DNA of 42,424 bases, taken from contig JAOAAA010000009.1 of the NCBI GenBank assembly GCA_026419115.1, forward strand, positions 1 to 42,424. The letters run 5' to 3'. How positions within the stretch are numbered: position 1 is the stretch's first letter; every line of letters begins with the position of its first letter. A program made the position numbers and the translations under genes. The stretch comes from Gemmataceae bacterium (GTDB lineage Bacteria > Planctomycetota > Planctomycetia > Gemmatales > Gemmataceae). Below are positions 1-42,424 of the stretch, one piece after another. The notes under the pieces were generated by a model. The model was not told the origin of the DNA. It saw nothing but the letters and a program-made list of their open reading frames with translations, and searched no databases.

Positions 1-1143
1 GAATTAGACGTGATACGTTTTGAAAAAGAAGAAATCGATCAGGCTCAAATTCGCGTTGGTGAGGTGGCCGAACTTCAAGCCGAAAGAAATGTCCTGATGC
101 ACGCACAGGGGCTTTCTGAATTCACTTTGAATGTAGTGAACCGCCTTTATGATGATGAAATCTCGGTTGTGGATCATCTTGGAAAGTTAGCCAAAGAGGC
201 AGCCCATTGGGCGGGAATTGCCCCCTCATTGAGCGATTTGTCGGTCCGTCTGAGTGCTGCGGTGACGGAAATCCGTGATCTCGCAGAAACCGCCCGCGAC
301 CTTTGCGAAAGTTACGAAGCCGATCCCATTCGATTGGAAGAAGTCGAAAAACGATTGCAATTATATCGCAGATTGGAAACGAAATATCGGAAATCTCCCG
401 ATGAACTTCTCAGCTATCGGGAATCGCTCGATCGACGAGAGAAAGAATTGCTCAAGGATGAGGCCGACTCGACTGCAATCGATCAGGAATTGAAAAAGGC
501 GTTTTCTCAACTCCAAGAGGCAGCAGAAAATCTCAGTAAAGCTCGGGCCAAAGTTGGCAAAAAGCTGGCGATGGAAACGCAGAAACATCTTGCGAATTTG
601 GGAATGCCCAATGCCCGTTTAGATTGCGGCCTCAAAACGATTCCGTTGGGAGAAACCCCCTTCGATGGCCCCATTCCGATTGGCGGAGCGGACGATCTCG
701 AATTGTTGTTGGCGGCCAATCCCGGTGAACCCATGCGGCCGCTCCGAAAAATTGCTTCGGGTGGGGAAATGTCGCGTACCATGCTCGCGCTGAAAACGGT
801 GTTGGCAGCTCATGACCCTGTGGGCACACTCGTTTTCGATGAGATAGATGCCAATGTCGGAGGTCGTCTCGGGGATATTGTCGGCGAGAAGTTGGCCCAT
901 CTTGGGAAAACTCACCAAGTCATTTGTGTGACTCACCTTCCACAGGTGGCGTGCTACGCACAACATCAGTGGGCCATTCGGAAAAATGTCAAAGGGAAAC
1001 GAACTACAACCACCATCAGTCCCCTTCTCACAGAAGAATCTCGGATCGAGGAACTAGCCAGCATGATGAGAGGGGAAGCCAAGACCGATTCGACTCGGCA
1101 AGAAGCCCAAGAGATGCTCAAGGCTGCTAAGAAGAAATGGTGA
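1..1143 (+). CDS. recN: DNA repair protein RecN, C-terminal part (5' truncated)
   Basis: RecN is an SMC-like cytoplasmic ATPase that acts at DNA double-strand breaks in recombinational repair. The frame is open from base 1, and the first residues (ELDVIRFEKEEIDQA) match the middle of RecN, so the N-terminal Walker A half lies outside the window. What is visible is the end of the first coiled-coil arm, a long charged helical region, and the C-terminal ATPase lobe: an ABC signature (KIASGGEMSR, about residue 250), Walker B (LVFDEIDANVGG, about 280) and the switch/H-loop (VICVTHLPQVA, about 307). The final 60 residues also match RecN. The stop is TGA at 1141. No clear terminator follows. The family assignment is secure; the only thing missing is the 5' portion. 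Confidence 0.96.
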   Translation, partial: ELDVIRFEKEEIDQAQIRVGEVAELQAERNVLMHAQGLSEFTLNVVNRLYDDEISVVDHLGKLAKEAAHWAGIAPSLSDLSVRLSAAVTEIRDLAETARDLCESYEADPIRLEEVEKRLQLYRRLETKYRKSPDELLSYRESLDRREKELLKDEADSTAIDQELKKAFSQLQEAAENLSKARAKVGKKLAMETQKHLANLGMPNARLDCGLKTIPLGETPFDGPIPIGGADDLELLLAANPGEPMRPLRKIASGGEMSRTMLALKTVLAAHDPVGTLVFDEIDANVGGRLGDIVGEKLAHLGKTHQVICVTHLPQVACYAQHQWAIRKNVKGKRTTTTISPLLTEESRIEELASMMRGEAKTDSTRQEAQEMLKAAKKKW

Positions 1144-1685
1144 TTTTCAAGGCTGTAATTTCATCAAATTTTAATCATTTAGGCTCAATTTTCTCACCGA
1201 TAGGACCAGAAATTGATCGTTGTGGCGTAGATTTCATGTTTTTTAGTTGACACTCTGATGAATTCTGATTAGGCTTTTATGAAAGGTCCAAGGTTCTCTC
1301 CACCATCAGGACTTATGTGAAACAGAGTACATTTATCTAACACCAAAACCCAATCTGAACTTTATGGTGAGATTGGGAGGTTATTATCAAGTCACAGTAG
1401 TATTGGTGGGGATTCCCAGACTAAGATAAGTGAACAACGAAGTCGCAACATTTGGCAACTAATAGACTCTTAGACAACAAAATGACCCAAGTCAAATGTG
1501 GGTTGCAACGTATTTACGAATAATTTGATAGTCGTTTGATAATGAGGGAACACAATAACGCTCCTAACTTCCTAATCATCTCGAAGAAAGTGAGCGTTCT
1601 AGAGCATAAATCAGAATTCGGTTTGTCAAACAAAACGATCGAATTTTGATGTTTTGATTTTTCTTCTTTATTCTTGAGGTGTTTT
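1144..1685. other. Long AT-rich spacer between recN and the DUF1559 gene
   Basis: This 542-base stretch has no convincing gene: the reading frames crossing it are short and match nothing I recognise. It holds a possible sigma-70-type promoter at 1247-1275 and an inverted repeat at 1347-1382 (8-bp arms CCCAATCT and AGATTGGG, 13-nt loop). No T-run follows the hairpin, so it is not a standard terminator. The last 60 bases before the DUF1559 start are very T-rich. A small RNA or long 5' leader is possible but not shown. Confidence 0.5.
1247..1275 (+). promoter_or_regulatory. Candidate sigma-70-type promoter
   Basis: A perfect -35 hexamer TTGACA (1247-1252) is followed after 17 bases by TAGGCT (1270-1275), a weak -10 match. 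It points toward the DUF1559 gene about 410 bases downstream, which would give an unusually long leader. Such matches arise by chance in AT-rich DNA, and planctomycete promoter consensus is poorly defined. Confidence 0.3.
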
Positions 1686-2549
1686 ATGAAGATGTTCCGA
1701 CGAGATCGAAAGGGATTTACCCTGATCGAACTCCTTGTGGTGATTGCCATCATCGCAATTCTCATCGGGCTATTGTTGCCTGCAGTGCAAAAGGTTCGCG
1801 AAGCCGCCAACCGTGCCCGTTGCTTGAACAACCTAAAACAAATGGGTTTGGCTGTGCACAACCATCATGATGCGATTGGTACCTTCCCGAGTGGGGGAAC
1901 GACTCCTTGGGCGAATAATGGCTGGCCGATCCAACTGTTACCGTACATCGAACAGGACAACATCTTTACCCTGTACCAAACCAACCCAGGCGCCGCCTTC
2001 AACAACAACATTCCGTTGTTCTTCTGCCCCTCGCGGCGAACCAACCAAACCCCTCGGCCCTACGGGCGTGGCTTGATGGATTATGCCTCCGCCACCCCTG
2101 CCGATGCCCCGAACACTTGGGACCAATTCTGGTATGGTAATATCTGGGGATTGCCTACTACTTCCAACTATCGAGGAATTATTACTCGGGCCGGTACCCC
2201 CTCGGCTGGGTCCACCATGGCCAGCATTACCGACGGTACCAGCAACACCCTTTTGATCTCGGAAAAATCTTTGAACCCCAACAACTACCTCTCCGGCGAT
2301 TGGCATGATGATGCTGGTTGGAGCGACGGTTGGGACCCCGATATTATTCGTTACACCGGCTTCTTACCCGTTCCCGACAAACGATACTTCTCGGGCTGGG
2401 AAGGCTATCGATTCGGTTCGGCTCACGCCAACGGAATCAATGCCCTTATGGGGGATGGCTCGGTCCGTGGCATTCGCTTCAGCATCGATGCCGTGACCTT
2501 TAATGCCATCGGTGGGAAGAATGATGGGATCGTCACCAATCTTAACTAA
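1686..2549 (+). CDS. DUF1559 domain protein with prepilin-type N-terminus
   Basis: This belongs to the large planctomycete DUF1559 family of type II/IV pseudopilin-like surface proteins, whose role is unknown. The N-terminus has a short basic leader, then the prepilin peptidase/methylation motif [17 protein letters not shown] (cleavage expected after Gly10), a hydrophobic helix, and the family block [19 protein letters not shown]. The C-terminus has the usual family block [18 protein letters not shown]. The 287-residue length is normal. I chose ATG 1686 because GAGGTG lies 4 bases upstream; an in-frame TTG at 1674 would sit within that ribosome site. No pilus assembly genes are nearby, which is normal for these often multicopy genes. 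The family is clear, the function is not. Confidence 0.93.
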
Positions 2550-2668
2550 TTGGACTCTCGAACCAGATATGATCTAGGTCGATTCAAAACTCTCTCGGTA
2601 AGCTCTACCAGCAAGATCAATCAGCTATTTCCCCGAGCAAGTTCCGCCCAATCCTTCCGACTTGATTT

Positions 2669-3169
2669 TCAATTTCGAGTGAGACGTGTAATCCTTGACG
2701 ATTGCTCTGGATATTGCTTTGAAAGAAGTTCGCGTTGCCCTTGCTCGTAATCGGCATAATCAAAGCCCGGCGCCATGGTGGCACCGAGCAAAGCCCATTT
2801 TCCCCCTGCCAGCAACGAGCTTCCTTGCCAAACCCCTGCAGGAACAACGTGCTGAGGTTTCTGCCCTGCTTGAAGATCGGCACCCAACACTAAAATCTCC
2901 GTTCGACCATCGGGAAACAGTTGCAGCATTTCCACTGGGTCGCCTAAATAAAAGTGGAAAATCTCATCACCCGGCAGGCGGTGCATTTCAGAATAGGTTT
3001 CGGGGGTCAGTAAATAATAAATGGCAGTACAGACCGATCGCGGGGCCGCATACGGAGTAAAAATCCCCTTGGGTATCAGATGTTCACTCCGATAGGTTTC
3101 CCGAAAAAATCCCCCTTCGATTGGGTGGGGTTGTAAGCCCAGAAGTTGAATCACTTCCTGTGCGGTCAT
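2669..3169 (-). CDS. DUF985 (Cupin_5) family protein
   Basis: This 166-residue protein matches the Cupin_5/DUF985 family throughout: LGLQPHPIEGGFFRETYRS at the N-terminus, TAIYYLLTPETYSEMHRLPG in the middle, and the core block DEIFHFYLGDPVEMLQL. It should be a small soluble beta-barrel. Family members have no firmly established biochemical role. It starts with an ATGA overlap on the stop of the upstream methyltransferase gene (3166-3169), so the two are co-transcribed and probably translationally coupled. The length is typical of the family. Confidence 0.9.
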   Translation of the reverse strand: MTAQEVIQLLGLQPHPIEGGFFRETYRSEHLIPKGIFTPYAAPRSVCTAIYYLLTPETYSEMHRLPGDEIFHFYLGDPVEMLQLFPDGRTEILVLGADLQAGQKPQHVVPAGVWQGSSLLAGGKWALLGATMAPGFDYADYEQGQRELLSKQYPEQSSRITRLTRN

Positions 3170-4233
3170 TCTTTGGAACTCTCTGAAGGTAAGCCGGCAC
3201 TGAGGATATTGTATCCACGATGCTCAATCACAACAATTTCTTCACCGAAGGTCTGCACCATCATTGGCACCACATGATTGAGCATTTTTGTAACCAAATA
3301 AAATCGTCCACCCGGTTTGAGTAACGGGGCCGATTTTTCAATGAACAATTGGGCCACCCAAGAATTAGCAAAGTACGGGGGATTCGCCAAAATCACATCG
3401 AAAGAATGAGGTTCGAGGTGAGAAAATTCACTGGTGGCAACAGTCCGAAATCGGCTCAGGCCGTTGGACTTCGCGTTGAGTTCCGTCAACTGGATCGCTC
3501 GGAGATTGGAATCCACAAAAACAATCTCCCCTTCCGGACCCGCTAAATCGGCGGCCAAAATGCCAACTGCCCCGTTACCACAGCCTAAATCCAGAATCCG
3601 ATCCCCCGTCCGAATCTCCGCAGAATCGATTAAGGCGCGAGAGCCATTATCGAATTCCCCATAAGAAAAGGTTCCGGGTCGAGAAAGAAACTCATGTGAG
3701 GGGCCTTGGCCGAGACGTGCATGAAATTTTTGTTCATGCCGGCGACGCGGACGAGCTTCATGCGGACGATGTGCCCAAAAAACGCTTCCCTTGTGGCTCG
3801 AAGGTAATTGGCTGCATTTGCCAAAGACTTTTTTCATTGCCTTGGGAAGGAGTTGATCTGCCTGATACTCCGAAAGAGCAATCAAAAGCCCTCCAGCAAC
3901 GAGAACATGATACGCCTGTTCAATCAGATCGAGCTTCAGCTCCCGCTCCCCATGTGCCGAGATCGGCAGCAAAACGGTTCGATATTGTGCGGGAACATCC
4001 CAAAGATCGGGATGCAACTCGATTTTTGCGGAAAGGTTTTTCTCTTTCAGAAGTGTGCTGAGTTTTGTCCCATGATGAAGGTCCATTTGGTAACAACTCA
4101 AGCCCCCTTCTGGTGCCGAGTGAGAAAGGAACTCGACAAACTCAAGGGCCTGATGGGCCGACCCCATAACAATGAGAGCAGGATACTGAATCCGTGGTTG
4201 AATCGCTTCGATGAGTGGTTGAAATAAATACAT
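3166..4233 (-). CDS. RsmC/RlmG-like class I SAM methyltransferase
   Basis: The 355-residue protein has the two-lobe layout of RsmC/RlmG-type rRNA guanine-N2 methyltransferases: a degenerate N-terminal methyltransferase-like half (about 1-160) and a catalytic C-terminal half. The linker motif SRPGTFSYGEFDNGSRALID (about 184-203) is characteristic. SAM-binding motif I is ILDLGCGNGAVG (213-224), and the catalytic NPPY box is in VILANPPYF (280-288). By homology it would methylate a guanine in ribosomal RNA in the cytoplasm; which position cannot be told from sequence alone. It is the first gene of a pair with the DUF985 cupin, overlapping by 4 bases. No strong SD precedes the ATG. Confidence 0.85.
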   Translation of the reverse strand: MYLFQPLIEAIQPRIQYPALIVMGSAHQALEFVEFLSHSAPEGGLSCYQMDLHHGTKLSTLLKEKNLSAKIELHPDLWDVPAQYRTVLLPISAHGERELKLDLIEQAYHVLVAGGLLIALSEYQADQLLPKAMKKVFGKCSQLPSSHKGSVFWAHRPHEARPRRRHEQKFHARLGQGPSHEFLSRPGTFSYGEFDNGSRALIDSAEIRTGDRILDLGCGNGAVGILAADLAGPEGEIVFVDSNLRAIQLTELNAKSNGLSRFRTVATSEFSHLEPHSFDVILANPPYFANSWVAQLFIEKSAPLLKPGGRFYLVTKMLNHVVPMMVQTFGEEIVVIEHRGYNILSAGLPSESSKE

Positions 4234-4413
4234 AGATTTATTCTAGAATTTACCCCCCAAGAAGCGAGACAGAAACCGCCCCCAATCGAAACCAGCTGAA
4301 ATATCAAACAGAACAGAAAGTGAACCGGAACGTTTCGTCATGGAGTCATTTTTGTGTTCATGCACTGTTCTTGCGATGAACAGGGAATGATGAGATAGGC
4401 ACAAGTCCCGTGT

Positions 4414-4422
4414 TGATATAAT
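4414..4422 (+). promoter_or_regulatory. Extended -10 promoter element
   Basis: TGATATAAT is a perfect extended -10 (TGnTATAAT) in the 289-base divergent spacer between the RsmC-like gene and the BPL_N-like gene. It points to the latter, whose ATG is 100 bases downstream. No good -35 hexamer lies at the expected distance, which extended -10 promoters do not need. Confidence 0.45.
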
Positions 4423-4522
4423 TTCTGCAATCCTTGGTCTCCAAGTTATTTGCAGTCATCCCCTGAAATTCCTGAAATCAACAAGACGATTCGAGAACGC
4501 TATCTTTATCCGTGAGCCGTAT

Positions 4523-5413
4523 ATGAAATGGGTCAAGCCAAGATTTTTCTTTCTTCCACATAGCATCCTTGCATTTAGCTTCCTTCTGATGATTTCTCTG
4601 ATGACGTCGCTGGAAGGAATGACTGCCGAAACTTGGAATGTACCGGGCTTTGTCTCGGAGTATGATCGCATCAACTTGGAACAGAATTTACGTTGGATTC
4701 TCAAACGAGAAAGAAAGATCGCTAACGGAAAAGAGCCAAAACCCCGTGTGGCGGTATTTGCCGATGCAGGCGTTTGGCATGTGGGGGCTTGCTCGATCGT
4801 CGAAGCCATGGAAAACGAAAAAATTCCCTGCCGTGTGATCGATCGTTCGCTTTTGACAGAAGACCATCTCAAAGGATACGAAGGATTGATCCTGCCCGGC
4901 GGTTGGGCACCTCTCCAAGCCTCGGCCACGGGTGAAAAAGGCCTCAAAGCCATCGAAAAATATATCACGGAAGGGGGGCGTTGCTTAGCGATTTGTGCGG
5001 GGGCATACCTCGTTTCCAAAACGGTCAAATACGAAGGAAAACAATACCCCTACCCGATCGGCATCTTCGATGGCGTGGCGATTGGTCCGGTGAAGGGAGG
5101 GGCTTCCTTCCCCAAACCCAGTGCTTTCCAACTTACTTTGACCGAGGAAGGTAAAAAACGTGGTTTAGATTTATTACCCAAAGTCGAAACCTATTACAGT
5201 GGCGGCCCGTTTTTTCACGAAGGGACCCGCACCATCACCTTGGCCACTTATCCGGATGGTTCCAGTGGCCTGCTCAGTCGAGCGGTTGGGAAAGGGGAAC
5301 TGATTTTATGCGGGGTGCATGTGGAACGCCCCAGCCCGAAAGAAGGAGATGATAAATCCCCGCCGCCCAAACACGCAGGACCGATCCTGAAAACACTACT
5401 CCAACTCCCCTAA
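4523..5413 (+). CDS. Exported BPL_N / glutamine amidotransferase-like protein
   Basis: This 296-residue protein carries an N-terminal hydrophobic segment (about residues 8-30) consistent with a signal peptide or anchor, so it probably works outside the cytoplasm. The rest matches the BPL_N domain (named from the N-terminus of fungal biotin-protein ligase), a class I glutamine amidotransferase-like fold: RVAVFADAGVW (75-85), GLILPGGWAP (121-130), and the nucleophile elbow LAICAGAYL with Cys158. A block TYYSGGPFF near residue 225 is also typical of BPL_N. No biotin ligase catalytic domain is attached. The true substrate is unknown. It stands alone on its strand between oppositely oriented genes. 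ATG 4523 has no clear SD, and the extended -10 at 4414 could drive it. Confidence 0.82.
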   Translation: MKWVKPRFFFLPHSILAFSFLLMISLMTSLEGMTAETWNVPGFVSEYDRINLEQNLRWILKRERKIANGKEPKPRVAVFADAGVWHVGACSIVEAMENEKIPCRVIDRSLLTEDHLKGYEGLILPGGWAPLQASATGEKGLKAIEKYITEGGRCLAICAGAYLVSKTVKYEGKQYPYPIGIFDGVAIGPVKGGASFPKPSAFQLTLTEEGKKRGLDLLPKVETYYSGGPFFHEGTRTITLATYPDGSSGLLSRAVGKGELILCGVHVERPSPKEGDDKSPPPKHAGPILKTLLQLP

Positions 5414-5538
5414 ACATCTCGAAGAGAAATGGCGCTCAGCCAAGTGGATACACCGGATGGTTCGCAAGTCCCTTGAACAATAGAGCTTGAATCATCGGGA
5501 AGGATTAACCGGCAAAAGTTCGAGATCGCCGCTTTGGT

Positions 5539-5606
5539 TTCGATCAGCCAGAAGAAAATATGAATCGCTCATGCAGATTCGATCAGCCAGAAGAAAAAAC
5601 GAATCG
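5539..5606. repeat. Two-copy 29-bp direct repeat
   Basis: A 20-base identical core (TTCGATCAGCCAGAAGAAAA) occurs at 5539-5558 and 5578-5597, exactly 39 bases apart. The similarity extends with two mismatches to 5567 and 5606 (both end GAATCGC). It lies just downstream of the exported methyltransferase gene (minus strand), in the convergent spacer. This looks like a local duplication. Confidence 0.8.
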
Positions 5607-5616
5607 CAGTGAGGGG

Positions 5617-6366
5617 TCATTTTTTGAGTGCTTTTTTCTCGAAGAAAATCATGTGCTGCCAAGGGAGTTTTTTATAAGTTTCGATGTGCCGTAACTCTTT
5701 GAACTCGGCCATTTCCTTAAGAACTTGGGCTTCGCTCATTTTGTGAACTTCTTTGATCAAAACCTTTTCGTCCTCTTTGCGAAACTCCACAAATACCAGA
5801 CGACCACTAGGTTTAAGGGCCTTAATCATCTTCTCGGTCATTTCATAGGGGTAGGCAAATTCATGGTACACATCGACCATCAAGATGAGGTCGATCTTTT
5901 CTTCGGGCAGTTTCGGATCATCTTCCTTGCCCAGAATGAGTTCGATATTCTCGACTTTTTTCTTGGTCGCTTTGGCTTTGATCATATCGAGCATTTCAGG
6001 CTGAATATCGACGGCATAAATTTTACCGGTTTTTCCAACCAAGGGGGCCATCCGAAAAACGTGATACCCCGTTCCCGCGCCAATATCGGCAACCACGTCC
6101 CCTTCTTTCATGTTCAGGGCTTCGATCAGTTTACTGGGGGCTTCTTCTTCTTCACGTTGAGGACGTTCCAACCAAGAGGCTCCCAAATGCCCCATCACAT
6201 GGGCAATTTCTCGCCCCATGTAGAATTTTCCAATCCCGTTGGGATCGTGTTTCGATTTCCATTCGTAGCGACCCTCTTTCTTATCCTTGATTTGTTGGGG
6301 GTAGGCCACTTCACTTAGAAGCAGAAACAACATCATCAAGGAACACACTGCGGCGGAACAACGCAT
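5617..6366 (-). CDS. Exported class I SAM-dependent methyltransferase
   Basis: The 249-residue protein starts with a clear signal-peptide-like segment (AAVCSLMMLFLLLSEVAYP, 5-23). It then has the block FYMGREIAHVMGHLGASWLE (48-67), an acidic stretch REEEEAP, and a complete Methyltransf_25/UbiE-like domain: motif I VADIGAGTG (92-100), the acidic residue after beta-2 (AVDIQPEML), and a motif IV region LILMVDVYHEF. All expected SAM-binding features look intact. An envelope location for an enzyme needing SAM is odd. It starts 11 bases after the odhB stop, and its SD (AGGAG) overlaps that stop, so it is co-transcribed with odhB. ATG 6366 is well supported by this SD at 8-base spacing. The substrate is unknown. 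Confidence 0.85.
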   Translation of the reverse strand: MRCSAAVCSLMMLFLLLSEVAYPQQIKDKKEGRYEWKSKHDPNGIGKFYMGREIAHVMGHLGASWLERPQREEEEAPSKLIEALNMKEGDVVADIGAGTGYHVFRMAPLVGKTGKIYAVDIQPEMLDMIKAKATKKKVENIELILGKEDDPKLPEEKIDLILMVDVYHEFAYPYEMTEKMIKALKPSGRLVFVEFRKEDEKVLIKEVHKMSEAQVLKEMAEFKELRHIETYKKLPWQHMIFFEKKALKK

Positions 6367-6377
6367 GGAAGGGTCTC

Positions 6378-7652
6378 CTAGACTTCAAATAAAATTCGTT
6401 CGGGATTTTCGATACACTCTTTGATACGGACCAGAAACTGGACCGCTTCTCGACCATCAATCAAACGATGGTCATACGATAGGGCCAAGTACATCATTGG
6501 TCGAATCACGATTTGATCATTGACTACAACCGCCCGTTTCTGAATCGAGTGCATTCCCAGAATCCCCGTTTGCGGAGGATTAAGAATCGGGGTCGAGAGC
6601 ATGGAGCCGAAAATGCCGCCGTTGGTAATCGTAAACGTCCCCCCTTGAAGTTCGGAGGTCGCCAGTTTCCCATCCCGTGCTTTCAGAGCTAACTCAACGA
6701 TCTTTTTCTCGATTCCCGCAAAACTCAGGGCATCGGCATCGCGAATAACAGGGACCATTAAACCTCGCTCGGTACTGACGGCTACCCCAATATCGTAGAA
6801 ATTTTGGTACACCACGTCGGTGCCATCAATGCGAGCATTCACGGCCGGAAATGCCTTGAGAGCCTCGATACTGGCTTTGACGAAAAACGACATAAAGCCC
6901 AGCCCGACGCCATGTTTTTCCTTGAACTTATCCTTGTATTTCTCTCGGGCAGCCATGACGGCCGACATATCGGCCTCATTGAAGGTCGTCAGGGTTGCTG
7001 TCGTCTGCTGCGATTCGACAAGCCGTTTGGCGATCCTTTCCCGCAAGGGGGAAATTGGTTCGCGTCGAATGCTGCGCGTTCCCGAAGAGGTAGTAGAAGG
7101 AGCCGCAGTCGCCGTCGAGCCTGTCGGGGCCGTCGATGGGGCCGATGGAGCCGATGGGGCACGGCTTCCGTTGCTGGCGGTAGCTTTTTGCTCTTGTGCG
7201 GCCGCCTGAACATCTTCCTTGATGATTCGTCCCCCACGCCCTGTTCCGATAATCGTGGCCGGATCAATTTTCTCCTCCGCCGCGAGACGTTGTGCCGCTG
7301 GGGAAAGAATCTTTTCCGAAGTCGCTGGCGAACTGGTTTCCGCAGTCACATTCCCCCGAGCGGGAGAGGCCACGCTCCCTGTGGTGGGCGGGGTCGGAGC
7401 CGCCTTGGGGGGGGGGGCTTTATCATCGATACTGGCTACAATCGCCCCGATTTGTAAAGTGGCACCCTGCGCCGCCACATATTTCAGCGTGCCTGCCGCA
7501 GGAGCCGTCACATTTTCTGTGGCCTTTTCCGACTCCATTTCGCAGATCGGTTCATCTCGATTGACGTAGCTCCCTTCCGGTTTGAGCCACTTGAGCAGTT
7601 TCACTTCTGAAACAGATTCGCCAAAAGAAGGGACCGACACAGCTACTGGCAT
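6378..7652 (-). CDS. odhB: Dihydrolipoamide acyltransferase E2 (2-oxoglutarate dehydrogenase type)
   Basis: This is the E2 core of a 2-oxoacid dehydrogenase complex, transferring the acyl group from lipoate to CoA in the cytoplasm. Domains in order are: a lipoyl domain (1-77; lipoyl Lys43 in [10 protein letters not shown]), a Pro/Ala/Thr linker, a peripheral subunit-binding domain (about 120-155, [19 protein letters not shown]), a second Ala/Pro/Ser-rich linker, and the catalytic domain ending in SYDHRLIDG with catalytic His395 and Asp399. The opening [16 protein letters not shown] is the form seen in succinyltransferase E2. I prefer ATG 7652, which begins right at the lipoyl domain; in-frame GTG 7661 and TTG 7670 would add only a few residues. 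E1 and E3 genes are not adjacent. The exported methyltransferase gene follows at 11 bases. Confidence 0.93.
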
Positions 7653-7845
7653 AGGTTTCACTCGAATCAAAAGCTAAATAACGTAAAATCCCAAATGGAG
7701 TTACGGCATCATTCTATTCATAGAAACGGAACCTGTGTAGAAGTGAAGGAATCCTTTGATTTTTTCGAGGTGGTCAACAAGATCAACCCAACACAATCCA
7801 AAACTCTTAAGCAGGAAACGAATCCTTTATTTTTTCGTAAAGCCC

Positions 7846-7900
7846 GTTATGATTCTGGTTCAAACATTATGATTCTGGTTCAAACGTTATAATTCTGGTT
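7846..7900. repeat. 20-bp tandem repeat, 2.75 copies
   Basis: The unit (G/A)TTATGATTCTGGTTCAAAC occurs at 7846-7865 and 7866-7885, with a third partial copy at 7886-7900 (one G-to-A change). It lies in the 378-base spacer (7653-8030) between odhB and the end of pnp, both on the minus strand. It therefore falls in the odhB upstream region or the pnp 3' UTR. Apart from this array I see no gene or clear terminator in the spacer. Confidence 0.88.
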
Positions 7901-8030
7901 GAGATAGGAACATCCTTGGAAATCATAAGGGATAGGCCGCGAAAGAATGATTCTTCCAAGGGTTCAAACTTGGTAACGAAATATCAAGGTGTATCGAGAA
8001 TCCTAAGGAAATTGGTAAGGCCGAGTCATG

Positions 8031-10238
8031 TTAGCGACGATCTTTATCGCGACGGCTGCTTCGTCCCCCGCGTCCACCCCGATCCTCTCGCCCGCCGCCG
8101 TCCCGCGATCCGCCGCCGCCACTATTGGCATGGGCTGGAGGAGCTGCCCCCCCCACAGGGGCAGGGATTAGGGCCTTGCGGCTGAGTTTAATTCGATTTT
8201 GTTCATCGATCGAGAGAACTTTCACTTGAACGATGTCCCCCACATTAACCACGTCCTCTGCCCGAGCAATGTATTCATGCGCCAAATCCGAGACGTGACA
8301 AAGACCATCCTTACCCGGAACCACTTCAATAAAGGCTCCGTATTCTTTAATACCCGTGACCTTTCCGGTATAAACCTTGCCCACCTGAACCTCTTCGACC
8401 AACGCTTCCACCTTCGCCTTGGCCATTTCGGCGCCGGCTGCGTCACTGTGAGCAATGTAAACGGTTCCGTCATCCTCGATGTCGATTTTGGCACCGGTGG
8501 ATTCTTGAATCGCTTTGATGGTTTTCCCACCCGGCCCGATCAACAGACCGATCTTCTCGGGATTGATCTTCAAGGTCAACAAGCGTGGTGCAGTGCTCTT
8601 GAGTTCTTTACGGGGCTTGCCCAAAGCGGTCGTGAGCATGGTTCGCAAAATTTCTTTACGCCCTTCCTTCGCTTGTTCTAATATGCTTTTGATTAACGGA
8701 ATTTCGATGCCTTCGATCTTCAGGTCTAATTGGATGCCGGTGATCCCTACCCCCGTGCCGGCCACTTTGAAATCCATGTCGCCGTAGTGATCTTCGTCCC
8801 CTTGAATATCGGTCAGGATGTGGGCCTTTTTGCCATCTTTCACGAGACCGATCGAGATACCTGCGACGGGTCGGCGGATGGGGACCCCTGCGTCCATCAG
8901 GGCGAGCGTTCCCCCACAGACCGAGGCCATCGAAGAAGACCCGTTCGATTCCAAAATTTCGGAGACCAAGCGGATGGTGTAAGGGAAAACTTCCGGAGCG
9001 GGGAGAACCGCTTTCAGGGAGCGTTCTGCCAACATCCCATGTCCAATTTCTCGGCGGCCCGGTCCGCGGATCGGCTTACATTCACCGACACTAAACGGCG
9101 GGAAGTTATAATCGAGCATGAACTTTTTGCTGTACTCCCCTTCCAGCGATTCGACCTTTTGTTCGTCGGAGACGGTCCCCAAGGTCGCGGTGACGAGTGC
9201 TTGGGTCTCGCCCCGTTGGAATAATGCCGAGCCATGCGTTCTGGGAAGGACGCCTGCTTCGCAAAGGAGGGGGCGAATTTCTTTGAAGCCCCGACCATCG
9301 AGCCGTTTCCCATCGAGGATGAGATCACGGAAAACCTTTTCTTCCAGAAAGCTCCATGCTTGATTGAATTGGCTTTCGGTATATTTGGAATCTTCCCCGA
9401 GATAGGTTTCCTTAAGAGTCTCTTTGAATTCTTTCACCTTGGCGTAGCGTTCGAGCTTGGCCTTGGTGAGTTTTCGCTTGGTGAGTTCTTTGGCGTGTTT
9501 GGTGGTAAAGATTTTTTTCAAGGGGTTGGCTTCAGGCTCGGGGGGTTTGGGTTTCTTGCCTAGCCCTGCTTTGGTGCGAAGTTCTTCAATTAGCTCAATG
9601 ATTTCAATGATTTGTGCATGAGCAAATTCGATGGCTTTGAGCATATCATCTTCGGTAAACTCGCGTGCGAAGCCTTCGATCATCGCCACCGCATCACGGG
9701 TTCCCGAAACAACTAAATCGAGATCGCTCTTTTCCATTTGGGAATGTGTGGGGAAGACAACCAATTGCCCATCGACTCGCCCGACCCGAACGGAGCCGGT
9801 TACTTTCGTAAAAGGCATCGAAGAGATATGCAAAGCGGCACTGGCACCGATCATGCCGAGAACATCCGGATCGTTCTCCTTATCGGCAGAATGCACCGTG
9901 GCCATGATTTGCACTTCGTTGAAGTAATCGGCAGGAAACAAAGGCCGAAGAGGACGATCGATCAAGCGTGAAGTTAAGGTTTCCTTCGTGGTGGGGCGGG
10001 TTTCGCGTTTGATGTACCCCCCAGGAAATTTCCCTGCGGCATGGGTTCTTTCTCGATACTCAACTTGAAGCGGAAAGAAATCCGCGCCTGGTCGAGCAGT
10101 ACCTTCCACGGCTGTCACCAACACGAGGGTTTCACCGAGTTGAACAACCACAGCCCCCGAGGCTTGTTTGGCCCATTTGCCAGTTTGTAGAGATAAAGTA
10201 TGCGCACCAATGGTGCGTTGGACTTGAGTAACCGCCAC
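8031..10238 (-). CDS. pnp: Polyribonucleotide nucleotidyltransferase (PNPase)
   Basis: PNPase is the trimeric phosphorolytic 3'-5' exoribonuclease of RNA decay. The 735-residue product has the complete order: first RNase PH-like domain (from IGAHTLSLQTGKWAKQASG), the helical domain, a second RNase PH core (LDGRGFKEIRPL onward; FMLDYNFPPFSVGE), a KH domain with GPGGKTIKAI, and an S1 domain (GKVYTGKVTGIKEYGAFIEV). A 35-residue Gly/Arg/Asp-rich tail follows, probably a disordered RNA- or protein-binding extension. GTG 10238 is preferred because GTGAGG lies about 9 bases upstream; the GTG at 10253 is part of that same site. It follows rpsO by 174 bases on the same strand, the conserved rpsO-pnp arrangement. 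Confidence 0.96.
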   Translation of the reverse strand: MAVTQVQRTIGAHTLSLQTGKWAKQASGAVVVQLGETLVLVTAVEGTARPGADFFPLQVEYRERTHAAGKFPGGYIKRETRPTTKETLTSRLIDRPLRPLFPADYFNEVQIMATVHSADKENDPDVLGMIGASAALHISSMPFTKVTGSVRVGRVDGQLVVFPTHSQMEKSDLDLVVSGTRDAVAMIEGFAREFTEDDMLKAIEFAHAQIIEIIELIEELRTKAGLGKKPKPPEPEANPLKKIFTTKHAKELTKRKLTKAKLERYAKVKEFKETLKETYLGEDSKYTESQFNQAWSFLEEKVFRDLILDGKRLDGRGFKEIRPLLCEAGVLPRTHGSALFQRGETQALVTATLGTVSDEQKVESLEGEYSKKFMLDYNFPPFSVGECKPIRGPGRREIGHGMLAERSLKAVLPAPEVFPYTIRLVSEILESNGSSSMASVCGGTLALMDAGVPIRRPVAGISIGLVKDGKKAHILTDIQGDEDHYGDMDFKVAGTGVGITGIQLDLKIEGIEIPLIKSILEQAKEGRKEILRTMLTTALGKPRKELKSTAPRLLTLKINPEKIGLLIGPGGKTIKAIQESTGAKIDIEDDGTVYIAHSDAAGAEMAKAKVEALVEEVQVGKVYTGKVTGIKEYGAFIEVVPGKDGLCHVSDLAHEYIARAEDVVNVGDIVQVKVLSIDEQNRIKLSRKALIPAPVGGAAPPAHANSGGGGSRDGGGREDRGGRGGRSSRRDKDRR

Positions 10239-10412
10239 GAAGAAAATCCTCACACTAAGTTAGTGGTAGGATCAACGGACTTGCCATGATGAGGACGTCT
10301 GTTGGTTGCTAGGTCGAGTCGGGTTCGTATCAAAACGAGTCAAATCACCCAAGTTGGTGACGATACAGAAAGCACAACGACACGAGCAAAACAGACTTCG
10401 GCAGAATTATAA

Positions 10413-10682
10413 TTATTTCCGCAGGCCGAGTTTCTGGATGACAGCGAGATAACGACTTCGATCTGTGTTTTGAAGATATTTCAACAAATCGGTCCGTCTA
10501 CTAACCATTTTCAAAAGACCACGACGCGAAGCATGATCTTTCTGGTTCGCTTTCATATGCTCGGTCAGATTGTTGATACGTTCGGTTAGCAGGGCAATTT
10601 GCACTTCAGGTGAGCCGCTATCGGCATCCGCGCGACGAAACTGTCCGATTAATTCTGCCTTCCGTTCCTTCGTAATCGCCAT
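10413..10682 (-). CDS. rpsO: 30S ribosomal protein S15
   Basis: This 89-residue protein is full length for S15 and matches along its whole length, including the 16S rRNA-binding core [22 protein letters not shown] and the helix [21 protein letters not shown]. It helps organise the 16S central domain in 30S assembly. It precedes pnp. A candidate promoter lies 86 bases upstream (10768-10795). The leader between them contains a small inverted repeat (ATGGT at 10724-10728 with ACCAT at 10737-10741, 8-nt loop), a plausible but unproven place for the S15 autoregulation known in other bacteria. A GAGGT sequence lies about 10 bases upstream of the ATG. Confidence 0.97.
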
Positions 10683-10767
10683 AAAAGCCTGACCTCAAGC
10701 AACCAACTAACATCAACTCTATCATGGTTACCGCCGACCATACCAAGTCTGCATAACCGAAAACACC

Positions 10768-10795
10768 ATTCTAGGGTATTTGAAAAATTGTGCAA
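10768..10795 (-). promoter_or_regulatory. Candidate promoter for rpsO-pnp
   Basis: Read on the minus strand, TTGCAC (10795-10790) and TAGAAT (10773-10768) are separated by 16 bases, matching the sigma-70 hexamers at 4 and 5 of 6 positions. The expected transcription start near 10761 gives a leader of roughly 80 bases before rpsO. The position is biologically sensible; there is no experimental support. Confidence 0.55.
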
Positions 10796-10880
10796 CCTCT
10801 TCACTACTTCGGCAAGGGGGGCACTTGCGATTTTTCTAGATTGCTCCTATCCGAGTCCCGATTGAGCACCCCTTTTTTCT

Positions 10881-10956
10881 ACTCAACGAAACTCATTTTC
10901 TCCTCAATGAGTCTGACTTTTTCTCCTCAATGAGGCTAACTTCCTACTCAACGAGA
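10881..10956. repeat. Four-copy degenerate repeat with CTCAAYGAG palindromes
   Basis: Four copies of a 21-23-base unit begin ACTCAACGA/CCTCAATGA, with the CTCAA core at 10882, 10903, 10926 and 10947. Three copies contain a 9-base near-palindrome, CTCAATGAG or CTCAACGAG. The copies are separated by CT-rich spacers. The array runs from the rpsO-side spacer into the last codon and stop of rarD, so it would form the rarD 3' end. It is not a CRISPR: the units are too short and too variable. Confidence 0.75.
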
Positions 10957-11934
10957 CTGACTCATCCCTATCGGTTTAGGGGATTCGCTGTGGATTTCTT
11001 TGCTGCGAGTTGATTTGGCCTTTAAGGCACGGGCCTGCTGCCCCTTCATCAAGGCATCCCCTGCAAAAATAACGACACCCAACCAAATGAACGTATAACT
11101 GATTTGCCGATCCAACCCAAAGGGTTCCCGGTAGACCAAAACCGCCAGAAGAAATTGCAAAGTCGGCGAAAGATATTGCAAAAAGCCAATGGTGACCAAA
11201 GGTAGTCTTCGCATGGCCGCGGCGAAACAAACCAATGGGACGGTGGTAATCACTCCGGAAAACACGATAGAAAGGTCCTTGGCAAGGCCGTGTTTACCAA
11301 AATGAAGTTCCCCTGTATATTGCCAATAAACCAATAAGGCCAAGGCGACGGGGCTGAGAAGCATGGTCTCCACCGCTAAGCCGATCAGGGCATCCACCGG
11401 AGTGATTTTTCTTACGATCCCGTAAGCAGCAAACGACGCAGCCAAGATCAAGGCCAACCACGGTAACACCCCTAGTTGCCAAGTCATTACCGTAACGCCA
11501 AGCACGGCAAACGCAAGGGCTAGCCCTTGGCCCCAGCGTAATTTCTCGGCAAAAAAGGTCACTCCCACGAGCGCATTCACCAACGGCAAAATGAAATAGC
11601 CCAGACTGGCTTGGCTAATTTGTCCTGTAGTCGCACTAAAAACGTAGAAGTACCAATTCCCTGCCACCAAAAAAGCCGAACAGCTCAAGCGAATGAGTTT
11701 GGATCGATCCCGAACGACGGCCCCCAGAACCTTCCATTGCCTGAATAGGGTCAAATACAAGCTCAACAAAACGGCCGACCAAATAATCCGATGGGCTAAA
11801 ATTTCGATCGGCGAAACGCCGTAGACCATCTCGTTGAAATAAAGCGGAACGAGTCCCCAAGACCCGTAAGCAGCTAAGCCAAACAGAATTCCCGAACGCG
11901 ACGAGGAACCATAATTCGCTTGTTGATTTGCCAC
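10948..11934 (-). CDS. rarD: RarD-type EamA family permease
   Basis: The 328-residue inner-membrane protein belongs to the DMT superfamily. It has about ten hydrophobic helices and strong RarD-specific blocks: GILFGLAAYGSWGLVPLYF (15-33), EILAHRIIWS (44-53), NWYFYVFSATTGQISQASLG, GYFILPLVNALVGVTFFAEK, and LPLVTIGFLQYLSPTLQFLL. Substrates of RarD proteins are not firmly known; the name comes from chloramphenicol-sensitivity phenotypes. The GTG start at 11934 is supported by AAGGAG about 6 bases upstream. The C-terminal 30 residues are a charged cytoplasmic tail whose end runs into the repeat array at 10881-10956. Confidence 0.92.
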   Translation of the reverse strand: MANQQANYGSSSRSGILFGLAAYGSWGLVPLYFNEMVYGVSPIEILAHRIIWSAVLLSLYLTLFRQWKVLGAVVRDRSKLIRLSCSAFLVAGNWYFYVFSATTGQISQASLGYFILPLVNALVGVTFFAEKLRWGQGLALAFAVLGVTVMTWQLGVLPWLALILAASFAAYGIVRKITPVDALIGLAVETMLLSPVALALLVYWQYTGELHFGKHGLAKDLSIVFSGVITTVPLVCFAAAMRRLPLVTIGFLQYLSPTLQFLLAVLVYREPFGLDRQISYTFIWLGVVIFAGDALMKGQQARALKAKSTRSKEIHSESPKPIGMSQSR

Positions 11935-12230
11935 CCCAGCTCCTTTGTTGATTTCGTATTATTAGAACTTAAAGACCTTCTACCAAGCGTTTGGTTCAGG
12001 AAAGAAATGTTTTCGTTGCGGAAAGTGTCTGCCAAGGGTTTGATACCCGAGGTTTGAGATTCCACAAAACTACCAAAACCCTGAACGTTCTCACCTAATC
12101 AAAGTGATTCTCAAACGGGCTGCAAAGACGTGGAAAATCCGCATGAATCCAGTCTGTAGTTGCTCAAACCCCTACGTTTCAAAACCTCACTCGACTCGTC
12201 AGGAGGAATCTTGCTGGTTCCACACTGGCC

Positions 12231-12692
12231 TTAGGGTTCTTTGTCGGGATACACATCGGGGAGAGAATTCGCTTGCAGCAAAGGAATATCGAGATCAATA
12301 TCGCTATCGAGGTCTCCAGGGGTTTCCGCTTTTTTGGCCAACCTTTGCACATCTTCGGCATTAAGTTGTTGGGTGTATTCCACTTCGATCTTGGGGGCAG
12401 GTTCATCGGCGACGCCGATGAAAACTTTATAGCCCACACTGGCAAAATGAAGTTGATCGTTTGGCAAAAGGGTCGCACGGCGGACACGTTGGCCATTCAC
12501 CCGAGTGCCATTGGTACTACCGAGATCGCGAAGCATCAATAACCCATCGGTGCGGGTTAGCACACAATGAAGTTTGGAGACACTTTTATGCTCAATTCGT
12601 AGATCGCAATCCTCACTCCGACCGATTACAATCAAATCTTTTTGAACATCAATCGGTGGACTTCCATCAAGAGGAATTAACCGTGCAATCAT
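12231..12692 (-). CDS. Small FHA-domain protein
   Basis: This 153-residue protein is mainly one forkhead-associated domain (about 5-95), which binds phosphothreonine peptides. The key loops are intact: IVIGRSEDCDLRI with the conserved Arg, KSVSKLHCVL with the conserved Ser and His, and DLGSTNGTRVNG. The remaining 55 residues are acidic and probably disordered (DLDSDIDLDIPL). It has no signal peptide or enzymatic domain, so it likely works as a cytoplasmic adaptor with Ser/Thr kinases, which are abundant in planctomycetes but not seen in this window. ATG 12692 is preceded by a GGAGAG-type SD. It appears monocistronic, with an unremarkable 296-base spacer toward rarD. Confidence 0.9.
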   Translation of the reverse strand: MIARLIPLDGSPPIDVQKDLIVIGRSEDCDLRIEHKSVSKLHCVLTRTDGLLMLRDLGSTNGTRVNGQRVRRATLLPNDQLHFASVGYKVFIGVADEPAPKIEVEYTQQLNAEDVQRLAKKAETPGDLDSDIDLDIPLLQANSLPDVYPDKEP

Positions 12693-12798
12693 CCTCTTCT
12701 CTCCGCATCAGAAATGATGAATATATTGTGACATCCCACCCCGATCGGAACAAGGGAATTCGTTCGCATTTCTACAAATTCTCCCCGAATCGTTTCGT

Positions 12799-13824
12799 TT
12801 ATAATCCTTGACCGACGGGAACCCCCGTCGCCAGATTAGCCGGTCCCGGTCCCCAATAAGAATCGGGTTGCTCCATCGGCAAGATCATTGGTTCCTCAAA
12901 GGGGCGATTGGGAACCATTTGGGCGATTTCATCCAGTCGCATGAGTTGATCGAGTGAAAGGGGGCCTTGAGCGATTGCTTTGACCGAGGTTTCCAAATGA
13001 TCGGCCGTCTTAGCGCCAATGAGAATCGTCTGCGTTTCAGGGCGAGAAATGGCCCAGCGCAAGCTCGCTTCGACAATCCCTAGGCCGCTGTCGTCAAGGA
13101 ATTGGTACAAGGCTAAAAATTGTTGCCGCCGACTTTCACTCAACCAAATGGGCTTCCGACGAACCACCTCATCGAAGCGCCCCCCCAAGGCTCCTTGTTG
13201 CAAAACCGAGCCGAGCACAATCCCCATTTGGTGCTTTTGGGCCATTGGGAGAATTTCTCGACTCGCTTCACGGTATAACAGGGAGAAATTAAAGGCCGTA
13301 AGCACCACATCAAACAGGTTCGTTTTCACAAGGTACGCCAACTCCGTCGAGGTGGTTCCCCCTAATCCCATGAAGCGAATCAAACCCTGTTTCTTTAGAT
13401 CATTCAGAACATCCAAAACGGGTCCTTGAAGCGGGTCAACCGAATTCCACCAAGGATATTGTCGAGGGCGATCGGGTTCATGAATCAAAAGAATATCAAT
13501 AACTTCACGATTCAGAAGTTTCAGCGACTCGGTCACGGACTGGCGAAGTTGCTGGGGATTTTTCGGATCAAACGGTCGCGGACGTCCCCCGAGTTTGGTG
13601 GAAAAGATAATCGGGGTCCGAACTTCCTTGAGAATTTTCCCCAACACTTCTTCGGAATTGGCATAAGCGGGGGCCGTGTCGATGTAGTTGATCCCCGCAT
13701 CCAGCGCTTGGAAAACGAGCTTTTTGCTCTCTTCAAAACCAGGTCCTAACGAAGAAGTGAATATTCCCCCCAGAGAAAGCCGAGAAACTTGTAACCCTGT
13801 CCGCCCCAGTTGAACCATTTGCAT
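12799..13824 (-). CDS. Aldo/keto reductase
   Basis: This 341-residue cytoplasmic NAD(P)H-dependent oxidoreductase has the (beta/alpha)8 fold of the family. It begins VQLGRTGLQVSRLSLGG, and the catalytic tetrad is present: Asp49 and Tyr54 (YIDTAPAYANSE), Lys77 (FSTKLGG) and His115 (LIHEPD). The C-terminal cofactor motif is ILIGAKTADHLE. The natural substrate cannot be predicted; the sequence resembles the broad D-threo-aldose 1-dehydrogenase/YghZ-like group. ATG 13824 has a very strong SD (GAGGAGG, about 6 bases upstream). It lies 50 bases downstream of the ABC permease gene on the same strand. Confidence 0.92.
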   Translation of the reverse strand: MQMVQLGRTGLQVSRLSLGGIFTSSLGPGFEESKKLVFQALDAGINYIDTAPAYANSEEVLGKILKEVRTPIIFSTKLGGRPRPFDPKNPQQLRQSVTESLKLLNREVIDILLIHEPDRPRQYPWWNSVDPLQGPVLDVLNDLKKQGLIRFMGLGGTTSTELAYLVKTNLFDVVLTAFNFSLLYREASREILPMAQKHQMGIVLGSVLQQGALGGRFDEVVRRKPIWLSESRRQQFLALYQFLDDSGLGIVEASLRWAISRPETQTILIGAKTADHLETSVKAIAQGPLSLDQLMRLDEIAQMVPNRPFEEPMILPMEQPDSYWGPGPANLATGVPVGQGL

Positions 13825-13848
13825 AGATAAACCTCCTCATTTTGAAAC

Positions 13849-13894
13849 CTAATCTGTCACACGACCTTTTGAGTCTAATCCGTCACGCGACCTT
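13849..13894 (-). repeat. Tandem duplication of the ABC permease 3' end
   Basis: CTAATCCGTCACGCGACCTT (13875-13894) is the complement of the last codons plus stop of the permease gene. It is repeated with two changes at 13849-13868, exactly 26 bases away. The gene therefore ends with the residues GRVTD and a TAG, followed shortly by a second copy of the same codons and stop. This is a small tandem duplication across a stop codon. Confidence 0.85.
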
Positions 13895-15710
13895 CCCGTT
13901 CAAAATGCCGACAAAGACTCCACCACATGAACAGAGAAAGCAAAGCATAGATCAGTAGCCCCAGCCCTGTCCAAGTGAGCGGTTCGAGATTGGCCGGCCG
14001 AACATAGTCCATAATGTTTGTGGTCCAATAAGGAAGATCGTTCAGAGAAGCCCGATTATCTAGCGCCAGCGAGGCTATCCCCATGGCAGGATTCACAACA
14101 CGGGTCCAATCCTGATAGACGTAAATACTCTTGTTCAGATTAAGGTTCGTAGTTCGCACACTGGTGGCATCGGCCATGAGCAAGGTGCCACAAATCCCTA
14201 ACGACATGATTAACATCCAAGCCGTTGTCGCCGTGAGTGCGTTTTTCGTTTTGACCGAAAGCCACAGTCCCAGCGTGGTTGAAAACACCGTATAAACCAA
14301 GGTACCCACAAAAATCAACGGCAGGGCCAAAACGGAAGTCCCATTGAACAAAGCAAGGATACTGATAAACAGCAACGTTACGGCCGGCCAAAATCCCTTG
14401 GAAAAAGCACCCAGCCATTTGGCTCTCAAAATCTGTCGTCGGCCTTCAGGAATCATGAACAGATCAATCAGGGTTAATTTTTGACGTTCACGGGCGATGG
14501 TTGAAGCTGCGGATAACCCCGTACTGGTCATCACCAACATCAACGTTAAAGGAATCCCCCAAGTGCCCAGCCAACCGGTTGGAAATCCATCGCCAGCCAG
14601 AATCAAAAGCATGATGATGGCATAGGCGATTAACCACAAACGTAACACTCGAAGAACTTCGCCAAAGGCCTCGCCTCGCCCCGTCACATACAACTCTTTC
14701 CAAAGCAACGGGCGATTCTCCCAAATCGGGGGATGGGGCCGAGCCAGTTGGGTTGCCATCAAATCGGTGACCCGTTTGCGTTGGCGTAACATCGCGAGGC
14801 GAAGCCAACGCAAACCATATCGCAAAGAGAAATACAGAACGAGAGGCTGGACCACAATGAAGAAAATTCCGGGGCACAGGGTCCATCCCACGGCATTAGC
14901 ATTCAGGGCCACCAGAATCATCAAAAAAGGCGAGGCAGGAAAAATCAGCACATCGAAAACAAACAGGTACCCATACGCTGCGAAAATCCCCCCACGCAAG
15001 GTTTCGGCATCGGCACTCACGGCTGCAGCCACGGCCGCTGCTGTGCAGATGGTACACAACGTCACCGCGTAGCAAACGATCATTCCCCCAACGGGCACCC
15101 CCCCCCACAGGAGAGTCAACGCCAAGATCGGGACACCGGCCGCCACCACCATCAACACTTGCAAGGCCCTAGCCCACAATTTTCCGTGAAAAATCTCCTT
15201 CCGTGTGAGGTCCGTCGTCAACAAGACTTCTCCAGTGCGAGTTTCACGTTCCTCGAATACCGCACCCGCTACGAAAATGGGGGTGATTAACAGAACGATC
15301 ACTTGTTGCACCATGAAGAACGTGATCGAGAAATTTCTCGAGAACTGCGCTAATTCTTTCTGAATCTGTGTGGCGTCCCCTTTGAAAGCGGTTTCATCTT
15401 GATACTGGGCATTCCACAACGCCCACATCGCAATCAAAAGCATTCCCCCAAAAATAAATCGACCGATCGCCAAGAAACTAATTTTACGACCGGCCCGCAA
15501 TAATTCCCAACGAAACAGAGCATTCCCCCAACCTTGGTTGTAACGGTTTTTGCGTGAAGGAGGAAGCGGTGGCGCTTCGGCAGGACGAGCAGGGAGGGTA
15601 GAGCGTACCGAAGCCGAAGGAATCGGAGGGGGTTCCCCACGGGGTCGCTGCGACGAATGGGGTTCTTCTGGATTAGGTCGATTGTTCCGAGGAAGGGGTG
15701 GGGGCTGCAA
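13875..15710 (-). CDS. Large ABC-2 type transporter permease
   Basis: This 611-residue inner-membrane protein has a Pro-rich, probably disordered N-terminal extension of about 55 residues, then two ABC-2 permease-like halves with about twelve hydrophobic helices. A charged region between the halves (about 310-345, LRQRKRVTDLMATQ) marks the junction. Motifs include FVAGAVFEERETRTGEVLLT in the first half and STIARERQKLTLIDLFMIP in the second; these are the equivalent coupling segments of ABC-2 permeases (ERE..G). No ATPase gene is adjacent, so its partner must be encoded elsewhere. The start is TTG 15710: the frame has a stop codon 33 bases upstream and GAGAGG lies about 7 bases upstream. Substrate unknown. 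Confidence 0.85.
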   Translation of the reverse strand: MQPPPLPRNNRPNPEEPHSSQRPRGEPPPIPSASVRSTLPARPAEAPPLPPSRKNRYNQGWGNALFRWELLRAGRKISFLAIGRFIFGGMLLIAMWALWNAQYQDETAFKGDATQIQKELAQFSRNFSITFFMVQQVIVLLITPIFVAGAVFEERETRTGEVLLTTDLTRKEIFHGKLWARALQVLMVVAAGVPILALTLLWGGVPVGGMIVCYAVTLCTICTAAAVAAAVSADAETLRGGIFAAYGYLFVFDVLIFPASPFLMILVALNANAVGWTLCPGIFFIVVQPLVLYFSLRYGLRWLRLAMLRQRKRVTDLMATQLARPHPPIWENRPLLWKELYVTGRGEAFGEVLRVLRLWLIAYAIIMLLILAGDGFPTGWLGTWGIPLTLMLVMTSTGLSAASTIARERQKLTLIDLFMIPEGRRQILRAKWLGAFSKGFWPAVTLLFISILALFNGTSVLALPLIFVGTLVYTVFSTTLGLWLSVKTKNALTATTAWMLIMSLGICGTLLMADATSVRTTNLNLNKSIYVYQDWTRVVNPAMGIASLALDNRASLNDLPYWTTNIMDYVRPANLEPLTWTGLGLLIYALLSLFMWWSLCRHFEREGRVTD

Positions 15711-15862
15711 TCGAAATCCTCTCGGGGGGGCGAATGATGCCTATTCTCTCAACTTGAAATCCGATTAGCAATACGATTTGATTCTTTTTACCTGACCTCT
15801 CTCCAAGGCCGCCACAAGCGATCCTTCATGAAATCAATCCCACGAGTGATCGATCCGGTTTA

Positions 15863-16267
15863 CTAATCATGGGGCAAGAAAAATATCCCCGTCACCACCG
15901 TGCCAATCCATAAAGTGGAGAAAACCACCGCAAGGGGAACATGCAAGCGATGATGTTTCTTCCCAGTCCAGAGCATCGCTGGTAAAAGCAGAGCAGACGG
16001 TATCGAGAAGAAAAGATGGATTCCTAAAGCTCGTTTCGCTTCGGGAGAAAACTGAGCCGTCAGGTCGGGAAGGATAAAACGAATAATCACCTCGAACGCT
16101 ATGACTGCGGTCATCGTCAAGGCGAAGAAAATGGTGTTGAGCAAACCATGGAGCTTCTTTTTTTTGAGCAGAATCGATATGGTCGAGGCTAGGAAAATGA
16201 GTGTGACGGCTCCTACCGCTATTTTTAAGCCTAGAATCACATTCGCTGGTGTTAAAAAATCGAACAT
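15863..16267 (-). CDS. DUF420-like integral membrane protein
   Basis: The 134-residue product has four to five hydrophobic helices and resembles the DUF420 (YozB-type) family. Visible blocks are LHGLLNTIFFALTMTAVIAFE, the intramembrane Glu and Arg of FEVIIRF, IHLFFSIPSALLLPAMLWTG, and HHRLHVPLAVVFSTLWIGT. In other bacteria DUF420 proteins occur near cytochrome oxidase or heme-related genes; no such gene is adjacent here. I prefer ATG 16267, immediately before FDFLTPANVILG; an in-frame GTG at 16321 is possible but adds a polar segment and neither start has a clear SD. It precedes the ABC permease gene by about 150 bases on the same strand. Confidence 0.72.
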   Translation of the reverse strand: MFDFLTPANVILGLKIAVGAVTLIFLASTISILLKKKKLHGLLNTIFFALTMTAVIAFEVIIRFILPDLTAQFSPEAKRALGIHLFFSIPSALLLPAMLWTGKKHHRLHVPLAVVFSTLWIGTVVTGIFFLPHD

Positions 16268-16331
16268 AGTGTTCACTGTGTTGGGATGATAATTGGAATG
16301 TGTGGGAAGAGGACAACTCACAATCTACAAA

Positions 16332-16337
16332 TATAAT
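16332..16337 (+). promoter_or_regulatory. Candidate -10 box for the TPR gene
   Basis: A perfect TATAAT lies 27 bases upstream of the TPR gene ATG, with the SD CGGAGG (16351-16356) between them. The -35 region is poor. The surrounding ATATAATA is nearly symmetrical, so the same site could also serve the divergent DUF420 gene. Confidence 0.45.
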
Positions 16338-16363
16338 AGGCATATTGAACCGGAGGTTAAAAT

Positions 16364-17284
16364 ATGTTTTCCGGCTTGGCCACGATTTCTTTAGTTTTTT
16401 CACTGGCTGCTCCCGCACCGGCACCCCCGAAGAATTCCATTATCGGGATGTACGTTTGTCTGAAACAAAGCAATGTCACAACCTATGAAAAAACCAGCGA
16501 CGGGAGATTCGAGCCGGTTCGCTTTTTGGTTCGCTATCTCGATATGAAAGTTCTCGCGGTCGAGAAAGATTACGTTTGTTTGGCACACGATAATGCCGAA
16601 ATCTGGGTCGAACGCGAGAACATCCTCACCCCCAAAGAAGCCATCAAATACTTTACCGAAATCATCGAAAGGGAACCGACCAACGAGCGGGCCATTTCCT
16701 GTCGCTGCTGGGCTTATATGGCGGCGGGTGAGTTGAATAATGCCCTTCACGATGCCAACGAGGCGGTTCGACTCAATCCCGATTCCACCGCTTGGAAGAA
16801 CAATCGGGGGGAATGTTACAACAAACGGAAAGAGTACGACAAAGCCATCGACGAGTTCACCGAGATTTTGAAAACGGCCCCCAAATACTATTTTGCTCTG
16901 TTTAATCGAAGTGAATCGTACATCCGAACTAAGAAATTCGACTTGGCCTTGAAGGACCTTGAAGAAGTGTTGAAAGTCGAAGCCAACGTCCCGCATGTCC
17001 ATGCCAATTTGGCCCGCGTACTGGCCACGGCACCGGATGAAAAAATTCGCGATGGCAAACGGGCCTTGGAAGCTGCCACCATCGCTTGCAAAGCCACAAA
17101 ATACCGAGACGGCAAATGTCTAGAGGCCCTCGCTGCCGCTTATGCGGAATTAGGCCAATTTGACGAGGCGATTAAATATCAGACTAAAGTTCTCGATGAC
17201 GTCTTTTATGTCAAGGAAGAAGGCGACGGTCCCCGCCAACGCCTTGCCTTGTATCGTGAAAAAAAACCGTTTCACGATAAATAA
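16364..17284 (+). CDS. Secreted SH3-like/TPR repeat protein
   Basis: The 306-residue protein has a short hydrophobic signal-like N-terminus (MFSGLATISLVFSLAAPAPA), then an SH3-like segment (about 28-85, ending IWVERENILTP). Tetratricopeptide repeats follow from about 92 to 290: AIKYFTEIIEREPTNERAIS, ALHDANEAVRLNPDSTAWKN, AIDEFTEILKTAPKYYFALF and ALKDLEEVLKVEANVPHVHA are recognisable. These form a helical protein-binding scaffold with no catalytic residues. The combination is common in planctomycete exported proteins of unknown partner. ATG 16364 has a good SD (CGGAGG). A weak hairpin (ACCCTC 17374-17379 with GAGGGT 17397-17402) follows the gene but lacks a proper T-run. Confidence 0.85.
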   Translation: MFSGLATISLVFSLAAPAPAPPKNSIIGMYVCLKQSNVTTYEKTSDGRFEPVRFLVRYLDMKVLAVEKDYVCLAHDNAEIWVERENILTPKEAIKYFTEIIEREPTNERAISCRCWAYMAAGELNNALHDANEAVRLNPDSTAWKNNRGECYNKRKEYDKAIDEFTEILKTAPKYYFALFNRSESYIRTKKFDLALKDLEEVLKVEANVPHVHANLARVLATAPDEKIRDGKRALEAATIACKATKYRDGKCLEALAAAYAELGQFDEAIKYQTKVLDDVFYVKEEGDGPRQRLALYREKKPFHDK

Positions 17285-17523
17285 TCTCCCTTCTTCCTTC
17301 CCACTCGGGGTTCCTCTTCCCGTTAAAATATCGCTCATGTTTTGTGCACTCGGGTTTTCTCCCCAAGTTGAAGACCCTCTTCACTTAGCAGCCTCCGAGG
17401 GTGTTTGTTGGTTACAAATTTGTCAGTGAATCGTCACAAGGTTAAGAATTACTGTTCCCCTTTCCGTGGTCGAACAGCTAAGATAAAACTTTACTGATGA
17501 TCAACCTTAGGGGGTATTTTGGT

Positions 17524-19284
17524 ATGCGTCTGTTTGCCTTCTTAGCCGTTTTGGGACTGGGTTTAACTCTGTTATCTCTCAATCCCCCTGCTGCGGCACA
17601 AATTATCAAAGACAAAAAGGATGACTCCAAAACCACTCCAAAGGATAAAAAGAATCCTGAAGAAGAAAAATTCGATCAAACCAAGGAGGACCTAAAAACT
17701 CTTCAGGCGGCCGGTATTAAAGATGAGGTGGAAGCGATGTTAGCTTTCATCAAGAATTTGTCGGCCTCGGAAACGGATCGGGTCAAGATTATCGGGTTGA
17801 TTAAAAAACTCGGCGACGATGATTTCAAAACCCGCGAGGAGGCCTCGGAAGAACTAAGCAAAATGAGTGGGCCAGCTATTGGCCTGTTGAAACAAGCATT
17901 GAAAGATAGTGATCCGGAAGTGGTCTGGCGGGCAGACGCTGCCTTGAAAGCGATTGAGAAAGTCCCCACTCGGGCCATTCTTGGCGCTGCATTCCGTTTG
18001 TTGGGCACAAAAAAAGGTGATGAAATTGTCGAGGTCATGTTGAATTATCTCCCCTCTGCCGAGGATGAAGCTCTGGCCGACGATATTCGCGGCTCCCTTG
18101 CGAAACTCGCCTTGATTGATGGTAAACCTTCACCCACATTAGAAAAAGCTCTGGATTCTAAGAACGATTTGATCCGTGGGGCCGCCGCCGAAGCCTTTGC
18201 TTTCTCCAAAGATAAAGAGATCATTGCCAAAATGAAAAAGTTTGTCACTGCCGAGAAGGACCCAGAAAATCGTCTGCGAATCCAAGCAGCCTTGATTCTG
18301 AACACTCGGGATAAAGAACTTTTGGGCGATCTGATCAAAATCACTGCGGAAAATAGCGTCGATAAACTCTGGCGCGGGGAAGAATTGTTGTTCCGCATTG
18401 CAGGGGAGAAAGCACCCAGTGTTGGCTTCGGCAACGACAAAGCCTCGAAGGATAAAGCTGTCGAAGAATGGCAAAAATGGCTCAAAGAGAATGCTGATAA
18501 AATTGACCTCGCGAAACTGGATTCTAACGATCAGGAATATGGGTTGATTCTCGTTTTGGAGTATAGCAATCGTGGTCGTGGCGGACGGATCGTGGCCTTG
18601 GGGCCTGATGGCAAAGAACGCTGGAAAGTCGAGAATGTTCAATTTCCGACCGATGCCCATATTCTCCCCGGCCAACGCATTCTCGTCGCTGAACAAAACA
18701 CCAGTCGCATTGTGGAACGAGACATTAACGGCAACACTACTCATTGGACTGTGACTATCCCCCAACCGGTGGCTTGTGGAAAACTTCCGAATGGGAATGT
18801 TTGGGCCGTCGGTCGGCAGGGAATCAAAGAGTTCAATCGAGAAAAGAAAGAGGTCTTCTCCTACAACCGAAATTTCGGGGACATCTGTGCGGGGGTTCGC
18901 CTGAAAAACGGGGAGTATGTTCTTCTCAATAATAACGGGGTTGTCATAAAAATTTCTCGGGAAGGAAAGGAACTCAAAAACTTCCAAGCCGTCAACGACG
19001 GGGTCAATTATTACGGGGCATTGGATGTTCTACCAAACGGGAAAGTTCTCATCGGCGGCGGGACCAGTATACGCGAATTCGATCTCGAAACGGGTAAGCC
19101 GGAAAAGTTTCAGGCTAACTTTGGATATACTTCTTCTGTTCAACGGCTCCGCAACGGGAATACTCTCATTGGCGATCAGAATAATCGGCGTGTGATTGAA
19201 TGCGATCGAGATGGGAAGGCCACCAAGTTTAGCTACACCGGAACCGACGTGAATTATCAAACCTATCGGGCCTTCAAGCGATAA
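17524..19284 (+). CDS. Exported HEAT-repeat plus beta-propeller protein
   Basis: The 586-residue product has a signal peptide (MRLFAFLAVLGLGLTLLSL, then cleavage near AAAQ) and a Lys/Asp/Glu-rich linker. HEAT repeats follow (about 85-330, e.g. DDDFKTREEASEELSKM and DSDPEVVWRADAALKAIEK), then a PQQ-like beta-propeller (about 345-586) of blades patterned as GGRIVALGPDGKERWKV, ITHW-type and NGNTLIGDQNNRRVIECD. There is no CxxCH heme motif, which separates it from the PVC heme proteins in this window. It is probably a protein-interaction or ligand-binding scaffold in the cell envelope. I prefer ATG 17524 with AGGGGG about 9 bases upstream; ATG 17497 would place extra polar residues before the signal peptide. 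It converges on nagA with only 10 bases between. Confidence 0.88.
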   Translation: MRLFAFLAVLGLGLTLLSLNPPAAAQIIKDKKDDSKTTPKDKKNPEEEKFDQTKEDLKTLQAAGIKDEVEAMLAFIKNLSASETDRVKIIGLIKKLGDDDFKTREEASEELSKMSGPAIGLLKQALKDSDPEVVWRADAALKAIEKVPTRAILGAAFRLLGTKKGDEIVEVMLNYLPSAEDEALADDIRGSLAKLALIDGKPSPTLEKALDSKNDLIRGAAAEAFAFSKDKEIIAKMKKFVTAEKDPENRLRIQAALILNTRDKELLGDLIKITAENSVDKLWRGEELLFRIAGEKAPSVGFGNDKASKDKAVEEWQKWLKENADKIDLAKLDSNDQEYGLILVLEYSNRGRGGRIVALGPDGKERWKVENVQFPTDAHILPGQRILVAEQNTSRIVERDINGNTTHWTVTIPQPVACGKLPNGNVWAVGRQGIKEFNREKKEVFSYNRNFGDICAGVRLKNGEYVLLNNNGVVIKISREGKELKNFQAVNDGVNYYGALDVLPNGKVLIGGGTSIREFDLETGKPEKFQANFGYTSSVQRLRNGNTLIGDQNNRRVIECDRDGKATKFSYTGTDVNYQTYRAFKR

Positions 19285-19294
19285 GTTTGAGAAT

Positions 19295-20488
19295 CTAAAA
19301 AGGCCGTGCGATTTCCCGACCGTTGATGAAGACCCGTTTTAGATTGAAGTCGCGATCGAAGACAAGCAGATCGGCTTTCTTCCCCACCTCAATACTCCCG
19401 ATCAAGGATTCTAGCCCGAGAATCCGTGCGGGGGTGAGTGAAAAGACCTGAGCGGCATCCACTAAAGAAGCTCGGGTGGCATTGAGAAACACACGGAAAG
19501 CATAATCCAATCCCACAACCCCCGAGGCCAAACCGGTGCGATCCACTGTTAAACCTTGATAGCCTTCCTTACGGATTTGTTGACCGCTTGTTGGGTGACC
19601 AAACATATAGAGGCCATCGGGCATATCCATAGCCCGACTGGTATCACTGACCACCGCCAAGCGTTGGGGACCTTTCACTTTATAGGCCAGTCGAATCAGG
19701 TCTGGTGCGAGATGAACGCCATCACAAATAATTTCGGTGGTGAGTTCATCAAAATAAAGAGTGGCCTCCATCACACCGCCCCGCATCGGATAGGGTTGTT
19801 GCAATTTCATGCGTGCCCGATCGGACATGGCACAAAAAAGATGATCGACATGGCGGACGCCCCAACCAATTGCGGTTTCCACTTGTGCGAAGGAAGCGTG
19901 CGAATGCCCGACGTTGAGGCGGATGCCTGCCCGTTGGCAAGCCTGAGCGAACTCTTGGGCGCCCGGAAGCTCTGGGGCTACAGTCGCAGTCCGAATCGCA
20001 TCGGCATAAGCTAAATAGGCCTTGTAGTCATCGTGACTGGGAGGACGCAAAGAATCGGCAGGATGACACCCCCGAGCCTCAGGTGCAAAATAAGGGCCAT
20101 AAAGGTGTGCCCCTAAAACACGGGCACCATTATGCGAATGATTTAAAAATTTTTTGGTCAGCTCTAAAAATTTTAGGATTTGATTGGCTGGCGCAACAGT
20201 ACTGGTGGGTGTCAAACTGGTTGTACCATGATAAGAATGAGCTTGTAAAACTGTTGAGAAAGACTCCTCGGTTCCATCCATAAAATCTGCCCCAAGTCCG
20301 CCGTGGACATGGAGGTCAACAAAACCAGGAAGTAAATATCCCTCCTCGAGGTCTATCAAAGTGATACCGGGACTGGAACCCGTAGAAGGCCCAACCTCAA
20401 CAATGCGGTCATCCAACGTGAGAACTTCACCATCGGGTAAGATTCTGTCACGAATTATGACGCTGCCGTTGCAAAATCGGTTCATCAT
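19295..20488 (-). CDS. nagA: N-acetylglucosamine-6-phosphate deacetylase-like amidohydrolase
   Basis: The 397-residue protein matches NagA, which deacetylates GlcNAc-6-phosphate to glucosamine-6-phosphate in amino-sugar catabolism and cell-wall recycling. Visible residues are: HVH (60-62) of the barrel entry, GHSHAS with His195, HVDHLF with His216, CDGVHL with His259 and the catalytic Asp282 in VVSDTS. The C-terminal amidohydrolase block KKADLLVFDRD is intact. The anomaly is at GAHLYGPYF: the Glu of the canonical HLEGP, a metal ligand in E. coli NagA, is Tyr130. It may therefore be a variant or a neofunctionalised paralogue. No nagB or transporter is next to it. The start is one of two consecutive ATGs; no strong SD is visible. 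Confidence 0.85.
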   Translation of the reverse strand: MMNRFCNGSVIIRDRILPDGEVLTLDDRIVEVGPSTGSSPGITLIDLEEGYLLPGFVDLHVHGGLGADFMDGTEESFSTVLQAHSYHGTTSLTPTSTVAPANQILKFLELTKKFLNHSHNGARVLGAHLYGPYFAPEARGCHPADSLRPPSHDDYKAYLAYADAIRTATVAPELPGAQEFAQACQRAGIRLNVGHSHASFAQVETAIGWGVRHVDHLFCAMSDRARMKLQQPYPMRGGVMEATLYFDELTTEIICDGVHLAPDLIRLAYKVKGPQRLAVVSDTSRAMDMPDGLYMFGHPTSGQQIRKEGYQGLTVDRTGLASGVVGLDYAFRVFLNATRASLVDAAQVFSLTPARILGLESLIGSIEVGKKADLLVFDRDFNLKRVFINGREIARPF

Positions 20489-20646
20489 AAGATAAAATCT
20501 TCGATAAGGGGTATAAGTTGATGATTAACAGAAACTATTTTCCATTGGTTTACTCTAACAGAGTGATAATTTCTATGGATTTAGTAAATTTTGATCGTAA
20601 CCAATCCCCAGTAAGGTTCATGGGCTTTATACATAAGGGATAGACT

Positions 20647-21597
20647 GTGCAACCGAAACCCCGAACCTTTAATCCGAACCTTTCAACGGCTTCGTTTAGT
20701 GCTATGGAAAAACTGGTCGATACTGTCATCACTCGAGCGGATTTGAACCAGAATCCTAGCCAACGATCGTCGTGTTTGGTGATGATCTACCCCGTGGGTC
20801 AATGGATGGGTACAAAATTCAATCTGTCCGATCAACCCATGATCATTGGCCGAGGCGATGAATGCGATATTCGCATCTCCGATACGTCGGTTTCACGTCG
20901 ACATGCGCGGCTCGAAAAAATCAAGGGCGAGTACTACGTTCTGGATATGCAAAGCACAAACGGAACGTATGTGAATGATAAATCTTCCCAAACCGGTGAG
21001 CCTTTGCTTTTGAAGGATGGGGATTACCTTCGGATTGGGAATTGTATTTTTCGCTATCTAACGGGGGGAAATGTTGAGGCCGACTATCATGAGGAAATTT
21101 ATCGGCTTACCATTATCGATGCCCTCACTCAGATTCATAATGTGCGATACTTCAACGAATTTCTTGATCGAGAAGTTCTCCGTACCTCAAGACACAAACG
21201 CCCCTTGTCGCTGATTTTGTTCGATATCGATCGCTTTAAGTCGGTGAACGATCAACTCGGGCATCTTGGTGGCGATTTTACCCTCCGTGAGATGGCCGGC
21301 CTGATCCGCAAAATTGTTCGCCGCGAAGATTTATTTGCCCGTTACGGCGGCGAAGAGTTTGCCCTCGTTTTGGTGGAAACTCCGCTGAAACAAGCGGTCG
21401 AAGTCGCGGAACGCATCCTCAACCTCGTGCGAAACCACACCTTCCGCTTTGAGGAGCAAGCGTTCCGGCTGACCATTAGCATTGGTGTGGCAGAATGCCC
21501 CCTCGATGGAACGGCTACCCCGCGAGACCTAATCCGTCGGGCCGATGAAAAGTTGCTCGATGCCAAACGACTGGGTCGTAATCGGATTGAGTATTAA
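20647..21597 (+). CDS. FHA-GGDEF diguanylate cyclase
   Basis: This 316-residue cytoplasmic protein joins an FHA domain (about 48-135: MIIGRGDECDIRI, SDTSVSRRHARLEK, MQSTNGTYVND) to a GGDEF domain (about 150-316). The active-site loop is RYGGEEFALVL, fully canonical for converting two GTP to cyclic di-GMP. The inhibitory I-site RRED lies five residues ahead of it, so product feedback is expected. The metal/substrate residues in LILFDIDRFKSVND are present. The FHA domain suggests control by threonine phosphorylation, a direct link between Ser/Thr kinases and c-di-GMP. The GTG start at 20647 is supported by AAGGGA about 6 bases upstream; ATG 20704 has no SD. A terminator lies at 21777-21830. Confidence 0.95.
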   Translation: MQPKPRTFNPNLSTASFSAMEKLVDTVITRADLNQNPSQRSSCLVMIYPVGQWMGTKFNLSDQPMIIGRGDECDIRISDTSVSRRHARLEKIKGEYYVLDMQSTNGTYVNDKSSQTGEPLLLKDGDYLRIGNCIFRYLTGGNVEADYHEEIYRLTIIDALTQIHNVRYFNEFLDREVLRTSRHKRPLSLILFDIDRFKSVNDQLGHLGGDFTLREMAGLIRKIVRREDLFARYGGEEFALVLVETPLKQAVEVAERILNLVRNHTFRFEEQAFRLTISIGVAECPLDGTATPRDLIRRADEKLLDAKRLGRNRIEY

Positions 21598-21776
21598 TCC
21601 CACCCGTTTTCCCTCTGAATCGTGTTCTGCTCCCTCTTCTCTCTTACAGGCATAGCCTGCTCATTGAGTTTCAATACTACCCACTGAATCTTGTTCTGAA
21701 AGAAAAGGCACTGCTTCCTAGATTCCTTGAGGTGATGGGGGAAGTACTCGCAATGAGGAGTTACCCCCCATTAACG

Positions 21777-21830
21777 AACGAAGCTCCCTAAGGCTAACCT
21801 CAAGGAGCTTCGTTATTGTTTTTGGTTTTT
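21777..21830 (+). terminator. Rho-independent terminator
   Basis: Perfect 11-bp arms AACGAAGCTCC (21777-21787) and GGAGCTTCGTT (21804-21814) with a 16-nt loop are followed on the plus strand by a T-rich tract (ATTGTTTTTGGTTTTTATTT). It would end transcription from the diguanylate cyclase gene, 180 bases upstream. The minus-strand side lacks T-runs, so it is one-directional. Confidence 0.8.
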
Positions 21831-21868
21831 ATTTATTATTGTTGGGTGAGGTGCCACAGGAAGAATGG

Positions 21869-22297
21869 TTACATTCCCAAATCTTTCTTCAGGTCGGCGT
21901 ACCAGTTGCTAAACCAGCCCGTTTTCACTTTGTTCAGGCCAGTGTCTTCCATCACGGTCACGATCATTTTCTTAATTTCTCGATCGTTTTTCTTGCCTTG
22001 GGCTTCCCGTTTCACATTTTGGAAGATCAGCTCGAACTCTTTTTGGTCAACTTTGCCATCGTTGCCCGCTGCGGTTTCGACCTGCAGTTTAATCGATTTC
22101 AAGAGTTTGCTTTCGAGAACATAGCCTTGATGTTCGCAGACTTGTTCAAGGGCGGCTCGGGCAGAATCAAGGCTGATTCCTTGGGCCAAGGCAATCTGGA
22201 GGATCTCTCGCTCTTCGCCTTTATCGACGTACTTATCGTCGTAGGCTCGTAGTTTGATCTCGTCCACAAAGCGTTTCTTGACATCTTCAATTGACAT
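21869..22297 (-). CDS. Small TerB-like conserved protein
   Basis: I do not recognise a named family with certainty. The 142-residue, highly charged, probably all-helical cytoplasmic protein has two similar halves: AYDDKYVDKGEEREILQIA (18-36) and AGNDGKVDQKEFELIFQNV (77-95). Each has a short acidic loop followed by a Glu-containing helix, the pattern seen in TerB/DjlA-type domains (aDGkvd..E..i). The second half also resembles a degenerate EF-hand loop, but it lacks the acidic residues at positions 1 and 3. There is one Trp-containing C-terminal segment (TGWFSNWYADLKKDL). ATG 22297 is preceded by CGGAGT at about 7 bases. It is divergent from the DPP IV gene. Function unknown; the TerB resemblance is tentative. 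Confidence 0.7.
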   Translation of the reverse strand: MSIEDVKKRFVDEIKLRAYDDKYVDKGEEREILQIALAQGISLDSARAALEQVCEHQGYVLESKLLKSIKLQVETAAGNDGKVDQKEFELIFQNVKREAQGKKNDREIKKMIVTVMEDTGLNKVKTGWFSNWYADLKKDLGM

Positions 22298-22453
22298 AAC
22301 CGTTACTCCGGTGTGGGGTGAAATTTTACCGATCTAAGACGGTATTCGGCATTTCGGGCGACATATTTACGATCCTTCATCCCGAAAAGCAAAATTTTCT
22401 ATAAATGTATCATAATCAACCGAAACGAAAATCTCAATTCCCTTTTTTAAAAT

Positions 22454-24724
22454 ATGAAAATGCGGGCTTTTACCTTCACCCTTCTTTATTGTTTGTACCT
22501 GTTCGGTGTGTCCCTCGGTCAGGAGAATCCCCCTGTGCAATCGGCTATACCGTTAGACTCGGCCTTTCTCAAAACTTATGGGGAAACTCGTGGTTTTCTC
22601 TTGGGTCGGCCTGTTTCTGCCCGAATCACCCCCGATGGGAAACACGTTTTATTCCTTCGTTCCGGTGCCAAATCCCCAAAACGAGCTTTGTATCAATTCG
22701 ATCTTGAATCGGGGCAAACCAAGGAACTTCTCACTGCGGAACAGGTTCTCAAAGATACTGAAGAAAAGCTCACCCCTGAAGAAAAGGCCCGCCGTGAAAG
22801 AATGCGTTTATCGGCAGGGGGATTTGCCGAATATCAACTCTCGCCCGATGGAAAAAAAATTCTGCTTCCCTTATCGGGCAAGCTATTTTTGTACGATCGC
22901 GAAAGTGGGAAGACGCAAGAACTTTCGACCGGTAAGGGGACCCTGATCGATCCGAAATTTGCTCCCAAAGGTCACAAAATCGCCTACGTTCTGAATTACG
23001 ACCTTTATGTTTACGATCTCGAAACGAACAAAGAAACTCCCGTGACCCAAGGGGGCACTTTAGTGAAAACCAACGGTCTTGCCGAATTTGTGGCTCAAGA
23101 AGAGATGGGCCGTTTTTCCGGTTATTGGTGGTCGCCCGATGCTCAATTTTTGGCCTACGCTCAGGCAGATCATCACGGCGTCGAGCAATGGTTCGTTGCC
23201 GATTCCACCTACCCCGAACGTTCTCCCTTTCCTCAGTACTATCCGCGACCGGGTAAAAAAAATGTGCAGGTCCAGCTCGGAATCGTCTCGGTCACCGGAG
23301 GAGAAACGAAATGGGTTGAATGGGATCGGAACGAATATGAATATCTGACTGCGGTTCGTTGGGATAAGAACGGGCCGCTCACGATCGTTTTGCAAGCTCG
23401 GAACCATCAAAAGCACACGCTTTATCTGATCGATCCGCAAACGGCTCGGCGAACCCCTCTTTTGAAAGAGACCTGCCCACCGAATGCTTTTCTGGAAGTC
23501 GCTCAAGATACCCCAATTTGGTTTTCGGATCGGCAATCCTTCTTTTGGAAACAGCGAACCCCCGAGGGAATTTTTCTGACCGTGGCCCAAGTCACTCCAG
23601 AAGGTGCCAAAATCTCGGCCACGTTCAAAGAACTCTTTGTTAAGGAGATTTTGGCCTCGGAACCTCAAAGCGGTCAAATTGTGATTTCCGGAACGTCAAC
23701 AAAGGAGATCGATACCACACGCAACCTCATTGCCCAGTTGAAATACGATGCCGCTACCGGTTTCCGAATCGAAAAAATCTGGGGAGAAGAAACGGCCGGT
23801 CAATATAGTGCTTCGGTTTCGATCCCACATGATACGATTGTTTTGAATACCACCACGCCGACTCTTCTGCCGACGAATACGGTTTTCAAAAAGGGGCAAA
23901 AAATCGCCGACTTACCCAGTGTGGCAGAAGAACCTCATTTCCATCCGAATGTATCGTTCCTCACTCTTGAGATCGAAAAGCAAAAATTCTTTGCTTCGGT
24001 TGTTCGCCCCCGTACCTTTGATGCGAAGAAAAAATACCCTGCGATTGTCGATGTGTATGGGGGGCCTCATCATCTGCATGTGGTGAAAGCAAAGAGGAAC
24101 TGGCTCATTCCGCAATGGTTGGCCGACCAAGGCTTTATTGTGGTTGCCATCGAAAATCGAGGAACGCCCGGTCGCGACAGTCTTTGGGAATGGGCGATCT
24201 ACCAAAAATTTGCCGACGTGACCTTGGATGATCAGGTTGCCGGTCTGAAGGCTTTGGGAGAAAAATTTCCGGAACTGGACCTGTCACGAGTGGGGATCAC
24301 GGGTTGGTCATTCGGCGGCTACATGAGTGCCTTGGCGGTACTCAAACGGCCCGATGTTTTCCATGCTGCGGTGGCCGGTGCCCCTGTGACCGATTGGGAA
24401 GATTACGATACTCATTACACCGAACGCTACATGGGGCTGTTGCCCGAAAGTAAAAAAGCCTACGAAAAAGCCTCGTTGTTACCGCTGGCCAAAGATTTGC
24501 GTCGCCCGCTCCTTTTGGTTCATGGCACGGCTGATGATAATGTTTATTTCCGGCACACTCTTCGACTGGCCGATGCTCTGTTCCGCTCGGGGCGTGACTT
24601 CGACATGCTTCCTCTTGCGGGTTTAACCCATATGGTGCCGGACCCTGTGGTAACCGAAAAACTGTGGACCAAAATTCATCGGTACTTCGATAAAAACTTG
24701 GTAGCAGTTCCACCCTCTAAGTAG
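22454..24724 (+). CDS. Secreted dipeptidyl-peptidase IV-type serine peptidase (S9B)
   Basis: The 756-residue protein has a signal peptide (about 1-22), an eight-bladed-type beta-propeller (about 50-500) and a C-terminal alpha/beta-hydrolase domain. The catalytic triad is visible: Ser619 in GWSFGGYM, Asp694 in HGTADDNV and His726 in GLTHMV. The double-Glu motif that anchors the substrate amino terminus in DPP IV is present at Glu216-Glu217 (FVAQEEMGR), so dipeptides with Pro or Ala at position 2 are the expected products, released outside the cytoplasm. Phe replaces the more usual Tyr in GWSYGGY. It is full length. It stands alone, suggesting a role in peptide scavenging. Neither ATG 22454 nor ATG 22460 has a clear SD. 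Confidence 0.93.
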   Translation: MKMRAFTFTLLYCLYLFGVSLGQENPPVQSAIPLDSAFLKTYGETRGFLLGRPVSARITPDGKHVLFLRSGAKSPKRALYQFDLESGQTKELLTAEQVLKDTEEKLTPEEKARRERMRLSAGGFAEYQLSPDGKKILLPLSGKLFLYDRESGKTQELSTGKGTLIDPKFAPKGHKIAYVLNYDLYVYDLETNKETPVTQGGTLVKTNGLAEFVAQEEMGRFSGYWWSPDAQFLAYAQADHHGVEQWFVADSTYPERSPFPQYYPRPGKKNVQVQLGIVSVTGGETKWVEWDRNEYEYLTAVRWDKNGPLTIVLQARNHQKHTLYLIDPQTARRTPLLKETCPPNAFLEVAQDTPIWFSDRQSFFWKQRTPEGIFLTVAQVTPEGAKISATFKELFVKEILASEPQSGQIVISGTSTKEIDTTRNLIAQLKYDAATGFRIEKIWGEETAGQYSASVSIPHDTIVLNTTTPTLLPTNTVFKKGQKIADLPSVAEEPHFHPNVSFLTLEIEKQKFFASVVRPRTFDAKKKYPAIVDVYGGPHHLHVVKAKRNWLIPQWLADQGFIVVAIENRGTPGRDSLWEWAIYQKFADVTLDDQVAGLKALGEKFPELDLSRVGITGWSFGGYMSALAVLKRPDVFHAAVAGAPVTDWEDYDTHYTERYMGLLPESKKAYEKASLLPLAKDLRRPLLLVHGTADDNVYFRHTLRLADALFRSGRDFDMLPLAGLTHMVPDPVVTEKLWTKIHRYFDKNLVAVPPSK

Positions 24725-24798
24725 GTGAGATGGTTACATCGTCCCCCCACGAATCAAATCGATTCCTGCTCGTTCAACCCGCCCGCCCAGTCAGTGGG

Positions 24799-24975
24799 GG
24801 GATCAGGTCGGTATCGTTAGAAGGATGTTCATGCCACTGCCTAGCAAACTGCCATCTCCAAGTAATAGGAAGTAATTGGGGGGTGGGATCAGGTCGGTAT
24901 CGATAGGGGGGCATTCGGCCCTACAACACTTTCGAGGAATGGTTAGTATCGATAGGGGGCATTCAGCCCTACAAC
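24799..24975. repeat. Interleaved direct repeats in a 415-base spacer
   Basis: The spacer 24725-25139 has no gene but two repeated segments. GGGATCAGGTCGGTATCG-type sequence occurs at 24799-24816 and 24885-24902. A second unit, GTATCGATAGGGGG followed by CATTC(G/A)GCCCTACAAC, occurs at 24897-24927 and 24946-24975, with one base indel and one substitution. The two repeats overlap at GTATCG. Within the second unit AGGGGGC/GCCCT can form a short hairpin. This could be a remnant of a dispersed intergenic repeat. Confidence 0.8.
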
Positions 24976-25139
24976 CCGTTTAGCCGTTTGTTATCGGTAA
25001 GTTTAGCGGAACTGAAGAAAAAGAATCTTGGGGAAGGGGTCCCGAATCTAATTCATGAATTTGTAATATTTTGTCCTAACCAACGAATAAACTATTAGTA
25101 ATACGTTGTGTACCTTCGCCCAAAGGGAGCTTCAAAAAT

Positions 25140-26138
25140 ATGAAATCGATATGTCGAATCATTCCCATCGGATTGATTGCTCTGTTAGGTCTGAACCAAC
25201 CGGTCTGGGCCTCCAAAGTCAATTCTTCCGCGCGGATGATTGTGGAAGATAATGCCAGAATTTTCAGTGACCAAGCCAAGGAAAAAGCAAAGCAGATTGT
25301 TGCTCAGGCGACCGGTGAGGTCAGTCGGGAATTTCACGTTGAAACCTACGACAAACTCACCGAGACGGAGGCCAAGGAAGCCGCAACCCAAGGGGAAGCC
25401 TTTTGGAATCAATGGGCCGATGCTCGCTTGAAGGGCGATCGCGGAGTGGTGGTGTTGATCAATATGAACCCCCCGAAGGTCATCATCCGTGCCGATCGAG
25501 CCGTGCGCGACCTCGGTTTTACGAACGAGAAAGAACAGATTCTTCGAGATAAATTGTTAGAGCAATTCCGTAAAAACCCCAAGGCGACCCTTACGGAACG
25601 CCAGAAAGACTTCGATGCGGGATTGCTCGCTGCGGCGGAATATGTTCGCGACCATCTCCCTCTGGGTTCAACAGCACCAACCAAAAACGCGGCCCAGCCA
25701 GCCAAGGCTAACAATGGTGCCGGAGGTATGGGAATTGGCGGTTGGCTCTGCCTTGGGATCGCGCTGTTGTTGGGAGTCTGGCTGATCATGGGCTTGATCC
25801 GAGCTTTCACCGGTGGTGGTGGTGGAGCGGGAGGCGGCCCCGGTGGTCCGGGCGGTGGCGGTGGCGGATTCTTCACAAGTCTGCTAGGAGGCCTCTTCGG
25901 TGCGGCTGCAGGGATGTGGTTGTATAACCAATTCTTCGGTAGCTCCATGCCTCACGCCTATGGAGACAATAGCGGTATGGATGGAAGCAGTGGAAACCCC
26001 GATGCGGGGGGGGGCGACTTCAGTGGTGATGCCGGCGCCAGCGGTGATTTCGGCGATACTGGCGGCGGTGGTGATTGGGGCGGTGGTGGTGATTGGGGCG
26101 GTGGCGGCGATTTCGGTGGAGGCGGTGGCGATTTCTAA
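25140..26138 (+). CDS. TPM-domain membrane protein with Gly-rich C-terminus
   Basis: The 332-residue protein has a signal peptide (MKSICRIIPIGLIALLGLNQPVWA) and a TPM/DUF477 (YgcG-like) domain (about 35-175) with the typical strand RGVVVLINMNPPKVIIRADR. A transmembrane helix (about 200-222), a Gly-rich hinge, a second hydrophobic segment (about 245-265) and a C-terminal low-complexity tail of repeated GGGGDWGGGGDF-type units follow. TPM domains in plants act in photosystem II repair as a lumenal phosphatase; bacterial roles are unclear. The architecture (exported TPM, helix, Gly/Asp-rich tail) is shared with many bacterial YgcG-like proteins. ATG 25140 has AAAGGGAG about 10 bases upstream. 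Confidence 0.88.
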   Translation: MKSICRIIPIGLIALLGLNQPVWASKVNSSARMIVEDNARIFSDQAKEKAKQIVAQATGEVSREFHVETYDKLTETEAKEAATQGEAFWNQWADARLKGDRGVVVLINMNPPKVIIRADRAVRDLGFTNEKEQILRDKLLEQFRKNPKATLTERQKDFDAGLLAAAEYVRDHLPLGSTAPTKNAAQPAKANNGAGGMGIGGWLCLGIALLLGVWLIMGLIRAFTGGGGGAGGGPGGPGGGGGGFFTSLLGGLFGAAAGMWLYNQFFGSSMPHAYGDNSGMDGSSGNPDAGGGDFSGDAGASGDFGDTGGGGDWGGGGDWGGGGDFGGGGGDF

Positions 26139-26188
26139 GCTCCCTTTCCCGCTTCGTTTCACATCTTCCCTTCCGTTCGCTTCTCATC

Positions 26189-26284
26189 GCACCTTCTGAA
26201 TCTTCCCCTGACCTCTAGCAGGTAGATGCCCATTAACTTCATGCAAGAGGTCGGCACATTGCACCTTCTGAAACTTCCCCTCAC
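26189..26284. repeat. 24-bp direct repeat, two copies
   Basis: GCACCTTCTGAA followed by (T/A)CTTCCCCT(G/C)AC occurs at 26189-26212 and 26261-26284, 22 of 24 bases identical and 72 bases apart. It lies in the spacer between the TPM gene and the PVC heme protein gene. No coding function is seen there. Confidence 0.78.
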
Positions 26285-26410
26285 GTCTTGCATCTTGTGA
26301 CAGATCACGGGTTGGAATTCGCTACTTTTTTTTCTGCCAAGTCTCCTAACATAAATATAAGCCAAAACGATATGGATCCCCACACCTTCCTCAACAGGAG
26401 TTCCTTTCTA

Positions 26411-29400
26411 ATGCCTTTTGTCTGGAGATATTTTGCAGGGATGATTACACTTCTCTGCACCTTGAGCGTACTCAGCACGGTCTCGGCCAATCCCGAACCT
26501 CCCAAATCCAATTACAATCCCCCGCTGGCTAAAGCGTCCGATCAAGCTGAAAAAGCGATCCCCAAATTCAAACGGGCCAGCAACCTGAACATCAGCGTTT
26601 GGGCGGCTGAACCGATGTTAGCGCAACCGGTGGCTTTTTGCTTCGATGAAAAAGGGCGCTGCTATGTGGCCGAAACTTTTCGGCACTCACGCGGAACGAC
26701 CGATAACCGAAGCCACATGAATTGGTTAGATGACGAAATTGCCCTGCGCACTGTCGAGGAGCGGGTGGCCCTTTACAAGAAAGATGCGGGAAAAAATTTC
26801 TCTCGCATTTACGAAACCCAACGGGAACGGATTCGCTTCCTTGAAGATACGAAGGGTAAAGGTCGGGCCGATCGCTCCACCGTTTTTGCCGACGATTTTG
26901 GCAAAGCGGAAGATGGTCTCGGGGCGGGTCTGTTGGCACGCAATGGGGAAGTTTATTTCACTTGCATTCCTCATCTCTGGAAACTCAAGGATACCAAATC
27001 GACCGGTTATGCCGATGTGAAAGAATCGCTCTCGCAGGGCTACGGCGTTCACACGGCCTTTATTGGGCATGACCTGCATGGTTTGCGAATCGGTCCCGAT
27101 CGTCGGCTTTACTTTAGTCTCGGCGATCGGGGAATGAACGTCAAAACCAAGGAAGGCAAAACTCTGTTTTATCCCGATACTGGAACCGTCATGCGATGCG
27201 AACTCGACGGGAGCCAGCTCGAAGTGTTTGCATTCGGTTTAAGAAACCCTCAGGAGTTGGCCTTCGACGATTTTGGCAATTTGTTCACCGTGGATAACAA
27301 CTCGGATTCCGGAGATCGGGCACGATTTGTACATATTGTTTACGGGGGCGATAGTGGTTGGCGTATCGGCTACCAATATGGGAGCGGCTTTCACGATGCG
27401 ACCGTTAAGCAACAAAATCGCGGCCCTTGGAACTATGAAAAGTTGTGGCATCCACAAAATCCCGATCAACCTGCGTACTTGTTACCTCCTCTGTTGAATT
27501 TTGCGGATGGCCCCTCGGGATTCACCCACTACCCCGGAATCGGTCTCGATGATAAGTACAAAGGCTATTTTTTCCTTTGCGATTTCCGAGGTAGCTCGAA
27601 CGGCAGTGGCATTTGGGCCTTCACTACCAAACCGAAGGGGGCCTCGTTCGAGATGGTGAATCCGCACCAATTCGTTTGGAACATTTTGGCAACCGATTGC
27701 GACTTTGGGCCGGATTCTGCCCTGTATATTTCGGATTGGGTCGAAGGTTGGGACCTAAACGGGAAAGGACGAATCTACAAGGTGACCGATCCGAAAGCTG
27801 CGGAAAACCCAGCCGTGGCCGAAGCCAAGAAAATTTTGGCACAAGGTTTCGACAAGCGATCGATTGCAGAATTACTCGGGCTATTGAAGCACCCTCATCG
27901 CGACGTTCGGCAAGAAGCGCATTTTGCCTTGGCCGACAAAGGGAACGAAGCGATCACGGCCCTTGCTGATTACCTGAAGACCGAAACCCAAATGATTCCC
28001 CGCGTCCATGCCATTTGGGCACTCGGAATCATGGGGCGGCAAAACCCGAAAGCACTGGAACCTTTGTATCTTCTTTTGAATAATACCGAACTCGAAATTC
28101 GTGCCAATGCAATTCGCGCTTTGGGCGATTCCCCATCGAGCGACCCCGAAAAAATGGTGCCATTGCTGGGAGATAAAGAACCCCGAGTTCGGATGATGAC
28201 GGCCCTAGCTTTGGCTCAACTTCCGAAAACCAAAGCGGAAAAGACCGCTCAAAAAATCCTCGAAGCTGCTAAAACCCTGCTGAGCGAAAATGCGGACAAA
28301 GACCCCTATCTGCGACATGCAGGGGTCATGCTGTTGGCCCAACACATCGATTCCGAAAAATTACTTGCCCTGAAATCGGAAGGTTCCGAATCGGTTCGTT
28401 TAGCTACCGTCGTCGCATTACGGCGCCAAAAGCATCTCGGAGTCGCCCAATTCCTGAACGACGCCTCGCAACGAGTGGTTGCAGAATCGGCCCGTGCGAT
28501 CATCGATGAATCATTGCTCGATGTTTACCCTGCCTTGGCGGGAAAACTTGGGCAAAAGGATGTTCCCATCACAGTTCAGTATCGGGCAGCGAGCGCCCAC
28601 TTTGTTTTAGGACAACCGCAAAATGCCAAAAGTCTCGCGAAGTTTGCTGCCGATCCTTCGCAACCTTTGGCGGTGCGAACCTTGGCCGTGAAGATGCTTG
28701 GGGAATGGCTGAATCCCCCCCGTCGCGATTACATCAATGGTTTGACACAATCACTGAAGCCGCGATCCGTTGAGAGTATTCGGGGGGAAGTGGTGGCTCA
28801 ATTGCAACCCCTATTCGCTCAGGAATCGTTGTGGAAAGAATTGTGCCCCACCGTGAGCCGGTTAGGAATCACTGAAGCGATTCCGGAATTAACCAAAATT
28901 ATCCTCGATGAAAAAGCCCTTGTTTTTGCCCGAACCGAAGCGATCAAAGCCGTCGATTCGCTCAAAGACCCGAATCTCTCGAAGACAATGCGAACGGCCT
29001 TAACCTCGAAAGAAGATCGCGTTCGAGCGGCCGCTCGGGGGGTTCTCCTCAAGTCTGATCCCATTGGGGTCATTCAAGATTTTACTCAGGTGCTTGATAA
29101 CGGTGCATTGGTCGAAAAACAAACGGCCCTGTCGTTGTTAGGATCGATCGACCGTCCCGAAGCCGTTGAATTATTGGAAAAGTGGTTGAAAAACCTACAA
29201 GAGAAAAAGGCCCCCAATGAGATCGCCCTCGATATTCTGATGGCGGCTAGTTTGTCAAAATCTCCGCGAATTGCCCAACGGCTGAAAGAATATGAAGCCA
29301 ACCGCCCCAAGGGAGATGATTTGGCCAACTATCGAGAAACGCTTTATGGGGGCGACAAAGCCCGAGGCCGAGAAATTTTTCTCAACAAGGCCGAGGTTCA

Positions 29401-29788
29401 ATGTGCCCGATGCCATAAACTCGATGGGGTCGGCGGCGAGGTAGGCCCTATTATGAATGGGGTCGCGAAAGATAAAACCCGAGAATATCTGTTGGAATCG
29501 ATCGTGTTGCCCAATAAACAAATCGCGAAAGGGTACGAATCGCTTACGGTCACGACCCTTTCTGGAAAAACGATCACCGGTGTGATTAAAGGAGAAGATA
29601 AGAAAGAACTGCGTCTGATTGATGCCGAGCTGAAGCTGCATGTGATTCCAATTGACGAAATCGACACCCGCAAAGCCGCGAAATCCGGCATGCCCGAAGA
29701 TATTGTGACCAAACTGAGTAAACTCGATATACGGGATTTAGTCGAGTTCTTGGCCTCATTAACGGAACCGCCCCCACAGAAAAAGTAA
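26411..29788 (+). CDS. PVC-type membrane-bound dehydrogenase with HEAT repeats and c-type heme
   Basis: This 1125-residue exported protein has a signal peptide (about 1-27) and an N-terminal beta-propeller dehydrogenase-like domain (about 45-480, from FKRASNLNISVWAAEPML). Multiple HEAT repeats follow (about 500-930, e.g. HPHRDVRQEAHFALADKG), then a C-terminal PVC-specific heme-binding domain. The heme motif is CARCH at about 998-1002, and a likely distal Met lies in SGMPEDIV near 1094. Its partner in electron transfer and its substrate are unknown; sugars are often proposed for the propeller type. I chose ATG 26411: AGGAG ends 10 bases upstream and the signal peptide begins here, whereas the ATGs at 26288 and 26372 precede polar residues. 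It is followed at 22 bases by the Tat-ankyrin gene. Confidence 0.93.
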   Translation: MPFVWRYFAGMITLLCTLSVLSTVSANPEPPKSNYNPPLAKASDQAEKAIPKFKRASNLNISVWAAEPMLAQPVAFCFDEKGRCYVAETFRHSRGTTDNRSHMNWLDDEIALRTVEERVALYKKDAGKNFSRIYETQRERIRFLEDTKGKGRADRSTVFADDFGKAEDGLGAGLLARNGEVYFTCIPHLWKLKDTKSTGYADVKESLSQGYGVHTAFIGHDLHGLRIGPDRRLYFSLGDRGMNVKTKEGKTLFYPDTGTVMRCELDGSQLEVFAFGLRNPQELAFDDFGNLFTVDNNSDSGDRARFVHIVYGGDSGWRIGYQYGSGFHDATVKQQNRGPWNYEKLWHPQNPDQPAYLLPPLLNFADGPSGFTHYPGIGLDDKYKGYFFLCDFRGSSNGSGIWAFTTKPKGASFEMVNPHQFVWNILATDCDFGPDSALYISDWVEGWDLNGKGRIYKVTDPKAAENPAVAEAKKILAQGFDKRSIAELLGLLKHPHRDVRQEAHFALADKGNEAITALADYLKTETQMIPRVHAIWALGIMGRQNPKALEPLYLLLNNTELEIRANAIRALGDSPSSDPEKMVPLLGDKEPRVRMMTALALAQLPKTKAEKTAQKILEAAKTLLSENADKDPYLRHAGVMLLAQHIDSEKLLALKSEGSESVRLATVVALRRQKHLGVAQFLNDASQRVVAESARAIIDESLLDVYPALAGKLGQKDVPITVQYRAASAHFVLGQPQNAKSLAKFAADPSQPLAVRTLAVKMLGEWLNPPRRDYINGLTQSLKPRSVESIRGEVVAQLQPLFAQESLWKELCPTVSRLGITEAIPELTKIILDEKALVFARTEAIKAVDSLKDPNLSKTMRTALTSKEDRVRAAARGVLLKSDPIGVIQDFTQVLDNGALVEKQTALSLLGSIDRPEAVELLEKWLKNLQEKKAPNEIALDILMAASLSKSPRIAQRLKEYEANRPKGDDLANYRETLYGGDKARGREIFLNKAEVQCARCHKLDGVGGEVGPIMNGVAKDKTREYLLESIVLPNKQIAKGYESLTVTTLSGKTITGVIKGEDKKELRLIDAELKLHVIPIDEIDTRKAAKSGMPEDIVTKLSKLDIRDLVEFLASLTEPPPQKK

Positions 29789-29810
29789 CCTTCTCTAGGA
29801 GAGAACCATC

Positions 29811-30440
29811 ATGTCGGAACCGATCACACGTCGAACCTTTGCCACCTTGGGAGCGGGGTTAATTATGAGCAGTGATACAAGCGGGGAACAACCTAGCAAA
29901 AAAGAACCTTCCAAGGGGGAACCCAAGATCGGTCCCACACCCGTTGAGGCCCCCTTTGAAAGGGATTACGAAGCCCCGAAATTCACCCCTGCATGGAAAA
30001 AGCCGCAGATCAATCGCTTGTTGGTTCAAGATTTTGTGATCTATGCCCACACCGATTTGGGAATGGTCAAAAAATTGTTAGAGAAAGAACCAGGGCTGAT
30101 CAACGCAACCATGGATTGGGGAGGCGGGGATTGGGAAACAGCCCTAGGTGCGGGCGCTCATATGGGGCGTCGCGACATCGTTGAGTATCTGCTCGAAAAA
30201 GGGGCCCGCATGGATATTTTCTGCGCCACCATGCTCGGGCTTCTCGATGCCGTGAAAGCCTTTCTCACCTTGCAACCCAAATTGATCGACGCAAAAGGTC
30301 CACACGGCTTTTCTCTCCATTTCCATGCCCAATTGGCAGGGAAAGATTCTGAGAAGATGCTCGAATATCTTCAATCGATCAAAAAGGTAGAACTCAAGCC
30401 AAATCCTTTTGTAAAAAAGGATCCCCCCGAAAAGAAATGA
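29811..30440 (+). CDS. Tat-signal ankyrin-repeat protein
   Basis: The 209-residue protein begins with a twin-arginine-like leader (TRRTFATLGAGLIM), suggesting folded export, though the hydrophobic stretch is short. After a Lys/Pro/Glu-rich linker come ankyrin-type repeats (about 70-190): DLGMVKKLLEKEPGLINATM, a distinctive WGGGDWETALGAGAHMGRRD segment, and LLDAVKAFLTLQPKLIDAKG. It probably binds a protein partner. The SD AGGAGA lies about 8 bases before ATG 29811, and the gene starts 22 bases after the PVC heme protein stop, so the two are co-transcribed. A role as accessory to the exported dehydrogenase is inference from the operon. Confidence 0.85.
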   Translation: MSEPITRRTFATLGAGLIMSSDTSGEQPSKKEPSKGEPKIGPTPVEAPFERDYEAPKFTPAWKKPQINRLLVQDFVIYAHTDLGMVKKLLEKEPGLINATMDWGGGDWETALGAGAHMGRRDIVEYLLEKGARMDIFCATMLGLLDAVKAFLTLQPKLIDAKGPHGFSLHFHAQLAGKDSEKMLEYLQSIKKVELKPNPFVKKDPPEKK

Positions 30441-30482
30441 TCGCCCGATGACCATAACAGCAACTGTCTCTGCACCATCAGC

Positions 30483-30524
30483 ATTTCTCCAAGAAGAATG
30501 GTCAGGATTTCTCCAAGAAAAATG
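30483..30524. repeat. 18-bp tandem direct repeat
   Basis: ATTTCTCCAAGAAGAATG (30483-30500) recurs with one change at 30507-30524, a 24-base period. It lies in the 231-base spacer between the ankyrin gene and the ABC ATPase gene, in what would be the ankyrin mRNA 3' end. Confidence 0.75.
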
Positions 30525-30637
30525 CCGCCACCAAAACAAAGCTATTCTGTTCCCATTTGCCGTGTCTAACGATTTGCTAACGATCAGATAATCTGGTTTC
30601 CCCACACAACAACCCCTATCTATTACCATTTGCCGTC

Positions 30638-30665
30638 TTGCGTATTTTCTTTTCTGCGCTAGACT
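30638..30665 (+). promoter_or_regulatory. Candidate promoter placing the start at the ATG
   Basis: TTGCGT (30638-30643), a 16-base gap and TAGACT (30660-30665) resemble sigma-70 hexamers, each at 4 of 6 positions. The expected transcription start, about 7 bases after the -10, coincides with the ABC ATPase ATG at 30672. No SD precedes that ATG, so a leaderless transcript would fit. Confidence 0.4.
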
Positions 30666-30671
30666 ATCTGC

Positions 30672-31430
30672 ATGAAATACTCGGTTGGTTTTCGGAACGT
30701 GTGCAAGTTCTACGCGACCGGTTTGCTAGGTCGTCGGGGAACACAAGCGGTCCAGAACGTCAGTTTTGTCGTTCCGGAAGGGTCGATCTTTGGCCTTTTG
30801 GGGCCTAATCGTGCAGGAAAAACCACCCTTGTGAAAATTTTATTGGGGTTATGTCATCCCACTTCGGGAGAGGTAACCCGTTTGGGGGAACCGATCTCGC
30901 AGATCGGGACCTTGGCCCGCGTGGGCTACATGCACGAGAATCAGCATTTTCCACGACATTTAACCGCCCGAGAACTGTTGCGTTTTTACGCGGCCTTGAC
31001 CTTGTTACCGCCCGATAAAATTGATGCTCGGGTGGACCTGCTTCTGAAGCAAGTTGGTTTGGCAGATCGCACACAAGAACCCATCAGCCGATTCTCCAAG
31101 GGGATGGTGCAACGCCTCGGCTTGGCCCAAGCCTTGTTGAACGATCCCGATCTGTTAGTTTTGGATGAACCCGCCGAGGGGCTTGATCTTTTGGGAAGGA
31201 ATCTGTTACGCGAAGTGGTGGCCGATTTCAAGAAACGGGGCAAAACGGTTCTTCTCGTTTCCCATGTTTTATCCGAAGTGGAACAAGTGTGCGATCGGAT
31301 TGCCGTGATCGTGGGAGGGCAATTGGCGCTGGAATCGGAACTGGCCCCTTTATTGAGCGATCCGAAATCAGGGGCCAAACGAACCTTGGAACAGGCTCTG
31401 CGTTCCATTTATGAAGGGAGAACCCAATGA
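30672..31430 (+). CDS. ABC transporter ATP-binding protein (variant Walker A)
   Basis: The 252-residue cytoplasmic ATPase is of the ABC-2 exporter type. Motifs are: Walker A GPNRAGKTT (44-52), signature FSKGMVQR, Walker B LLVLDEP followed by AEGLD, and the H-loop VSHVLSEV. In Walker A the fourth residue is Arg47 instead of the usual Gly (codon CGT at 30810-30812, one base from GGT); the Lys-Thr that grip the phosphates are intact. The signature has SKGM in place of SGGQ, common in ABC-2 exporters. Its stop overlaps the start of the permease gene by 4 bases (ATGA). Whether the P-loop change is tolerated or lineage-typical cannot be told from one sequence. Confidence 0.93.
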   Translation: MKYSVGFRNVCKFYATGLLGRRGTQAVQNVSFVVPEGSIFGLLGPNRAGKTTLVKILLGLCHPTSGEVTRLGEPISQIGTLARVGYMHENQHFPRHLTARELLRFYAALTLLPPDKIDARVDLLLKQVGLADRTQEPISRFSKGMVQRLGLAQALLNDPDLLVLDEPAEGLDLLGRNLLREVVADFKKRGKTVLLVSHVLSEVEQVCDRIAVIVGGQLALESELAPLLSDPKSGAKRTLEQALRSIYEGRTQ

Positions 31431-32440
31431 ACTTACCGGTGTTGCTTCGGACCATCGGTTGGATGGTTTTAGATACCCTTCGCCAATCGTTGGCCTCGCG
31501 ATTGTTTTGGATCACCTTCGGCATGAGTGTGTTGGTGATTCTGTTTTGTTTGAGTGTGCGGGCCTCGGATTTTGAACGACTACCGACCTCGCCGAATGAA
31601 GATCAATTTGGCATTCCGATCTATTCCGATGTGGGAAAGAAACTCAGCGAACAAGAACTGCGTGAACTGGGGTTGGACCCTCTTGGGAAAGATCGACTTT
31701 CGCTAGGCTTCGGGTTGATGGAGATTCGCACCGCACGGGGCAAACAAGATAGTGTCCGGTTTGTGCAAGTATGGTTAGCGGGGCTAGTTGCAGGAACGGT
31801 CGGGATTTTCTTGGCCATTATTTGGACGGCAGGATTTCTGCCGAGCTTCCTCGAACCGACCCAAGCCACGGTCCTGCTCGCGAAACCTATTCCTCGGTGG
31901 GCGCTGCTGCTCGGGAAGGTTCTCGGGGTGTTGCTATTCGCACTCATTCAAACCGTGATCTTTGTCATGGGTACTTGGTTGGCCTTAGGTTTTAGCACGG
32001 GTGTTTTTGATGCCCGATATTTCTGGGCCATCCCCGTTTTATTACTCCATTTCACGGTCTTTTATTCCTTCTCGGCCATGATTGCCGTGTGGACTCGTTC
32101 CACGGTGGTATGTGTCTTTGCGACGTTAATTTTCTGGGTGATTTGCTGGGGAATGAATTTCGCCCGACATAGCGTGGTGGTCCATAATCCGCAGGGACTC
32201 ACGAGCCTTTCTCGGGGGGCCGTGGAAGTCGGGTATTGGTGCTTACCCAAACCAGCCGATATGAACATGATCTTCGACGAAACCCTAGAAACCCAAGGAT
32301 TTGCTGCCGAAGTGCCCGAATTTCGGAACGCCCTGAGTGAAGGCAAAATTTCACTCGGTTGGTCTGCGGTGGCATCGTTACTCTTTGCGGGGGCCATGTT
32401 TTTGGTCGCGGCCGTTGAACTGCGAAAAGCCGATTACTGA
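31427..32440 (+). CDS. ABC-2 type permease
   Basis: The 337-residue inner-membrane protein has one N-terminal helix (about 24-44), a roughly 60-residue extracytoplasmic segment, then five more helices to the C-terminus. This is the layout of ABC-2 (YtrC/NatB-like) permeases. Segments LEPTQATVLLAKPIPRWALL (coupling region) and VELRKADY at the end recur in this group. With the ATPase upstream (4-base overlap) it forms a complete exporter if dimerised; the substrate is unknown. It is followed at 9 bases by the hexapeptide acyltransferase gene, which may act on the exported molecule. Confidence 0.9.
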   Translation: MNLPVLLRTIGWMVLDTLRQSLASRLFWITFGMSVLVILFCLSVRASDFERLPTSPNEDQFGIPIYSDVGKKLSEQELRELGLDPLGKDRLSLGFGLMEIRTARGKQDSVRFVQVWLAGLVAGTVGIFLAIIWTAGFLPSFLEPTQATVLLAKPIPRWALLLGKVLGVLLFALIQTVIFVMGTWLALGFSTGVFDARYFWAIPVLLLHFTVFYSFSAMIAVWTRSTVVCVFATLIFWVICWGMNFARHSVVVHNPQGLTSLSRGAVEVGYWCLPKPADMNMIFDETLETQGFAAEVPEFRNALSEGKISLGWSAVASLLFAGAMFLVAAVELRKADY

Positions 32441-32449
32441 GACTTATCG

Positions 32450-33088
32450 ATGACGACATTGCGCACAGGGGTTAAGTTTCTACTTCGGCTAGGTGCTAAC
32501 ATTCTAGCGTTCCCTTTATTATTGAATTATTGGCTGAAGGCACTCTTCGTTGGGAAGGATCGGGCCTTGGAAGGTTCCACCCAAGCGCTGGCATTATGGC
32601 CCGGATTGATTGGCCAATATGTCCGAAGGGCCTTTTTGGCTTGGACGTTGGACGAATGCGATCCCTCGGCGACCATCTGTTTTGGGACGATCTTTTCTAA
32701 GTGCGAGTGCCGGATTGGTCCGAAGGTTTATATCGGCCCGTATTGTTCGCTGGGTTCGGCCCACATTGAGCAAGATGTGCTGATTGCCACAGCTGTGCAA
32801 ATTCCCAGCGGAGGGAGGATGCACGGAATCGATGATCTCACTCGGCCAATTCGCGAGCAACCAGGCGTTTGGTCGATTGTCAAAATTGGTGCCGGTTCAT
32901 GGATCGGATCGAACGCCGTCGTGATGGCGGACGTGGGCCAAAATACCGTCATCGCTGCCGGTGCTGTGGTGACCAAGCCCATCCCCGATTGGGTCATTGC
33001 CGGAGGTGTACCTGCCCGAATCATCAAGTATCGCAAATCACCGGAAACTCAGACCGGTCAAAATGAACAAGGTCCAGAAAAAGAGTAG
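32450..33088 (+). CDS. Hexapeptide-repeat (LbH) acyltransferase
   Basis: The 212-residue protein has an N-terminal hydrophobic segment (about 8-33), an amphipathic linker (ALEGSTQALALWPGLIGQYV), then a left-handed beta-helix domain (about 70-200) of isoleucine-rich hexapeptide repeats. The probable catalytic His is His125 in SGGRMHG, and the end PIPDWVIAGGVPARIIKY is typical of WcaF/NodL/CysE-like O-acetyltransferases. It probably acylates a sugar or lipid head group at the membrane. It is the third gene of the ABC run, 9 bases after the permease; there is no strong SD, so coupling is likely. The acceptor is unknown. Confidence 0.88.
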   Translation: MTTLRTGVKFLLRLGANILAFPLLLNYWLKALFVGKDRALEGSTQALALWPGLIGQYVRRAFLAWTLDECDPSATICFGTIFSKCECRIGPKVYIGPYCSLGSAHIEQDVLIATAVQIPSGGRMHGIDDLTRPIREQPGVWSIVKIGAGSWIGSNAVVMADVGQNTVIAAGAVVTKPIPDWVIAGGVPARIIKYRKSPETQTGQNEQGPEKE

Positions 33089-33148
33089 GACGAGGGATAG
33101 AGAGCGGAAACGAGAAGCAGGAGAAAGTAAAAGCAACCATCCGGAGCT

Positions 33149-34300
33149 TTAGTAATCGATACCCACTTTCTTCGCCTGTTCTCGAAGAATTTCGAGAACT
33201 TTGGTATCGAAACTATCTTTTCCTTTGCCCTTTGCTTTTTCCTCTTCGAGTTTCTTCTTGATGAATTCGGCCCGCTTTGCATCCAGCTCTAGGGCTTCCT
33301 TTTGCAATTCTTGGCGCTTCTTGGCTTGTTTTTCGATGTACTCCATGCGAGCTTTCTCATCGAGCTTTTTCAATTCGGCCGGAAGCTCACTCTCTTTGAT
33401 GTCCGAAAGTTTGATTTTACCAGCAGCCATATCTTGAATGAGGTCATTCGCGGCCACTTTCCCCATCTTGGCCAAACCGGCCACGCGCTCGGCAGCGGCA
33501 CCTACCCCCCCCCCAGCGGCGGGAGGAGCTGCTGGTAAGGCAATTGCATCTTTCCGCGCATTTTCGGCTTTTAATTGGGCTTTTTCATCGCCGTAGTAGA
33601 TATTGGTGGAAGCAATTTCGACACTCAGTTCACCAAGACGTTTATCAAAGGGGGTGGACACCACTTGAGTCCCTCCATCTTGAGGAATCACCACGAAGGC
33701 TCCTCCTCCTTTCTCAGCAATATCGGTAAAGGATTTGGTCGTATCGGCATTGTTGCCGCACTGCACGGCATTGATGATGATGCCTAATTCCTTGGCTTTT
33801 TTGCAAGTGTCGGGATATTTGACATCATCGGTGTAATCCATGTGGGGGGGGGCATCGCCTACTAGATAAATCACGCGCAGGGTGTTTTTTTCCTTGGACC
33901 ATTTGATCTTATTCACAGCATCATCTAGGGCCTGATTCACATGCTCGGGAAAGTCCCCCCCCCCTTGTGCCCGAAATTCTTTCAACTTACTATGGATGCT
34001 ATCTAAATCATCGGTAAGGTCTGTGATTTGAGTGATGTAATTATCTCCCTTGTCCCGATAGGCCACCAAACCAATGCGGAGTTCCGGCGTGGGTTTTCCA
34101 CCAGCAATCTGGTTGACCATCGACCAGATTTTTTGCTTGGCCCCTTCGAGCAGTCCCCCCATGCTTCCTGTGGTGTCGAGACAAAAGACGACCTCAACGA
34201 CGGGGGCCTTTTTCTCGGGTTTCTTCGTTTCTTGGGCTTTTGCTAAACTCAACGGCAGTATCGCCACGAGCGTTGCCCACAATACAGATTTTTGGAACAT
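33149..34300 (-). CDS. Exported von Willebrand factor A domain protein
   Basis: The 383-residue product has a signal peptide (MFQKSVLWATLVAILPLSLA, 1-20), a VWA domain (about 35-245) and a C-terminal charged coiled-coil (about 300-370). The metal-ion-dependent adhesion site is DTTGSMGG (Asp42, Thr44, Ser46), so divalent-metal ligand binding is expected. Further VWA blocks are RIGLVAYRDKGDNYITQIT, GGGDFPEHVNQALDDA and LRVIYLVGDAPPH. An Ala/Pro/Gly-rich hinge follows (IALPAAPPAAGGGVGAAAE). ATG 34300 is chosen because it has GAGGGT about 6 bases upstream and starts the signal peptide; the frame extends further upstream without plausible coding content. The ligand is unknown. Confidence 0.9.
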   Translation of the reverse strand: MFQKSVLWATLVAILPLSLAKAQETKKPEKKAPVVEVVFCLDTTGSMGGLLEGAKQKIWSMVNQIAGGKPTPELRIGLVAYRDKGDNYITQITDLTDDLDSIHSKLKEFRAQGGGDFPEHVNQALDDAVNKIKWSKEKNTLRVIYLVGDAPPHMDYTDDVKYPDTCKKAKELGIIINAVQCGNNADTTKSFTDIAEKGGGAFVVIPQDGGTQVVSTPFDKRLGELSVEIASTNIYYGDEKAQLKAENARKDAIALPAAPPAAGGGVGAAAERVAGLAKMGKVAANDLIQDMAAGKIKLSDIKESELPAELKKLDEKARMEYIEKQAKKRQELQKEALELDAKRAEFIKKKLEEEKAKGKGKDSFDTKVLEILREQAKKVGIDY

Positions 34301-34497
34301 TATTGGACCCTCAATGAGTTGAGTGTTTATCTTACACTTAATGACGAGGAACAGGAAAGAGAAGTTTGTGTAACCAATGTGCAACAAAAAGGGTTTAGAC
34401 GTATGCCAAAAAAGAGAGAAGTAAAAGGGTTGCCTGTAAAAACATCCCAATAAAGTCGGGAAGGCCAATCAATTAGGGCCGAGTTGAAATGAAAAAA

Positions 34498-35784
34498 TCA
34501 AACGGCTCGCATCACAAGGGCACCGTTTTGCCCGCCGAAACCGAAACTGGTTGAAAGCGTCACAATCGGTTTGGCTTCACGGGCGACATTCGGGACATAG
34601 TCGAGATCGCAAGCCGGATCGGGATGATGAAGATTGATCGTTGGGGGAAGCACCTTTTTCGACACGGTCAACGCCAAGGCCACCGCTTCAATCGCGCCAC
34701 TGGCCCCGATCGAATGCCCAATCATTGATTTAATCGACGACATGGGAATCTGTTTGGCCCGCTCACCGAAAACACGTTTTACGGCCATGGTTTCCATTTG
34801 GTCGTTCAGGCGTGTGCTAGTTCCGTGTGCATTGATGTAATCGATGTCGCGATGATCGACCTTTGCTTCACGCAGAGCATTGAGAATCGCACGGGCGGCC
34901 CCGCGAGCTTCCGGATCGGGTTTAATGATCGAGTAGGCATCGAAGCTACTGCCAAAGCCCAACACTTCGGCATAGATTCGGGCACCTCGTTTGAGCGCCC
35001 TATCGTAGCTTTCGAGAATCAACATGCCTGCCCCTTCGCCCAAAACGAAACCATCTCGGGTTCGATCAAAAGGCCGAGAAACTTCTTGGGGCGGCAAGTC
35101 CATCCGTCGGCTCAAGGTTCCCATAGAGGTGTAGGCCATCAACAAGAGGGGATCGAGCCGGCTATCGGTCCCACCGGCAATCATCACATCCGCTTCGTCC
35201 CGAGCCACCATCCGGAAGGCTTCCCCAATCGCTTGGGTCCCCGCCACGCAAGCGGTGGTCACGGTGTTATTCGGCCCCTGTGCGTTGTACATCATGGAAA
35301 TATGGGCCGAAGGCATATTGGGCAGATACTTGAGCAGCCAAAGAGGGAACAGGGGATTTTCGGCATTCGCTCCAAGCGAGGATAAATCGAATTGGCCGTC
35401 GGGCAGCATCACCTTTTGGAGGACGGGCATAATCTCAGGGATGTCAATCGGGGTAAGGCCGGTCCCGACGACGACCCCCACCCGTTCGGGGTTTTCATTC
35501 TCAATTGAAATCCCACTATCTTGAAGGGCTAGCCCAGCGGCACCGACCCCGAAGCGGGCGGCTCGACTCATAACCTTCAGGGATTTCCGCATCGAATCAG
35601 GAATGAACGGATTTGGATTAAATCCACGCACCTCACCTGCAATGTGAATCGGAAACGTAGAAGCATCGAACGCGGAGATTTTCCCCACGCCAGAAACTCC
35701 ATTGGTGCAGTTGGCCCAAAATTCTTCCTTTCCGATCCCGTTTGGAGCCACCACACCCAGACCGGTAACAACAACCCGGCGCAT
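34498..35784 (-). CDS. fabF: Beta-ketoacyl-ACP synthase II
   Basis: The 428-residue enzyme elongates acyl-ACP with malonyl-ACP in fatty acid synthesis. The Cys-His-His triad is intact: Cys179 in VTTACVAGTQ, His320 in INAHGTST and His357 in KSMIGHSIG, with Lys352 ahead of it. The C-terminal SFGFGGQNGALV is also canonical. The central region between about 110 and 165 (including LPDGQFDLSSLGANAENPLF) is about 16 residues longer than in E. coli FabF; this is an insertion near the dimer or acyl-pocket region. ATG 35784 has a strong SD (AAGGAGAGG). No acpP or fabG is adjacent, so a role in a secondary acyl pathway is also possible. Confidence 0.93.
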   Translation of the reverse strand: MRRVVVTGLGVVAPNGIGKEEFWANCTNGVSGVGKISAFDASTFPIHIAGEVRGFNPNPFIPDSMRKSLKVMSRAARFGVGAAGLALQDSGISIENENPERVGVVVGTGLTPIDIPEIMPVLQKVMLPDGQFDLSSLGANAENPLFPLWLLKYLPNMPSAHISMMYNAQGPNNTVTTACVAGTQAIGEAFRMVARDEADVMIAGGTDSRLDPLLLMAYTSMGTLSRRMDLPPQEVSRPFDRTRDGFVLGEGAGMLILESYDRALKRGARIYAEVLGFGSSFDAYSIIKPDPEARGAARAILNALREAKVDHRDIDYINAHGTSTRLNDQMETMAVKRVFGERAKQIPMSSIKSMIGHSIGASGAIEAVALALTVSKKVLPPTINLHHPDPACDLDYVPNVAREAKPIVTLSTSFGFGGQNGALVMRAV

Positions 35785-36193
35785 GGATCGACCTCTCCTT
35801 AAAAGTTAAAATTGTGACTCAAGAATGAGAGTCAGTCTTCCAGTTTGGGGTAATACTTCCTGTTTCACCTATCTTCCTCATCTTAACAGAATATCTCCTT
35901 TTGGCCAATCATTTCGGGCCTGATTCTTTCCCTAATTTACCAAACTATTCGCTACAAGTGGACCAATAGAACCAAAAGGACTGAGAACAGAAAGATGTAA
36001 AGGTAAGGGAGAATCCCTAGCTGTCCCTGTAAACTGCCATGCCTCAGCGCGGGTTCGATAAGACCAAGCCTGTCGGGTAATTCTGGCGGTGGGAGTTTTT
36101 ATAAATTGTCCAAATGCAGCTTGGATTCGACAGAGTCATGATGTGAGATGTTGTTCGCAGAAGGAGCAATTATGCAGGCAGGCAGTCGAAGGG
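35785..36193. other. Non-coding spacer upstream of fabF
   Basis: This 409-base spacer lies between the end of the M2-like peptidase gene and the start of fabF, both on the minus strand. I see no gene, tRNA or clear terminator. There is a very small hairpin AGGGA-GAA-TCCCT at 36006-36018. The fabF promoter should lie here but no convincing hexamer pair is visible. Confidence 0.5.
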
Positions 36194-37900
36194 CTATTTG
36201 GCGCCAAAATCGGCAGCAAAATCTTTGGCGGAAAGTTCTCGACCGGTAGCAAATTTGGTTAACTCTCGCCAATCTAAGGTACGACCCGGTTCAAAGACTC
36301 GCTTTTTCATAAACTCACCGATTTTCTTCTCACCCACATAGATAATCGATTGCGGATCGGCCCCTTTGTACACTTCTTTAGCAATCGTGGCATGAACCTG
36401 AGAGGCAAAGAGTTGCCCCATCATGTAGTTGTGATAATAAACGGGAGCCGAGACGATATGAATTTTGCTAGCATAGTCGGGGGCATTGCGGCCCACGGGG
36501 CGTTTGAGTAACTGATATTTTTCGACCAAATCCCACCAGAGTTTATTGAGGTCCTGATCGGGATTTTCGTACATACTCTTTTCAAATCGCAGCATGACTT
36601 GGCACCAGCGAGAAAAGATCAAGAGTTGATTTTTGCGGACCTTCTCCGCCGCCACATCAAACGCTTCGGGGTTCTCCACTTTGACCCCCATTTTTTCCAA
36701 CCAAGCCCGCGATTTCGAGAAGCGCTCGAATTGCATGGCCACCCCCTCGGTCGTGAGGATATGGGCTTCGCTGCGAAGTAAATAAGGTACCGATTGCGGA
36801 ATGTTCTTACTGCTATAAATGGCATGCCCCAGTTCGTGCAGCATAGTTCCCATCCAGTATTCGTTAGGAACGATGTTGGCCAGTACACGCACATCCCCTT
36901 CTCGATTGATGTCGGTGCAGAACGCATGGGGGGATTTCCCCTTCTTCTCGTAAAGGTCGCTCCGTGCTAAAACGGAATCGATCGGAAGGTCGATCCCTGC
37001 ATAAAAATCTTTGCATAACTTGAGAATGTCGGCCTTGCTGTAGGGTTCGTCCAAATTCACATCAAACACGGCTGGGGATTCTTGGAAAAAGGGATCGTGA
37101 ACGTGCCAAGGCATTAATTCTTCGACCTTGATGCCGCAGTTTTTGGCCAAGCGTTGATCGATTTCCGCTTTGGCTTTGGCAAAGGGTTCTCGGGTCAATT
37201 GATCGAGTTCATCAAAGAGTTTAATCAGCTCGTCGCCGTTTTGCTCGTTGAGGTAAAGTTGCAGGGCATGATAGTTTTTGAAGCCCAACTTAGTGGCCAT
37301 TTCGTTGCGGAGTTTCACCAACTCTTTCAAATCACCGGCCACCTCCGCCCCGACTTTTTTACTTGCTTCCCAAACGGCTTGACGGGTTTTACTATCGGTC
37401 GAGGTTTTGAGAATTTTGCGAACTTCGGAATCGGTTAATTCTTTGCCATCGACGTTCGCACGGAAGACATTGAATTTCTTCTCGACTTCGTTGGCCTTGG
37501 CGGTGATTTTCTTGAGCAATTCGGGATCGACTTGTTTTTCAAGATACATCAGATACAACAGGTCCACCATCCGCGCCACGAGTTTGTCATTGATTTCGCC
37601 TTTATCCTTGAGAGCTTTAACCGCTTTGATCTCCGCAAAGGTCTCTTTATTTGACAGGGCCTCATCTATCTTGTTTTGGGCCTGTTCCTTTTTGGCAAAA
37701 TCTTCGTCTTTTCCGGAAATGTTTGCGACCCACCACGCTTCGGCGGCGGCAATTTCTAAAGGTCGAATGGTCTTCTCATGATAGCTAATCAGCTTTTTAG
37801 CTCGTTCCAGAGCTTCCGGCCCTGCATGAACCGCAAGGGGCCAAAAGGCAATCGCTGCCAGAAGCAAGGCAACTGGTAAACATTTTTCAGGGAGCAACAT
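36194..37900 (-). CDS. Exported M2-like zinc metallopeptidase
   Basis: The 568-residue protein has a signal peptide (about 1-26, LPVALLLAAIAFWPLAVHAG) and is otherwise helical, like the M2 (angiotensin-converting enzyme) and M3 gluzincin families. The zinc site is HELGH (355-359) with a third ligand Glu in SEAHILTTEGVAM (Glu378 or Glu385; the second is favoured by spacing to related bacterial M2 sequences). It probably cleaves peptides outside the cytoplasm. Together with the DPP IV enzyme it suggests peptide scavenging. ATG 37900 has AAAGGTGG about 5 bases upstream. The N-terminal segment (about 30-150) is a long charged helical cap that limits access to small peptides in this fold. Confidence 0.87.
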   Translation of the reverse strand: MLLPEKCLPVALLLAAIAFWPLAVHAGPEALERAKKLISYHEKTIRPLEIAAAEAWWVANISGKDEDFAKKEQAQNKIDEALSNKETFAEIKAVKALKDKGEINDKLVARMVDLLYLMYLEKQVDPELLKKITAKANEVEKKFNVFRANVDGKELTDSEVRKILKTSTDSKTRQAVWEASKKVGAEVAGDLKELVKLRNEMATKLGFKNYHALQLYLNEQNGDELIKLFDELDQLTREPFAKAKAEIDQRLAKNCGIKVEELMPWHVHDPFFQESPAVFDVNLDEPYSKADILKLCKDFYAGIDLPIDSVLARSDLYEKKGKSPHAFCTDINREGDVRVLANIVPNEYWMGTMLHELGHAIYSSKNIPQSVPYLLRSEAHILTTEGVAMQFERFSKSRAWLEKMGVKVENPEAFDVAAEKVRKNQLLIFSRWCQVMLRFEKSMYENPDQDLNKLWWDLVEKYQLLKRPVGRNAPDYASKIHIVSAPVYYHNYMMGQLFASQVHATIAKEVYKGADPQSIIYVGEKKIGEFMKKRVFEPGRTLDWRELTKFATGRELSAKDFAADFGAK

Positions 37901-38089
37901 AGGTCCACCTTTCTCAATAAGAGGTCAATCCAACAGACCAAGGGAGTGAACAGTTAGAATATCAATTTACTTGCCCGAACCGAATGAATTCACAGGCTCG
38001 TTTGGCTCAGGGGGGAGTAGCCGTTCGTGGCTTCGCTAGCATATTGATTTACTGGCTGGAACCGAATGAAAAGCCAAGAGGAAATTCCC

Positions 38090-38143
38090 CAACGAAAAAA
38101 GAAAAGGCCCAATCTTACCTGTGGCGGAAAGATCGGGCCTTTT
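38090..38143 (-). terminator. Rho-independent terminator for the Cys-rich gene
   Basis: Arms at 38102-38116 and 38129-38143 (AAAAGGCCC...ATCTT pairing with AAGAT...GGGCCTTTT, one internal mismatch, 12-nt loop) are followed on the minus strand by a T-rich tail (TTTTCTTTTTT). It lies about 115 bases beyond the Cys-rich gene stop. On the plus strand the T-run is only the stem's own. The rest of spacer 37901-38259 holds only a 12-base repeat (GAACCGAATGAA at 37977-37988 and 38059-38070). Confidence 0.78.
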
Positions 38144-38259
38144 GTTCATCGGTTATAGCTTGGGAAGATTTCCTTGGGGGTTTCATCTCACCTTCGCCTC
38201 ATAGAGGAGGCGGGACATTTTCCCAAGAAGAAATCGGCAAACCCTTTAGCAATACAGAA

Positions 38260-38655
38260 TTACTGTTTGGGTTTTTCTTTCGGAGCTTCTTTGGGAGCTT
38301 CCTTCGGGGTCTTCGGAGTTTCTTTGGGAGCTTCCTTCGGAGCGGGGGTCGCAGGAGTCACCACAACCGGATGGCAAGGGGTCGCGGTTCCACAAGGGGC
38401 CGCATACACCGGAGTGTGGCAGATCGATTTGAAGCAAGAGAACAAGCCGCAGCACCCCCGATGATAGGTCGGGGTAACGCAGGTGCTATGAACCACCACA
38501 GGAGTGGCGCAGGTGGTAGTGCAGCAGCCCCCATGTGTGTAGATTGGGGTAGCACAATTGTGCGTGTAGCAGGGATTTCCACAAGAGAACTTGAAGAAGA
38601 AACCTGTGGGTTCGGGGGCAGCCACCATGCTGGCGGCCATGACGATGCTAAACAT
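38260..38655 (-). CDS. Small Cys-rich secreted protein with C-x-T-P repeats
   Basis: I do not recognise a named family. The 131-residue product starts with a short hydrophobic, signal-like segment (MFSIVMAASMVAAPEP). It then has 13 cysteines in about 70 residues (25, 29, 34, 44, 45, 49, 59, 68, 69, 74, 79, 88, 94), organised around repeats such as CATPIYTH, CATPVVVH, CVTPTYHRG, CHTPVYAAP and CHPVVVTP. Several His residues accompany them. The last 30 residues are a Lys/Pro/Glu-rich low-complexity tail (PKEAPKETPKTPKEAP). Metal binding or disulphide cross-linking in the envelope are both plausible. ATG 38655 is supported by AGGAG at 8 bases. A Fur-box-like palindrome lies 70 bases upstream. Confidence 0.8.
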   Translation of the reverse strand: MFSIVMAASMVAAPEPTGFFFKFSCGNPCYTHNCATPIYTHGGCCTTTCATPVVVHSTCVTPTYHRGCCGLFSCFKSICHTPVYAAPCGTATPCHPVVVTPATPAPKEAPKETPKTPKEAPKEAPKEKPKQ

Positions 38656-38724
38656 GTTGTAGTCTCCTATAAAAAGGGGATTGAAATTAGTGTGGGCAAT
38701 CACCTTTGTGGTGTTATTCCAAAC

Positions 38725-38739
38725 CGAGAATCATTCTCG
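38725..38739. promoter_or_regulatory. Fur-box-like 7-1-7 palindrome
   Basis: CGAGAATCATTCTCG is a perfect 7-1-7 inverted repeat. It agrees with the Fur consensus form TGATAATnATTATCA at 10 of 14 arm positions, the differences being the outer bases and one T-to-G type change in each arm. It lies 70 bases upstream of the Cys-rich gene and next to a possible minus-strand -10 (TTATAC, 38744-38739). It is also about 130 bases upstream of the divergent ImpE-like gene. The palindrome is seen directly; Fur or Zur binding is inference. Confidence 0.5.
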
Positions 38740-38865
38740 TATAAGTACTTAATAGGCAAAAAATTTGACGAGGCAAGGATTATTGTAACATCTTGCCGTA
38801 AAATACCCTGCGTCGAAAAATAGTGTCTTCCGAAACGATCCTGATTTTTACTTGGTAACCTCCCA

Positions 38866-39675
38866 TTGAAACCCTTGGAATTATTTGAGCAAGCTGAACT
38901 GGAAAAGGCAATCGAACTCCAATCCTCCCTCGTGGAGCATCAGCCCCAGAATCCACAGGAGCTTTCCCTTTTGGCAGAGTTTCTTGCTTTTGTCGGGGAA
39001 TGGGATTTGGTCGAGGCCTATCTGCAACGGCTTCCTCCGACCCCAGATTATTGGGCGTGGCTCCAATCGTGGCGAGAAATTCTTTCTGCCGAGAGGATGC
39101 GTCTACAGCCCCAAAACAAACCTCAATTTTGGGTTCCTTCGATCCATCTCGAGGCCCGCTGGAAGGCCATGCACACCGATTCTCAAGAAGAGGTCATGGA
39201 CCTTATTGAACAAGCCGATTCCCATAGCCCCTTTTTAATTGGCTTTGTCGATGGGCGGCCTTTTGAAGGTTGGCGGGAATCGGATGATTTTCTTGCGGAC
39301 GTTCTCGAATTTTTTTATCTGGGTCGTTGCTATTGGATTCCCTTTGCCGAGATTCGCAAACTGCGTCTCGAACCCGCCCAAACGATCCGCGATACTCTCT
39401 TTCGTCCCGTGAATCTGCAGTTGCGTCATCAAGATCAACCCCTACAAGGTTACTTGCCATTGAATTATCTAGGTTCGCATACATCGGAAGACCCCGCCTT
39501 GCAAATCGGTCAAGAAACCGATTGGCTGGAATGCCACGGTTTCGCCAAAGGGGTCGGCACCCGAGTTTGGTTATTGGGAGAAGAAGAAATTTGCGTCAAT
39601 GAGATCAGTCAAATCGAAATCCGGCAAATCGAAGCCCCCGTCGTCGAGGGTGACCATTGGGACGAGGAAATTTGA
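38866..39675 (+). CDS. ImpE/TagJ-family protein (type VI secretion accessory)
   Basis: The 269-residue cytoplasmic protein matches the ImpE/TagJ (SciE) family: an N-terminal TPR-like helical segment (LELFEQAELEKAIELQSSLV, then FLAFVGEWDLVEAYLQRL), a middle block FEGWRESDDFLADVLEFF, the core RCYWIPFAEIRKLRLEPAQT, and YLPLNYLGSHTSEDPALQIG followed by a conserved Trp. TagJ binds the ClpV recycling ATPase or sheath in other bacteria. No other type VI secretion gene is present in the window. The start is TTG 38866, the first possible start in the frame and in the right place for the family; there is no clear SD. The acidic tail (GDHWDEEI) is not part of the core domain. Confidence 0.85.
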   Translation: MKPLELFEQAELEKAIELQSSLVEHQPQNPQELSLLAEFLAFVGEWDLVEAYLQRLPPTPDYWAWLQSWREILSAERMRLQPQNKPQFWVPSIHLEARWKAMHTDSQEEVMDLIEQADSHSPFLIGFVDGRPFEGWRESDDFLADVLEFFYLGRCYWIPFAEIRKLRLEPAQTIRDTLFRPVNLQLRHQDQPLQGYLPLNYLGSHTSEDPALQIGQETDWLECHGFAKGVGTRVWLLGEEEICVNEISQIEIRQIEAPVVEGDHWDEEI

Positions 39676-39838
39676 GCCGAGCAACGGATCGCCCCTTCCG
39701 GTTTCTCGCGATCTAGAACGCTGTTGTGAGGAACGATCGGGATACCGAGCCGCTTGCCTTGGGGAGGTCGCCTCTCTCTCAGGGAATCGAAATAGCCTCT
39801 CCTAGAGCAAAAGGCGCGATAAAGCGGGGCGATTGATG

Positions 39839-42424
39839 CTACTTCCGGAATAGACGGTGGTTCTTATTTCCACCGCTTTCCATGTAGGCAAACAGGTCGA
39901 GAATTTCTTCCTCGGTTAGCACATCAATCAAATTCGCTGGCATCGGGGAAACCTGAGAAGGCGCACGTTTTTCTAAATCATCCATCGGAATCTCGACCCG
40001 ATTGGCCGAAAGCGGATCGGTCTGAACAACGATTTTCTTCGGAGTTTGATCGACCACGCGGCCAATGATGGTCTTTCCACTCAGGGTGGTGAAGGTTTCA
40101 TTCTGATATTGATCCGAAAGAACCTTGGAAGGCTCGATGATCGATTCCAAAATATCCTTCCGATTGAACCGGCTGCTGATGGCAGTGAGATCGGGACCAA
40201 CGGCTCCCCCCTCGTCTCCCATGCGGTGGCACTTGATACATTGACCGGCAATGTAGGCATCTCGCCCCCGTTCAAAGTTTCGTCCCGTTTCGGCCTTACT
40301 GACCTTTTCGAGCAAATCCTCGACCTTGTATTGTTTCACTGTTTGACGCGGTTTGGTATTGTAGTTCGGGACTGCTTTATCATTGATGGCAGTGATTATG
40401 GGGGAAAGTTCTTTCAATTCTGCCTCGGACAGGTTGGGAACCACATCGCGAAGGAAGTTTTTCAAGAAATTCGCAAAGCTCGCCCCATCACTATAGGGCC
40501 GACCTGCTTCTTCAAACCATTTCACCATCTCAGGGGAGTGCTGGTAGCTTTTTCGATCCTTCGTCCAGTAAGACAAATACTCTTTGCGTTGTTCGATCGT
40601 CCATTGGCCAAAAGGTAAGGTCCGCAGATGGAACACATAATGGAAGACATCTTCTTGGAGTTTCGTTTCGGACATGAGCTTCAGGCATTTGCCAGCAATC
40701 CCCGGCGCCTGAAGATAAATCAACACTTGGGAAAGTTCTCGGTTCAGATAGCTTGAATTGCTCGGGAACAATGGATCGAGTTCGGCAATCAACTTACGGG
40801 CATTCTCCACGTTGGGGCGTCCCATTCTGCTGAAAGTGACGCCAATCACTCGGAGCTTTTCGAGTTGTTGTTCAGGGGTGAGCTTATTCAAAGGGAAGCG
40901 AGCCAACGCGGTCAGAATCTCGGGTTGAGTTTTGGGGTCTCCGTAACGAGCCAAAGCGAGTAAAGCCTGAATCGCAGCGGTGGGGTTTTGTTCCGAAAGG
41001 GCTTTTTCTTTCCAAGAGGTCACCGGCTGAAATTCGATCGCGACGCGGGCAGCATATCGCAGGAAGCGATCTTCACTGCTCAAATGAGGCCAAGCGGTCT
41101 CAATCGCTTTGGGGTCTTCTTTCCCATGAAATGCTTCCAAAGAGCGACGAAGTTCCCGTTCTTTCTTCCCTTCGTCGGTAGGTTTAATCGGGTCCGTCGA
41201 TTCTTTGCCGACGTAAGAAAGTCGATACAGGGCCGCTTGAGTATTTCGTCCCCCAATCGTGAAGTACATGGCCCCATCGGCACCGACCACCACATCCGTC
41301 AGGTTCAAAGGTTTCTTGGGAGCATCTTTCTTCATTAAGCCCAAGGGGGCCACCACATTTTCGTAGGTAGCGGTGTACGAGGAACCTTTGGGGGTCAAGT
41401 GAACGGCCATCAATCGCCCGTAGGTCCAATCGCAAATGTAAATCGCTTTTTGGTACTTGGCGGGGAAATTGGTCCCCAGACCATTGCAAACACCGGTCGG
41501 AGAGCCAATACCAATATCCACTATGGCAGGAAGGCTATCGGGATAGTAGCTGGGCCATTTTCCGGTTCCGGAACGCCAACCCGCTTCCGAAGCGCTGGTG
41601 CAATGATTCACTCGCGTCGGACGATACCACGGCATCCCCCAGTCCCATTCCATATCACTATCGAAGGTGAATAATTCCCCGTCGATATTAAAGGCCATAT
41701 CGTAGGCATTACGAAAACCACCAAGGAGCAATTCCCATTCTTTGCCGTCGGCATCAGTCCGAACCACATAGCCCCCCGGCGCCAGTTTCCCTGCAGCGTG
41801 ACCATTACCATCCCATTGACGAGGAAGCAGGTGATCCTCTTTGTAGTTACGATGTTGGGACTTCGGAGACATTCCTTCGGGAACATCGGTATGGTTCCCG
41901 TTCATCACATAGATTTTTTGATCCGGTCCGAGAACAACCGCATGAGGACCATGTTCACCGGCCCCTTTGAATTCCTTCAGAAATGTGAAGCTAAATTTCC
42001 CATTGGCCGATTCTTCTTTGCACTTATACAGGCCGAACCCTTTGGGACCGAACCCATTCACATACAAACAATCAAAGGCCCACAGCATCCCCATGACTTC
42101 GGTGATGGGCAAATCGAGTTTCTCGGTAGCGACCAATTGACCGTCTTTGAGTGTCATGCGGATCAACGCTTGGCCCCGTTGCCCCCCTGTAATGAGCCGA
42201 CCTTTCCCATCGACCGCGAGATTAATCCATGAACCTTGGGTTGCAGGGTCCGAAACCGCCACCAGATCGACCTTAAAACCTTCCGGTGTATACAAATCTG
42301 CGGGGAGGGCTACTTCTTTTTTCTGCGGCGGGTCTTTCTTTTTGGGGGGGTCTTTCTTTTCTTGCCCCCAAACTGCGGCGTTGAGCATCATCAAACACAC
42401 GCTAAAGCAAAATAATCGTCGGAT
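39839..42424 (-). CDS. PVC-type heme-binding dehydrogenase-like protein, start beyond the edge
   Basis: The product resembles the heme protein at 26411 in architecture. It has a signal peptide, a Lys/Pro linker (KKDPPKKKDPPQKK), a beta-propeller dehydrogenase-like domain (from LYTPEGFKVDLVAVSDP), a helical HEAT-like middle, and a C-terminal PVC heme-binding domain with CIKCH at about residue 721 counted from the GTG at 42400. SPMPANLI near 820 offers a distal Met. The frame stays open for eight codons upstream of that GTG to the window edge, and those codons (IRRLFCFS) supply the basic and hydrophobic start of the signal peptide. The true start therefore lies outside. Probably an exported oxidase/dehydrogenase of unknown substrate. 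Confidence 0.92.
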   Translation of the reverse strand: MRRLFCFSVCLMMLNAAVWGQEKKDPPKKKDPPQKKEVALPADLYTPEGFKVDLVAVSDPATQGSWINLAVDGKGRLITGGQRGQALIRMTLKDGQLVATEKLDLPITEVMGMLWAFDCLYVNGFGPKGFGLYKCKEESANGKFSFTFLKEFKGAGEHGPHAVVLGPDQKIYVMNGNHTDVPEGMSPKSQHRNYKEDHLLPRQWDGNGHAAGKLAPGGYVVRTDADGKEWELLLGGFRNAYDMAFNIDGELFTFDSDMEWDWGMPWYRPTRVNHCTSASEAGWRSGTGKWPSYYPDSLPAIVDIGIGSPTGVCNGLGTNFPAKYQKAIYICDWTYGRLMAVHLTPKGSSYTATYENVVAPLGLMKKDAPKKPLNLTDVVVGADGAMYFTIGGRNTQAALYRLSYVGKESTDPIKPTDEGKKERELRRSLEAFHGKEDPKAIETAWPHLSSEDRFLRYAARVAIEFQPVTSWKEKALSEQNPTAAIQALLALARYGDPKTQPEILTALARFPLNKLTPEQQLEKLRVIGVTFSRMGRPNVENARKLIAELDPLFPSNSSYLNRELSQVLIYLQAPGIAGKCLKLMSETKLQEDVFHYVFHLRTLPFGQWTIEQRKEYLSYWTKDRKSYQHSPEMVKWFEEAGRPYSDGASFANFLKNFLRDVVPNLSEAELKELSPIITAINDKAVPNYNTKPRQTVKQYKVEDLLEKVSKAETGRNFERGRDAYIAGQCIKCHRMGDEGGAVGPDLTAISSRFNRKDILESIIEPSKVLSDQYQNETFTTLSGKTIIGRVVDQTPKKIVVQTDPLSANRVEIPMDDLEKRAPSQVSPMPANLIDVLTEEEILDLFAYMESGGNKNHRLFRK

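Follow-up and report, generated by a model that had tools for sequence, protein, structure and literature searches.

Within the window, the whole 42,424-nt stretch of DNA analysed here (contig C323 of a fragmented, 92% complete Gemmataceae assembly of 4.26 Mb), a short gene for a Cys-rich protein lies next to a perfect palindrome. An earlier note on this DNA took the palindrome for a Fur box. This raises the question if the gene answers to iron, and if the operator and the protein form a compact, metal-regulated unit in which the protein stores or binds metal, as was proposed there.

A palindrome between divergent genes

The Cys-rich gene is encoded on the minus strand (38260–38655, ATG at 38655, stop codon at 38260). 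Its translation, MFSIVMAASMVAAPEP...KEKPKQ, has 131 amino acids with 13 Cys, and the C-x-T-P repeats that had been described for it are four in number (CATP twice, CVTP and CHTP); the C-terminus is a Pro/Lys/Glu tail. About 10 nt before the ATG, a Shine-Dalgarno-like AGGAG region can be read from the sequence (38663–38670, minus strand). On the 3' side of the gene, a hairpin resembling an intrinsic terminator (38099–38146, minus strand; 21-nt arms, 86% complementary; folding energy -34 kcal/mol, z -6.4) is followed by a T-rich tract, which bears out the proposal that the gene has a terminator of its own.

The palindrome CGAGAATCATTCTCG is located in the divergent intergenic region at 38725–38739, 69 bp upstream of the Cys-rich ATG, and its 7-1-7 symmetry is perfect, as the earlier note had stated. 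On its other side starts an ImpE-family gene of 269 amino acids (38866–39675, plus strand, TTG start; PF07024, E 3e-28), an alternative target of the box. The ImpE family is known from type VI secretion loci; the gene in the window stands alone. Directly adjoining the palindrome we read TATAAG (38740–38745, plus strand), a possible -10 element of the ImpE side, and TATACG is found in the overlapping bases of the minus strand. A consensus sigma-70 scan of the region let no promoter pass. The better of the two possible -10 hexamers, TATAAG, points at ImpE. With one hexamer on each strand, control could extend to one of the divergent genes or to the two together, and the box may equally serve the ImpE gene.

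Since four perfect 7-1-7 palindromes occur in the window, CGAGAATCATTCTCG being one of them, symmetry by itself is weak evidence. Across the host genome, the 13-mer core GAGAATNATTCTC was found three times (0.4–0.84 expected from Markov models of order 1–3) and the exact 15-mer twice, at C188 and in the window (0.04–0.11 expected from Markov models). All three core sites are situated between divergent genes, the one at C5 between two genes for secreted proteins. The 15-mer at C188 (G000:C188:15835, L022) separates divergent genes for an acetolactate synthase-type protein and signal peptidase II. With one mismatch allowed, 26 sites were counted genome-wide against 13–22 expected, many of them inside genes. 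A large regulon (29 sites versus 2 in a reversed control) was dropped, as the Markov background expects 14–23 such sites.

Fur boxes of the relatives and the host fur gene

Among 40 relatives we found 13 exact core sites, two of them directly upstream of fur and two before genes for di-haem cytochrome c peroxidase, which are ordinary targets of Fur-family regulators. The two fur genes are those of G011, a member of the host's family in which the 15-mer is identical to that of the window, and of G049 from another family of the class, which has the exact core; the peroxidase sites belong to G018 and G049. At up to two mismatches, the site is present in the fur promoters of 8 of 40 relatives' genes, with 0.28 expected from shuffles: in addition to the exact sites of G011 and G049, near-matches precede six more fur genes. 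For comparison, a site was seen in none of 26 promoters of ImpE orthologues and in 1 of about 40 promoters of Cys-rich homologues. At the "IEF" position, Fur of the relatives carries a Glu in place of the Asp of PerR, and we take this to favour Fur over PerR. The operator in the window agrees with the Fur box of the group; on these comparisons we identify it, with high probability, as a Fur box of planctomycetes, in support of the earlier reading. A search of the open-access literature yielded no description of a planctomycete Fur box. Genes for the di-haem peroxidase (CCP_MauG) are preceded by the exact sequence GAGAATCATTCTC in two planctomycete families (L059 and L066, site 1501 in each).

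A Pfam search detected no FUR domain in the host, in contrast to 57 of 59 genomes with one. A search with a relative's Fur identified the start of the host gene, VSLPSVPVNLSPVEKFREYLSS, which runs off the end of contig C55 (first 22 codons, G000:C55:4-66, L167). The assumption that the host genome has no fur was therefore rejected: the gene, for which the earlier note had suggested to look, is present, known from these 22 codons with the rest beyond the contig end, and due to this truncation profile searches report it as absent. The host fur promoter, when examined, contained no box.

The host feoA promoter has a related site, TGAGAATGAGTCTCA. In the feoA promoters of most relatives (L136–L165) we observed a strongly conserved palindrome, TGAGAYTNARTCTCA, roughly 30–190 bp before the FeoA match; G013 has it before feoA although no FUR domain was found in this genome. 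The motif is related to, but different from, the Fur box and was left out of the Fur-box counts.

The expectation that the palindrome would be conserved upstream of homologues failed: in the about 40 Cys-rich homologue promoters, which represent distant homologues and none from the host's genus, no convincing box was identified. The promoters of ImpE orthologues without a box come from 19 other genomes, and the Cys-rich gene was not found next to ImpE orthologues in other genomes. Absence of the box before both sets of genes indicates that it is lineage-specific; as far as these sequences tell, the link between box and protein family is not general.

A Cys-rich family with an uncharged N-terminus

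Direct searches with the window protein returned only two relatives. A family profile built from three sequences had hits in 74 of the 95 genomes from the host's taxonomic family, most matches starting at residue 1. The 46 distinct members were picked by their M-Y/F-S/G start, which is followed by a hydrophobic stretch (consensus MYSxVLMAALT) and a Cys-rich middle. None of the 46 has a Lys or Arg in residues 2–14, a property that was not selected for. The N-terminus of the window protein, MFSIVMAASMVAAP (38614–38655, minus strand; family consensus MYSxVLMAALTxAP), conforms to this pattern with its M-Y/F-S start, its hydrophobic residues, a Pro near positions 14–17 and likewise no Lys or Arg in residues 2–14, and its 13 Cys fit the Cys-rich middle of the family; it is the only one of the 46 with an F at position 2. 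Wherever position 3 is a Ser, it is encoded by AGY, which suggests common descent of the members. We further observed that conservation is stronger in the N-termini (L092–L135, L217–L246) than in the remaining sequence.

Most members, but not all, carry one or two C-terminal TIGR03000 domains, and a second family member of the host (a paralogue at C36) has two. This domain was looked for in the window protein and is absent. A few other short members (L109, L125, L129 and L133) likewise have a Pro/Lys/Glu tail as their C-terminus, and for L109 and L129 no TIGR03000 match was obtained. By its sequence, the window protein is a short member of a planctomycete-only Cys-rich family. Searches of Pfam and NCBIfam with the window protein gave no match above threshold. 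A contig search brought up nothing but low-complexity PKEAPKE stretches, from Chitinophaga and a clostridial MAG. Structure prediction from the single sequence gave a pLDDT of 41 and no confident fold.

The "signal-like start" ascribed to the protein is accurate as to its hydrophobic N-terminus, but the basic residue of a signal is missing there: without Lys or Arg before residue 15, the sequence does not show the basic n-region that precedes the hydrophobic core and cleavage site in a classical Sec signal. The main argument for export of the family comes from TIGR03000 proteins of related genomes that have ordinary-looking signal peptides, such as L220 (MKKVVVVVALAALALFMVAQDAEACKRGCC...), a Cys-rich protein from a sister family. 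We consider the window protein to be probably exported, and the family context favours an envelope role. The uncharged MYSxVLMAALT N-terminus is a possible targeting signal that has escaped recognition.

Proposed iron control, competing explanations and known systems

The explanation that we favour, tentatively and as one that is quite possibly correct, is that of a short exported, disulphide-rich envelope protein of a planctomycete family under iron/Fur control in the host lineage. The hydrophobic MYSxVLMAALT N-terminus would serve to export the protein from the cytoplasm, its Cys-rich middle would then form disulphides, and the charged Pro/Lys/Glu tail would stand in for the TIGR03000 domain of most relatives. 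Repression by iron-loaded Fur would act on the Cys-rich gene, on the divergent ImpE gene or on the two together, and would be lifted under iron shortage. Several points count against this explanation: the short uncharged N-terminus, unlike a classical Sec signal; the lack of a convincing box at homologues; the position of the box between divergent genes, with the better -10 towards ImpE; a host fur gene that is mostly beyond the contig end and whose own promoter has no box; and the low pLDDT of the protein.

It is also conceivable, if rather unlikely, that the divergent ImpE-family gene (38866 onwards) is the sole target of the box and that the Cys-rich gene is constitutive. On the plus strand, TATAAG, with five of six matches to a -10 element, directly adjoins the box, which speaks for such an arrangement, whereas the boxless promoters of the ImpE orthologues in the 19 other genomes and the distances involved (69 bp from the box to the Cys-rich start, 126 bp to the ImpE start) argue against it. 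A chance palindrome that has no function at this position seems improbable. The one-mismatch sites, hardly in excess over expectation and often intragenic, and the missing conservation at homologues would be in line with chance; an exact 15-mer is, however, expected only 0.04–0.11 times per genome, the three exact core sites are all in divergent intergenic regions, and the window 15-mer is identical to the fur operator of G011.

Metal binding or storage (iron, zinc or copper) by the Cys/His-rich protein in the periplasm, under metal control, is what the 13 Cys, several His and the Fur box would suggest at first sight. We regard it as very doubtful: no metal-binding family of Pfam or NCBIfam matched, and the metal storage proposed earlier is unsupported; the closest relatives have CxxC repeats of a different make-up, hence no fixed metal site is conserved; and Cys residues tend to be paired if the compartment is oxidising. 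Of the compact metal-regulated unit, the Fur-type operator stands, but the link of box and gene is not general and ImpE is possibly the real target. The earlier note was too quick to join a Fur-type operator and a Cys-rich protein into a metal-handling unit.

To us, the more interesting part of the finding is the MYSxVLMAALT family with its uncharged, strongly conserved N-terminus. Planctomycete envelopes contain many lineage-specific Cys-rich proteins whose role is unknown and whose regulation is little known. New here are a concrete, testable planctomycete Fur-box sequence, found before fur and peroxidase genes, and a widespread Cys-rich family defined by an unusual uncharged N-terminus. A more speculative and, in our estimate, unlikely extension would be a role of MYSxVLMAALT as a signal specific to planctomycetes, by which a whole class of Cys-rich envelope proteins is targeted or assembled; a minimal member of this class would here have come under Fur, linking iron status to a disulphide-rich envelope. 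If MYSxVLMAALT were indeed an export signal, signal-peptide predictors may overlook a whole class of surface proteins.

Among known systems, keratin high-sulphur B2 repeats (PF13885) are short and Cys-rich as in the window protein; its match to this family (15.6 of 27 bits, below the curated cut-off) is compositional and was rejected. Planctomycetes are known to have Cys-rich cell-wall proteins with the YTV domain (PF07639; PMC8567305, PMC10632474), which are restricted to this group and for which an envelope role has been proposed, as for the window protein. The window protein itself gave no PF07639 match, ruling it out as a YTV wall protein; a separate match is present in the host genome at C310. 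The presence of TIGR03000 and YTV, two families confined to planctomycetes, marks the host as a planctomycete. Compared with a classical Sec signal, the N-terminus of the window protein is short and uncharged. The homologues among TIGR03000 (plancto_dom_1) proteins have the same N-terminus and Cys-rich middle, but the window protein has the Pro/Lys/Glu tail instead of the domain. With the 7-1-7 boxes of Fur, Zur and PerR, the window site has the layout and the AATNATT centre in common, its half-site being CGAGAAT as opposed to the E. coli-type TGATAAT; in the relatives, sites of the window type precede fur and di-haem cytochrome c peroxidase genes.
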